From the NCBI GenBank assembly GCA_016875735.1, contig VGOW01000025.1, forward strand, positions 1 through 48,464: 48,464 bases of DNA, read 5' to 3'. Shown piece by piece: positions 1-48,464 of the stretch (positions within the stretch are counted from its first letter, which is position 1; the number at the start of each line of letters is the position of its first letter). Source of the stretch: Chloroflexota bacterium (GTDB lineage Bacteria; Chloroflexota; Anaerolineae; Anaerolineales; VGOW01). The translations under genes were made by a program, and so were the position numbers. A model generated the notes under the pieces. It ran no database searches. It saw nothing but the letters and a program-made list of their open reading frames with translations, and was not told where the DNA came from.

Positions 1-186
1 GAGGGAATGACTGGCGATTGCCACACGGAGCAACTGTAATCGTAGGGGTCATCCTAGTCGACATGGCTGAGGCCGGAAAGTCACACCCAACCGCCAGAAA
101 TCTCTACAGGTAGTTGGCGGTTAGTTGCAAAATCCTCTCTACAGTTGAATGGCGGTAATATCTCTACATTTCATTGTCGGTTCGCA
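1..186. mobile_element. Terminal part of an IS21-like insertion sequence (rest off the window)
   Basis: The last 90 bases before position 187 hold three spaced copies of a degenerate 22-base motif, the multi-copy end arrangement typical of IS21-family elements. Downstream of position ~187 the DNA abruptly encodes the conserved C-terminus of a molybdenum hydroxylase, so the element appears to have landed inside that gene. The proposed outer end finishes with CA at 185-186, consistent with the TG...CA ends common in the family. No transposase frame is recognisable in bases 1-100; the short frame ending at 37-39 is not identifiable. The family assignment is inference from the repeat layout only. 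Confidence 0.5.
101..182 (+). repeat. Three 22-base direct repeats at the IS end
   Basis: Copies start at 101, 136 and 161. Each begins TCTCTACA and ends in a TGGCGGT-like block (TGGCGGT, TGGCGGT, TGTCGGT). Spacing is 35 and 25 bases. The outermost copy is the most divergent. Such repeats are normally transposase-binding sites at an IS terminus. Confidence 0.65.
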
Positions 187-382
187 CGAAGTCGTGGAGA
201 CGGTGATCGTGGAGGTGCCGTCGGAGCGCGGGCCGTTTGGCGCGCGCGGGGTGGGCGAAGCGCCGGTGGCGCCCACCGCCGCCGCCATTGCCAACGCCGT
301 CGCCGATGCGGCCGGAATCCGTGTGCGCGATCTGCCGCTGACGGCTCCCCGTGTGTTCGAGGCGTTGAGCAAGCCTCACTGA
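187..382 (+). pseudogene. C-terminal stump of a CoxL/XdhA-type molybdopterin-binding dehydrogenase subunit
   Basis: The frame open from 149 to 382 encodes, from about position 188, a stretch containing GPFGARGVGE and VAPTAAAIANAV. This is the near-C-terminal signature of the large molybdenum subunit of the xanthine dehydrogenase / aerobic CO dehydrogenase family. Only about 65 residues remain of a protein normally 700-800 residues long. The upstream part is replaced by the IS end, so this is a gene remnant and the ATG at 149 lies inside the IS repeat. It cannot be active alone. Whether the parent was a CO dehydrogenase or another hydroxylase cannot be told, because the active-site loop is missing. 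Confidence 0.75.
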
Positions 383-425
383 CTGAAACGAGAAAGTGGC
401 GTAGAATCGGATCGGAGAAATTGCC

Positions 426-1064
426 ATGACTGTTTTGCCGAACCCCGCCGTTCGCCGGGTGGAAACCATGGGCCGCCCCGGTTGGACACACGAAGACTTC
501 ATGCGCCTCGCGCCGGATGGCGAGAAGGCTGAGTTGATCAATGGAGATATTATCATCATGTCGCCGCCATTCTATGAGCATGAGCGCTTGCAGGTATTCT
601 TGATCACCGTGCTATCAATGTTTGTCGGGCGTTTTTCGTTGGGCGAGGTACTCGGCTCTCGCACGCCCGTCAGAATCTCAGCCGATCAAACCTACGAGCC
701 CGACATCCTTTTCGTGAGCAAGGCCCGCGAGCATATCATCACTCGCTCGGAGGTGACTGAAGCGCCCGATCTGGTGATCGAAATCCTGTCGGGCGGCACG
801 GCCAATTATGATCGCGGCGACAAATTGGCGAATTACGCAAAAGCAGGAGTGCGCGAAGTGTGGCTGATCGATCCGTTTGGCCCCGCTGGAACACAATTCT
901 TTCAACGCCAGAATGACGAATTGATCGAAGTGGCTGACTTGGATGGAATACTGCAATCCATTGCCTTGCCAAACTTCAGACTCAGAACAGCGTGGCTGTG
1001 GCCCGATGCCGCCGGGAATCTGCCGAATCCTTACGATGTGCTGAAAGAACTCGGAGCCATTTGA
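426..1064 (+). CDS. Uma2-family (DUF820) PD-(D/E)XK nuclease-like protein
   Basis: This 212-residue protein has the Uma2/DUF820 layout. An early conserved Glu lies in ELINGDI (E36), the Asp motif EPDILFVS is at 91-98 (D93), the Glu motif PDLVIEILS is at 114-122 (E119), then K133 and the block VREVWLIDP at 142-150. Together these form the restriction-endonuclease-like fold. The family is highly expanded in Chloroflexota and cyanobacteria, and its biological role is not established. Its stop codon overlaps the lipA start by one base, so the two may be co-transcribed. A TAGAAT box about 30 bases upstream could be a -10 element. A second, divergent family member is encoded at 21722-22291. Confidence 0.85.
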
Positions 1065-2017
1065 TGCCCATCACCCCACCCACCCGCGATCGGATCACCC
1101 GGCCCGATGACACCGCCTCCGCGCCCGCGCCATTGCGCCGGCCCGAATGGATCAAAGTGCGCGCGCCCGGCGGCGAGACGTATGAGTCTCTGAAAACATT
1201 GATGCGCGCCAAGACCCTGCACACCGTTTGCGAAGAAGCCATGTGCCCCAACATGGGCGAGTGCTGGGGAAGCGGCACGGCCACCTTCCTCATGATGGGC
1301 GACGTGTGCACCCGCACCTGCGGCTTCTGCGACGTGAAGCATGGCCGCCCCGCGCCGCTCGATTTCGACGAGCCGGAACGCGTGGCGCAGGCGGTGAAAG
1401 CCATGAGCCTTCGCCACGCGGTGATCACCAGCGTGAACCGCGATGAGCGAAAGGATGGCGGCGCTCCGATCTTCGCAATGGTGATTCGGCGCATCCGCGA
1501 GATTCACCCGGGCTGCTCCATCGAAGTGCTCATCCCCGATTTCAAAGGGGACGCCGACGCGCTGAAGATCGTGATGGATGCCCGGCCTGAAATTCTCAAC
1601 CACAACGTCGAGACCGTGCCGAGGCTGTTCAAGAAAGTCCAGCCGCAGGACAACTACGACTGGGCCGCCGCCACCCTCTCCAACGCGAAGAAACTCGACC
1701 CCGACGTGCTCGCCAAATCGGGCCTTATGCTTGGGCTGGGCGAGACGATGGATGAAGTGAAAGCGGTTCTGCGCGATCAGCGCAGTTGGGGCGTGGATAT
1801 TCTCACCGTGGGCCAATATCTTCAACCGTCGAAAAAGCATTTGCCCATCGAGCGTTACTACACCCTCGAAGAGTTCAACGAGATCAAAGAGTACGGATAC
1901 GGAATCGGATTCCGATGGGTCGAGTGCGCCCCGCTGGTTCGCTCGTCATATCATGCCGATCAGCAAGTTTGCGCCTTGAGCGCGGTGCATCGGCAGTTGT
2001 ATGGAAACCATGCCTAA
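1064..2017 (+). CDS. lipA: Lipoyl synthase (radical SAM)
   Basis: LipA inserts two sulfur atoms into the octanoyl chain on lipoyl domains, making the lipoyl cofactor of 2-oxoacid dehydrogenases and the glycine cleavage system. The 317-residue length is normal. The auxiliary cluster cysteines are C56, C61 and C67 ([12 protein letters not shown]). The radical-SAM CX3CX2C motif is C82-C86-C89 (CTRTCGFC), and the conserved RSSYHA lies near the C-terminus. The ATG at 1064 was chosen over the longer frame because it starts right at the preceding stop and gives a normal N-terminus. A lipoyl-bearing E2 protein is encoded at 37485-38792, a likely client. No lipB or lplA is seen nearby. Confidence 0.95.
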
Positions 2018-2372
2018 AGTTCTCCTCGTCGAAGATATTGACGACAACGCCCGATTGCTCGAGCGGGTGCTCTCGGCGCGCGGCTACGAAGTGATGCGAG
2101 CCGCCGACGGCGAGACCGGCCTGCAAATGGCAATCGACAACCGGCCCGATATTTTGCTGCTCGATCTCGGCTTGCCCGACATCGACGGCCAAACGGTGGC
2201 CTCGCAATTGCGCCGCCTCCCCGAACTGGCGTCGACCCCGATCATCATCGTCACCGCTTGGCCCGAAGACGTTGCTCGCAAAATGGTCGAAGTGTACGGT
2301 TGCAACGGATACATCAGCAAGCCGATCAACGTCGCCAAGTTTGCCGATCAAATCGCCTCGTTCCTCCGCTGA
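2010..2372 (+). CDS. Single-domain response regulator (receiver only)
   Basis: A stand-alone CheY-like receiver of about 120 residues with no output domain. Numbered from the ATG at 2010, it has the acidic pair E8/D9, the phospho-acceptor D52 in LLLDLGLPD, the switch Thr T82 in VTAW and the conserved lysine K104 in SKP. The start overlaps the end of lipA. An in-frame ATG at 2001 would add three residues, but the usual receiver N-terminus MPKVLLVED supports 2010. No histidine kinase lies in the window, so its partner is unknown. It is followed after four bases by a damaged acetyltransferase gene. Confidence 0.88.
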
Positions 2373-2376
2373 CACG

Positions 2377-3196
2377 ATGGCTTCACTGTCCCCTTCCGCC
2401 GATCTCGTCCCGGCCACTCAGTTCAGCCTCAAACAACTCACCATCATTTACAACCAAACCCGCGTGGATTATCTCGTGCCGATGCCGATGAACATGGCCC
2501 GCATGCAGGAATACATTCACGTGTACGATGTCGATCTCGCCGACTCGTTCGTCGCCATGCAGGATGGAGAGATGGTGGCGCTGGGGATGCTGGGCGTTCG
2601 CGCCGGGCGACCGCCGACACGGAATCGGCGGATCGTTGATGGCGGCGTTGCTCGGCGCGGCGGAGCGCAAAGGCATCCCGTTCACCATGCTTGAGGTGAT
2701 CAAAAACAATGTGCCCGCCCACAATTTGTTTCTCAAATTCGGCTTTCGTGAAGTGAATGAATTGATGGTGATGCGCCGCCCGCCCGGGCCGCCGCGCGCG
2801 TACCCGGCGAGCAAAGCCGCGTGGCTCAACCGCGCCGACGCGCTGGCTCTGCTCGAAACGCGAAGCGGACTCGCGCCGTGGACGAATCAAACCGAATCGC
2901 TGACCAACGCCAGCGACATCTACGGCCTCACCGTTGCCCTGCCCGATGGCGGGGCAGGGTGGTTGGTCTTTCAACGTCAGCGATTTGTGATGGGGCGTTT
3001 TGTGATGCGCACCGAACGGGGCGACCCCGCCGCTGTGGGCCGCGAACTGCTGGCCCAACTGCATCACCGCTATTTCGATCTCGACACACACACCGAAAAC
3101 ATTTCGGCCGCCGACCCGCACCTGCCCGCGTTTTACGAAGCGGGTTACATCGAGGAGTTTCGGCGCATCGAAATGTATCGCGGCGAAAAGCCGTAG
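2377..3196 (+). pseudogene. GNAT-family N-acetyltransferase, broken by a deletion/frameshift
   Basis: The frame from ATG 2377 reads as the N-terminal half of a GNAT protein, ending at GEMVALGMLGVR. At about 2597-2605 the homology moves to another frame, which continues with GDRRHGIGGSLMAALL (the acetyl-CoA pyrophosphate loop), LEVIKNNVPAHNLFLKFGF and a second GNAT-like half running to 3196. The short beta-strand segment that normally sits between these two parts, about a dozen residues around the W-x-x-x-LGV-x-P motif, is missing. This fits a small out-of-frame deletion rather than a single-base error. As written the protein cannot be made. A local assembly error is possible. Confidence 0.75.
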
Positions 3197-3330
3197 CGCG
3201 GCCTGTTATTCATGCGTCTTTCACTCAATCTTTCGGCGTCGTTTACAGACTCAAGTTGTGTGGGGATGTACCCCTAAGGGCGTTGGGATGCATTCATCCC
3301 GCTAACCCCATTCTCAAAAGGACATCCACC

Positions 3331-3779
3331 ATGAAAAACCGTCGACTCAAGTTTCTTACAATTATCCTCATCGCGCTGGCGAGCATTGTGCTGTCGTTGG
3401 CTGGCGCGGTCATCGCCGCGCCACAAGACCCCACAACCAATCCCGGCCCGAATCAAGGCGTTCTATTGATTCAAGCCCCGATCGAGAGATCACGGTCGTC
3501 ATAAATGGTGTGGGCTACAACATCCACCGTAATGCTGTGCTACGGTTGGTGTTGAACGCCGGGCAGAACGACTTCAATTATTCCTGCGGTGATAAGCAAT
3601 ACTTTCAAGGCGGCGTGAATGTGAAGGCCGGCCAAACCACCACCGTGACTCTGCAACCGAATGGATGTGTGGAACCCGGGCCGCTGGCTGCGCCGACGTT
3701 GACCCCTCAACAAGAGTGCGAAGCCAGCGGGGCGCCCTGGTACGGGCATTCCGGTTCCGGACGGTGCGTTGAATGGTGA
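3331..3779 (+). pseudogene. Small secreted protein, frameshifted in a C4 run
   Basis: ATG 3331 follows an AAAGGA ribosome-binding site and opens a signal peptide (basic start, hydrophobic residues ~7-28, AAP cleavage region). The frame closes at 3504. Adding one base in the CCCC run at 3476-3479 would join it to the frame ending at 3779, which continues naturally as REITVVINGVGYNI and a beta-rich segment with two cysteines and AGQTTTVTL. The intact product would be a roughly 150-residue exported protein of unknown function. The lesion is either a real phase-variation-type change or a homopolymer sequencing error. A strong terminator follows. Confidence 0.65.
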
Positions 3780-3798
3780 AACTTAGTCGAAGCGTATT

Positions 3799-3833
3799 CG
3801 CCGGGCATCCGCAAGGGTGCCCGGCGTTTTTTT
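3799..3833 (+). terminator. Rho-independent terminator
   Basis: Perfect 9-bp stem CGCCGGGCA / TGCCCGGCG (3799-3807 and 3818-3826) with a 10-base loop, followed by seven T residues. It sits between the convergent secreted-protein gene and mutY, two bases from the mutY stop. Confidence 0.9.
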
Positions 3834-3835
3834 GA

Positions 3836-4900
3836 TCACAGGAGGCTCTCTGCAATCGCCCGATCCGTCTTCCCCATTGCATACCTCTGCAATTGCGAAG
3901 GCCGCACCCATTTGAACGCCGCGACATCGACGGCTTTCGGTTTGCCGCCCACCCACCGCGCCTCGAACACGTGCAGTGTGATTCGAAAGTGAGTGTAAGC
4001 GTGCTTCAGCGTCAGCCGCTGTTCGCCCACTTCGATCTTCATTCTCAATTCCTCCCAAATTTCGCGCTTCAGGCAGTCCGGCAAACTCTCTCCGCCTTCG
4101 TGTTTGCCGCCGGGGAACTCCCACAGCCCGCCGAGCATTTTGTGCGCCGGGCGCTGAGCAATAAGCACACGCCCATGATGCCGAATGATGGCCGCTGTCA
4201 CATCGTAATGCGGCGTCGCGGGCTTTCGCCGGGTTACCGGGCGTTTGTTCTGCAGGCCGAGCCGCCGCGCTTCGCACAGCGTCATCAGCGGGCACGAGTC
4301 GCACAGCGGAGTCTGCGGTCGGCAAATCGTCGCGCCCAAATCCATCATGGCCTGATTGTGTTCGCCCGCGCGGCCCGATGGCAGAATGCTCTCGGCCAAT
4401 GCCCACAACTTCTTTTCGCCCGCCGCGCTTTTCACGTCGTCGGCGAGATTGAAGACTCGCGCCAGCACTCGTTTGATGTTTCCATCCAACACTGCCGCAT
4501 TGGCGCCGAAGGCAATGGAAGCGATGGCCCCCGCCGTGTACCGGCCAACGCCCGGCAGGGCTCGCAGGGATGCCGCCTCTCGCGGCACGCGCCCGCCGAA
4601 CTCCTCCACCACCCTCTGCGCCGCGCGATGCAAGTTGCGCGCGCGTGAGTAATAGCCCAACCCTTCCCACATCGCCAGCGCATCGCTCAACGGCGCGGCG
4701 GCCAACGCGCGCGCGGTGGGAAACCGTTTGAGCCAGCGGCGATAGTATGGAATGACGGTCTCCACTTGAGTCTGTTGCAACATGATCTCGCTTACCCACA
4801 CGCGATACGGATCGCGAGTGCGCCGCCACGGAAGATCGCGGGCGTGGGCGGCATACCATCGCAAGAGGCGGGCGGAGATTGGGGCTTGTGGTTTCGCCAT
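3836..4900 (-). CDS. mutY: A/G-specific adenine glycosylase
   Basis: MutY removes adenine mispaired with 8-oxoguanine or guanine. The 354-residue protein has all expected parts: catalytic E38 in SEIMLQQTQV, the helix-hairpin-helix LPGVGR at 115-120, catalytic D139 in VLDGNI, the 4Fe-4S cysteines C193, C200, C203 and C209 (CX6CX2CX5C), and a C-terminal MutT-like 8-oxoG recognition domain that still has a Nudix-box-like stretch at about 264-284. The start at 4900 (MAKPQ) was chosen because the open frame upstream only reads back through the opposite-strand nucleotidyltransferase gene. The two genes are divergent with 45 bases between starts, so they probably share a promoter region. Confidence 0.95.
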   Translation of the reverse strand: MAKPQAPISARLLRWYAAHARDLPWRRTRDPYRVWVSEIMLQQTQVETVIPYYRRWLKRFPTARALAAAPLSDALAMWEGLGYYSRARNLHRAAQRVVEEFGGRVPREAASLRALPGVGRYTAGAIASIAFGANAAVLDGNIKRVLARVFNLADDVKSAAGEKKLWALAESILPSGRAGEHNQAMMDLGATICRPQTPLCDSCPLMTLCEARRLGLQNKRPVTRRKPATPHYDVTAAIIRHHGRVLIAQRPAHKMLGGLWEFPGGKHEGGESLPDCLKREIWEELRMKIEVGEQRLTLKHAYTHFRITLHVFEARWVGGKPKAVDVAAFKWVRPSQLQRYAMGKTDRAIAESLL

Positions 4901-4945
4901 GCGTGTGCGATTATAGCCGCAGATGCCTGTGAAAAGGAACATGCG

Positions 4946-5731
4946 ATGACTCAAGTGGATGCTCTGCTCGCCGCAGGCGGAAGCGGCAAACCCGGTGACC
5001 CGCTCTATCCGTTGACGAAGGGCGGCCCCAAAGCCATGCTGTCCGTCGCCGGGAAGCCGATGGCCCAATGGGTGCTCGATGCGCTGGCCGCCTCCGACCG
5101 GATCGGGCGGGTGGTCGTCGTCGGCCTCACACCGGAACACGGCCTCACCTGCGGAACCAAGCCGCTCGATTTCATCCCCGACTCCGGCAGTATGGTGGAT
5201 AACGCCCGCGCCGGTCTCCGCCGAATCGTCGAACTCAATCCGCAAGCGCGGCACGCAGTGTGGGCCAGCGCCGATGTGCCCGGCGTGCGCGCCGAGCATA
5301 TCAATTGGCTGGTGGACACTTGCCTGCAAACCGATCACGATGTGTATTACACCGTCATCGAGCGTTCGGTGATGGAGGGCCGCTACCCGGCCTCGCGGCG
5401 CAGTTACACCCGGCTGAGGAACATGACGGTGTGCGGCGGCGATGTGAACATGCTCTCCACTCGATTGGCCGCCGACGACAACCCCTTGTGGCTGAAGATC
5501 ACCGAAGCCCGCAAGAATGTTTTCAAGCAAGCCATGCTGATCGGCCTCGACACGCTGTTGCTGTTGGCGCTTCGGCGGCTCACGCTCGAAAGCGCCGAGC
5601 GCATCGCCGGAGAACGGCTGCACGTGCGCGCCCGCGCCCTCGTGTGCCCGCACGCCGAAATCGGTATGGATGTGGACAAGCCATTTCAATACGAGATCGT
5701 CTCGAACGATCTGGCGCAAACATCCTCGTGA
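4946..5731 (+). CDS. MobA-like nucleotidyltransferase family protein
   Basis: The 261-residue protein opens with LLAAGGSGKPGDP, the nucleotide-binding loop of MobA/GlmU/IspD-like sugar-phosphate or molybdopterin nucleotidyltransferases, followed by GGPKAMLSVAGKP. A likely metal-binding Asp lies in ASADVPG. The C-terminal third is not recognisable and contains a Leu-rich segment (LIGLDTLLLLALRR). The start at ATG 4946 has an AAAGGA site nine bases upstream. The GTG of the next gene overlaps its stop (GTGA), so it is in an operon with a PAP2 phosphatase. That pairing hints at a lipid-headgroup or polyprenol-phosphate role, but the substrate cannot be deduced. Confidence 0.8.
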   Translation: MTQVDALLAAGGSGKPGDPLYPLTKGGPKAMLSVAGKPMAQWVLDALAASDRIGRVVVVGLTPEHGLTCGTKPLDFIPDSGSMVDNARAGLRRIVELNPQARHAVWASADVPGVRAEHINWLVDTCLQTDHDVYYTVIERSVMEGRYPASRRSYTRLRNMTVCGGDVNMLSTRLAADDNPLWLKITEARKNVFKQAMLIGLDTLLLLALRRLTLESAERIAGERLHVRARALVCPHAEIGMDVDKPFQYEIVSNDLAQTSS

Positions 5732-6252
5732 CTCTCCGCGCTCAACTCTCCGCCGCCGACAACCGATTTTCCCGCCGGGTGTCCGACATCGCCGACCGAA
5801 ACCGGACTCTGCGAAAGGCGGCCATCGTGCTGGCTCACTCCGGCGACAGCCCGTTGTGGGTCGGCGGTTTGTTGCTCGCGCTGTGGCTCGGCTCGGCTTC
5901 GTGGAAGTTCGCCGCGATGGTCGTTCTGATTGGCATTGGCGTTACGGCGGCAGTGGTGCAGTCCATCAAAGTTTTTGTGCGCCGCCCGCGCCCGGCCGGA
6001 GAATGGGGGCAGGGCTACCGCAAGATCGATCCGCACTCGTTCCCCTCCGGGCACGCGGCGCGCGCGGCCCTGCTTGCGGCGCTGGCCGTGTTTCTCGGCC
6101 CGCCGGTGTGGGCGGCGTTGGCGCTGGTGTGGGCGCCGCTCGTCGCCCTCTCGCGCGTCGCCATGCGCGTGCACTACCTCTCCGATGTGCTGGCCGGGGC
6201 GCTGTGCGGCCTCGTCTGCGCCGCCGCGCTCGGCGCCATCTTCTCGTTTTGA
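5728..6252 (+). CDS. PAP2-family membrane phosphatase
   Basis: A 174-residue integral membrane protein with the full PAP2 signature: KX6RP at K81-R88-P89, PSGH at 106-109 and SRX5HX3D at S142-R143-H149-D153. Hydrophobic segments flank these motifs at about 42-58, 62-80, 112-125, 127-141 and 151-172. Members dephosphorylate undecaprenyl pyrophosphate, phosphatidic acid or phosphatidylglycerophosphate. The GTG start at 5728 overlaps the previous stop and is the only start that avoids a long unrelated N-terminus. The exact substrate is unknown. Confidence 0.9.
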   Translation: MTLRAQLSAADNRFSRRVSDIADRNRTLRKAAIVLAHSGDSPLWVGGLLLALWLGSASWKFAAMVVLIGIGVTAAVVQSIKVFVRRPRPAGEWGQGYRKIDPHSFPSGHAARAALLAALAVFLGPPVWAALALVWAPLVALSRVAMRVHYLSDVLAGALCGLVCAAALGAIFSF

Positions 6253-6342
6253 CTCGTATCGCCGATCGGAGTATGCTTGAGGCAGTTCCGCAGACTCATT
6301 CACCCCAACTCCAACTCAAACTCAACCAAAGGAGGCATTGCT

Positions 6343-6690
6343 ATGGCAAAGTGGGAATACTGCATCCTCACCCGACTCACGTGGGGCGTCGATACCAAAT
6401 GGTACGTGAACCGTCTCTATCAACACTCGGACACCGATATGCCGGTGGAAGTGACCGAGCCGCTATTCAAAGATTACAATGACCGCATGGAACAGATGCA
6501 TGCGGCCAGAGTCTATCCACTCCTTCCGGCCATCCTCAACATGTTCGGCGCGGACGGATGGGAACTGATTGACGATATGAACACCGGCATGCCCGGCGGC
6601 GAAGGGCTGGTGTTCAAGCGCGTGCCCTCGGCCCGCGCGGTTGCCAAACCCCCCGCGAAAAAATCGGCGAAGAAGCCAAAACGAAAATAG
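6343..6690 (+). CDS. Small DUF4177-like protein
   Basis: A 115-residue protein that starts MAKWEYCIL and has FGADGWELIDD near residues 72-82. This pairing of W-E-Y at the start and G-x-x-GWEL at the end is characteristic of DUF4177-type proteins, whose function is unknown. The C-terminal 20 residues are Lys/Pro/Ala-rich (AKPPAKKSAKKPKRK) and look like a disordered basic tail. AAAGGAGG eight bases before ATG 6343 is a near-perfect ribosome-binding site. Immediately after its stop lies one copy of a 54-base palindromic repeat. Confidence 0.7.
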   Translation: MAKWEYCILTRLTWGVDTKWYVNRLYQHSDTDMPVEVTEPLFKDYNDRMEQMHAARVYPLLPAILNMFGADGWELIDDMNTGMPGGEGLVFKRVPSARAVAKPPAKKSAKKPKRK

Positions 6691-6743
6691 ACTCTATCGG
6701 AAACAACGAACAGGCGATGGCATTGCCGTCGCCTGCGCCGCAA
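6690..6743 (+). repeat. 54-base palindromic intergenic element, copy 1
   Basis: Begins GACTCTATC at the stop codon of the preceding gene and ends GCGCCGCAA. Its centre is the near-palindrome GGCGATGGCATTGCCGTCGCC-like block at 6713-6733. The same 54-base element occurs in the opposite orientation at 35177-35230 with about ten mismatches and no gaps. No gene is seen in 6744-6834. Confidence 0.8.
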
Positions 6744-6834
6744 AATTGCTATTTCCGAAGAAGCCTATTTTAATTCTCTGCGCGCTCTTTGCGCGCGGCT
6801 CCTCGTTCGCCTTCCGTCTTTCATCCTTCGCCCT

Positions 6835-7356
6835 TCATCCTTTACCCTTCCCAAACATCGCCTCCCACTCCTCCAATTCCTCTTTGCTCAACCCGCGTTC
6901 CTTTTCCGCGCCTGCGCCACGCGCGGCTTTCGCCGCTCGGCTCACCTCGCGCGCAAACTCCCGCGAGGGCTTCACCGTCATCCGCCTCTGCCTCGCCGCA
7001 TTCGCGATCTTCTGATCGGATGTGACCACGATCAGCCCGCCCGGATTCCGCTCGTTGCGGATTCGGTTGAGCAAAAGATCGTCGGCAGTCGTGCGCCGAT
7101 CCGAAGCAAAGATCACCGTCACATCCGAATTGGAGAGACGTGAGACTCCGCCCGGCAGTCCGCCGTCGAAAATGATCGTGGCCTTTCGCCGCTCATGCAC
7201 GCAGAAGCGCCGAACGTGCATCGCCAACTTCGCCTCGTCGTGCGGGTCGTCGAGCGAGAGGCCGGGCATTTGCCCGATGAGATTATGTCCGTCGATCAAA
7301 TAGGGCACAGCGCAAATTGTATCGCCGCTCGCGCGCCGCCTCTCGACGATTGCCAT
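6835..7356 (-). CDS. YacP-type NYN-domain (PIN-like) RNA-binding/nuclease protein
   Basis: A protein of about 173 residues carrying the NYN core: PYLIDGHNLI near the start (D22), ATIIFDGG, a DDLLLNRI segment and GLIVVTSDQ with conserved Asp residues. The Bacillus relatives YacP/Rae1 act on ribosome-associated mRNA. The C-terminus is charged and ends SKEELEEWEAMFGKGKG, which is common in this family. ATG 7356 is preceded by GGAAGG at a suitable distance. A GTG at 7308, right before PYLIDGHN, is an alternative start. It is divergent from the LysM gene with only 30 bases between starts. Confidence 0.8.
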   Translation of the reverse strand: MAIVERRRASGDTICAVPYLIDGHNLIGQMPGLSLDDPHDEAKLAMHVRRFCVHERRKATIIFDGGLPGGVSRLSNSDVTVIFASDRRTTADDLLLNRIRNERNPGGLIVVTSDQKIANAARQRRMTVKPSREFAREVSRAAKAARGAGAEKERGLSKEELEEWEAMFGKGKG

Positions 7357-7386
7357 ACGATTGCCTTCCGAGTATGATCGTCGCTC

Positions 7387-8136
7387 ATGAATTGGCGGCG
7401 ACTGTTTGTGTATCTCATCCTCAACGCAATCGTCTCGGCGGCAGTCACGCTCACCGTGCTGGCCGTGTGGGATGCCACGCACCGCGCTCCCGTTGCGCTC
7501 CCTTCGGCCACCCCCATCCCTCAGCCGCCTCTGTCCATCACTCGCACCGCGCAGGCTGTGTTGCCTTCGGCCACTGCCACGCCCACCGTTTATGAAGTGA
7601 AAGGCGGCGACACGTTGGGCAGTATTGCTTTACAGTTCGATGTCTCGGTGGATGCGATCATGAAGGCCAACGGCCTCGACGATCCGAACACGTTGAGCGT
7701 CGGGCAGAAGTTGGTGATCCCGGTGGCCGGATTCATCCAGCCGACGACGACTCCGCAGTCGTTGACGAATCCCAACGCCACTCCGGTGACGCCGCCGCCC
7801 ACCGGCACGGCGGTGGAGGCCGGTTCCGCGCCTCAACTCGCCATCCGCTCCATCACCGACGCTGGAAATTTGGCGACCGAAAAGATCACGATTGTGAATC
7901 TGGGTGGGGTTGTCGATCTCTCCGGTTGGACTCTGCGCGACGATCAGGGCAACATGTACGCGTTCCCGGCGCTGAGTCTATTTCAGGGCGGCGCGGTGAG
8001 CGTGCACACCGGGCTGGGGCGCGACACGGTGACCGATTTGTATTGGGGGCAGGGCGGGGCGATGTGGCAGAGCGGGGAAACGGCGACGCTGATCGATCCG
8101 AAGGGGCGGGCGCACACAACATTCACCACGCCATAA
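7387..8136 (+). CDS. Membrane-anchored LysM and lamin-tail-domain protein
   Basis: A 249-residue protein with an N-terminal membrane anchor (residues ~7-27), a Pro/Thr/Ala/Ser linker, one LysM domain (about 66-113, starting VYEVKGGDTLGSIALQF and ending VGQKLVIP), a second P/T linker, and a C-terminal beta-rich domain (about 150-245). That last domain has VNLGGVVDLSGWTLRDDQG, the signature of lamin-tail domains. LysM binds peptidoglycan-type glycans, and lamin-tail domains are found in many bacterial surface proteins. It is probably located on the outer face of the membrane. A second LysM protein is encoded at 44486-45151. Confidence 0.85.
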   Translation: MNWRRLFVYLILNAIVSAAVTLTVLAVWDATHRAPVALPSATPIPQPPLSITRTAQAVLPSATATPTVYEVKGGDTLGSIALQFDVSVDAIMKANGLDDPNTLSVGQKLVIPVAGFIQPTTTPQSLTNPNATPVTPPPTGTAVEAGSAPQLAIRSITDAGNLATEKITIVNLGGVVDLSGWTLRDDQGNMYAFPALSLFQGGAVSVHTGLGRDTVTDLYWGQGGAMWQSGETATLIDPKGRAHTTFTTP

Positions 8137-8231
8137 ATTGTAGGGGCGACTACCTGCCCCCTGCAAGGGGGGCGCGGTCGCCCACCGCCGTCGCCCATGA
8201 TTGGGCGGGGGCAAGCCCCGCCCCTACAATT
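8136..8231. repeat. 96-base MITE-like element with 13-bp perfect terminal inverted repeats
   Basis: Left arm AATTGTAGGGGCG (8136-8148) and right arm CGCCCCTACAATT (8219-8231) are perfect reverse complements, with further G/C-rich self-complementary sequence between. It fills nearly the whole space between the convergent LysM and tatA genes and could also terminate both transcripts. A partial relative lies at 28274-28300. Confidence 0.8.
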
Positions 8232-8234
8232 GGA

Positions 8235-8417
8235 TTACGATTTCTTTTCGTCTTCTTTCTTTTCTTCCGGCTTCTCATCTCCCTGCAAGCCCTTGCGAAA
8301 CTCGCGAATGGCCGTGCCGAGATCGGTGCCAATCTTCCCCAACCGGCCCACGCCGAAGAGGACGATGACGATGACGAGAATGATCAACAACTCTGGAACG
8401 CCTAAACGGAATGGCAT
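8235..8417 (-). CDS. tatA: Sec-independent protein translocase subunit TatA
   Basis: A 60-residue protein of the TatA/TatE type: a short N-terminal transmembrane helix (about 8-21), the hinge FGVGRLGKIG at 22-31 with the conserved FG, an amphipathic helix (TAIREFRKGL) and a charged Lys/Glu tail. TatA oligomers form the pore through which folded twin-arginine substrates cross the membrane. ATG 8417 is preceded by AAGGAGATAACC, an excellent ribosome-binding site. No tatC lies in the window. The CoxL-type enzyme at the left edge would be part of a cofactor-loaded complex, but these are usually cytoplasmic, so no link is claimed. Confidence 0.92.
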   Translation of the reverse strand: MPFRLGVPELLIILVIVIVLFGVGRLGKIGTDLGTAIREFRKGLQGDEKPEEKKEDEKKS

Positions 8418-8473
8418 GGTTATCTCCTTGTGCACGCTGCTCGAGGTGCTGTTTACGATTATAACAGATGCGG

Positions 8474-8722
8474 CTATTCGACGGAGAAACGGGACTCGAT
8501 CTCTTTCAAGACTCTAGCGAGATCAGGATGGGTTCGCTTGACTGCGCTCTCGACATCCGTCAGCTCGCGGAAATGCAACAGCGAGTCGTCAGCAAAGTAA
8601 ACATCCCCGCGAATGAAGGCCACATACTCTCCACGCACATCCAGGGCGACTTCTGTTGAACGCACGAAGGGTGACTCTGAGAGAATGGCCAGCAGTGAGT
8701 GGTAATACTCCTCAACCGACAA
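8474..8722 (-). CDS. TumE-like (DUF6516) toxin candidate, atypical C-terminus
   Basis: The 82-residue protein begins MSVEEYYHSLLAILSESPFV and contains a beta-rich core (FIRGDVYFADDSLLHFRELTDV). This matches the N-terminal two thirds of DUF6516/TumE-type putative toxins. Those proteins usually continue with Tyr-rich and RYDNAPHH-like motifs, but here the chain ends with an unrelated charged helix (PDLARVLKEIES), and no neighbouring frame carries the missing part. It may be truncated or a divergent subfamily. Its start overlaps the end of the upstream partner gene by 11 bases, as in toxin-antitoxin operons. Confidence 0.6.
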   Translation of the reverse strand: MSVEEYYHSLLAILSESPFVRSTEVALDVRGEYVAFIRGDVYFADDSLLHFRELTDVESAVKRTHPDLARVLKEIESRFSVE

Positions 8723-9005
8723 AACGCGCCTCGCTTAAAGCCTGATATTTCGTTTCCAATAGATGCAAGGCCTCAACCTCCATCCACCAGTCCAGATTGT
8801 CCAAACTCTCAGGGATCTCCCGCGCCTTGAAGCGTCTCTCGAACTCCGCGCTGGTGAGATTGAATCGTTTCTCAAACTCGGCCAGCCGCTCCCGAGTGCG
8901 CTTGAGTCCGTATTGGAGCGTTTTGAGTTTGCTGTGAATAGCGCCTTCAAGCAAGGGCTTGAGGTCTATCGGCGCTTCAGTGGTAATCGTGACTTGTTGA
9001 GTCAT
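8712..9005 (-). CDS. Putative antitoxin partner of the TumE-like protein
   Basis: A 97-residue, mostly helical, charged protein. A central segment, LAEFEKRFNLTSAEFERRF, is followed by the acidic/aromatic helix LDNLDWWMEVEALHLLETKY. Proteins of this build (a helical core ending in a W/Y-rich helix) are regularly encoded just upstream of DUF6516 proteins. Calling it the antitoxin is inference from this order, its size and the 11-base overlap. AAGGA lies just before ATG 9005, and a clear promoter with a small palindrome lies upstream. Confidence 0.6.
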   Translation of the reverse strand: MTQQVTITTEAPIDLKPLLEGAIHSKLKTLQYGLKRTRERLAEFEKRFNLTSAEFERRFKAREIPESLDNLDWWMEVEALHLLETKYQALSEARFVG

Positions 9006-9023
9006 GCTGAGTTCCTTTGATGA

Positions 9024-9060
9024 TATACAGAGTATAGTAGCAACAATTAGTCTTTGTCAA
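9024..9060 (-). promoter_or_regulatory. Sigma70-type promoter with palindromic operator candidate for the TA pair
   Basis: On the minus strand, TTGACA (9055-9060) and TATACT (9031-9036) are separated by 18 bases. The -35 box is a perfect consensus. The 13-base palindrome TATACAGAGTATA (9024-9036) covers the -10 box, a natural place for autorepression by an antitoxin or TA complex. Confidence 0.75.
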
Positions 9061-9093
9061 ACTTTTGATGAGCGGATCAAAGGCTTTTCGTTC

Positions 9094-9099
9094 TATAAT
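9094..9099 (+). promoter_or_regulatory. -10 box (TATAAT) directly before dnaX; possible leaderless start
   Basis: A perfect TATAAT lies seven bases before the dnaX ATG at 9107, and no ribosome-binding site is present. This places transcription initiation at or next to the start codon. No good -35 box at 16-18 bases is seen. Confidence 0.5.
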
Positions 9100-9106
9100 T
9101 ACCCCC

Positions 9107-10648
9107 ATGGCCGATCAAGCCCTCTACCGCAAATGGCGTCCTGCCGCGTTCGACGAAGTGGTGGGGCAAGAACACGTCATCAATACGATTCGGAACGCGC
9201 TGGCCTCGGGGCGCGCCGCTCACGCTTACCTCTTCTCCGGCCCGCGCGGCACCGGCAAAACCTCCACTGCCCGGCTCGTCGCCAAAGCCCTCAATTGCAC
9301 CCACCCCGATCCTCATCAGCGCCCCGACAACACCTGCCCCAACTGCCTCGCCGTCAACGAAGGCCGCTTCCTCGACCTCATCGAAATCGACGCCGCCTCC
9401 AACACCGGCGTCGATAACATCCGCGACCTGCGCGACAAAATCAACTTCGCGCCGGGCGAAGGCCGCTGCAAAATCTACATCATCGACGAAGTGCACATGC
9501 TTTCAATGGGCGCGTTCAACGCTCTGCTCAAAACGCTCGAAGAGCCGCCCGCGCACGCCATCTTCATCCTCGCCACCACCGAACTGCACAAAGTCCCGCT
9601 CACCGTCGCCTCGCGCTGCCAAAAGCACGCCTTCCGCCGCATCCCCGCCGCCGAAGTCGCTCGCCGCCTGCAAGAGATCGTCGAACGCGAAGCGCTGACG
9701 GTCGAACCGTCGGTGCTCGAACTGGTGGCCCGGCAGGCCACCGGCAGTTTACGCGACGCGATCAGTTTGCTCGATCAACTTGTGATCGCCCCCGACGAGC
9801 CGGTCACTCTCGACAGCGCGTTGGCCGTGATGGGCACCGCCAGCGGCCAAGCCGTGCAAGACCTCGCCGACGCGCTCGCCGAACACGACACCGCGCGCGG
9901 CCTCGACCTCATCAACGCCGCCACCGACGGCGGCGCCGACCCGCGACAGTTTGCCCGCCAAATGGTCGATTACCTTCGCGGCCTGCTCCTCATCCGGCTG
10001 GGCAACCCCGCGCTCGTCGATGCCTACGCCGGAATCGAAACGCGCAAAGCCATGCAATTGCAGGCGGCCAAGTTCGAGCCCGCCGCGCTCCTCCGCGCCA
10101 TCAAAGCCTTCAACACCGCCAGCGATCAGCGCGGCGCGTGGATTTCGCAACTGCCGCTCGAATTGGCTTTTGTGGAATCGCTCCGCGCCCCCGCGCCAGC
10201 CGATCCTCCGGTGGCGGCCTCCCACCTCGCACCGGCCCAGCCCGTCCGCGCCGCCTCCATTCCGAAACACCCCACCACTCCGGCGGCGCCGACTCCGACT
10301 CCCGCCTCGCCCACTGTTCAGCTGGGAACCATCGTCTCCAAATGGAAAGAGGTCGCCGCCGCGAGTCGACGAATCCACCCCAGCCTTCAAGCCCTCGTTA
10401 ACTCGTGCAAACCGTTCAGCCTCGAAGGCGATGTGCTCACCCTCGCCTTCGATCACGAAACGCCGCGCTCGAAAGCGGAGACGGAATCGAACCGGCAGGG
10501 AATCGAAAAAGCGTTGCGCGGCGTGATCGGCTCGCCGCTCAAAGTTCGGTGCATTATGGGCGCCGGAGGCGATTCGCTGCCCGATGTGGACGGCAACGGC
10601 GTGGTGGCCGAAGCCATGCGGTTGGGCGGGAAAGTACGGAAGCAATAA
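9107..10648 (+). CDS. dnaX: DNA polymerase III subunit gamma/tau
   Basis: The clamp-loader ATPase, 513 residues long. It shows the DnaX start (ALYRKWRP), Walker A GPRGTGKT at 45-52, Walker B IIDEVH around D127-E128, sensor-1 ATTE and the SRC arginine-finger motif at 169-171, then domain III and a Pro/Ala/Thr-rich hinge (~375-410) before a tau-like C-terminal domain. The zinc-binding insert keeps C64, C77 and C80. The fourth cysteine expected between C64 and C77 is absent, and nearby histidines (H66, H70) may substitute. It heads the dnaX-ybaB-recR run. No frameshift-type slippery site was identified. Confidence 0.95.
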   Translation: MADQALYRKWRPAAFDEVVGQEHVINTIRNALASGRAAHAYLFSGPRGTGKTSTARLVAKALNCTHPDPHQRPDNTCPNCLAVNEGRFLDLIEIDAASNTGVDNIRDLRDKINFAPGEGRCKIYIIDEVHMLSMGAFNALLKTLEEPPAHAIFILATTELHKVPLTVASRCQKHAFRRIPAAEVARRLQEIVEREALTVEPSVLELVARQATGSLRDAISLLDQLVIAPDEPVTLDSALAVMGTASGQAVQDLADALAEHDTARGLDLINAATDGGADPRQFARQMVDYLRGLLLIRLGNPALVDAYAGIETRKAMQLQAAKFEPAALLRAIKAFNTASDQRGAWISQLPLELAFVESLRAPAPADPPVAASHLAPAQPVRAASIPKHPTTPAAPTPTPASPTVQLGTIVSKWKEVAAASRRIHPSLQALVNSCKPFSLEGDVLTLAFDHETPRSKAETESNRQGIEKALRGVIGSPLKVRCIMGAGGDSLPDVDGNGVVAEAMRLGGKVRKQ

Positions 10649-10674
10649 CCACCTACCAATCACAGGAGATTCAA

Positions 10675-11010
10675 ATGTCCCGAGGCAAAGGCTTTCGCCC
10701 GCAAATGGGCGGCGGCAACATGATGGCGAAACTCGCCAAAGTGCAAGAAGAAATGCAAAAGACTCAAGAGGCTCTGCAACATGAGCGGCTCACGGTCACA
10801 GCGGGCGGCGGCGCGGTCACGGTGGTCATCTCCGGCGCACAGCGCGTGCAGTCCATCGCCGTCACCCCCGAACTTCTGCAATCGGGCGATGTCGAAATGG
10901 TGGGCGATATTCTCGTCGCCGCCGTGAACGACGCCATCGAAAAATCGCAAACCCTCGCCGCCGAACGATTGAACGCGGTGACTGGCGGGCTTGGGCTGCC
11001 GGGAATGTGA
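10675..11010 (+). CDS. YbaB/EbfC-family nucleoid-associated protein
   Basis: A 111-residue protein typical of YbaB/EbfC: a Gly/Met-rich start (GGGNMMAKLAKVQEEMQ), a long amphipathic helix, a central beta segment with the conserved GGGAVTVVISG, and a second helix that ends in a Gly-rich tail. Relatives form dimers that bind DNA and are usually encoded between dnaX and recR, exactly as here. ATG 10675 is preceded by AGGAGA. It starts 26 bases after dnaX. Confidence 0.92.
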   Translation: MSRGKGFRPQMGGGNMMAKLAKVQEEMQKTQEALQHERLTVTAGGGAVTVVISGAQRVQSIAVTPELLQSGDVEMVGDILVAAVNDAIEKSQTLAAERLNAVTGGLGLPGM

Positions 11011-11109
11011 CACGATGATTAGATGACACGGTGACAAGATGACAAAATGACACGCTGACCATAAGTTTCATCTTGTCATCCCTTCATCCCTTCATCCCAC
11101 CATCCCTTC

Positions 11110-11718
11110 ATGCCCTCCGCCATCCCTCGCCCGGTGCAGTCGCTCATTGACGAGTTCTCTCGCCTGCCAGGCATCGGCCCCAAAAGCGCCTCACGGCTCA
11201 CCTATTTTCTTCTGCGCCAACCGCCGGAGCAGAGCCGCGCGCTGGCTGAAGCCTTGACGCAGCTCAAAGAGCGCACGCGCTTCTGCTCGACGTGCTTCAA
11301 CATGACCGACGCCGACACCGATCCCTGCCCGTTGTGCCGCGACGATCAGCGCGACGCCGGACTCCTCTGCGTTGTCGAAGCGCCGCTGGATGTGATCGCT
11401 CTTGAGCGCACGCGCAGTTTCCAGGGCCGCTACCATGTTCTGCACGGCGCCATCTCGCCCGTCGAAGACATCGGCCCCGAAGATTTGCGGATCAAAGAAC
11501 TGATGGCGCGGTTGCAGAACGCAAAGATTCGTGAGGTGATTCTGGCGACCAACCCCAGTTACGAGGGCGAAGCCACGGCGATGTATTTGCAAAAGCAGAT
11601 CGCGCCGCTGGGGGTTCGAGTCACTCGCCTCGCGCGCGGCTTGCCTGTCGGCGGCGATCTCGAATACGCCGATGAGACAACGTTGGCCCGCGCCCTCGAA
11701 GGGCGAAGCGAGATGTAG
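11110..11718 (+). CDS. recR: Recombination mediator RecR
   Basis: RecR works with RecO/RecF to load RecA on gapped DNA. The 202-residue protein has the helix-hairpin-helix FSRLPGIGPKSASRL (16-30), the zinc-finger cysteines C59, C62, C73 and C76, and the Toprim domain with E90 (CVVEAPLDV). It ends with the ATP-binding-like region ARGLPVGGDLEYADE. The 99 bases before it contain short GATGACA-type repeats and an imperfect inverted repeat (GACAAGATGA ... TCATCTTGTC), but no gene. Confidence 0.95.
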   Translation: MPSAIPRPVQSLIDEFSRLPGIGPKSASRLTYFLLRQPPEQSRALAEALTQLKERTRFCSTCFNMTDADTDPCPLCRDDQRDAGLLCVVEAPLDVIALERTRSFQGRYHVLHGAISPVEDIGPEDLRIKELMARLQNAKIREVILATNPSYEGEATAMYLQKQIAPLGVRVTRLARGLPVGGDLEYADETTLARALEGRSEM

Positions 11719-11741
11719 TATCGTAAAAGAAGGAGTCCCCC

Positions 11742-12929
11742 ATGACCATTGCTGAATTCACTTCTGCTAGCATGAGCCTGGCGCTCACCGAAGAGCATGA
11801 AATGATTCGCCAGACTGCCCGCGATTTTGCCCAGAACGAGATCGCGCCGGTGGCCGCCGACCACGACGAGTCGGGCGAGTTTCCGTACGAGACGATCAAA
11901 AAGATGGGCGCATTGGGACTCATGGGCATCGAAGTCCCCGAAGAATACGGCGGCGCGGGAATGAACACGGTAGCCTACGTGCTGGCGCTCGAAGAGATCA
12001 GCAAAGTGGATGCTTCGCACGGCACGGTGATGAGCGTGAACAATTCGCTGGTGTGCCATGGGCTGATTGAGTTTGGAACCGAAGAGCAAAAGCAAAAATA
12101 TCTCGCCCCCATCGCCAGCGGAAAGAAGATCGGCGCATATTCGCTCACCGAGCCGATGTCTGGCTCCGATGCGGGCAACATGAAAACACGCGCGGCGCGA
12201 AGCGGCGACCATTACGTGATCAATGGCCGCAAGTCGTGGGTCACCTCCGCGCCCGTCGCCGACATCGTTGTGGTGTTTGCGATGACCGCGCCGGAGAAAA
12301 AACACAAAGGCATCACGGCTTTCATTGTTGAAACCGACAAGCCCGGGTTTGTGCGCGGCAAAAAAGAACCCAAACTCGGCATCCGCGCCTCGGCCACCAG
12401 CGAGATTGTCTTCGAGGAGTATCAGTGCCCCGTCGAGAATCGGTTGGGCGAGGAAGGCGAGGGCTTCAAGATTGCGATGACCGTGCTAGACGCCGGGCGC
12501 GTCGGTATTGCCTCGCAGGCGCTGGGCATTGCCGAGGCGGCTTACGAGGCCAGCCTCGCTTACATGCAAGAGCGCGAGGCCTTCGGGCAGAAGATCGGCC
12601 AGTTTCAGGGTTTGCAGTTCAAAGTGGCCGACATGAAAACGCGCATCGAGGCCTCGCGGTTGTTGATCTACAGCGCGGCGCTGGCAAAGACGCGAAGCAA
12701 AACAACGGGCGAGCGATACACGCTCGAAGCCTCGATGGCGAAACTGTTCGCCTCGGAGACGGCCATGTTTTGCGCCCATCAGGCCGTGCAGATTCACGGC
12801 GGCATGGGCTACAGCAAAGAACTGCCGGTGGAGCGTTTCTTCCGCGACGCGAAGATTACTGAAATCTACGAAGGCACGAGTGAGATTCAACGAATGGTGA
12901 TCGCGCGGAATGAGTTGGGGTTGAGGTGA
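11742..12929 (+). CDS. Acyl-CoA dehydrogenase
   Basis: A 395-residue FAD flavoenzyme that introduces the alpha-beta double bond into acyl-CoA and passes electrons to ETF. Visible features are YSLTEPMSGSDAG (FAD/substrate loop), QIHGGMGY, and the catalytic glutamate E377 in IYEGTSEIQR, the position used by short- and medium-chain enzymes. AAGGAG precedes ATG 11742. An in-frame ATG at 11772 (MSLALTEEH) is an alternative. It fits functionally with the EtfD-like oxidoreductase at 33155-35158 and the propionyl-CoA genes downstream. The exact acyl chain length cannot be read from sequence. Confidence 0.93.
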   Translation: MTIAEFTSASMSLALTEEHEMIRQTARDFAQNEIAPVAADHDESGEFPYETIKKMGALGLMGIEVPEEYGGAGMNTVAYVLALEEISKVDASHGTVMSVNNSLVCHGLIEFGTEEQKQKYLAPIASGKKIGAYSLTEPMSGSDAGNMKTRAARSGDHYVINGRKSWVTSAPVADIVVVFAMTAPEKKHKGITAFIVETDKPGFVRGKKEPKLGIRASATSEIVFEEYQCPVENRLGEEGEGFKIAMTVLDAGRVGIASQALGIAEAAYEASLAYMQEREAFGQKIGQFQGLQFKVADMKTRIEASRLLIYSAALAKTRSKTTGERYTLEASMAKLFASETAMFCAHQAVQIHGGMGYSKELPVERFFRDAKITEIYEGTSEIQRMVIARNELGLR

Positions 12930-12941
12930 AAGGAGGTCGGC

Positions 12942-13175
12942 ATGTTGACCAAAACTGTTTCAGTTCAAGAGGGCATCTTCATTCCCAGAAGCCTCTTGCC
13001 TGTTGGCGGAGAGTGGGTGGTCATGATCGTGGGGCAGGAGATTATTCTTCGGCCTAAAATGGATCGACGCGAGGCTCATACACGAATGCGCCAACTCCGA
13101 GAGACACTACGCGAGACTTACGGCGTTTTCCCCGATTCGAGCGAACTGATCCGACAGGATCGAGATGAACGATGA
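12942..13175 (+). CDS. VapB-like antitoxin
   Basis: The 77-residue protein has an N-terminal AbrB-like beta segment (VQEGIFIPRSLLPVGGEWVVMIVGQEIILRP) and a charged helical C-terminus, the usual layout of VapB antitoxins that bind DNA with the first half and the PIN toxin with the second. It begins 12 bases after the acyl-CoA dehydrogenase with a strong AAAGGAGG site, and its stop overlaps the vapC start (ATGA). Confidence 0.75.
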   Translation: MLTKTVSVQEGIFIPRSLLPVGGEWVVMIVGQEIILRPKMDRREAHTRMRQLRETLRETYGVFPDSSELIRQDRDER

Positions 13176-13600
13176 AAATCCTTGTGATCGACTCGAATGT
13201 GGTCATCAAGTGGTTCTCGCCGGAAACTGACACAGAGGCGGCTGACGCGATCCGTGATAAACATTTGCAAGATGAACTGACTCTGGTAGCACCGGATCTG
13301 CTCATAGCGGAAGTGGCGAATATTCTCTGGAAAAAGCGAGAGCAGGTTAGTGAGACACAGGCAATTGATGCGCTGTTTCAGATCATTTCATCCGGTATTG
13401 AGTTTGTGCAGGTCGAATCGCTCGCCGAATCCGCTTATCGTCTCGCTCGCCAACACAAGCGCTCGGCCTACGATTGTTTTTATCTCGCCCTTGCCGTCAG
13501 CCACCATTGTGATTTTATAACCGCCGACGAGCGGCTGTTCAATGCTATTGCCAAGCAGGAGCCGCGAGTCAAACTTCTACGCGAGTATTCCGTCGAATGA
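13172..13600 (+). CDS. VapC-like PIN-domain ribonuclease toxin
   Basis: A 142-residue PIN protein with the four acidic catalytic residues: D7 (VIDSNVV), E47 (LLIAEVAN), D101 (SAYDCFYLALA) and D119 (FITADERLF). VapC toxins cleave tRNA or rRNA when not neutralised by VapB. It overlaps the antitoxin upstream and the oxidoreductase downstream, both through ATGA junctions. The TA pair is therefore tightly embedded in a metabolic transcription unit. All catalytic positions are present, so it looks functional. Confidence 0.88.
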   Translation: MKILVIDSNVVIKWFSPETDTEAADAIRDKHLQDELTLVAPDLLIAEVANILWKKREQVSETQAIDALFQIISSGIEFVQVESLAESAYRLARQHKRSAYDCFYLALAVSHHCDFITADERLFNAIAKQEPRVKLLREYSVE

Positions 13601-14625
13601 AAACTGCCTGCCTCTCTCAACACGGCGGCCCCGCGGTGATGACCCTCGGCGACCGCCCCACGCCCGAACCCAAAGCCAACGAAGTATTGGTGCGCATCCG
13701 AGTCGCGGCGATGAACCGCGTGGACAAATGGGTGCGCGACGGCTGGCCCGGAATCAAACTGCAACTGCCGCACATTCTCGGCTCCGACGGCGCGGGTGTG
13801 GTGGAAGCCGTCGGCCCGAATGTGACCCGCGTCAAAACGGGCGACCGGGTTGTGCTCAACACTAACATCGGATGCGGCGCGTGCGAATTCTGTATGGCCG
13901 GCCACGACAACCTCTGCTCCAATTGGCATCTCTTCGGCGAAACGGTGGATGGAACGAACGCCGAGTACGCCGTCATCCACGAACGGCAACTGCTTCACCT
14001 GCCCGATGGCTTCCCGTTCGAGAACGCCGCCGCCGCCGGACTCGTCTTTCACACCGCGTGGCACTCGCTCATCACCAAAGGCCAGCTGCGCGCGGGGGAG
14101 TCGGTGCTAGTGGTGGGCGCGGGCGGCGGCGTGAACACCGCCGCTATTCAGATCGCCAAGATGGCCGGATGCGTTGTGTACGTCGTTGGATCGGATGAAT
14201 CAAAACTGGCGAAGGCGCAATCGCTCGGCGCCGATGTGTTGATTGATCGCTCGAAGGATGATTGGGGCAAAAAGATTTTTCAACTCACCGACAAACGCGG
14301 CGTGGACGTGGTGGTGGACAACGTGGGCGCGGCGACGATGATGACCAGTTTGCGCGCCGCGCGAAAAGGCGGGCGCGTACTCACCGTGGGCAACACCGCC
14401 GGGCCAAAATTCGAGTTCGACAACCGCTACATGTTCGGCAAGCATATCAGTCTGCTCGGCTCCACCATGGGCACGCTCGACGACTTCCGCGCAGTGATGT
14501 CGCTGGTGTTCGCCGGCAAACTCCACGCTCCCATCGATTCCACATTCCCGCTCGCCGACATCCGCGCCGCGCATGAGAAAATGGATCGCGGCGATCTGTT
14601 CGGGAAGATATTGTTGATCCCATAG
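13597..14625 (+). CDS. Medium-chain (zinc-type) alcohol dehydrogenase / quinone oxidoreductase family protein
   Basis: A 342-residue MDR protein with a Rossmann NAD(P)H site at VLVVGAGGGVNTAAIQ. The structural-zinc cysteines C93, C96, C99 and C107 are all present. The catalytic-zinc ligands are not: the usual Cys position is N40 (AAMNRVD) and the GHE motif is GSD (62-64). It is thus expected to keep the structural zinc but act like a quinone or enone reductase, without catalytic zinc. The ATGA overlap with vapC indicates translational coupling. The substrate is unknown. Confidence 0.85.
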   Translation: MKTACLSQHGGPAVMTLGDRPTPEPKANEVLVRIRVAAMNRVDKWVRDGWPGIKLQLPHILGSDGAGVVEAVGPNVTRVKTGDRVVLNTNIGCGACEFCMAGHDNLCSNWHLFGETVDGTNAEYAVIHERQLLHLPDGFPFENAAAAGLVFHTAWHSLITKGQLRAGESVLVVGAGGGVNTAAIQIAKMAGCVVYVVGSDESKLAKAQSLGADVLIDRSKDDWGKKIFQLTDKRGVDVVVDNVGAATMMTSLRAARKGGRVLTVGNTAGPKFEFDNRYMFGKHISLLGSTMGTLDDFRAVMSLVFAGKLHAPIDSTFPLADIRAAHEKMDRGDLFGKILLIP

Positions 14626-14637
14626 CCCCGCTTGCGT

Positions 14638-15021
14638 ATGCGCCGCCCGCCGAGCGTAACTTGGTTGTCAGTGTTAGTGTTTATATTAGCGGCGTTGCAG
14701 TGGACGCGGGCGGCCACACTCTTTGCCCGGCAAGATTTTCTGACCGAACTGCAAATATCGCTCCACTTGCCGTACTCGATTCTGATGGCGGTGATGTGGG
14801 GCGGATTGTTGGCGGCGGCCTCCGTTGGATTGTGGAAATTGAGATCATGGGGGCGCCGCCTCGCGTTGGCCGCCGTCACCGTGTCGCAAGCCCAATCGTG
14901 GCTCGATCACTTTCTCTTCGCCCGATCCGATTATGCCCGGCTCTCCACCGGGTTCGCGGCGGGCGCATCCGCCATCGTGCTGGCATTGGTGTGGAGCGTG
15001 CTGTGGCGAAAGCGATTCTAG
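14638..15021 (+). CDS. Small four-helix membrane protein of unknown function
   Basis: About 127 residues with four hydrophobic segments (about 8-23, 44-64, 74-92 and 103-122) and short basic loops. No family is recognised with confidence. ATG 14638 is preferred over a TTG two codons earlier. It lies 12 bases after the oxidoreductase and just before a perfect hairpin, so it is probably the last gene of that unit. Confidence 0.6.
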   Translation: MRRPPSVTWLSVLVFILAALQWTRAATLFARQDFLTELQISLHLPYSILMAVMWGGLLAAASVGLWKLRSWGRRLALAAVTVSQAQSWLDHFLFARSDYARLSTGFAAGASAIVLALVWSVLWRKRF

Positions 15022-15077
15022 ATTGCAGATTTCAGATCGCAGATTGTATTTTCAATCTGCGATCTGAAATCTGCAAT
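15022..15077. repeat. Perfect 25-bp inverted repeat (hairpin) before the carboxyltransferase
   Basis: Arms 15022-15046 and 15053-15077 are perfect reverse complements around a six-base loop (TATTTT). The right arm ends just before the purine-rich ribosome-binding region of the next gene. Related TTGCAGATT sequence occurs at 18683-18692. Confidence 0.95.
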
Positions 15078-15087
15078 GGGAGAGGGT

Positions 15088-16638
15088 ATGGCCATCAACC
15101 CCAAAATTGAACACCTTCGGAGTCTGCGCGAGGAAGCCAAACTGGGCGGCGGGCTGGATCGCATCGAGGCCCAGCACAATCGCGGGCGGCTCACCGCGCG
15201 CGAGCGGCTCGAACTTCTGCTCGACCGCGGCTCATTCCGCGAGGTGGATGCGTTTGTGGCGCACCGCACCACCGACTTCGGCCTCGACGAAAAGAAATTC
15301 CTCAGCGACAGCGTGGTTACGGGCTGGGGCACCATCGACGGGCGGCTGGTTTACGTTTTCTCGCAAGACTTCACCGTGTTCGGCGGCAGTCTCGGCGAAG
15401 TGCACGCCGAAAAAGTTTGCAAGATCATGGATATGGCCATGAAGACCGGAGCGCCGGTGATCGGGCTGAACGACTCTGGCGGGGCGCGGATTCAAGAGGG
15501 CGTCGTCTCGCTCGGCGGTTATGCTGACATCTTTTTGCGCAACACCCTCGCTTCGGGCGTCATCCCGCAGATCAGCGCCATCATGGGGCCGTGCGCGGGC
15601 GGGGCGGTGTATTCGCCGGCCCTCACCGATTTCATCTTCATGGTCAAAGGCTCGTCGTATATGTTCGTCACCGGGCCGGATGTGGTAAAGAGCGTCACGT
15701 CGGAAGATGTGACCTTCGAGCAGTTGGGCGGGGCCAGCGTGCACGGCTCCACTTCGGGCGTGTGCCACTACGTGGCCGAGAACGAAGCCGATTGCATGTT
15801 CCTCATCCGCAAACTGCTCAGTTACATTCCGCAGAACAACATGGAAGACCCGCCGTTCGCCAAGAGCGCCGACGACCCTCTGCGCGAAGACGAATCGCTC
15901 GACACCATCATTCCCGATAACCCCAACAAGCCTTACGACATCAAAGAAGTGATCGCCAAAGTGATGGACAACGGCGAGTTCTTCGAGATGCACGCCGATT
16001 ACGCGCAGAACATCGTGGTGGGCTTCGCGCGGCTGGGCGGGCACAGCGTGGGAGTGGTGGCCAACCAACCGGCGGTGCTGGCCGGCGTGCTCAACATCGA
16101 CGCGTCGGAGAAGGCGGCGCGTTTCATCCGCTTCTGCGATTGCTTTAACATTCCTCTCGTCACCTTCGAGGATGTGCCGGGTTTTCTGCCGGGCACCGGG
16201 CAAGAGCATGGCGGCATCATTCGCAGCGGCGCGAAATTGTTGTACGCCTATTGCGAGGCCACCGTGCCCAAACTCACCGTGATCACTCGCAAGGCCTACG
16301 GCGGCGCGTACGATGTGATGAGCAGCAAACACATTCGCGGCGATCTGAATCTGGCTTGGCCGACGGCAGAGATCGCGGTGATGGGGCCGGACGGCGCGGT
16401 GAACATCATCTTTCGCAAAGAGTTGGCCGAAGCCGCCGACCCCGCGGCGAAGAAAGCCGAACTGGTGCAAATGTATCGAGAGAAGTTTGCCAACCCCTAC
16501 GTGGCCGCCTCGCGTGGGTACATCGACGACGTGATCGAGCCGCGCGAAACGCGCCCGCGATTGATCAACGGACTCGAACTGCTGGCTCACAAACGCGACA
16601 GCAACCCGCAGAAGAAGCACGGGAACATTCCGTTGTAG
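15088..16638 (+). CDS. pccB: Acyl-CoA (propionyl-CoA) carboxylase, carboxyltransferase subunit
   Basis: A 516-residue beta subunit of biotin-dependent acyl-CoA carboxylases. It has two crotonase-like halves with [14 protein letters not shown] and [14 protein letters not shown] (acyl-CoA oxyanion loop) in the first, and [31 protein letters not shown] and [10 protein letters not shown] in the second. The downstream biotin carboxylase, biotin carrier, mutase and epimerase make propionyl-CoA the most likely substrate. ATG 15088 with GGGAGAGG just upstream was preferred over ATG 15076, which lies on the edge of the hairpin repeat. The protein is complete. Confidence 0.92.
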
Positions 16639-16646
16639 AGAGCGCC

Positions 16647-18158
16647 ATGTCAAACGTCACCAAAGTTCTCATCGCCAATCGAGGCGAGATCGCCGTGCGC
16701 ATCATTCGCGCCTGCCGCGAACTGGGCATCGAAACAGTGGCCGTGTATTCCGAAGCCGACCGCAACGCCATGCACGTGCGCTACGCCGATCAAGCCTTCT
16801 TCATCGGCCCCGCTCCCTCACGTGAATCGTATTTGCGAATCGACAAGATTCTCGATGTCGCCAAAAAGTCGGGCGCTGACGCTATTCATCCGGGCTACGG
16901 CTTCCTCGCCGAGCGCGATGATTTTGCGCAGGCCTGCGCCGACGAAGAGATCACCTTTATCGGCCCCAAGCCCTCGTCCATTGCGGCCATGGGCGACAAA
17001 GCGGTGGCGCGGTCAACGGTGACCAAAGCCGGTGTGCCGGTGGTGCCCGGCACCGAGGGCGAGGGCAATTTGCGCGACGACGAGATCATCGCTATCGCCC
17101 CGCAGATCGGTTTCCCATTATTGATCAAAGCGACGGCGGGAGGCGGCGGCAAAGGGATGCGCGAAGTCCGCGCCCCCGACGATCTGCCGGTGGCTCTGGC
17201 CTCTGCCCGCCGGGAAGCCGACTCGGCTTTCGGTGACGGCAACGTGTATCTCGAAAAATTGGTGACCGGCGCGCGGCACATCGAGATTCAGATCATGGCC
17301 GACACGCAGGGCAACATCGTTTATCTCGGTGAGCGGGAGTGCTCGATACAGCGCCGCCACCAAAAAGTTTTGGAAGAGTCGCCCTCGCCGTTTGTGAGCG
17401 ACGATGAAGGGCTGCGCGCGCGCATGGGCGAGGTGGCCTGCCGCGCCGCCGCTTCGGTGGGATACATCAACGCGGGCACCATTGAATTTTTGGTGGACAA
17501 AGAGAAGAACTTTTACTTTCTCGAAATGAACACGCGCCTGCAAGTGGAGCATCCGGTGACGGAACTGGTGACCGGCGTGGACATCGTGAAGGAGCAGATC
17601 CGCGTGGCGCGCGGGCGGCAGTTGAGCCGTAAGCAGGAAGACATTCGGCTTAACGGTTGGGCGATTGAGTGCCGGGTGAATGCCGAAGACCCCTACAACA
17701 ATTTCATGCCCTCCACCGGAACGGTGTCGGCTTCCATTTTGCCCACCGGCCCCGGCGTGCGCGTGGACACCGGCGTGTACGTGGGCTACACCATCCCGCG
17801 CTTCTACGATTCGCTGATCTCGAAAGTGATCTGCTGGGGCGAGAGCCGCGGCGAGGCCCTGCTGCGGATGCGCCGGGCGCTGGAAGAATACAAGATCGTC
17901 GGCGTCAAAACGAACATCCCTCTGCATCAGAATTTGCTCAATTCGCATCGCTTCATCGCCGGGAACTTCGACACACGCTTCCTCGAAGAGCGGTTCGAGA
18001 TGGATCGCGAGAACACCGCACACCCGGAGATTGCCGCCATTTTGGCGACGCTGGTGGCGCACCACAAAGGCCAGCAGGCGGCGCAGATTGTTCAGCGCGG
18101 CGCGCGCGATGCGAGCAACTGGAAATGGGTGGGCCGATACGAGAGGATGCACCGATGA
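16647..18158 (+). CDS. Acetyl/propionyl-CoA carboxylase, biotin carboxylase subunit
   Basis: A 503-residue ATP-grasp enzyme that carboxylates biotin. The N-terminal domain starts KVLIANRGEIAVRI. The ATP site has K161 and the glycine loop GGGGKG at 165-170. The metal and bicarbonate region is EMNTRLQVEHPVTE, followed by NGWAIECRVNAEDP of the C-terminal domain. It starts eight bases after the carboxyltransferase, and its stop overlaps the biotin carrier gene (ATGA), so the three form one operon. Confidence 0.93.
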   Translation: MSNVTKVLIANRGEIAVRIIRACRELGIETVAVYSEADRNAMHVRYADQAFFIGPAPSRESYLRIDKILDVAKKSGADAIHPGYGFLAERDDFAQACADEEITFIGPKPSSIAAMGDKAVARSTVTKAGVPVVPGTEGEGNLRDDEIIAIAPQIGFPLLIKATAGGGGKGMREVRAPDDLPVALASARREADSAFGDGNVYLEKLVTGARHIEIQIMADTQGNIVYLGERECSIQRRHQKVLEESPSPFVSDDEGLRARMGEVACRAAASVGYINAGTIEFLVDKEKNFYFLEMNTRLQVEHPVTELVTGVDIVKEQIRVARGRQLSRKQEDIRLNGWAIECRVNAEDPYNNFMPSTGTVSASILPTGPGVRVDTGVYVGYTIPRFYDSLISKVICWGESRGEALLRMRRALEEYKIVGVKTNIPLHQNLLNSHRFIAGNFDTRFLEERFEMDRENTAHPEIAAILATLVAHHKGQQAAQIVQRGARDASNWKWVGRYERMHR

Positions 18159-18667
18159 GGTATCTGACGACCCTCAACGACAAAACGTACACTATCGAGA
18201 TCAACGATGATCGCCACGTCACGGTGGATGGCAAGATGTACGAGATCGATCTCGAAGCGTTGGCGGCGCAGTCACTGTATTCGTTGTTGATCGACAATCA
18301 ATCGTACGAAGCATTCATTGAAAGCGACGACGAAGGCTGGCGCGTGCTCATGCGCGGCGATCTGTATGAGGCCAAAGTGGTGGACGAGCGCGCGGCGCGG
18401 CTGGCGAAATCGGCGGGCGGCGCGGCTCCGCAGAGCGGCGACTTCCATTTGAAAGCGCCGATGCCGGGCTTGGTGGTGTCGGTGCCGGTGGGCGAAGGGC
18501 AGGCGGTGAAGAAGGGCGATATTTTGGTGATTCTCGAATCGATGAAAATGCAGAATGAGTTGAAGTCGCCGCGCGAGGGGACGGTGGCGCGGGTGAAGGT
18601 GAAAGGCGGCGACACGGTGGAGCAGAATCAGATCATGGTGACGGTGGGTGAGGCGAAAGGATCGTAG
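18155..18667 (+). CDS. Biotin carboxyl carrier protein of acyl-CoA carboxylase
   Basis: A 170-residue protein. The C-terminal biotinyl domain (about 97-167) contains ESMKMQ with biotin-accepting K131 and the matching hammerhead structure APMPGLVVSV ... VKKGD. The first 90 residues resemble the BT-like N-terminal region that in fused PCC alpha subunits contacts the carboxyltransferase. Here the alpha subunit is thus split into a separate biotin carboxylase and carrier, joined by an overlapping ATGA. Confidence 0.93.
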   Translation: MRYLTTLNDKTYTIEINDDRHVTVDGKMYEIDLEALAAQSLYSLLIDNQSYEAFIESDDEGWRVLMRGDLYEAKVVDERAARLAKSAGGAAPQSGDFHLKAPMPGLVVSVPVGEGQAVKKGDILVILESMKMQNELKSPREGTVARVKVKGGDTVEQNQIMVTVGEAKGS

Positions 18668-18703
18668 ATCGCGGATCGGCGGTTGCAGATTGGAGAGTGG
18701 GAA

Positions 18704-19222
18704 GTGGAAGGCGTTTTCTATATTGCGGTGATTGTGGCGGTGACGATGAGCGGGCTGTTGTTCATGCTCACCTCGATCCGCCGCATCCCGGAAGGGCATC
18801 GCGGGGTGTTGTTTCGCATGGGCAGACTGGTGAAAGAACTGCCGCCCGGCACGGCGTGGGTCGTGCCGCTGTTCGATAGCGTGATGCTGGTGAATTTGAG
18901 CGAGCAGACTTTTGCTCTGCCGCCCGATCTCACGATCTCGAACGGAGAAAAGTTCAGAGTCGAAGGCAGTTTCACTTGCAAGATCATTCAGCCTATCCCG
19001 GCGGTGATGGTCGCCATGCAGGCGCGGCAGGATATTGCCGACGTGGTGGGCAATAAATTGGTGGATGAGATCAAGTTGATGGGCAGCAGCACGGCGATAG
19101 AACGCCCAGCGCAGGCGCAGGAGTGGGCGCTCGATGCGCTCAACCAAAAAATGTCGGCGGCGTGGCAGCTCAAGTTCACCAAAGTGGAATTTCGATTAAC
19201 GCATTTGTCGTCAACGGATTGA
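18704..19222 (+). CDS. SPFH/band-7 (stomatin-like) membrane protein
   Basis: About 172 residues: one N-terminal membrane helix (VFYIAVIVAVTMSGLLFML) and a compact SPFH domain with RRIPEGHRGVLFRMGRL and PGTAWVVPLFDSVMLVNL. It is shorter than typical stomatins (250-300) and lacks the coiled coil. The start is uncertain: GTG 18704 has GGAG nearby, and TTG 18683 would add seven residues but starts in repeat-like sequence. Its stop codon lies inside a tandem repeat (19214-19249), so the C-terminus may have been shortened by the repeat. Confidence 0.75.
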   Translation: MEGVFYIAVIVAVTMSGLLFMLTSIRRIPEGHRGVLFRMGRLVKELPPGTAWVVPLFDSVMLVNLSEQTFALPPDLTISNGEKFRVEGSFTCKIIQPIPAVMVAMQARQDIADVVGNKLVDEIKLMGSSTAIERPAQAQEWALDALNQKMSAAWQLKFTKVEFRLTHLSSTD

Positions 19223-19280
19223 ACGGATTCAACGGATTGAACGGATTCAACGAATGATTCCGAGAAGAATCCGTTCAATC
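19214..19280. repeat. Tandem 18-mer repeats with an inverted partner
   Basis: Two perfect 18-base copies (19214-19231 and 19232-19249) built of ACGGATTGA and ACGGATTCA. The reverse complement of GATTGAACGGATTC follows at 19267-19280, so the region can form a hairpin. It supplies the stop codon of the SPFH gene and separates it from the mutase gene. Confidence 0.9.
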
Positions 19281-19312
19281 TGTTTCATCCGTTGACTAAA
19301 AACAGGCAACCT

Positions 19313-20947
19313 ATGCGAGATACCGAGCGCGAACGATGGGAGCGCGAGACGCTCAGCCCGACTCTCAAAAAGAATCCTGAACGCGGAGCCGACTTGCAAA
19401 CCTCGTCGGGCATTCCGTTGGAGCGAGCGTTCGGCCCGGACGATCCGCCGCCCGGAATCGGCTTCCCCGGCGAATATCCCTTCACGCGCGGAGTCCAGCC
19501 CACAATGTATCGCGGGCGGCTGTGGACGATGCGCCAATATGCCGGATACGCGACGGCGGAAGAGTCGAATCGGCGCTATAAGTATTTGTTTCAGCAAGGG
19601 CAAACCGGACTCTCGGTCGCCTTCGACTTGCCGACTCAGATCGGTTACGACCCCGACCATCCGTTGGCGCTGGGCGAGGTGGGCAAAGTGGGCGTATCGA
19701 TCCCGACGCTCGACGACATGGCGCGATTGTTCGACGGCATCCCGCTCAACGAGGTGTCCACCAGTATGACCATCAACGCGCCCGCCGCGATTCTGCTGGC
19801 GATGTACATTGCGGTGGGCAAGCGGCAGGGCGTGTCGCCGAAGCATCTGCGCGGCACGATTCAAAACGACATCCTCAAAGAATACGTCGCCCGCGGCACG
19901 TATATTTTTCCGCCCGGCCCGTCGATGCGGCTCATCACCGACGTGTTCCGCTATTGCCAAACGGAAGTCCCGCAGTGGAACACCATCAGCATCTCCGGCT
20001 ATCACGTCCGCGAAGCCGGATCGACTGCCGTGCAAGAAGTCGCCTTCACGTTGGCCAACGGCATCGCCTACGTGCAGGCCTCCATCGACGCCGGGTTGAG
20101 CGTGGACGACTTCGCGCCGCAGTTGGCCTTCTTCTTCAACGCGCACAACCAGTTTCTCGAAGAGGTAGCCAAGTTCCGCGCCGCGCGCCGATTGTGGGCC
20201 AAGATCATGCGCGAGCGATTCGGCGCGAAGAATCCAAAATCGTGGATGCTTCGCTTTCACACCCAAACCGCCGGGTCGGCGCTCACCGCTCAACAGCCCG
20301 AAGTGAACGTGGCCCGCGTCGCCATTCAGGCCCTCGCCGCCGTGCTCGGCGGCACACAGAGTCTGCACACCAACAGCATGGATGAGGCTCTGCAACTGCC
20401 CACCGAAAAAGCGGCGCGCGTGGCTTTGCGCACCCAGCAAGTCATCGCTTATGAATCAGGGGTGGCCGACACCATCGATCCGCTGGCGGGCAGTTACGCC
20501 ATCGAGTCGCTCACCGACGAGATCGAACAACGCGCCGCCGATTACATCGCCCGCATCGACGAGCTGGGCGGCGCGGTGAGCGCCATCGAGCGCGGCTACA
20601 TTCAGAAAGAGATCGAAGACGCGGCCTATCGCTACCAGCGAGCCGTCGAGTCGAAAGAGCAGATCGTCGTGGGGGTGAATGAGTTCACGGCGGGCGGGGA
20701 GTTGGACATCGATCCGTTCGTGATCGATCCGGCCATCGAAAAATCTCAGCGCGAAAAAGTGGCCGCCGTTCGCGCCCGCCGCGACTCGGCGCGGGTGAGC
20801 GAACTCCGCGCCCGCCTCGACTCCGCCGCGCGCTCCACCGACAACCTCATGCCCCTCTTCATCGAGTGCGTCGAGAACGACCTCACGCTCGGCGAGATTT
20901 GCGACACGCTCAGAGGCGCGTGGGGGGAGTATCGGCCAAAAACGTAG
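19313..20947 (+). CDS. Methylmalonyl-CoA mutase, catalytic (large) subunit
   Basis: A 544-residue TIM-barrel subunit that, with a B12-binding partner, converts (R)-methylmalonyl-CoA to succinyl-CoA. Motifs include [11 protein letters not shown]-like [53 protein letters not shown] and [12 protein letters not shown], with RFHTQTAGS and [15 protein letters not shown] in the second half. The protein stops after the barrel. The cobalamin-binding domain (with DXHXXG) is absent, as in split two-protein mutases, and is not encoded in the window. ATG 19313 gives the normal N-terminus. The epimerase follows. Confidence 0.93.
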
Positions 20948-20952
20948 CGGTT

Positions 20953-20991
20953 AGCGATCAGCGTTCAGCAATTGACTGACCGCTGATCGCT
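20953..20991. repeat. Inverted repeat between mutase and epimerase
   Basis: Arms AGCGATCAGCG (20953-20963) and CGCTGATCGCT (20981-20991) are perfect 11-bp complements. Weaker pairing of CAGCA/TGCTG continues around them, up to the epimerase start. Confidence 0.85.
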
Positions 20992-21008
20992 GAATGCTGA
21001 GTGCTCTC

Positions 21009-21416
21009 ATGATCAAGAAAATCAACCACATCGCCATCATCGTTCCTGATCTCGACTCGTCGCTCTCGTTTTGGCGCGACACATTGGGGCTGACTCTGAC
21101 TCACACCGAAGAAGTCAAAGGGCAAGAGTCCATCGTCGCCTTTTTGCCCACCGGCGATAGCGAGGTGGAACTGGTGAAGCCGACGACCGAGACCAGCGGC
21201 GCGGCCCGGTTCCTCGCCAAGCGCGGCCCCGGCCTGCATCACATTGCCCTCGAAGTGGACGACCTCGACGAAATGCTGATGCGGTTGAAAGAGAAGGGTG
21301 TGCGGTTGATCAACGAAACGCCGGTGGTTGCCGCCGGAGGCAACCGCGCCGCCTTCATCCATCCCGAAAGCGCGAACGGCGTGTTGGTGGAGTTGTATGA
21401 AACGAAAGCCGGTTGA
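21009..21416 (+). CDS. mce: Methylmalonyl-CoA epimerase
   Basis: A 135-residue glyoxalase-fold protein that interconverts (S)- and (R)-methylmalonyl-CoA, between propionyl-CoA carboxylase and the mutase. The metal ligands are visible as H7 (INHIAIIV), H78 (GLHHIALEV) and E128 (LVELYE). ATG 21009 gives the compact family N-terminus MIKKINHIAI. The frame upstream lies inside the inverted repeat. Its place directly after the mutase supports the assignment. Confidence 0.92.
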   Translation: MIKKINHIAIIVPDLDSSLSFWRDTLGLTLTHTEEVKGQESIVAFLPTGDSEVELVKPTTETSGAARFLAKRGPGLHHIALEVDDLDEMLMRLKEKGVRLINETPVVAAGGNRAAFIHPESANGVLVELYETKAG

Positions 21417-21445
21417 AAAAGAACGGGCGCTCACTTGAGCGCCCG
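21414..21445 (-). terminator. Terminator for the DUF2007 gene
   Basis: Perfect stem CGGGCGCTC / GAGCGCCCG (21424-21432 and 21437-21445) with a four-base loop. Read on the minus strand it is followed by TTCTTTTT, so it terminates the leftward transcript. It may also act on the convergent epimerase transcript. Confidence 0.8.
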
Positions 21446-21455
21446 CTTGATTCAA

Positions 21456-21716
21456 TCACTCAGTTTGTCCGTCGCCGCCGCTTTCTTCTTCCTCCCCTCG
21501 CGTCCACTCCTCCAGCAGTTCGCGCGCTTCGGCGGCGAATTTCTCCGGCACGATAATCTCGGCCTCGCCCAGCACCCCCACTGTGAGGCCATAGGCCGCG
21601 CCCGCGCCTTCCTGCGCCACCATCACCGGAATGCCTTCGGCCTCCAGCAAACTTTTGATCAAGTTGGCTTCCACTTGGCCGGAAGCCACATGCACACAAA
21701 CGAGTTCGTCAGGCAT
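21456..21716 (-). CDS. DUF2007-type small protein
   Basis: An 86-residue protein with MPDELVCVHVASGQVEANLIKSLLEAEGIP and IIVPEKFAAEARELLEEW. This is the alpha-beta layout of DUF2007 (putative signal-transducing) proteins, which have no established function. The C-terminus is a Glu/Gly-rich tail. ATG 21716 was preferred because GAGGAG lies nine bases upstream; a GTG at 21725 lies too close to that site. It follows the Uma2 gene with almost no gap. Confidence 0.75.
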   Translation of the reverse strand: MPDELVCVHVASGQVEANLIKSLLEAEGIPVMVAQEGAGAAYGLTVGVLGEAEIIVPEKFAAEARELLEEWTRGEEEESGGDGQTE

Positions 21717-21721
21717 CCGAA

Positions 21722-22291
21722 TCACTCCTCGAACAGGGCCGCCACCGGCGCGGCAAAGCCGGGCAACACATCGTTGGCGGCCAGCGTATCGCCTTCGCCG
21801 AATTCGCGCACGTCCGTCAGCGATTTGTAAGCGAACACGGTTTTGGAAGCCGGCTCGGCAATCCAGATCAGCCGCACGCCGATGGCGAAGTATTCGCGCA
21901 TCTTCTGTGTCACCTCCTGCCAGCGATCATCGGGCGAAAGAATTTCCACGATCAGATCCGGCGCAACGTCGAGGTAGCCGCTCGTCTTCTGGCGTTTCGC
22001 CAGCCGTTCGTTCGACACGAAGATCACGTCCGCCGCCCGGATCGTGTCGGGGTCGCGCTGAACGTAGATTCCCACTTCGCCCACGACCACCTTGCCCGAC
22101 CTTGATTGCCGTGCGTAGGCTTTCAACCGCTCGCCAAAGTTCATCTCATAATCACCGTGAGGAAACCCGGCGGGACTCATCAGCACGATTCTCCCTTCCA
22201 CCAATTCACAGGGGCCAATGTCGCCCATCGCCAGCAAATCATCGCCAGTGATGAGTGTCTCGGTTGTGGGAAGCGCAAGTTCAACAGCCAT
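21722..22291 (-). CDS. Uma2-family (DUF820) nuclease-like protein
   Basis: A 189-residue protein (MAVELALPTTETLITGDD start at 22291) with the family order: CELVEGRIVLMSPAG, RAADVIFVS with its Asp, DLIVEILSPDDRW with the Glu-X-Leu pair, and KMREYFAIGVRLIWIAEP. Sequence is clearly different from the copy at 426-1064, so these are not recent duplicates. The role is unknown. Its stop is adjacent to the DUF2007 gene, suggesting one transcript. Confidence 0.85.
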   Translation of the reverse strand: MAVELALPTTETLITGDDLLAMGDIGPCELVEGRIVLMSPAGFPHGDYEMNFGERLKAYARQSRSGKVVVGEVGIYVQRDPDTIRAADVIFVSNERLAKRQKTSGYLDVAPDLIVEILSPDDRWQEVTQKMREYFAIGVRLIWIAEPASKTVFAYKSLTDVREFGEGDTLAANDVLPGFAAPVAALFEE

Positions 22292-22335
22292 ACCGCACCG
22301 CCTTTCCGCAAATACTATAGCACACAACCGCCCAA

Positions 22336-23556
22336 TCAAACTTCACTGGCGATCATCTCCCCCGGCGTCTGCCGTCGGCGAATGAGCCGATACGACTCGC
22401 CGTCCACCATCACTTCGGCGGGCAGGGGGCGCGAATTGTAATTCGAGGCCATCGCCAAACCGTACGCGCCCGCGTCGAGCACCGCCAGCAGATCGCCCTC
22501 GGCCATCGGCGGCAACATCCGGTCGCGCGCCAAAAAATCAGCGCTCTCACAAATCGGCCCGGCCACATCCGCGCGGCGCAACTCTCCGCCTCGCTCCACC
22601 GGCCACACGCGATGATGCGCCTCGTACAGCGCCGGGCGAATGAGCGTGTGCATCCCCGCGTCCACAATGACGATGCGCTCTTTGTTGTATTGAACGGATG
22701 TGAGAAGAAGGCCAGAGTTGGCCACCACGGAGCGCCCCGGCTCGATCAGAATCCTGCCGGGCCACGAGTCCAGTCGGGGGGCGATGATCGCGGCAAAGGC
22801 CTCCACATCCGGAGGGGCGTCGTCATCCCGATAGGCGACGGGGAACCCGCCGCCGATGTCGAGCGAATCGATCTGCGCTCCGGCGCGGCTTGCCCGTCGG
22901 GCAAACTCCAACGCCGCCTCGATGGCTCGCAGTGTTCCATTAGGCGAACCGAGTTGCGAGCCGATGTGCACGTGCACGCCGCGAAGGCTCACGTTCGGCC
23001 AATGCCTGCGCGCCATCGCCCACGCCGCTTCCATCGGCACGCCGAATTTGCTCGCCGCCGATCCGGTGCTGATGTGGTGGTGCGTGTCGGCCTCCACATC
23101 GGGCCGGAGCCGGATGGCCACATTCGGTTTCGCGCCGAGCCGCCCGGCGATCTCGTTCACCCGCCGCAGTTCGCCCTCCGACTCGACGTTGATCCAGCCG
23201 ACCCCTGCCCTCAGCGCCGCCTCGATCTCGGCGGCGGTTTTGCCCACGCCCGCAAACACAACCTTGCCCGCCTCCGCGCCGATGGTCATCACTCGAAACA
23301 ACTCGCCGCCCGAAACGATGTCGAAGCCTGCGCCTTCGTCTTTGAGCAAGCGCAGGATCGAAAGGTTGCCATTGGCCTTCACCGAATAACAAATCGTCGG
23401 CTTGAGTTGGGCGAAGGCCGACGCGATGCGCCGATAGTTTTCGCGGAGTCGATTCGCGGAGTAAACGTACAGCGGCGTGCCGAACTCGGCGGCCAGCGCC
23501 GCGAGGGGCACGGCCTCACAATGAAGTTGATCGTCGATGTATTGAAACGGGAGCAT
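22336..23556 (-). CDS. lysA: Diaminopimelate decarboxylase
   Basis: A PLP enzyme for the last step of lysine synthesis, 406 residues. PLP-binding K60 sits in ICYSVKANGN. GFDIVSGGEL, the GGGFPV glycine loop, EPGRSVVANSG and the CESADF motif (Cys-Glu from the partner subunit) are all present. ATG 23556 was chosen because the open frame upstream translates intergenic repeat sequence. No other lysine genes are near. Confidence 0.93.
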   Translation of the reverse strand: MLPFQYIDDQLHCEAVPLAALAAEFGTPLYVYSANRLRENYRRIASAFAQLKPTICYSVKANGNLSILRLLKDEGAGFDIVSGGELFRVMTIGAEAGKVVFAGVGKTAAEIEAALRAGVGWINVESEGELRRVNEIAGRLGAKPNVAIRLRPDVEADTHHHISTGSAASKFGVPMEAAWAMARRHWPNVSLRGVHVHIGSQLGSPNGTLRAIEAALEFARRASRAGAQIDSLDIGGGFPVAYRDDDAPPDVEAFAAIIAPRLDSWPGRILIEPGRSVVANSGLLLTSVQYNKERIVIVDAGMHTLIRPALYEAHHRVWPVERGGELRRADVAGPICESADFLARDRMLPPMAEGDLLAVLDAGAYGLAMASNYNSRPLPAEVMVDGESYRLIRRRQTPGEMIASEV

Positions 23557-23805
23557 GGAGATCGAACCGCAAAGATCGCGGAGATCAAAAGCAGAACTTC
23601 GCGCCCTTTGCGCCTTCGCGGTGAATGAATCGTAACTGCTCACACGTGAAGCACTCTGAGCGAAGTTCCGCGCTCTTTGCGGAACGAAGTCGACCCATAG
23701 GCCCCCTTTGGGGGAGAGTGCGGATGTTGCGCCGAGCCGCATCCTTCGACTTCGCGCCGAAAACCATCGGCGCTTCGCTCAGGATGCGCGAGCAGTTACA
23801 ACGAA
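23557..23805. repeat. Gap between lysA and mutS2 filled with repeat fragments
   Basis: No gene is seen. The stretch contains an ACCGCAAAG ... CTTTGCG / CGCGGTGAA type inverted arrangement (23566-23628), a half copy of the GCACTCTGAGCGAAG repeat (23649-23663) and a matching CTTCGCTCAGGATGCG (23774-23789). The same families recur at 26625-26753. Confidence 0.7.
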
Positions 23806-26241
23806 TCAATCGGCCAGCGCCAGCCGGGCAATCGTCACGCCGTCGCCGCCTTCGGTGTCGCCGCCGGGCTCGTGCGACGACACGAGGTCGTTGGCCCTCA
23901 GCATATCGCGCACGGCCTGCCGCAGTTTGCCCGTGCCTTTGCCGTGAATGATTCGCACCCACGGCAACTGCGCCGTGTACGCCGAGTCGATGTACCGCTC
24001 CAGCATCATCAACCCCTCATCCACCGTCTGCCCGCGCAGATCGATTTCCATTCCGGTCGTTGGGCGGGTGGGTAGTTGGGTGGTTAGGTGGTTGGGTGGT
24101 TGGGTGGTTGGAATTTGAGGTTTGAGATTTGGAGTTTGAAGTTTTTCAGAAATCGTTTGCAGTTCATCCAACTTGGCGCGGATGCGAAGGCGGCCCACTT
24201 GCACTTCGGCGTCGGCGGCGGTGAGCGAGAGCACACTGCCTTCGGTTTTGAGAGTGGTCAGCCACACCCGGTCGCCCAATCGGATCGGTTTTTTTGCGCT
24301 GGCAGATTCAACCGATCTAACGGGCGACGGGATCGAGGGGATGGACGACTCGGCTTCGTCGGCCAATTCTTCGGCGGCGGCTTCGATCTCTTTCACTGCC
24401 GACAGCGGCAGGGAGGCCGCCTGCATCTTTCGCCGCAATGCCCGCGCCTCTTCCTGCACCAACTCGATCTCTTTTCTGGCCTCTTCCCTCGCCTCGTCGA
24501 TCACCGTCTGTCGTTCCTCCTCGATCCGGTCGAGCCGCCGCGCGAGTCGGGCTTCGAGCGCCAGCGCGTCGGCGCGCACGGCTTCGGCTAACGCCCGCTC
24601 GCGGCGGGCCAGATCGCGCTGGCGGTGAATCTCGTCGAGCAGTTTCTCGGCTTCGAGATCGGTGTGCGGCATCATCGTCTGCGCTTCGCCGATGATGGTG
24701 CCGTCGAGGCCGAGCCGTTTGGCGATGGCGAAGGCGTTACTGCGCCCCGGCAGGCCGATGGTGAGGTGATAGGTGGGGGCGAGCGTTTCGAGATCGAACT
24801 CCACGCTGGCATTGGCAACTCCCGGCGTGGTGTGCGCGTAAATTTTCAGTTCGGGGTAATGCGTGGTGGCGAGGGTGGTCGATCCGGCGTCCAACAGAAA
24901 AGAGAGGATGGCGCGGGCGAGGGCGGAACCTTCGGCGGGATCAGTGCCCGCGCCGAGCTCATCGAGGATCACCAGCGAGCGCGAGTCGGCCTGTTTCAGA
25001 ATCCCGATGATGTTGGTGATGTGCGATGAAAAAGTGGAGAGACTCTGCTCGATGGATTGCTCGTCGCCGATGTCGGCGTACACCGACTCGAAGGTCGAGA
25101 TTTCCGAGCCGGACTGCGCCGGGATGTGCAGGCCGCATTGGGCCATGACCGCGAGCAGGCCCACCGTTTTGAGGCTCACGGTTTTGCCGCCAGTGTTGGG
25201 GCCGGTGACGACGACCACGTAGGTTTGATCGTCGAGGATGAAATCAACCGGCACGACGGCCGTCGGATCGAGCAGCGGGTGGCGGGCCTCCCTCAGCCGT
25301 ATCGTCGATCCCGGATGAGCGCGCGCGCCTCTGACTTCTGACTTCTGACTTCTGGCTTCTCTTAATGTTGGCTCACTCGCTCGCAGAGCATCGGCGTACT
25401 TCGCTTTGGCGAAGGCGAGGTCGAGTTCGGCCAGCGCCTCGACGGTGTACTTGATGGCTTCCGCTTGCCCGCCGATGAGTTTGCACAGCTCGGCGAGGAT
25501 GCGGCGAATCTCTTCCTGCTCTTCGAGTTGCAGTTTGCGCCACTCGTTGTTGAGTTCCACCGTGGCCAGCGGCTCGATAAAAATGGTTGCGCCCGACGAC
25601 GATTGATCGTGCACGACGCCGCGCAGTTTGCCTTTGTGCTCGGCTTTGAGCGGGATGACGTAACGGCCCTCGCGCTGGGTGATGATGTTCTCTTGAAGAT
25701 ATGCTCCGTAACGGGAACTATTGAGGATGGTGTGCAGTTTTTGCAGGAGGCGGTCGTGCGCCACTTTGAGTTGATGGCGGATCGAGGCGAGTTTGTCGGA
25801 AGCGGAACTCAGCACCTCGCCGCGCTCGTCGATGGTGCGGCCAATGGCCTCCACGATGCCGGGGCAGTCGTCGATGCCGTTGGCGATGACGGCCAGGCGC
25901 GGAAACTGATCGCCCAACTTGCCCACCGTGCGTTTGAGCGCGCGCCCGGCGATGAGCGTGTTTTTGATGTCGAGAATCTCGGCGGGCAGAAGCACCGCGC
26001 CAATGGCGGCGTTGGCGGCGAACGGGCGCACGTCGCGCGCGCCGCCGATGGTCACATCGGTTTTGACCGAGAGCAGTTTGCGGGCTTCGGCGGTTTCCCC
26101 CTGCCAGCGGCGGGCGAGATCGACGTCGGCGGTCGGGGCGAGATCGCGGGCCAGCGCCGCGCCGCCGGAGAAGGCGCAGTGCGCGGCGAGCCGTTCGAGA
26201 ATCTTCGGTAGTTCGAGGGTGGCGAGGGATTTGGAGTCCAC
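23806..26241 (-). CDS. mutS2: Endonuclease MutS2 (rqcU-type) with C-terminal Smr domain
   Basis: An 811-residue MutS2. It has an N-terminal core and clamp region, Walker A GPNTGGKT at 347-354, the signature STFSSHITNI, Walker B LVILDELGAGTDP, a long charged coiled coil (about 520-630), a KOW-like segment and an Smr nuclease domain at 730-811 with HGKG at 766-769. MutS2 proteins split collided ribosomes or suppress recombination, depending on the species. Two unusual segments look translated from intergenic repeats: residues 294-309 and 701-729. The nearest start is ATG 26241. Confidence 0.93.
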   Translation of the reverse strand: MDSKSLATLELPKILERLAAHCAFSGGAALARDLAPTADVDLARRWQGETAEARKLLSVKTDVTIGGARDVRPFAANAAIGAVLLPAEILDIKNTLIAGRALKRTVGKLGDQFPRLAVIANGIDDCPGIVEAIGRTIDERGEVLSSASDKLASIRHQLKVAHDRLLQKLHTILNSSRYGAYLQENIITQREGRYVIPLKAEHKGKLRGVVHDQSSSGATIFIEPLATVELNNEWRKLQLEEQEEIRRILAELCKLIGGQAEAIKYTVEALAELDLAFAKAKYADALRASEPTLREARSQKSEVRGARAHPGSTIRLREARHPLLDPTAVVPVDFILDDQTYVVVVTGPNTGGKTVSLKTVGLLAVMAQCGLHIPAQSGSEISTFESVYADIGDEQSIEQSLSTFSSHITNIIGILKQADSRSLVILDELGAGTDPAEGSALARAILSFLLDAGSTTLATTHYPELKIYAHTTPGVANASVEFDLETLAPTYHLTIGLPGRSNAFAIAKRLGLDGTIIGEAQTMMPHTDLEAEKLLDEIHRQRDLARRERALAEAVRADALALEARLARRLDRIEEERQTVIDEAREEARKEIELVQEEARALRRKMQAASLPLSAVKEIEAAAEELADEAESSIPSIPSPVRSVESASAKKPIRLGDRVWLTTLKTEGSVLSLTAADAEVQVGRLRIRAKLDELQTISEKLQTPNLKPQIPTTQPPNHLTTQLPTRPTTGMEIDLRGQTVDEGLMMLERYIDSAYTAQLPWVRIIHGKGTGKLRQAVRDMLRANDLVSSHEPGGDTEGGDGVTIARLALAD
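24055..24141. repeat. Intergenic-type repeat inside mutS2 (linker 701-729)
   Basis: Tandem GGTTGGGTGGTTGGGTGG-like units (24060-24113) followed by TTTGAGATTTGGAGTTTGAAG. In frame it encodes a Pro/Thr/Gln-rich linker just before the Smr domain. Very similar ACCACCCAACC units occur in the E2 gene at 37815-37850, and the TTTGGAGTTTGAAGTT part recurs at 37444-37459. Confidence 0.85.
25315..25362. repeat. Tandem TCTGACT-type repeats inside mutS2
   Basis: Four consecutive heptad units (CTTCTGA/CTTCTGG) at about 25326-25357. On the coding strand they give the extra residues SQKSEVRG within 294-309, between the clamp region and the ATPase core. Such AGAAGTC heptads are usually intergenic. Confidence 0.75.
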
Positions 26242-26286
26242 GAAGTCACACGCGGCAAAGCAGCGGCGAAGACGAAGCGCGGCTGT

Positions 26287-26574
26287 TCAAAGGCCAAGCT
26301 CACGCCTAACTTGCTCGATAGGGATTCGCTTCTCGCGACGTGATTTCTCGCGGCGTTGATCGAGGTATTTCATCAGCTTCTTATTCTTGCGAGTCTTTTC
26401 GACTTCTTTGGCGAAGTCGTCGTCATCGCCGACGTAGAAAGAGACGGCTTCGCTGATGCGGCACAGCACATATCGATCTCCATCGGGTGATTCTAGGACG
26501 AGATTTTTCCGCTTCGCTTTTTTGAGCAAGTCGTTGACTGTTTTGGATTTAGGTGAAACAGCAAGGATGGTCAT
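26287..26574 (-). CDS. Antitoxin-like protein without an adjacent toxin
   Basis: A 95-residue protein. The first third (KSKTVNDLLKKAKRKNLVLESPDGDRYVL) resembles Phd/AbrB-like antitoxin N-termini, and the rest is highly charged and helical (RREKSRREKRIPIEQVRRELGL). ATG 26574 is preceded by AAGGCGAG. No toxin gene lies on either side: mutS2 is downstream and a repeat-rich gap upstream. It may be an orphan antitoxin; the function is not shown. Confidence 0.5.
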   Translation of the reverse strand: MTILAVSPKSKTVNDLLKKAKRKNLVLESPDGDRYVLCRISEAVSFYVGDDDDFAKEVEKTRKNKKLMKYLDQRREKSRREKRIPIEQVRRELGL

Positions 26575-26624
26575 AGCTCGCCTTCTGCGCGTCGAGTGCA
26601 ACCACTACTCAGTAGATCGTGAAA

Positions 26625-26753
26625 GCACCCTGAGCGGAGGCGGGTGTACCTCCCGCCGTAGTCGAAGGGTGCAGTTTGGGCGGACTCCTCTTCAATAATA
26701 GGCGCACTCTTCGACTAAGACCCGCAAACAGCGCGGGTCTTCGCTCAGAGTGC
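26625..26753. repeat. Two tandem copies of a hairpin repeat (GCACYCT ... AGRGTGC)
   Basis: Copy 1 runs 26625-26672 with arms GCACCCT and AGGGTGC, inner GGCGGG/CCCGCC, and CTGAGCGGA/TAGTCGAAG spacers. Copy 2 runs 26704-26753 with arms GCACTCT and AGAGTGC and a perfect inner AAGACCCGC/GCGGGTCTT stem. The two are oppositely oriented (CTGAGC near the left of one, GCTCAG near the right of the other). Confidence 0.85.
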
Positions 26754-27155
26754 TCATTGCTTTTCATGATGTGCTGATACTCCGCATCCGGGTGATTCTA
26801 CCCGAAGAGGGGGAACAACGGATCAGGCCCCTTGCCGGGTTTCGAGGGGGGCGGGTAGACTGTCAACGAATGAACGAATTCCGCGCGGCGGGCCGTTCGT
26901 TTATTCGTTGGGCATTTGTTGACAAAGACGGCGACAACGGCGGGGTGAGGGGCGGCGACGGTTGAAAGATTCCCTCCGTTAGCGTTCCGTAAGAATCCCC
27001 TCGCTTCTGTTGACGTTCTTCTCCTCAAAGCCTAGAATCTGAGAACGGATTGTTTAGCCCCCACCCCGGCCCTCCCCGCACAGCGGGGAGGGTGGTGCAA
27101 CCCGTCCCACCGAGCGAAGCGAGTGGGGGAAGCGCCGGGTGGGAGTATTGCAGAC
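26754..27155. repeat. Rest of the mutS2-dnaJ gap: nested inverted repeats, no gene
   Basis: TGTCAAC (26861-26867) pairs with GTTGACA (26918-26924), and inside them CAACGAAT/ATTCGTTG and ACGAA/TTCGT pair further. A second hairpin, CCCTCCCCGC / GCGGGGAGGG, lies at about 27071-27091, resembling the one after the solute-binding gene at 32531-32567. CCCACCGAGCG/CGAGTGGG follows. No convincing coding frame is present. Confidence 0.7.
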
Positions 27156-28103
27156 ATGGACTACAAAGACTACTACAAAATTCTGGGTGTGAGCAAAGGC
27201 GCGAGCGAAGCCGAGATCAAATCGGCCTACCGCAAGCTCGCCAAGCAACATCACCCCGACGTGAACCCCGGCGACAAAAAAGCCGAGGAGAAATTCAAAG
27301 AGATCAACGAAGCCTACGAAGTGCTGGGCGATCCGCAGAAGCGCTCGAAGTACGACACGCTCGGCGCCGATTACGCCCGCTACCAGCAATACGGCGGCGC
27401 AACCGATTGGGAATCGTTTTGGAGATCGCAGGGCGGGCGCGGCGGGCGGGTTGAATACGAAGGCGATCTGTCCGACCTCTTCGGCGGCCGCGGCGGCGAC
27501 TTCTCCGATTTCTTCAACGTGATCTTTGGCACGATGGGCGGCGGGACTCGGACTCGCGCGCGGACGCGAAGCGCGGTGTCGGAAGTGCCGGGCCAAAATC
27601 AGGAGCAGGAGATCGAAATCACGCTCGAAGAGGCCCTGCACGGAACGACGCGCAAATTGCAAAAGGGAAGCCGAACGCTGGAAGTGAAGATTCCGGCGGG
27701 CGCAAAAACCGGAACCAAAGTGCGAATCGCTGGAGAGGGCCCGGCGGGCATCGGCGGCCGCCCCGGCGATTTACTGCTCGTCGTCAAACTGGCCGAGCAT
27801 CCCAAGTTTCATCTGCGCGACGGCGGCCCCGATCTGCAAACCGATCTGCCCGTCGATTTATACACGGCGGTGTTGGGCGGCGAAGTGCGCGCGCCCACGC
27901 TCGACGGCAAAGACGTGATGCTCACCATCCCCGCCGAAAGTTCGAGCGGGCGGTTTCTGCGTTTGCGCGGCAAAGGCCTGCCGGTGAAACCGAAGGCCGA
28001 AGAGCGCGGCGATTTGCTCGTGCGCCTTTTGATTCAACTGCCCAAAAACTTGAGCGACGAAGAGAAAGAATTGTTCAAGAAGTTGTCCCGGATGAGAAAG
28101 TGA
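27156..28103 (+). CDS. DnaJ-class co-chaperone without zinc finger (CbpA type)
   Basis: A 315-residue protein with an N-terminal J domain containing HPD ([16 protein letters not shown]), a Gly/Phe-rich linker with acidic [14 protein letters not shown], and two C-terminal beta-barrel client-binding domains ([21 protein letters not shown] onward). The CXXCXGXG zinc repeats of canonical DnaJ are absent, so it is of CbpA/DnaJ type II. It would stimulate a DnaK not encoded here. ATG 27156 ([12 protein letters not shown]) is the family-standard start. Confidence 0.93.
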
Positions 28104-28246
28104 TCCACAAAGGGCGCCAAGAAAGCGATCACAGGTGACAGTCACCTTGAATGATGTTGCGTCTCGAACAACACCGGGCAGGTGACTGTCACCTGCTGGC
28201 TCGAACACCTTCGTGTTTTCTCGTGTAACTTCGTGGATCAAAAACT
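28104..28246. repeat. Nested palindromes between dnaJ and the protease gene
   Basis: Two short palindromes, AGGTGACAGTCACCT (28133-28147) and CAGGTGACTGTCACCTG (28179-28195), are flanked by TGATCCACAAAG (28101-28112) and CTTCGTGGATCA (28229-28240), which pair with one mismatch. The TTCGTGGATC end also occurs at 30474-30483. No gene. Confidence 0.85.
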
Positions 28247-28273
28247 ATGCGAACATTGAAACCCGGCCCTATG

Positions 28274-28300
28274 TTGGGCGACCGCAGGGGTCGCCCCTAC
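28274..28300. repeat. GGGCGAC/GTCGCCC hairpin at the start of the protease gene
   Basis: GGGCGACC (28277-28284) pairs with GGTCGCCC (28289-28296) around a short loop, and the GTCGCCCCTAC edge matches the arms of the element at 8136-8231. It lies within codons that precede the likely start at 28304. Confidence 0.75.
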
Positions 28301-28303
28301 GTG

Positions 28304-29436
<1,133 letters not shown>

Positions 29437-29440
<4 letters not shown>

Positions 29441-30384
29441 CCGATCCCCTTTTGCGAGTCGAACAGCTCAGCAAAAAAATTTCTCCTCAACGGGGATTGT
29501 CTTCCGCGCCCGTTCCCCAAGCCGCGCATCCCCTCGCCGGAGTCAGTTTCGATCTCAATGCCGGAGAGATCGTCGCCCTCGTCGGCGAATCGGGCGCGGG
29601 CAAAACGGCGCTGGCGCGCGCGCTGGCCATGCTGGCCCGGCCCGACAGCGGCAAAGTGATTTTCGAGGGGCGCGATCTGGTGAAGCAAAGCGAGAACGCG
29701 CTCCGCCCCATCCGCCGCCGACTGCAAGTGCTGTTCAGCGATCCGCGCACGGCCCTCAACCCGCAGAGTTTCGTGAGCGAAGTGATGCTGGAGCCGCTGA
29801 GAGTGCAGGGACTCGGCGTCCCCGAAGAACAAAACAACGCCGTGCGGCGCGCGCTGCGCGAAGTGGGATTGAACAGTCTTTTGCTCGAACGCCGCCTCAC
29901 CGCCCTTTCGGCGGGCGAACGGCAGCGCGTGGCCCTCGCCCGCCTCCTCACCCTTCACCCCGCGCTCATCATTTGCGACGACCCGGCGCGCACCCTGCCC
30001 GCGCTCGCCGCCGATCAGTTCTTCAAATTGATGCTGGGTTTGCGCCAACAGCACGGCACGGCCTTCCTCTGGCTGGTGAGTGATCCTCAGTGGGCGGCGA
30101 AGCATGCCGATCGATTGGGCGTGCTGTGCGAAGGGCGATTGGTGGAAATGGGAACGACCCCCGACGTGATCGCCTCGCCCCGACACCCGTACTCGCGCCA
30201 ATGGTTCGCCGGCACTCCGACTCCGGCCCCGGCCAGCGACCCGCGACACAGGGGATGCTACTTTCACTCCCGCTGTCTCGAAGCCTTGCCCGTTTGCCGC
30301 GAGCGCGTCCCCGAAATGTTCGCCGCCTCGGCCACCCAAACGGCGGTGTGCTTTTTATATTCCGGCGCGAGTCCCGAATCATGA
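29437..30384 (+). CDS. Oligopeptide-type ABC transporter ATP-binding protein, degenerate
   Basis: A 315-residue OppF/DppF-like subunit, with a C-terminal oligopeptide-family Cys-rich extension (GCYFHSRCLEALPVC). Walker A (GESGAGKT, 50-57) is intact, but the other catalytic elements are not. The Q-loop Gln is S101 (LFSDP instead of FQDP), the signature is LSAGE (157-161), the catalytic Glu after Walker B is D182 (ICDDP), the D-loop is altered (RTLP), and the switch His is missing in WLVSDPQWA. It may bind ATP but hydrolyse it poorly. It is coupled to the protease upstream and the solute-binding gene downstream; no permease genes are present. Confidence 0.88.
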
Positions 30385-32528
30385 CGATCAGACTCCTCCA
30401 ATACATCTTTCATCCACAAAGCACACGAAGGGAGACGAAGGACACTGAAAAGACTTCGTGCCGCTTCGTGACCTTCGTGGATCAAAACCTAGCCTCAACC
30501 AGTTCCATCGCTCTTCGCCTCACCCTCTTCGCCTCACTGCTCCTCACCGCTTGCGCTTCGGCGGCCCCCACCGCCATTCTCGCCACCGCCACGCCCGCGC
30601 CCGTGGGCATCTCCATCGAAGCCCTCACGGATCAAGCGCCGCCCGGTCCGTTTGGCTCGGCCACGCCGCCGCTGCCCTCTGCGCCGGGCACTGCTATGGC
30701 TCCCCTTCCCACCGCCACGCCCGACGCCTTCAAATCGCTCACCGTGTGTTTGCCCGCCGAACCGCACAGCCTCTACGAGTATGCTCCCGGCACGCGCGAG
30801 AGTTCGCTGGCCCGCGCCGCCGTGCTCGAAGCCCTGCGCGACGGCCCCATCGATCACCTGGCCTTTGACTATCAGCCGGTGATATTAGAAAAACTGCCCA
30901 GCCTCAAAGACGGCGACGCCTTCATCACTCCGGCGAAGGCGCGCGCCGGCGACACGATGGTGGACGCGAACGGCGGCATCATGGCGTTGGCGAACGGCGT
31001 TCACTACTTCGACGCGGGCGGCGTCGAGCAAGTGTATTCGGGCGGAACGGTCGAGTTGATGCAGATGACGGTGACATTCCGATTGCGCGACGGCCTCCAA
31101 TGGGAAGACGGCGTCCCGCTCACGATCGACGATGCGCTGTTCGCGTGGGAGATCGCCAATCACCCCGACAACTTCGCCGCCGATCGTTATCTTGCCAACC
31201 GAATGTTCGCTCCGCTGGTCATCGACTCGCGTACGGTGCAGTGGACGTATCTTCCCGGATTCAAAGACACGCTTTTTTACACTCGCTTCCCGGCGCCGCT
31301 TCCGCGCCATCTCTACGGGCAGCTCACGCCCGCGCAGTTGGCCGCCGATGCCAGCGTCAACCGCCGACCCCTGTCGTTCGGCCCGTTCGTCATGGCCGAA
31401 TGGGTGGCGGGCGATCACATCACGCTGACGAAGAACCCCAAATACTTCCGCGCCGCCGAAGGCTTGCCGCACCTCGATCAGCTGATCTTCCGTTTCGTCG
31501 CCGACCCGCAGAAAATGATCGAGCAAGCGAAAGGCGGCCAGTGCGATCTGGCCGTCGCCGCGCAGGGCAGCGCGCAGGAGTCGATCTTCCTTCCGCACCT
31601 CAACGCCATCGCGCAGGCCGAAGCGAGCGGCTCGCTCAAATCGTATTCCGCCAACAGCGCCGCCTACGAGCATTTGGACTTCAACATCAACCCGGTCGAA
31701 GGCTACAACGGATTGGCCGGAAGCAATCTGTTTCAGGATGCGAGAGTGCGGCAGGCCTTCGCCCATTGCATGGATCGCCGCGCGCTCATCGACACACTGC
31801 TCAAAGGGCGCGGCGATCTCCCGGCGGCCTATGTTCCGCCCAATCATCCGTATTTTGATCCATCGGGCATCACGCTGTATCTGTTCGATCCGGCGCGGGG
31901 CAAAGCCCTGCTGGATGAGGCGGGCTGGAAAGATACCGACGGCGACGGCCTGCTCGACAAAAAGGGCCGCGCCCTCTCGCTCGATTATTTTTTCGGCCCC
32001 GCCGGAAACACACTGCGGCAATCCATCGCCGCCATTTTGCAAACACAGTTGAGGCAAAACTGCGGCATCGAGATCAAACTTGTCGAAGAAAGCGGCGATG
32101 CGCTGTTCGGGGATTTCAGCAGTGGCGCGTTGTTTGGCCGCCGATTCGATCTCGCCCAGTTTGCGTGGGTGGGCGGCGGCGATTCTCCCCCGTGCGGCCT
32201 CTACACCCGCAGTGAATGGACAGGACTCGGAGACGGCCAGCCCGATCAATATGGCCTCGTGGGCTATCCCAGCGGCGGCAACAACGCCGGTTACATCAAT
32301 CCCGATTTCGACAACCTATGTTTGCGCGCCCTCGGCTCGCTTGACGCCGCCGAAAAGAAAAGCCTGCACAGCGCGGCCATGAGGCTCTTCTCTCAGGATG
32401 CGCCGTCGATCCTCCTCTTCTTCAAACCCAAAATCGCCCTCGCCCGCCCCAACGTCTTCGGCTTCCGCCTCGACTCCACTCAGGATACCGACCTGTGGAA
32501 CGTGGAAGCATTGGACGTGACCCCGTGA
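30381..32528 (+). CDS. ABC transporter substrate-binding lipoprotein (SBP family 5)
   Basis: A family-5 oligopeptide/nickel-type binding protein with a signal sequence ending LLLTACASA, a good lipobox. A Pro/Thr/Ala linker follows, and then the large two-lobe domain with TFRLRDGLQWEDGVPLTIDDALFAWE and DARVRQAFAHCMDRRALI. It also carries a calcium-loop-like DTDGDGLLDKKG segment. ATG 30381 overlaps the ATPase stop (ATGA), but the 30 residues after it are translated repeat sequence. GTG 30477 would start right before the signal peptide and may be the real start. With no permease in the window, its membrane partner is unknown. Confidence 0.87.
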   Translation: MTIRLLQYIFHPQSTRRETKDTEKTSCRFVTFVDQNLASTSSIALRLTLFASLLLTACASAAPTAILATATPAPVGISIEALTDQAPPGPFGSATPPLPSAPGTAMAPLPTATPDAFKSLTVCLPAEPHSLYEYAPGTRESSLARAAVLEALRDGPIDHLAFDYQPVILEKLPSLKDGDAFITPAKARAGDTMVDANGGIMALANGVHYFDAGGVEQVYSGGTVELMQMTVTFRLRDGLQWEDGVPLTIDDALFAWEIANHPDNFAADRYLANRMFAPLVIDSRTVQWTYLPGFKDTLFYTRFPAPLPRHLYGQLTPAQLAADASVNRRPLSFGPFVMAEWVAGDHITLTKNPKYFRAAEGLPHLDQLIFRFVADPQKMIEQAKGGQCDLAVAAQGSAQESIFLPHLNAIAQAEASGSLKSYSANSAAYEHLDFNINPVEGYNGLAGSNLFQDARVRQAFAHCMDRRALIDTLLKGRGDLPAAYVPPNHPYFDPSGITLYLFDPARGKALLDEAGWKDTDGDGLLDKKGRALSLDYFFGPAGNTLRQSIAAILQTQLRQNCGIEIKLVEESGDALFGDFSSGALFGRRFDLAQFAWVGGGDSPPCGLYTRSEWTGLGDGQPDQYGLVGYPSGGNNAGYINPDFDNLCLRALGSLDAAEKKSLHSAAMRLFSQDAPSILLFFKPKIALARPNVFGFRLDSTQDTDLWNVEALDVTP
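30411..30480. repeat. ACGAAGG-type repeat inside the 5' end of the binding-protein gene
   Basis: Units such as CACGAAGG and GACGAAGG on the left pair with CTTCGTG and CCTTCGTGG on the right, making an imperfect hairpin. It lies between the overlapping ATG 30381 and the signal peptide. Similar sequence occurs at 28229-28240 and 33041-33095. Confidence 0.8.
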
Positions 32529-32530
32529 CT

Positions 32531-32567
32531 CCCTCCCCTGTCGAGCGATTCTCTCGACGGGGGAGGG
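32531..32567. terminator. Strong hairpin after the binding-protein gene
   Basis: A 15-bp stem with one mismatch: CCCTCCCCTGTCGAG (32531-32545) and CTCGACGGGGGAGGG (32553-32567). It directly follows the stop. A T-rich tail is lacking, so it may be a repeat that acts as a terminator. Confidence 0.65.
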
Positions 32568-32581
32568 TTGGGGTGGGGGTA

Positions 32582-32609
32582 TTGATTTTTCGTTCCCGAT
32601 CTCTACAAT
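32582..32609 (+). promoter_or_regulatory. Sigma70-type promoter for the Cys-rich protein gene
   Basis: TTGATT (32582-32587), a 16-base spacer and TACAAT (32604-32609), 35 bases before ATG 32645. Confidence 0.6.
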
Positions 32610-32644
32610 AATCGCATCACTCCACACACAGAGGACTCTGGCGA

Positions 32645-33004
32645 ATGTACACAAAGAATGAGTTGATGTTTCCGCCTCACGTCATCCCGCAATTGCGCGA
32701 CCAGCGCGGCCCCGAATGGCAGAAACTGGTGGATCGAGTGCTGGGACTCGAAGACGACCACCCCGAACTGCTGGCCTTCTGCCTCATGATGATCCGCATC
32801 GACGGGTGTATGGAATGCGAGACCGATTCGTACCGGGCGATGCGCGGGTGCGACAACTGCGCCATCCAAACACTGCGCCGCCTCAAAGGCGGCGATCGCG
32901 AACTGCTCAAGCAGTACAAAGCCTCGCTGAAAGAAGTGGAAGACTTCGTGAGCGTGAACCACAGAGGGAACGGCGGCGGGCGGAAAGCCGAGTCGCGAAA
33001 GTAG
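32645..33004 (+). CDS. Small Cys-rich protein of unknown function
   Basis: A 119-residue protein. The middle holds GCMECETDSYRAMRGCDNCA (54-73) with four cysteines as CX2C ... CX2C, suggesting a metal site (zinc or Fe-S). The rest is helical and charged, with a basic C-terminus (GNGGGRKAESRK). The family is not recognised. It stands alone with its own promoter, between the binding-protein gene and the Fe-S oxidoreductase. A redox or metal role is only a guess from the cysteines. Confidence 0.65.
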   Translation: MYTKNELMFPPHVIPQLRDQRGPEWQKLVDRVLGLEDDHPELLAFCLMMIRIDGCMECETDSYRAMRGCDNCAIQTLRRLKGGDRELLKQYKASLKEVEDFVSVNHRGNGGGRKAESRK

Positions 33005-33040
33005 CGGGCCCGCGCATTTGCCCCATTCGATTCACCATCA

Positions 33041-33095
33041 AGACACGAAGGCACAAATCATCTTTGTGCCTTTGCGCCTTCGTGACTTTGTGTTG
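33041..33095. repeat. GACACGAAGGCACAAA hairpin repeat
   Basis: AAGGCACAAA (33048-33057) pairs with TTTGTGCCTT (33063-33072), and ACACGAAGGC-type units pair with GCCTTCGTG further right. It lies in the gap between the Cys-rich gene and the Fe-S gene. A TATACT box at 33119-33124 follows and could be the -10 box of the next gene. Confidence 0.75.
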
Positions 33096-33154
33096 GAAAA
33101 ACTCCGGCGAAAATTGTGCTATACTCTGCCCATCCCCTCTCGGAGAATGCCTCT

Positions 33155-35158
33155 ATGTTGACGTTGATTGAAAAAATCATCTTCGTGTTGTTGGCATTGG
33201 CTTCGGCTTATGCCGCCTATCGCAGCGCCGACCGGATCATCAGAATCATCAAACGGGGCGCGGGCCGCCTCGGCGCCGACAACCTGATCGGGCGCGCGGC
33301 AAACGCCACACTCATCGCCGTTACCCAGCGCACCGTGCTCAAGAAACGGTTTCTGCCCAGCCTCGCTCACGCCTTCGTCGTGTGGGGCTTCACCTATTAT
33401 CTCCTCGTCAACGTCGGCGATGGCTTGCAGGGATTCTTCTCCGGCTTCGTCTTTTTGGGCGAGGGGCTCATCGGCGATCTCTACCGGTTGTTGGCCGATC
33501 TGCTCAGCGTGGGTGTTCTCGTGGGCATGGCCGCACTGCTCGCGCGGCGGCTCGTCGTCGGCCCCAAAGTGTTCGGCTACCGCGAAGGCGTGAAACTTCA
33601 CCCGAAGGCGCTGAACGGAATCAAGCGCGATTCGCTCATCGTCGGCTTCTTCATCCTCTTTCACGTGGGCTGCCGATTTGTCGGCGAGAGTTTGCATCTT
33701 TCCGAGACGGGCGCGGATGCGTGGCAACCGTTTGCCAGCGCGTTGAGCGTCGTTTGGGCCGGGACGCCGCCATCGCTCGTCACCTTTTTGGAACACGCCG
33801 CCTTTTGGGGCGCGCTCGGCTCTATCCTCCTCTTTGTCCCATACTTCATTCAATCGAAACACATCCACATCTTTTTCGCCGCCCTCAACTATTTGCTCAA
33901 GCCCAAACGACTCTCCATCGGCGAGCTGGCGAAGATTGATTTCGAGGATCAGAGCATCGAGCAGTTTGGCGCGACGCGGCTCGAACACCTCGGCCGCTCG
34001 CAATTGGTGGACGCCTATGCCTGCATCATGTGCAATCGCTGTCAGGACGTTTGCCCGGCGTATCAAACCGGCAAAGCGCTTTCGCCCTCGGCGCTGGAGA
34101 TCAACAAACGGTATTGGCTCAATGAGCACGGGGCCGAGTTCGCCGCCGGAAAAGAGTCGGCGCCCCTTCTGGAATTTGCCATCAGCGCGGAGGCGGTGTG
34201 GGCTTGCACCTCGTGCGGCGCGTGCGTGGAAGTGTGTCCGGTGGGCAACGAGCCCATGCGCGACATTCTCGAGATCCGCCGAAGCCTGGTGCTGATGGAC
34301 AACGAGTTTCCGGCTCAGTGGCAGCAAGCGTTCAAGGGCATGGAGCGCGCGGCCAACCCGTGGAACATCACCGCCGACTCGCGCATGGATTGGGCGAAGG
34401 GCTTGAGCGTGCCGACGATTGAGCAGAACGCCGAGCCCGAACTGTTGTGGTGGGTGGGCTGCGCGCCCTCCACCGATGCGCGCGCGCAGAAGACGGCGCA
34501 GGCGTTCGCCAAAGTGCTCAACGCCGCCGGAGTCAATTACGCGGTGCTGGGCAAGATGGAACGCTGCACCGGCGACTCGGCGCGGCGCGCGGGTAACGAG
34601 GCGCTGTTCTTCGAATTGGCGACCGGCAACGTGGAAATGCTAAACGAAGTGAAGCCGAAACGAATCGTGACCACGTGCCCGCACTGTTTGCACACGTTGA
34701 AGAACGAGTATCCGGCCTTCGGCGGGAACTATGACGTGATTCACCACACGGAGTTGCTCGACGAATTGCTGGCCGCCGGGAAAGTGCAGACCGACTCCAA
34801 ACCGTCCAACGTCGTCTTTCACGATCCGTGCTATTTGGGCCGGCACAACAGTGTGTACGATGCGCCGCGCAGTGCGTTGGCGAAGACCGGGGCGAGCGTG
34901 AGCGAATTGCCGCGCGCGCGCAGCAATTCCTTCTGCTGTGGGGCGGGTGGCGCGCAAATGTGGAAAGAAGAGGAGCACGGCGCGGAACACGTCAACGAGA
35001 ATCGATTCAAAGAGGCGATGGCCACCGGCAAAGATATGTTGGCTGTCGGCTGCCCCTTCTGCATGGTGATGATGACCGACGCCGCCCGCGCCGAGAAGAG
35101 CGAAATGCAGGTGAAGGACGTGGCCGAGATCGTGGCCGAGAGTCTGAAGGCCGGGTGA
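33155..35158 (+). CDS. Membrane-bound Fe-S oxidoreductase, EtfD-like (ETF:quinone reductase family)
   Basis: A 667-residue protein with an N-terminal helical membrane domain (several segments between 5 and 250, NarI-like, with histidines such as H72, H170 and H214 that could bind heme). Two ferredoxin-type 4Fe-4S motifs follow (C290, C293, C296, C300 and C351, C354, C357, C361), then two CCG-type domains (CTGDSARRAGN, CPHCLHTLKNEYP, HDPCYLGRHN, FCCGAGGAQMW). This layout is that of EtfD, which passes electrons from reduced ETF to menaquinone. ATG 33155 has GGAGA upstream. It would serve the acyl-CoA dehydrogenase at 11742-12929. No etfAB is present in the window. Confidence 0.85.
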   Translation: MLTLIEKIIFVLLALASAYAAYRSADRIIRIIKRGAGRLGADNLIGRAANATLIAVTQRTVLKKRFLPSLAHAFVVWGFTYYLLVNVGDGLQGFFSGFVFLGEGLIGDLYRLLADLLSVGVLVGMAALLARRLVVGPKVFGYREGVKLHPKALNGIKRDSLIVGFFILFHVGCRFVGESLHLSETGADAWQPFASALSVVWAGTPPSLVTFLEHAAFWGALGSILLFVPYFIQSKHIHIFFAALNYLLKPKRLSIGELAKIDFEDQSIEQFGATRLEHLGRSQLVDAYACIMCNRCQDVCPAYQTGKALSPSALEINKRYWLNEHGAEFAAGKESAPLLEFAISAEAVWACTSCGACVEVCPVGNEPMRDILEIRRSLVLMDNEFPAQWQQAFKGMERAANPWNITADSRMDWAKGLSVPTIEQNAEPELLWWVGCAPSTDARAQKTAQAFAKVLNAAGVNYAVLGKMERCTGDSARRAGNEALFFELATGNVEMLNEVKPKRIVTTCPHCLHTLKNEYPAFGGNYDVIHHTELLDELLAAGKVQTDSKPSNVVFHDPCYLGRHNSVYDAPRSALAKTGASVSELPRARSNSFCCGAGGAQMWKEEEHGAEHVNENRFKEAMATGKDMLAVGCPFCMVMMTDAARAEKSEMQVKDVAEIVAESLKAG

Positions 35159-35176
35159 TCCAAAACCGACGCGGTC

Positions 35177-35230
35177 TTGCGGCGCAGGCGACGGCATTGC
35201 CGTCGCCCGCTCATTATCTCGGATAGAGTC
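35177..35230 (-). repeat. 54-base palindromic intergenic element, copy 2 (inverted)
   Basis: On the minus strand this reads from GACTCTATCC to GCGCCGCAA and matches 6690-6743 base for base in length, with about ten substitutions. The centre GGCGACGGCATTGCCGTCGCC-like block keeps its symmetry although bases differ between copies. It lies just after an Fe-S gene and just before a terminator. Confidence 0.8.
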
Positions 35231-35231
35231 A

Positions 35232-35269
35232 AGTGAGCGGCGCGGAGAAAGTCCCGCCGCTCACTTTTT
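35232..35269 (+). terminator. Rho-independent terminator after the Fe-S oxidoreductase
   Basis: Perfect 11-bp stem AGTGAGCGGCG (35232-35242) / CGCCGCTCACT (35255-35265) followed by TTTTG. It separates the EtfD-like gene from the dehydrogenase operon. A TAGAAT box at 35297-35302 may be the -10 of that operon, although no good -35 is seen. Confidence 0.9.
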
Positions 35270-35440
35270 GATTCGGTCATCACCGTCGCGCAATGGTAGA
35301 ATCTCCCCAGTCGTCCATAGACCGTTGCAGGTCGCACGCAGATGACGCTTCGCCTCTCGCAAGGCCTCACCCTCCCACCCTCTGCTCGATCTGATTCGGT
35401 CGAGCCAATTCCCCACAACTTTTCACAGGAGGAAAACTCG

Positions 35441-36424
35441 ATGGAGTTGAGCAAGGAAACGTTGCTCGCCATGTATTACGCCATGCTCCGCTCGCGCCGC
35501 CTCGACGAGCGCGCGTGGGTGCTGCATCGGCAGGGCAAAATCGTTTTCCACATTTCAGGCATGGGACACGAAGCCGCCCAAGTGGGCGCGGCCTTCGCCC
35601 TCAAGCCGGGCAAAGATTGGCTCGTGCCCTATTACCGCGACCTCGCCCTCATGTTGTGCTTCGGCCTCACCCCGCGCGAGTTCATGCTCTCGCTGTTCGG
35701 CAAGCAGAGCGAGGCCTCGTCCGGCGCGCGGCAAATGCCCTCGCACTTCGGCCTGCGCCGCGCCAACGTCGTTTCCACCTCCGCGCCGGTCGCCACCCAG
35801 ATCCCGCACGCGGCGGGCATCGGGCTTGGCATGAAAATGCGCGGCGACGATGCAGTGGTGGTCACCGGCATCGGCGAAGGATCGACCTCGCAGGGCGAAT
35901 GGTACGAAGGACTCAACTGGGCCGCCGTCCACAAACTGCCGATGATCTGTATCGTGCAAAATAATCAGTATGCGATCTCAGTGCCCTCGCACAAACAAAT
36001 GGCGATCCCGAACGTGGCCGACCGCGCCGCCGCCTTCGGGATGCCGGGCGCGGTGGTGGATGGCAACGATGTGCTGGCCGTGTACCGGGTCATGATGGAT
36101 GCCGTCACCCGCGCCCGAACCGGCGGCGGCCCCACCCTCATCGAAGCCAAAACCTATCGCCCCGTGCCGCACTCCTCCGACGACGACGATCGCTCGTATC
36201 GCACCCGCGAGGAAGTGGCCGAATGGAAAAAGCGCGACCCGATTCTGTTGTTCAAGGGCTACCTCGAATCGAAAGGGCGCCTGCCTCCGGCCTTGAACGA
36301 CGATTATGAAACTCGCGTGCTGGCCGAAGTGGACGACGCGCAGAAGTTTGCCGAAGCCGCGCCGTACCCCGCTATCGAGTCGGCGTTTGGGCCGGTGTAC
36401 GCCGCGGAGGCGCATCATGCCTGA
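35441..36424 (+). CDS. 2-oxoacid dehydrogenase (pyruvate or branched-chain) E1 alpha subunit
   Basis: A 327-residue TPP-dependent subunit. The thiamine-binding motif runs from GIGEGSTSQGEWYEGLN to VQNN (GEG in place of GDG, as in many bacterial homologues). The phosphorylation-loop-like region near the C-terminus is SSDDDDRSYRT. It decarboxylates a 2-oxoacid and transfers the acyl group to lipoyl-E2. ATG 35441 is preceded by AGGAGG. The gene overlaps E1 beta by eight bases. Pyruvate versus branched-chain oxoacid cannot be decided from sequence; the neighbouring propionate and acyl-CoA genes would fit the latter. Confidence 0.92.
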   Translation: MELSKETLLAMYYAMLRSRRLDERAWVLHRQGKIVFHISGMGHEAAQVGAAFALKPGKDWLVPYYRDLALMLCFGLTPREFMLSLFGKQSEASSGARQMPSHFGLRRANVVSTSAPVATQIPHAAGIGLGMKMRGDDAVVVTGIGEGSTSQGEWYEGLNWAAVHKLPMICIVQNNQYAISVPSHKQMAIPNVADRAAAFGMPGAVVDGNDVLAVYRVMMDAVTRARTGGGPTLIEAKTYRPVPHSSDDDDRSYRTREEVAEWKKRDPILLFKGYLESKGRLPPALNDDYETRVLAEVDDAQKFAEAAPYPAIESAFGPVYAAEAHHA

Positions 36425-37400
36425 GATGACTCTCATCGAGGCCATTCGGCAGGGGATGGATGAGGAACTCGCCCGCGATGATTGTGTGTTCATCACCGGA
36501 GAGGACGTGGGGCCGCGCGGCGGAGTCTTCCGCGCCACGCAGGGGCTGTTCGAGAAGTATGGCCCGAAGCGCATCATCGATTCGCCTCTGGCCGAGCTTT
36601 CGATTGTCGGCGTGGGCATTGGCGCGGCGGTGTACGGCATGAGACCGATCTGCGAAATTCAATTCGCCGATTTCATCTTCCCGGCCTTCAATCAAATCCT
36701 CAACGAAGCGGCGCGCATGTTTTATCGCTCCGGCGGCGAGTGGGCCGCGCCCATGGTCATCCGCGCCCCATACGGCGGCGGCGTGGGCGGCGGACTCTAT
36801 CACTCGCAAAGTGTCGAAGCCTTCTTCGCTCACATCCCCGGACTCAAAGTGGTGATCCCGTCGAATCCAAAAGACGCGAAAGGGTTGCTCAAGTCGGCGG
36901 TGCGCGATCCGAACCCGGTGCTCTTCCTCGAACCGAAGAAAGGCTACCGGCTCATCAAAGGCTTCGTGCCGGAGGGCGAATACACCGTGCCCATCGGCCC
37001 GGCCCACGTTTCGCGCGAAGGCGCTGACCTCACCGTGTTCGCCTACGGCATCATGCATTACTATTGTTTGCAGGCGGCGGCGCTGGTTGCAAAGGAAGGC
37101 ATCAGCGCCGAAGTGGTTGACTTGCGCACACTACTGCCGGTGGATAAAGCGGCCATCGTTGCGTCGGTGAGGAAGACCGGCAAGGCGATGATCGTTCATG
37201 AGGACAATCTCACCGGCGGCTATGGCGGAGAAGTGGCGGCCATCATTGCCGATGAAGCCTTCGCCGATCTCGATGCGCCGGTCAAACGCCTGTGCGGCCC
37301 CGACGTGCCCGGCGTGCCGTTCAGCCATCCCATGCAGGATTGGTTCATGCCCAACCCGGAGAAAATTGCGAAGGCGATGAAGGAGTTAGCCGCCTATTAA
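36417..37400 (+). CDS. 2-oxoacid dehydrogenase E1 beta subunit
   Basis: A 327-residue partner of E1 alpha. It shows FITGEDVGPRGGVFRATQGL, DSPLAELSIVGVGIGAA, EIQFADFIFPAFNQILNEA, RAPYGGGVGGGLYHSQ and the C-terminal transketolase-like domain with EVVDLRTLLPVD and GGYGGEVAA. Its first codons overlap the E1 alpha stop, giving coupled synthesis of the alpha2beta2 enzyme. It is followed by a perfect hairpin and then E2. Confidence 0.93.
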   Translation: MPEMTLIEAIRQGMDEELARDDCVFITGEDVGPRGGVFRATQGLFEKYGPKRIIDSPLAELSIVGVGIGAAVYGMRPICEIQFADFIFPAFNQILNEAARMFYRSGGEWAAPMVIRAPYGGGVGGGLYHSQSVEAFFAHIPGLKVVIPSNPKDAKGLLKSAVRDPNPVLFLEPKKGYRLIKGFVPEGEYTVPIGPAHVSREGADLTVFAYGIMHYYCLQAAALVAKEGISAEVVDLRTLLPVDKAAIVASVRKTGKAMIVHEDNLTGGYGGEVAAIIADEAFADLDAPVKRLCGPDVPGVPFSHPMQDWFMPNPEKIAKAMKELAAY

Positions 37401-37453
37401 CTCCAAACTTCAAATCTCAAACTTCAAAGACGAGCCGTTTGAAGTTTGGAGTT
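37399..37453. repeat. Perfect 16-bp inverted repeat between E1 beta and E2
   Basis: AACTCCAAACTTCAAA (37399-37414) and TTTGAAGTTTGGAGTT (37438-37453) are exact reverse complements. Its left arm contains the last base pair of the E1 beta stop. The TTTGGAGTTTGAAG motif also occurs inside mutS2. Confidence 0.95.
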
Positions 37454-37484
37454 TGAAGTTGGGATTCTGAGCGATAGCGAAACT

Positions 37485-38792
37485 ATGCCTGCACAAATCA
37501 TCATGCCCCAACTTGGCGAGTCGGTTGTCGAAGGCGCTATTGCCAAATGGCTGAAGAGCGAAGGCGACTCGGTGAAGGAATTCGAGCCGATCATGGAAGT
37601 GACCACCGACAAAGTGGACACCGAAGTGACGGCCACTGCCGCCGGTGTCCTGCTCAAGATTCTGATCCCTGCCGGGACGACCGTCACCGCCGGGACATTG
37701 CTTGGCTGGATCGGCCAGCCCACTGATTCCATCCCCGCCGACTCTGCCGTCCTCCCAACTCACGCCCCCATCTCCGCCGACTCTGCCGCCCTCTCAACTC
37801 ACGCCCCAACTATCGAACCACCGAACCACCCAACCACCCAACCACCCAAAGACCTCGGTTTTATTTCCCCCGTCGTCGCCAAGCTTGCCAGCGAACACAG
37901 CATTGATTTGATAATGGTGAAAGGGACGGGCGCAGGCGGGCGCATCACAAAGAAAGATGTGCTGGCTTTCATCGAAAGGCGCAAGGCCGCGCCCGAAGAA
38001 GCACTTGCCCCGTGGGAGCGCCCCGGCGATGGCGACCTCTTCCGCCCGACCGAATTGCAGATGGGTCCCCCCCCTGTTGTCCCCCCCGTCGTAGACGGGG
38101 GGGATAGAGGGGGGGCCGACTCCGTGATGCCGCTGAGCAACATGCGCCGATCCATCGCCGAGCATATGGTGCGCAGCAAACACACCTCGGCTCATGTCAC
38201 CACCGTGTTCGAAGTGGATATGAGCAAAGTGATGGCGCATCGCGAGGCGAACAAAGCGCAGTTTGCCCGCGACGGAGTCAATCTCACTTTCACCGCGTAC
38301 TTCGTTTCGGCAACGGCAGTGGCGCTCAAGGCGCACCCGCTCGTCAACAGCACCTTTGCCGGAGACAGCATTGTGCTCAAGCGCGAGGTGAACGTTGGCG
38401 TGGCGGTGTCGCTCGGAGAGGAAGGGCTGATCGTGCCGGTCGTCAAAAACGCCGATGAGAAATCACTGCTCGGCCTTGCCCGCGCGGTGAACGATCTCGC
38501 CAGCCGCGCCCGCGCCAAACAACTCAAACCGGATGAGGTGCAGGGCGGCACGTTCACCATCACCAATCACGGCGTGAGCGGTTCGCTGTTTGCCACACCG
38601 ATCATCAACCAGCCGCAGTGCGGCATTCTCGGCGTGGGCGCAATCCAGAAGCGAGTTGTGGTGGTCAATGACGCCATTGCTATCCGCCCCATGTGCTACA
38701 TCACCCTCACCTTCGATCACCGCATCCTCGATGGCGCGTTGGCCGATTATTTTGTGGCGAAGGTGAAGGAGGTGTTGGAGGGGTGGGGGTAG
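37485..38792 (+). CDS. 2-oxoacid dehydrogenase E2, dihydrolipoamide acyltransferase
   Basis: A 435-residue E2 with one lipoyl domain (1-78, lipoyl K43 in TTDKVDTEV), a linker (79-124), an E3/E1-binding domain (126-163), a second linker, and the catalytic domain (about 213-435) ending with FDHRILDG (H412 and D416 active-site residues). It forms the core of the complex; lipA supplies its cofactor. The first linker has a duplicated ADSA(V/A)L...THAP unit plus PPNHPTTQPP, and the second (194-212) is encoded by a palindromic repeat, so both linkers appear to have grown from repeat DNA. Confidence 0.93.
   Translation: MPAQIIMPQLGESVVEGAIAKWLKSEGDSVKEFEPIMEVTTDKVDTEVTATAAGVLLKILIPAGTTVTAGTLLGWIGQPTDSIPADSAVLPTHAPISADSAALSTHAPTIEPPNHPTTQPPKDLGFISPVVAKLASEHSIDLIMVKGTGAGGRITKKDVLAFIERRKAAPEEALAPWERPGDGDLFRPTELQMGPPPVVPPVVDGGDRGGADSVMPLSNMRRSIAEHMVRSKHTSAHVTTVFEVDMSKVMAHREANKAQFARDGVNLTFTAYFVSATAVALKAHPLVNSTFAGDSIVLKREVNVGVAVSLGEEGLIVPVVKNADEKSLLGLARAVNDLASRARAKQLKPDEVQGGTFTITNHGVSGSLFATPIINQPQCGILGVGAIQKRVVVVNDAIAIRPMCYITLTFDHRILDGALADYFVAKVKEVLEGWG
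38064..38117. repeat. Palindromic C/G-run repeat inside the E2 gene
   Basis: CCCCCCCGTC (38081-38090) and GACGGGGGGG (38094-38103) are perfect complements around GTA, with flanking C-run and G-run arms (TCCCCCCCC at ~38066, AGGGGGGGCC near 38109). In frame it encodes GPPPVVPPVVDGGDRGG between the binding and catalytic domains. Confidence 0.85.
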
Positions 38793-38803
38793 GGGGATGA
38801 CGG

Positions 38804-38809
38804 TATAAT
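38804..38809 (+). promoter_or_regulatory. -10 box (TATAAT) directly before the MNT gene
   Basis: A perfect TATAAT lies seven bases before ATG 38817, with no ribosome-binding site. As with dnaX this suggests a leaderless transcript. No clear -35 box. Confidence 0.5.
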
Positions 38810-38816
38810 TCGGCGC

Positions 38817-39188
38817 ATGACAATCACGGACGCTCCGGCTTTCCCAAAAGTAGATCTCGACAAGCCTGTGCCGATGGAAGTGATACGCTTCGTCGTCGCG
38901 CACATTGCTGAACGCTTCAAGCCGGAGAAGATCATCCTCTTCGGCTCTCACGCCTACGGCGATCCCAAACCGTGGAGCGATGTGGATTTGCTGGTGGTGA
39001 TGGACACTGAAAAGACTGAGCACGATCAACGACTGGAAATCGCGCGTTCCCTTCATGGGCGCACGTTCAGCATAGATGTGATTGTGCGCACGCCGGGCAA
39101 TTTGAGTCGCCGGATTGAGAATCGCGACTACTTCCTGCGTGAAATCGTCAACAAAGGCAGAGTCATGTATGCACGACCAAACGGCTGA
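38817..39188 (+). CDS. Minimal nucleotidyltransferase (MNT domain), antitoxin-type
   Basis: A 123-residue protein with the polymerase-beta-like motif GSHAYGDPKPWSDVDLLV (G43-S44 ... D55, D57) and the third Asp D87 (FSIDVIVRT). MNT proteins of this kind pair with HEPN RNases and silence them by adding AMP to the toxin. Here the HEPN gene that should follow is reduced to a few codons (39169-39192) where the AT-rich island starts. The gene itself looks complete. Confidence 0.85.
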   Translation: MTITDAPAFPKVDLDKPVPMEVIRFVVAHIAERFKPEKIILFGSHAYGDPKPWSDVDLLVVMDTEKTEHDQRLEIARSLHGRTFSIDVIVRTPGNLSRRIENRDYFLREIVNKGRVMYARPNG

Positions 39189-39192
39189 ATGA
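39169..39192 (+). pseudogene. Stump of a HEPN-domain toxin gene
   Basis: An overlapping ATG at 39169 in another frame opens MHDQTAE and then stops at 39190-39192. Genes following MNT partners very often start with a short M-x-x-(Q/E)-T-x-E-W sequence before the HEPN helices. This is just where such a gene would begin, and also where base composition drops. The interpretation rests on seven codons and position only. Confidence 0.4.
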
Positions 39193-39237
39193 TGAAATGG
39201 CCGAAGACATTTACGTTAAGACCACCAGAGGTGTACT

Positions 39238-40305
39238 GTGAAGGTCCAGTCTGTTGAACTTAAGTGTTTCAAGAGATTTAGGCATAAGCATTTGGATTTT
39301 GCTGATTCTGTAAGTGGCATCCCTAGAGATTTGATCGTTTTGCTTGGGGAAAACGGATCTGGCAAATCCACAGTTTTGCAGGTGATTGCTGCAATGCTGG
39401 GCGTCGCTACTAAGCGACTCAAGGCACCTAATGAACTAGATTGGCCCGGCTTTGATTTAGAACTAACTGACAGGAGTTGGCAATTCCCAGGACATGTTGA
39501 ATTAAAGGCCGAGTTTGCTTCGGATGAACTTATAGCTACACAAGATTTCTTTCAAAAAGTACCTGGTTTGGCTGGGAGAACAGACGTTGCGCCTCCAGGA
39601 GAAAGCAGAATAGTTTCCCTGGTTTTGGACAAAGGAGCGGTCAATGTTGGCAGAAATGCACGCGAGCGTTTTCAATTTATGGGAAGAGAGTATGCTAGAC
39701 AAATCTACAGATTCGTACCAGAAGGCTCGGATGTGTTCAAGCGAGTTGGGGGTGTGTTCTGGTATACCGAACATCGAAATGCCACCAGCTTGATTCCTCT
39801 AAGTGATAATGGCGATATACCAAGCCTTAGGATTCTTAGACAACGTCTTACGGAGTTGTACTATTTTCATGAGCACGTGATACGTGGCGAATATCAGTTG
39901 CGCTCCGGCCAGCGTGATATTTTTGCAGAACTTGAAGATGCCTACAAGGTTATCTTCCCAAGCCGCAGATTAGAGGGCCCTTTACCCCAAACTGAAATAG
40001 GCCAGATTCTAGAGGAGCCGCGGTTCTACTTTTACGATGGGCATAGACAGTACGAATTGTCTGAAATGTCGGGGGGTGAACGCGCTCTGTTCCCGCTCAT
40101 ATTTGACTTTGCCAATTGGGAGATTCATAATTCGGTGATTCTCATTGATGAACTTGAGTTGCATTTACACCCTCCTATGCAACAAGGATTGCTTCGCGCT
40201 CTGAGGCATTTGGGCAGGAATAATCAATTTGTCGTCACTACTCACTCAGATGCCGTTGAGGCTTTGGCTCCCCCTGAATCAATAATACGGTTGGAGATCG
40301 ACTAA
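39238..40305 (+). CDS. AAA/SMC-like ATPase of a PARIS-like defence pair (AriA-like)
   Basis: A 355-residue ABC-type/AAA_15-like ATPase: Walker A GENGSGKS at 37-44, signature MSGGERALFP with SGGE at 278-281, Walker B ILIDELELHLHP (D304-E305), and the switch histidine H336 in VVTTHSD. The middle part (about 60-270) has no recognisable domain and probably forms the insert between the two halves of the ATPase head. The start is GTG 39238 with GAGGT upstream. It is followed one base later by a TOPRIM gene, the arrangement of PARIS (AriA-AriB) and of OLD-related anti-phage systems. The assignment to PARIS itself is inference. Confidence 0.8.
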   Translation: MKVQSVELKCFKRFRHKHLDFADSVSGIPRDLIVLLGENGSGKSTVLQVIAAMLGVATKRLKAPNELDWPGFDLELTDRSWQFPGHVELKAEFASDELIATQDFFQKVPGLAGRTDVAPPGESRIVSLVLDKGAVNVGRNARERFQFMGREYARQIYRFVPEGSDVFKRVGGVFWYTEHRNATSLIPLSDNGDIPSLRILRQRLTELYYFHEHVIRGEYQLRSGQRDIFAELEDAYKVIFPSRRLEGPLPQTEIGQILEEPRFYFYDGHRQYELSEMSGGERALFPLIFDFANWEIHNSVILIDELELHLHPPMQQGLLRALRHLGRNNQFVVTTHSDAVEALAPPESIIRLEID

Positions 40306-40306
40306 T

Positions 40307-41152
40307 ATGGCTGTAACAGCAGCATCTGTCGGGCTGATCTTTTGCGAAGGAAAAGACGATAGCTATGATTCGAGATTGTTGGATCGCCTGTTGGAGTCGA
40401 GCGGGCCACGAATAGTCCCGATCGGAGGCAAATTTGGTTTCAATGCCTATATTGATGGCTATCTTTCATCCTATTCGCAAAAACCACCCTTCATCGCCTT
40501 TCGAGATCGTGACTTCGATCTCAAGCCTTCAGCGCAACCATCTCTGATTCGTATCCCCGGATCAAAACCGATTTGGGCAACGTATCGCGCTTGTGTAGAA
40601 AGTTACTTGATAGATACAGAACTCATTAGAGATTTCTGGCGCGAGAAAGCAAACGGCCCGAAATGGGAATTCGGCTTGCCTCCTGAAGCGCCAGCGATTG
40701 AGCAAGCACTAGTTAATAGCGCTCAACAAATAGCTGCATATCAGGCTGTGCGATGGGCTTTGGCAGGTTTGAAGCCGGGAAACCGCTGGCCGGAAATCAA
40801 GACGACATGGCTTAAGAGTAGTGGAGAACTGCCGACATCATTTGCTTTCGATGATTGTCTTTCCAGCGCTCGTGAATTAGTTCAGACTTTCTTGTCTGAG
40901 GTAGGCACAGTTTCTATCAAAAAATTAGAACAAACGGCAAATCAACACCTCGCCGTGTTCAGCGATTCAAGTTTCTATGAAAACTCGCTCTACCTGATAT
41001 GGTTTCATGGTAAAGATCTGTTGCGTGCGTTCTGCGAGAATTTGAGTATTCAACCCCTATGTAAATTGTATGTGACTTGGGCGATAGATCACTTCGATAT
41101 AAATGCTCATGCAGATTTGCTTGCCCTAAAGGATCGATGTGGAAAACTGTGA
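40307..41152 (+). CDS. TOPRIM-domain (DUF4435/AriB-like) effector nuclease candidate
   Basis: A 281-residue protein. The first 72 residues form a TOPRIM-like core: the acidic residue E14 in LIFCEGKDD, a GGK turn (40-42), and the acidic pair D67/D69 in IAFRDRDFD. The rest (about 85-281) is helical, with VESYLID after residue 95, as in DUF4435 proteins. AriB of PARIS is such a protein and cleaves tRNA after release from the ATPase. All acidic TOPRIM positions are present. It starts one base after the ATPase gene and ends right before the E3 gene. The target is unknown. Confidence 0.75.
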   Translation: MAVTAASVGLIFCEGKDDSYDSRLLDRLLESSGPRIVPIGGKFGFNAYIDGYLSSYSQKPPFIAFRDRDFDLKPSAQPSLIRIPGSKPIWATYRACVESYLIDTELIRDFWREKANGPKWEFGLPPEAPAIEQALVNSAQQIAAYQAVRWALAGLKPGNRWPEIKTTWLKSSGELPTSFAFDDCLSSARELVQTFLSEVGTVSIKKLEQTANQHLAVFSDSSFYENSLYLIWFHGKDLLRAFCENLSIQPLCKLYVTWAIDHFDINAHADLLALKDRCGKL

Positions 41153-41170
41153 ATGGGAGTTGATTTGTAT

Positions 41171-42565
41171 ATGAACTACGACGTCCTCGTCATCGGCGCA
41201 GGGCCGGCAGGTTATGTGTGCGCCATTCGCGCTTCGCAGTTGGGGCAGAAGACAGCGCTGGTGGATAAGCAATGGCTGGGCGGCGTGTGCCTCAACGTCG
41301 GCTGTATCCCCTCGAAGGCATTACTCAAAAATGCGGAAGTGGCCGAAACGCTCCGGCATCGCGGCAAAGAATTCGGCTTCTCGTTCGAGAATCTCAAGCT
41401 CGATTACGGCGCCGCCGTCAAACGCTCGCGGCAGGTGTCGAACCGGCTCGTCAAAGGCGTCGAGTTCTTGATGAAGAAAAACAAGATTGACGTTCACATG
41501 GGCGCAGCGGAGTTGAAGTCGGCCTCCACTGTGGAAGTGACGGCGAACGATGGATCGAAGCAAACGCACACGGCGAAGAACGTCGTGATTGCCACGGGGG
41601 CCAGTATCGGCGTCCCGCCCGGAATCACGATTGACGGCGCGAAGGTCGTTTCGTACAAAGAGGCGATTCTGCAAGAGACTCTGCCTGCGTCGGCCATCGT
41701 CATCGGCGGCGGGGCCATCGGCATGGAATTCGCCACCGTGTGGAACGCTTACGGCTCGGCGGTGACGATTGTCGAAATGTTGCCGCGCATTGCGCCGCTG
41801 GAAGACGAAGAGGTCAGCAAAGAACTCACGACGCAGTTCGGCAAAAGAGGAATCAAAGTGAAGGCGGCGACGAGGTTCGAGAGCATCGATGCATCGGGCG
41901 AGAAAGTGAAAGTGACGGTGAGCGGGGCGGGCGGATCGGAGACGCTCGAAGCCGATCAGGTTTTGGTGGCCACGGGGTTCAAGCCCAACAGCAAAGGGAT
42001 CGGGTTGGAGGCCGTCGGCGTCGCCACGACTGGGCGACGCTTCATCGAGATCGATGGTGGGATGCGGACAAACGTGCCCGGCGTGTGGGCCATCGGCGAT
42101 GTCACCGGTAAACTGCTGTTGGCGCACGTCGGATCGGCGCAGGCCATTGTATGCGCCGAAACCATTGCTGGGCACGACACCGTGACACTTGATTACGACA
42201 TGATGCCGCGCGCGACGTATTGCCAGCCGCAGGTGGCTTCGTTCGGGTACACCGAAGCGCAAGCCAAAGAAAAAGGTTACGAAGTGAAGATGGCGAAGTT
42301 TAATTTTCAGGCCAACGGCAAGGCGCTCGGCCTCGGCGATTACGCGGGCTGGGTGAAAATAGTGGCCGACGCGAAGTACGGTGAGATTCTCGGCGCGCAC
42401 CTGATCGGCCCCGAAGTGACCGAACTGCTGCCCGAGTTTACGCTGGCGCACAATCTCGAACTCACCGCCGAAGAGATCGCCCGCAACGTCCACGCTCATC
42501 CCACGCTGTCCGAAGTGATCATGGAAGCGGCGCACGGTTTGACCGGCGGATACATTCACATGTAG
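41171..42565 (+). CDS. lpdA: Dihydrolipoamide dehydrogenase (E3)
   Basis: A 464-residue FAD disulfide reductase that re-oxidises E2 dihydrolipoamide. It has the N-terminal FAD motif VLVIGAGPAGYVCA, the redox pair C40/C45 in GGVCLNVGCIPSK, the NAD site VIGGGAIGMEFA, the second FAD motif VWAIGDVTG, and the C-terminal HAHPTLSEVIMEAAHG (active-site His and Glu). ATG 41171 gives the normal N-terminus. An ATG at 41153 touches the TOPRIM stop and would add six residues from island DNA. The spacing suggests the island entered just before this gene. Confidence 0.95.
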   Translation: MNYDVLVIGAGPAGYVCAIRASQLGQKTALVDKQWLGGVCLNVGCIPSKALLKNAEVAETLRHRGKEFGFSFENLKLDYGAAVKRSRQVSNRLVKGVEFLMKKNKIDVHMGAAELKSASTVEVTANDGSKQTHTAKNVVIATGASIGVPPGITIDGAKVVSYKEAILQETLPASAIVIGGGAIGMEFATVWNAYGSAVTIVEMLPRIAPLEDEEVSKELTTQFGKRGIKVKAATRFESIDASGEKVKVTVSGAGGSETLEADQVLVATGFKPNSKGIGLEAVGVATTGRRFIEIDGGMRTNVPGVWAIGDVTGKLLLAHVGSAQAIVCAETIAGHDTVTLDYDMMPRATYCQPQVASFGYTEAQAKEKGYEVKMAKFNFQANGKALGLGDYAGWVKIVADAKYGEILGAHLIGPEVTELLPEFTLAHNLELTAEEIARNVHAHPTLSEVIMEAAHGLTGGYIHM

Positions 42566-42568
42566 TCG

Positions 42569-42637
42569 GTTGGTCGGATAGTCAGGTAGTCGAATAGTTG
42601 ACTACTCGACTACTTGACCACTCGACTAACAGACCAA
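42569..42637. repeat. AGTCGAATAGT-type inverted repeat
   Basis: GTCAGGTAGTCGAATAGT (42581-42598) pairs with ACTACTCGACTACTTGAC (42601-42618) with two mismatches; TTGGTC and GACCAA close the outside. It fills the gap between E3 and the next gene and ends in its start codon. Confidence 0.85.
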
Positions 42638-43110
42638 TGACTCTTCTTGCGATATTGTTTTGGATTCATCTGATCGGCATGTCGGTTTGGGTCGGCGCGT
42701 CGTTGCTCATGCCCCTCGTCGTGGGCCCGGCCCTGCAAGGCGTGGAAGCTCCGGCGCGCATGCAATCGATGGCCGCCATTTCCAAACGGCTCACGCCCAT
42801 CGTCTTCGTGTCCATCGTTCTCGTCTTTGCCAGCGGCATTTGGCAAACCGTCATTCGTTACGGCGGCTTCGGCATCTTCATGACCCCCCACCCACTCACT
42901 ATCAAAGTGTGGATTGCTGTGCTGATGTTTGCCAACGGAACGTACTTGGGAATCTTCCTCCCCCGGCGAATTGCCGCCGCCGCGCCGGCGCCCGGCACGC
43001 CTCCCTCGCCGCAATTCCTCAAACTCCAACGCTCGCTCGCCGGCCACTCGTGGGCGCAGTTCGTCATGGCCGTAGTTGTGCTGTTGCTCGTCGGAATCCT
43101 CACCGGCTAA
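42637..43110 (+). CDS. CopD-like four-helix membrane protein
   Basis: A 157-residue protein with four membrane helices (about 3-23, 50-70, 85-105 and 135-155). LFWIHLIGMSVWVGA has the helix-1 histidine often seen in CopD/DUF2269-like proteins, and TPHPLTIKVWIAVLM a second one. The family is variously linked to copper uptake or heme binding; neither can be shown here. A 15-residue Ala/Pro loop lies between helices 3 and 4. ATG 42637 starts right at the edge of the repeat. Confidence 0.65.
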   Translation: MTLLAILFWIHLIGMSVWVGASLLMPLVVGPALQGVEAPARMQSMAAISKRLTPIVFVSIVLVFASGIWQTVIRYGGFGIFMTPHPLTIKVWIAVLMFANGTYLGIFLPRRIAAAAPAPGTPPSPQFLKLQRSLAGHSWAQFVMAVVVLLLVGILTG

Positions 43111-43139
43111 CACGATAGTTTCTGAGAGCCCGGCGGCGA

Positions 43140-43220
43140 TAGAAATGCGCCGAAGGGCGACGAAGGATCAAAGATGAATGACGAATGAAAAAATTCGCCG
43201 TTCGTCGTCTGTCCTTCGTC
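43140..43220. repeat. CGAAGG/GACGAATGA-type repeat before the thiolase gene
   Basis: GGGCGACGAAGGATC (43146-43170 region) and GACGAATG pair imperfectly with CGTTCGTCGTC and GTCCTTCGTCG (43200-43220). An ATG within it (43185) would add 15 repeat-encoded residues to the thiolase. Confidence 0.65.
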
Positions 43221-43229
43221 GATGATTCA

Positions 43230-44390
43230 ATGCGCGAAGTTGCAATTCTCGGAATTGGACAGACCCCCGTTGACGAGCACTGGGAGAAATCACTGCGGCA
43301 CCTGGCCGGCGAGGCCGTCATTGCCGCGCTGGCCGATGCGCACACGGGCGCGGAGCGCCTCGACGCGCTGTACGTCGGCAACATGCTCTCCGGCCCGCTC
43401 AACCGCCAAGAGAACCTCGGCTCGCTCATCGCCGATTGGGTGGGCGCGCGCGGAGCCGAGGCGGCCAAAATCGAAGCGGCCTGCGGATCGGGCGCGGCGG
43501 CTTTTCGCGCCGGATTGATGGCGGTGGCCTCCGGCGCGATGGAGACGGTGGCCGTTGTGGGAGTGGAAAAGATGACCGAAACCGGCGGCCCCTCCACCAC
43601 CGCCAGCCTCGCCACCGCCGCCGACGCCGATTGGGAAGCCGCGCAGGGTCTCTCGTTCGTCGCCATCAATGCCCTCGTCATGCAGCGCTACTTGCACGAG
43701 TATCGCTGGAGCCACAACGACTTCGCCCCGTTTTCGATCAACGCTCACGCCAACGCCGTGCACAACCCCAATGCGCGACTGCGCGAAGCCATCACTGCCA
43801 AAGATTACACTCGCGCGCGGATGGTAGCCGACCCGATCAATTTGCTCGACGCCTCGCCCATCGGCGACGGCGCGGCGGCAGTGATTCTATGCCCGGCCGA
43901 TCGCGCGCGGGGGAACGGACGCCCGGCCATCACGGTGGCGGCCTCCGCTTCGGCCACCGACTCGATTGCCGTGCACGACCGCGACGATCCGCTATGGCTG
44001 GCGGCGGCGCACAAATCGGCGAAGGCCTGTTATGCACAGGCGGGCGTGGGCCCGAACGATATCGACGTGTTCGAGCTTCACGACGCTTTCTCGATCATGG
44101 CCGCGCTCTCGCTCGAAGCGTGCGGCTTTGCCGAACGCGGGCAGGGCGTGCGGTTGGGACTGGAGGGCGAGATCGGCCCGAAAGGCAAACTGCCCATCGC
44201 CACGATGGGCGGGCTGAAGGCGCGCGGGCATCCGGTGGGGGCCACCGGCGTGTATCAATTGGTTGAGGTGGCACAGCAGCTGCGCGGAGAGGCGGCTTCC
44301 ACTCAAGTGGAAGGGGGGCGCATCGGCATGGCGCAGAACATCGGCGGATCGGGAGCGACTATCATCACCCACATCCTCCGCCGCCAGTGA
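43230..44390 (+). CDS. Thiolase (SCP-x / lipid-transfer type acyltransferase)
   Basis: A 386-residue thiolase of the SCP-x-like branch. The nucleophilic cysteine C85 is in EAACGSGAAA, the HDAF motif is in VFELHDAFS, and the C-terminal GGLKARGHPVGATGVYQ is present. The last block, GMAQNIGGSGATIITHIL, is typical of this branch. It may cleave 3-ketoacyl-CoA. Such proteins usually have a DUF35 (OB-fold) partner, not found here. ATG 43230 was chosen because the longer frame reads repeat sequence. Confidence 0.9.
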   Translation: MREVAILGIGQTPVDEHWEKSLRHLAGEAVIAALADAHTGAERLDALYVGNMLSGPLNRQENLGSLIADWVGARGAEAAKIEAACGSGAAAFRAGLMAVASGAMETVAVVGVEKMTETGGPSTTASLATAADADWEAAQGLSFVAINALVMQRYLHEYRWSHNDFAPFSINAHANAVHNPNARLREAITAKDYTRARMVADPINLLDASPIGDGAAAVILCPADRARGNGRPAITVAASASATDSIAVHDRDDPLWLAAAHKSAKACYAQAGVGPNDIDVFELHDAFSIMAALSLEACGFAERGQGVRLGLEGEIGPKGKLPIATMGGLKARGHPVGATGVYQLVEVAQQLRGEAASTQVEGGRIGMAQNIGGSGATIITHILRRQ

Positions 44391-44485
44391 AATATCGAAC
44401 GCGCCGGGTTGACTTGTGCATTTTGGGCAGATGAATATACTTCCCTGTTGATTGCCGTAGAAACGCAAGACTTGGAGGAACTCCG

Positions 44486-45151
44486 ATGCTCAAAGATCGC
44501 CGCACCCTATTTGTTGTGTTCACGATGCTGTGTGCTGTTCTGCTTTTGGCCGCCTGCACCCGGCAAGCCATCACCGAAACCCTGCCCACTGCCCCGCCCG
44601 AAGGCGTCGGCGGTGGGGGCGAGGGCGAGCAGGCCGACGTTGCCGCTACCGAAACCGCCATTGCTAACATGCAGGCGATTCTCTTCGCCGGCCAAACTCA
44701 AACTGCCGAGGCCGTGTTGAGCGGAACGGGCGGCGGCGATGTGGCTACTCCCACTCCCACCGCGCCCGCTGTTGTCGCTCCCACTGCCACTCCGCCGCCT
44801 CCTCCCACCGCCACCGCCGCCGGCCCCAAACAATACACGGTGAAGCCCGGCGACTGGTTGTACAAGATCGCGCGCGAGAACGGTGTCAGCCCCGAAGCGT
44901 TGATCGCCGCCAACCCCAACATCAATCCGGACTCAGTGTTGAAGCCGGGCACGGTGCTCAACATCCCCGCCGCTGGCTCGCCCGCGCCCGGCGGCGCAAC
45001 CACTGGCGAAAAAACGTATGTGGTGAAGTCGGGCGACAACTTATTCCGCATCGCGTTGAACAACGACACGACCCTCGAAACGCTGGCGCAGCTCAACGGC
45101 ATCTCTGCGCCCTATACGGTGTACCCGGGCCAAGTGCTCAAACTGCCGTAA
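44486..45151 (+). CDS. Lipoprotein with two LysM domains
   Basis: A 221-residue surface lipoprotein: a signal ending LLLAAC (lipobox, Cys24), a Gly/Glu- and then Pro/Thr/Ala-rich linker (~35-115), and two LysM domains (about 117-160 and 173-220; KQYTVKPGDWLYKIA and KTYVVKSGDNLFRIA). It would anchor in the membrane and bind peptidoglycan-like glycan. GGAGGAACTCC before ATG 44486 is a good ribosome-binding site. A terminator follows. Confidence 0.92.
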   Translation: MLKDRRTLFVVFTMLCAVLLLAACTRQAITETLPTAPPEGVGGGGEGEQADVAATETAIANMQAILFAGQTQTAEAVLSGTGGGDVATPTPTAPAVVAPTATPPPPPTATAAGPKQYTVKPGDWLYKIARENGVSPEALIAANPNINPDSVLKPGTVLNIPAAGSPAPGGATTGEKTYVVKSGDNLFRIALNNDTTLETLAQLNGISAPYTVYPGQVLKLP

Positions 45152-45178
45152 CGGTAATCTTCGGCCAATTGGGCTCTG

Positions 45179-45210
45179 AAACCCGGTCTTGATTGCAAGG
45201 CCGGGTTTCT
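45179..45210 (+). terminator. Terminator after the LysM lipoprotein gene
   Basis: Stem AAACCCGG (45179-45186) / CCGGGTTT (45201-45208) with a 14-base loop and a short T-rich end (TTTCT). Confidence 0.75.
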
Positions 45211-45278
45211 GCGTGTAAGAGGGCAAGGTTAGGGCGGGTCTCAGACCGGCCCGTACGGGGTTATGTGTGGAGGCAACA

Positions 45279-45800
45279 GTGATCAAAGTCCTTTCTTCTC
45301 AACGAGTGTTTTCGGGACGGGCGTTCAGCATTCGAGTGGATCAAGTGAGCGCGAACGGGGGGCCGCCGATGCAGTGGGAAGTGCTGGAGCATACCGGCGG
45401 CGTGGCCGTCGTGCCGATAGATGACAACGGCGAGGTGCTGATGGTGCGGCAGTATCGCCATTCGGTGGGGGAAGCGTTGTTGGAGCTGCCAGCCGGAACG
45501 GTGAAGCGCGGCGAAGACCATGCCGAGTGCGCCGCGCGCGAATTGCAGGAGGAGGTGGGCATGGCCGCCGCGCGCCTCGATCTCATCGGCGAGTTTTTTC
45601 TCGCGCCGGGTTATTCGTCGGAACTCATGCGCGTGTATTTGGCCTCGGGACTTACGCCCTCCTCACTGCCGCAGGATGAAGATGAAGAGATTGCCGTCGA
45701 GCGCGTCCCGTTCGCCGACGCGGTGCGGCTGGCCCTGAGCGGAAGCATCCGCGACGCGAAATCGGTGGCCGGGCTGTTGCTCGCGGCGCACAAGAGGTGA
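45279..45800 (+). CDS. NUDIX hydrolase (ADP-ribose pyrophosphatase-like)
   Basis: A 173-residue protein. The Nudix box is GTVKRGEDHAECAARELQEEVGM, with the metal-binding REXXEE core. Downstream are APGYSSELMRVYLA and acidic DEDEEI, which with HTGGVAVVPIDDNGEVLMVRQYRH match the ADP-ribose pyrophosphatase subgroup. GTG 45279 fits best because GGAGG lies five bases upstream; a GTG at 45267 would lie before this site. The SDR gene follows after three bases. Confidence 0.88.
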   Translation: MIKVLSSQRVFSGRAFSIRVDQVSANGGPPMQWEVLEHTGGVAVVPIDDNGEVLMVRQYRHSVGEALLELPAGTVKRGEDHAECAARELQEEVGMAAARLDLIGEFFLAPGYSSELMRVYLASGLTPSSLPQDEDEEIAVERVPFADAVRLALSGSIRDAKSVAGLLLAAHKR

Positions 45801-45803
45801 GTC

Positions 45804-46523
45804 ATGCGCAACATGATTATCTTTGGCGCGAGCCGCGGGCTGGGCGCGGCGTTCAATTCCGGCTTGCCAGAGCGCGGCGACACGGTGTGGCTCGTGTCGC
45901 GCAGCCAGCCGGAGCGATTGCAAAGCGACGAGGGCGTGAAGCGCATTTGGGTGCGCGCTGATCTGCGGAAGCCCGGCGCCGCCGACTCCATTGCCGGGGC
46001 AGTGGGCGGCCAACCGCTCGACGTGTTGATCTACAACGCCGGGATTTGGGAAGCAAGCGCCTTCGGCCCCGAATACAAATTCGAGCGGGTGAGCGCCGAA
46101 GAGAATTTGGACGTCTTGGCCGTCAATCTTCTTTCGCCCGTGTTGTGTCTGCAAAAATTGATTCCGAATCTGCGGAAGTCGAGCAACGCCAAAGTGATTC
46201 TGATCGGCTCCATTTCGGGTTTAGAAAACAACGGCGGGCGCGAGGTGGCCTACGACGCCTCGAAGTTCGGTTTGCGCGGGGCGGCTCATGCGCTCCGCGA
46301 GTATCTGCGAAAGGATCGGATCGCGGTGACGGTGCTCAACCCCGGCAGTATCGACACCGATACGCCGTTCGAGGCGGGAGTGGAAGCATCAGTGGCGGCT
46401 TCCAAAGGGAAGTTGATTCCGGTTCACGATCTGGTGGCCGTTGTGAACTGCGTGATCAATCTGTCGAAAGCCACATGTCCGAAAGAGATCGACATCCCGG
46501 CGATGGCCGATGTGGAAGCGTGA
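45804..46523 (+). CDS. Short-chain dehydrogenase/reductase
   Basis: A 239-residue SDR. The NAD(P) motif GASRGLG is at 8-14, NAG is at 78-80, and the catalytic Ser, Tyr and Lys are in IGSISG, Y150 and K154 (YDASK). A basic residue (R11, R33) after the first strand suggests NADP preference. It starts three bases after the NUDIX gene and is followed by the SRPBCC fusion after 12 bases, so the three are likely one operon. The substrate is unknown. Confidence 0.9.
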   Translation: MRNMIIFGASRGLGAAFNSGLPERGDTVWLVSRSQPERLQSDEGVKRIWVRADLRKPGAADSIAGAVGGQPLDVLIYNAGIWEASAFGPEYKFERVSAEENLDVLAVNLLSPVLCLQKLIPNLRKSSNAKVILIGSISGLENNGGREVAYDASKFGLRGAAHALREYLRKDRIAVTVLNPGSIDTDTPFEAGVEASVAASKGKLIPVHDLVAVVNCVINLSKATCPKEIDIPAMADVEA

Positions 46524-46535
46524 AAGGAGATTGCT

Positions 46536-47798
46536 ATGTCAACGCCCAAAGCGTCATCCAAAAAATCGAAAGCCCCCAACTCAAACTCAAACTCATCTCA
46601 ACTCACCTTTCGCCAAACCGTGAACGCGCCGCCCGCCGAGGCGTTCCGCGCCTTCACTCACGCCACACTGCTGCGCGATTGGCTGTGCGACGCCGCGCAA
46701 ACCGATCCGCGCAAAGGCGGGCGCGTGTATCTGTGGTGGAACGATGGCTATTATGCTTGCGGCGCGTACACGGTATTCGAGCCCGGCAGAAAGATCGCTT
46801 TCGGTTGGGATGGCTATAACGAGCCGGGTGTGATGAGTGTGAGCGTGACTTTCAAAGAGAAGAATGGAGCGACGGTGGTGACGCTTGCCCATAACGGAAT
46901 CGGTTCGGGCAAGATGTGGGCCGACACACGGCGCGCGGTGGAATCGGATTGGCCTTCATTATTGGAGAATCTCAAATCGGTTTTGGAGGCGGGCATCGAT
47001 TTGCGCGTCGCCCGGCGGCCCCGCCTCGGCATCTTCATTGAACGGTTCGATGCGGCGATTGTGAAAGAGATCGGCGCGCCGGTGAAGGATGGGATTCGAC
47101 TCGGAGGCACGGCAGAGGGGAGCGGGGCGCGCGCCGCCGGTTTGCAGAAGGACGACGTGATTGTGAGGTTTGCCGGAAAGCAGGTGAACGCGGTCACACT
47201 GGGCGGTGTGGCGCAAAACTTCAAGGCAGGGGACACAGTGCCGGTGGTGTTTTATCGCGGAGCGGAAAAGAAAACGGCAATGTTGGAGTTGTCGAGCTTC
47301 CCGATCCCAGAAGTTCCGGCGACGGGCGCGGAGTTAGCCGAGACGGCGCGCAAAAATTATGAGGCGCTCGACTCCGAACTCGAAAATACGCTGGCCGGGT
47401 TGACCGAGTCCGAAGCCGATCACAAAGCGGGCAATGAATGGAGCGTGAAAGAATTGATCGCTCATCTCACTGCCGCTGAACGCGATTTCCAGTCGTGGGT
47501 GGCCGATATGCTCAACGATACGCCCATCGAGGATGATATTGAGATGCGCCCCAATGTGGATGTGCGCCTGCGGGCGATGGTGGAACGATTCGGAACGCTG
47601 GCGGCTCTGCTGAACGAACTGAAGCAGGCGCAGGCCGAGACGGTGTCACTGCTGGCCTCTCTGCCGCCTGCGTTGGTGGCGCGCAAGCATCTCTATCGCC
47701 GGGCGGCGCTGTGGATGCTGGAGGTCGTGCCCGGCCATTATCGCGAAGAGCACAGCGAGCAATTGCGCGCGGCGATTGCGGCGGCAAAGAAAGCGTAG
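46536..47798 (+). CDS. SRPBCC (AHSA1-like) - PDZ - DinB three-domain fusion protein
   Basis: A 420-residue protein. Residues about 22-152 are an AHSA1-like START-fold domain (FRQTVNAPPAEAFRAFTHATLLRDWL, GRKIAFGWDGY, VVTLAHNGIG). About 157-258 is a PDZ domain (LGIFIERFD, DGIRLGGTAEGSGARAAGLQKDDVIVRFAGKQV). About 265-415 is a DinB-like four-helix domain (NEWSVKELIAHLTAAERDFQSWV). DinB enzymes are often metal- and thiol-dependent transferases; the His of AHL(T)AAE and a late H (PGHYREEHSEQ) are visible, which would fit metal binding. The N-terminus is Ser/Lys-rich. AAAGGAGA lies upstream. No known protein with this exact order comes to mind. Confidence 0.85.
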   Translation: MSTPKASSKKSKAPNSNSNSSQLTFRQTVNAPPAEAFRAFTHATLLRDWLCDAAQTDPRKGGRVYLWWNDGYYACGAYTVFEPGRKIAFGWDGYNEPGVMSVSVTFKEKNGATVVTLAHNGIGSGKMWADTRRAVESDWPSLLENLKSVLEAGIDLRVARRPRLGIFIERFDAAIVKEIGAPVKDGIRLGGTAEGSGARAAGLQKDDVIVRFAGKQVNAVTLGGVAQNFKAGDTVPVVFYRGAEKKTAMLELSSFPIPEVPATGAELAETARKNYEALDSELENTLAGLTESEADHKAGNEWSVKELIAHLTAAERDFQSWVADMLNDTPIEDDIEMRPNVDVRLRAMVERFGTLAALLNELKQAQAETVSLLASLPPALVARKHLYRRAALWMLEVVPGHYREEHSEQLRAAIAAAKKA

Positions 47799-47901
47799 GT
47801 GAGTTACTTTCATCCTCTGGCAGGTATGCGTTTGCTCACTTCAGCTCGGCGGCAAGACCAATAAACTATAGCGGCTTGGATGTGAAGCCGCTGCCGATCT
47901 C

Positions 47902-48297
47902 ATGAAAGTTGAAAGAATGAGGATCACCCTCATTGTTGTTTCCATCCTCGCTGCTCTATTCCTGCTTGGTTGGATCGGACTGCAAGTGAAGCCCAAGCCC
48001 TTTGCCATGCCTTCGCTTCCACCATCGGATGCTTCGACGCTGCTCAGCGCAGGCGCGAAAACGGTTCCCCTTCCGGGCGGATTGCCCGCGCGCTTTGTCA
48101 TTACCCACAACACAGGCAGGGACTATCGCCACTATTTTGAATTAGCCTGGTTCGGTCTGCCCGTGATGAAGGTCAACGAAAGTTACGTGAACGGCGAAAG
48201 CTATTTCGAGCTCCCTGTTGCCACTTACGAAAACGATCCGAACATCAATTTCACTACCGGACAGTTTCTGGTTCAAGCGCGAATGAACTTGGGATAG
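47902..48297 (+). pseudogene. DUF6544-like membrane protein, shortened and cut by an IS
   Basis: One membrane helix (about 8-28), then PLPGGLPA joined directly to RFVITHNTGRDYRHYFELAWFGLPVMKVNESYVNGES. From recall of DUF6544-type proteins, about 40 residues normally lie between the first piece and RF-x-x-TH, so an in-frame internal deletion is likely. The homology ends near PNIN (~48246), after which the frame runs into the transposase end. It thus appears to be doubly damaged. This rests on memory of the family, not on an alignment. Confidence 0.55.
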
Positions 48298-48464
48298 GTT
48301 GATCATGGTTGAGCAGATACTCCAACAGCCGCAGACCTAATTGGAACAGGCTCAGATCACAGCGATGACTCCGATGAATGACCGGCACCCAATCGTCTGC
48401 GTGCGCGATGGCGCCCAAGTAAATGACCCACAGGTAAGCCAAGCCTGCGGCGAACATCAGCCGC
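48254..48464 (-). mobile_element. C-terminal part of an IS4-like DDE transposase, running off the window
   Basis: The minus-strand frame open from the window edge to 48254 encodes LAYLWVIYLGAIA and HRCDLSLFQLGLRLLEYLLN. This is the C-terminal signature of IS4-type transposases (D-L-S-x-F-x-L-G). The catalytic region lies beyond the window. The element's end should lie just left of 48254, inside the DUF6544-like gene; terminal inverted repeats could not be identified from one side. Confidence 0.65.

Follow-up and report, generated by a model that had tools for sequence, protein, structure and literature searches.

An AHSA1-PDZ-DinB fusion protein family of Anaerolineae (Chloroflexota)

Near the right end of the window (the whole 48,464-nucleotide stretch of Chloroflexota DNA analysed here, contig VGOW01000025.1), one gene encodes a protein in which an AHSA1/SRPBCC domain, a PDZ domain and a DinB domain follow one another in one chain, and this combination is a stable family that is so far found almost only in Anaerolineae (Chloroflexota). 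Each of the three domains is well known; as far as literature searches reach, their combination constitutes an undescribed, lineage-bound family, and no paper was found that pairs the SRPBCC/AHSA1, PDZ and DinB domain names. The initial annotation had described them as domains not usually combined, which agrees with the literature, although the protein belongs to a stable Anaerolineae family and is not a one-off. The family provides a handle on two subjects, namely the role of a cytosolic HtrA-type PDZ domain outside a protease, and which low-molecular-weight thiol, if any, is used by DinB/STL proteins in those Chloroflexota in which the tested genes for bacillithiol and mycothiol are missing. 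If neither the thiol nor the PDZ point is special, the protein would be an ordinary lineage-specific domain fusion.

Gene and domain architecture

The gene is a single ATG-initiated open reading frame (ORF) of 420 codons on the plus strand, and the Pfam matches of its product give the domain order AHSA1-PDZ-DinB (Table 1). It is the last member of a tight plus-strand run of NUDIX, SDR and fusion genes, separated by gaps of 3 and 12 bases, and the operon suggested in the initial annotation is upheld at this locus. No tRNA genes were detected in the window, and a PHROGs scan returned a sole match, located in the PDZ region and of unknown function. The whole chain was predicted by AlphaFold2, using a 77-row alignment, as one confident model (pLDDT 93.1, pTM 0.87). 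A chance frame or a mis-joined ORF can be dismissed, because 76 homologues, sharing 28-44% identity, preserve the whole architecture; together with the Pfam and NCBIfam matches and the confident model, this bears out the earlier description of three domains in one 420-residue frame. The protein contains no strongly hydrophobic segment (best 19-residue hydrophobicity mean 1.06), which fits the cytoplasmic location that had been proposed from the sequence.

Table 1. Positions of the fusion gene, its domains and key residues, and its upstream neighbours in the window
Feature	Position	Strand	Basis
NUDIX hydrolase gene, likely in the same operon as the fusion gene	45267..45800	+	Pfam NUDIX, E 7.1e-20
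Short-chain dehydrogenase (SDR) gene, likely in the same operon as the fusion gene	45804..46523	+	Pfam adh_short, E 1.4e-28
AGGAG ribosome-binding site, just 5' of the fusion gene	46525..46529	+	Sequence
ORF of 420 codons, AHSA1-PDZ-DinB fusion protein	46536..47798	+	ORF, Pfam, structure model, family alignment
AHSA1/SRPBCC domain with C-terminal helix, residues 20-157	46593..47006	+	Boundaries from predicted structure
AHSA1-PDZ junction, residues 139-157	46950..47006	+	Best conserved stretch of the family
HtrA-type PDZ domain, residues 158-254, peptide-loop position R-P-x-L-G-I	47007..47297	+	Pfam, NCBIfam, structure match, conservation
DinB/STL four-helix domain, residues 264-420	47325..47795	+	Pfam, separate fold, structure matches
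His310, first histidine of the DinB metal triad	47463..47465	+	Conserved in 77/77
His401 to His406, HxxxxH in the genus subclade versus HxxxH elsewhere	47736..47753	+	Alignment, tree

The N-terminal domain matches Pfam AHSA1 (PF08327) over residues 30-151 with 69.6 bits, above the cut-off of 22.1 (E 3.8e-19). In structure searches with the predicted model, this part adopts a helix-grip fold that superimposes on 3q63 (Z 19.9, rmsd 1.8 over 131 residues), and it also matches the C-terminal domain of human Aha1 (8z3h; Z 17.5, rmsd 2.1 over 128 residues), while phmmer relates it to 2lak (E 5.6e-9). The likeness to the AHSA1-like SRPBCC proteins RHE_CH02687 (2lak) and MLL2253 (3q63) extends across the whole domain, the difference being that in the window protein the domain is fused to PDZ and DinB. 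No N-terminal Aha1 domain is present among the matches of the protein in a general Pfam scan.

For the central domain, the Pfam PDZ_2 match (residues 193-252, E 1.6e-5) scores 25.5 bits, slightly below the cut-off of 27, and the assignment is backed by the NCBIfam Do/HtrA protease model, which covers residues 147-317 (E 1.3e-10), and by the structure of the DegP PDZ domain 3otp, which aligns with model residues 160-255 (Z 16.2, rmsd 1.5 over 96 residues, 22% identity). The fold and the R-x-x-L-G-I loop position are shared with the PDZ1 domain of HtrA/DegP; unlike HtrA/DegP, the window protein has neither a Pfam protease-domain match nor a strongly hydrophobic segment. At the x-L-G-I/V loop position, Gly165 is conserved in all 77 aligned family members, Arg161 in 66 and Leu164 in 65, and the peptide loop of the fusion protein looks intact at the level of these residues. 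A self-ligand for the domain was also considered and none is evident, the last residue of the chain being mostly Lys (26/77) and V, I, L, F, M, W or Y in just 8/77.

Distribution and conservation of the family

Within the class, 34 of 298 genomes carry the fusion, the window's own included, where a carrier is defined by a match at E <= 1e-30 across the protein or most of it; one carrier, G069, matched only residues 25-318, and its 412-residue frame has all three domains. Sampling 400 genomes across the phylum gave 16 full-length matches, all from the window's own genome, order or class; the remaining matches at E <= 1e-20 were each confined to a single domain. An alignment-based scan of 84,980 named species genomes found at least 79 loci, a lower bound in that the scan rests on one DinB motif. 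All of them have Chloroflexota-type titles except L096, a full-length locus whose Bipolaricaulota title is the sole basis for its placement, and L109, which has a Gemmatimonadales title and contains the DinB part only. At a finer level, three of the four other genomes of the window's own family have a copy or a piece of the fusion; in the remaining one, G582 (97% complete), a lone AHSA1 match is all that appears.

The family alignment (A2) comprises 76 of these loci and the window, 77 members altogether, and leaves out two cut loci (L097 and L101) and the DinB-only L109. Pfam detects AHSA1 and DinB_2 in 77/77 members and PDZ_2 in 75/77, and the residues W49, G76, W139, N145, L146, G153, D155, R157, G165, G186, R241, W302, H310, L311 and H406 are invariant in all of them. 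Conservation is highest at the AHSA1-PDZ junction, where the mean top-residue share across the 77 members is 0.76, compared with 0.53 for AHSA1, 0.58 for PDZ and 0.52 for DinB. The possibility that this stretch is a signature created by the fusion was ruled out, because the standalone AHSA1 proteins L133 and L139 terminate in the same motif; the motif thus predates the fusion and is part of the parent AHSA1 lineage, with the sequence ends of L133 and L139 pointing to the lineage from which the N-terminal domain of the fusion would have come. These standalone frames, at 1498-2541 (minus strand) of L133 and 1489-2334 (minus strand) of L139, belong to another class of the phylum.

Candidates for two-domain intermediates were rejected upon inspection. 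The partial AHSA1 matches in frames of 311 and 342 residues proved to be double AHSA1 proteins, the frames with partial DinB matches in G148 and G061 (contig C21) were judged HAD-like by eye from their first residues, and an AHSA1-DinB fusion without PDZ was not found in the few loci read. A split arrangement of the two domains occurs at L149, where a double-AHSA1 gene lies beside a separate DinB_2 gene (626-2136, minus strand). Tandem second copies of the fusion gene, encoding all three domains, are present in L067, L068, L071, L084 and L140 (genome G659), although the L140 copy is missing its N-terminal part.

The DinB domain and its metal-site histidines

The C-terminal domain matches Pfam DinB_2 (PF12867) over residues 277-402 with 39.0 bits, above the cut-off of 24.8 (E 1.4e-9), so that the DinB assignment of the initial annotation, like the PDZ assignment, stands. 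Since AHSA1 and PDZ matches dominated the structure search with the whole model, the DinB region was folded alone, which gave a pLDDT of 93.8 and matches to 5cog (Z 13.8, rmsd 3.4 over 152 residues) and YfiT 1rxq (Z 12.9, rmsd 4.0 over 148 residues), with a best Foldseek E of only 4.9e-3. For helical bundles, a Z near 13 is by itself weak, and the assignment therefore leans on the Pfam score and on the matches of the DinB-region profile to the YfiT-like 2rd9 (E 1.3e-5, with all three histidines aligned) and to YfiT 1rxq (E 0.0055). The shared fold, the DinB_2 match and the three histidines at matching positions connect the domain with the DinB/STL superfamily, including YfiT/BstA, MST and the N-terminal domain of EgtB, from which it differs in following AHSA1 and PDZ domains, in occurring in genomes without the bacillithiol and mycothiol genes tested, and, in the window subclade, in an HxxxxH motif.

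The nearest structures of the DinB model also include ClbS (6anr, and 7mtl in complex with dsDNA) and its relatives. ClbS is a cyclopropane hydrolase, and these neighbours would suit a protein of its kind, a hydrolase or protective factor acting by the opening of reactive rings or by DNA binding, with non-thiol chemistry in a DinB fold; this reading is regarded as improbable, as the likeness is in fold only, YfiT, EgtB and MST rank almost level with ClbS, and the sequence-profile matches are of the YfiT type and not of the ClbS type.

The metal-site histidines, whose retention the initial annotation had proposed to check, are present in the window protein as H310, H401 and H406, although the spacing of the last pair deviates from that of the family. 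His310 and His406 are conserved in 77/77 members and the second histidine at its aligned column in 76/77; Glu315 is found in 73/77 and, with His310 and the HxxxH pair, ranks among the most conserved DinB residues. The pair reads HxxxH in 76/76 homologues, whereas H401 and H406 of the window copy are five apart, giving HxxxxH. The same HxxxxH occurs in two genus relatives, copy 1 of L140 and the fragment L142, the former belonging to a tandem pair of fusion genes (L140, 1498-3903) whose copy 2 has HxxxH and lacks the N-terminal part. In a tree of 101 of the 115 family rows, the other 14 being identical duplicates, the window groups with L140 copy 1 and with L141 (which is cut before the His401-His406 region) in a clade with 100/100 support, and L140 copy 2 groups with L002-L004. 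On the alignment and tree, HxxxxH is thus a heritable genus-level trait of one paralogue and does not stem from a sequencing error. If the helix is straight, HxxxxH would point the two histidines apart, and a helix bulge could rescue the site. The metal site of the window-type paralogue may thus have been reshaped or lost through a one-residue insertion between its last two histidines, and the HxxxxH of the window copy may be incapable of metal binding.

Thiol and Hsp90 genes, gene neighbours and proposed function

The STL fold, the histidine triad and a weak Pfam MST match in 25/77 members would be compatible with a BstA/MST-type thiol S-transferase dependent on bacillithiol or mycothiol, in which AHSA1 and PDZ would be accessory domains. 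The gene content of the carriers speaks against it: BshC is found in 0/34 carriers (7/298 class genomes) and MshC over the cut-off in 0/34, with sub-cut-off matches appearing in all 14 controls as well. The carrier genomes are drafts, in which single gene absences are soft. An EgtD-like family exceeds the cut-off in 2/34 carriers, strongly in one, and GCS2 is found in 16/34, the window genome not among them; none of BshC, MshC, EgtD-like and GCS2 is over the cut-off in the window genome. Scaffolded enzyme activity, as suggested in the initial annotation, is possible; the thiol part of that suggestion is weakened by the lack of BshC and of MshC over the cut-off in the 34 carriers, and the bacillithiol or mycothiol transferase is considered highly improbable.

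The resemblance of the N-terminal domain to the C-terminal domain of human Aha1, together with the HSP90 gene of the window genome, raises a further possibility, a co-chaperone of Hsp90 (HtpG) acting in the manner of Aha1, in which PDZ would catch client tails. Most carrier genomes differ from this picture, HSP90 being found in only 10/34 and not in the other 24, including the single-contig genomes G027, G213 and G228, and the AHSA1 fold is common to many small-molecule binders. This reading is the least probable of those weighed. With BshC and MshC missing from the carriers and HSP90 confined to 10/34, the thiol transferase and the Hsp90 co-chaperone are both poor as general readings of the fusion.

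The gene neighbourhood yields no substrate pathway, since no operon partner recurs across the family. Outside the genus, no close NUDIX homologue adjoins the fusion; within it, L141 has one with 72% identity, and in L152 a NUDIX gene likewise lies upstream of the fusion. In none of 80 homologous loci was an SDR seen next to the gene, the best match being 26% identical at 4.5 kb; the operon noted in the window is accordingly ruled out as a functional clue beyond the genus. Among the same-strand neighbours (35 upstream and 38 downstream proteins, in a survey that omits L033, L041, L073, L082, L094, L097 and L140, where the target was lost to longer overlapping frames), no family dominates. Downstream, AHSA1 and DinB_2 are the most frequent, with 5/38 each, and four of these proteins are tandem fusion copies.

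Given the absences of thiol genes, HSP90 and operon partners, the leading reading is that the protein works in the cytosol as a DinB metalloenzyme, with AHSA1 supplying a substrate pocket and PDZ serving for docking; this is put forward tentatively and at somewhat under even chance. Work on Bacillus subtilis describes eight STL proteins that are metal-dependent thiol transferases and share no fully conserved residues besides H67/H160/H164, and states that the second domain of two-domain STL enzymes most likely selects the non-thiol substrate (PMC5815605). By analogy with these two-domain enzymes, AHSA1 would be the substrate pocket and PDZ the docking site. On this reading the fusion belongs to the DinB/STL (S-transferase-like) superfamily as a multidomain protein of the cytosol, in which the DinB domain would bind a metal ion and form the catalytic part, the START-fold cavity of AHSA1 would hold a hydrophobic small molecule and set the non-thiol substrate, and PDZ would dock the C-terminal tail of a partner protein. 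It would probably act on a small electrophilic or hydrophobic compound, modifying or detoxifying it with a thiol that is neither bacillithiol nor mycothiol, or through a non-thiol reaction.

The main rival is a non-catalytic adaptor made up of three binding modules, in which PDZ would capture C-terminal tails, the DinB bundle would be structural or dimerising, and a ligand or client would be bound by AHSA1. Such a protein would agree with the lack of a fixed enzyme partner family-wide, with the missing known STL thiol pathways of the carriers, and with the window subclade, which alters the histidine spacing yet retains the gene; against it, His310, the HxxxH pair and Glu315 rank among the most conserved DinB residues, for which an adaptor would have no use, and this rival is rated as possible and doubtful. 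Returning to the DinB metalloenzyme, a fuller and distinctly speculative scenario, unlikely as a whole, is that Anaerolineae made an STL metalloenzyme PDZ-addressed, with PDZ directing it to a partner, AHSA1 handing over the substrate and DinB using a thiol or chemistry new to these bacteria, and that one genus split the gene into two paralogues, one of which was rebuilt with HxxxxH.

A Ser/Thr kinase gene is located near the fusion in 15 loci, on the same strand and on either side, at distances of 80 bases to 7.8 kb, and the 15 kinases are >50% identical to one another's reference; all 15 loci lie in one 32-row Anaerolineales clade. As a functional partner the kinase was set aside, and its proximity is interpreted as local synteny, given that the distance and the side differ between loci and that other genes lie in between. 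The kinase loci include L060 (3-2231), L075 (11330-13627), L078 (7684-9792), L050 (7758-9857) and L065 (7610-9688). Upstream of the NUDIX gene in the window, a protein with two LysM domains at 44486-45151 adjoins a thiolase gene at 43185-44390, and in L141 the LysM and NUDIX homologues are both located upstream of the fusion gene.
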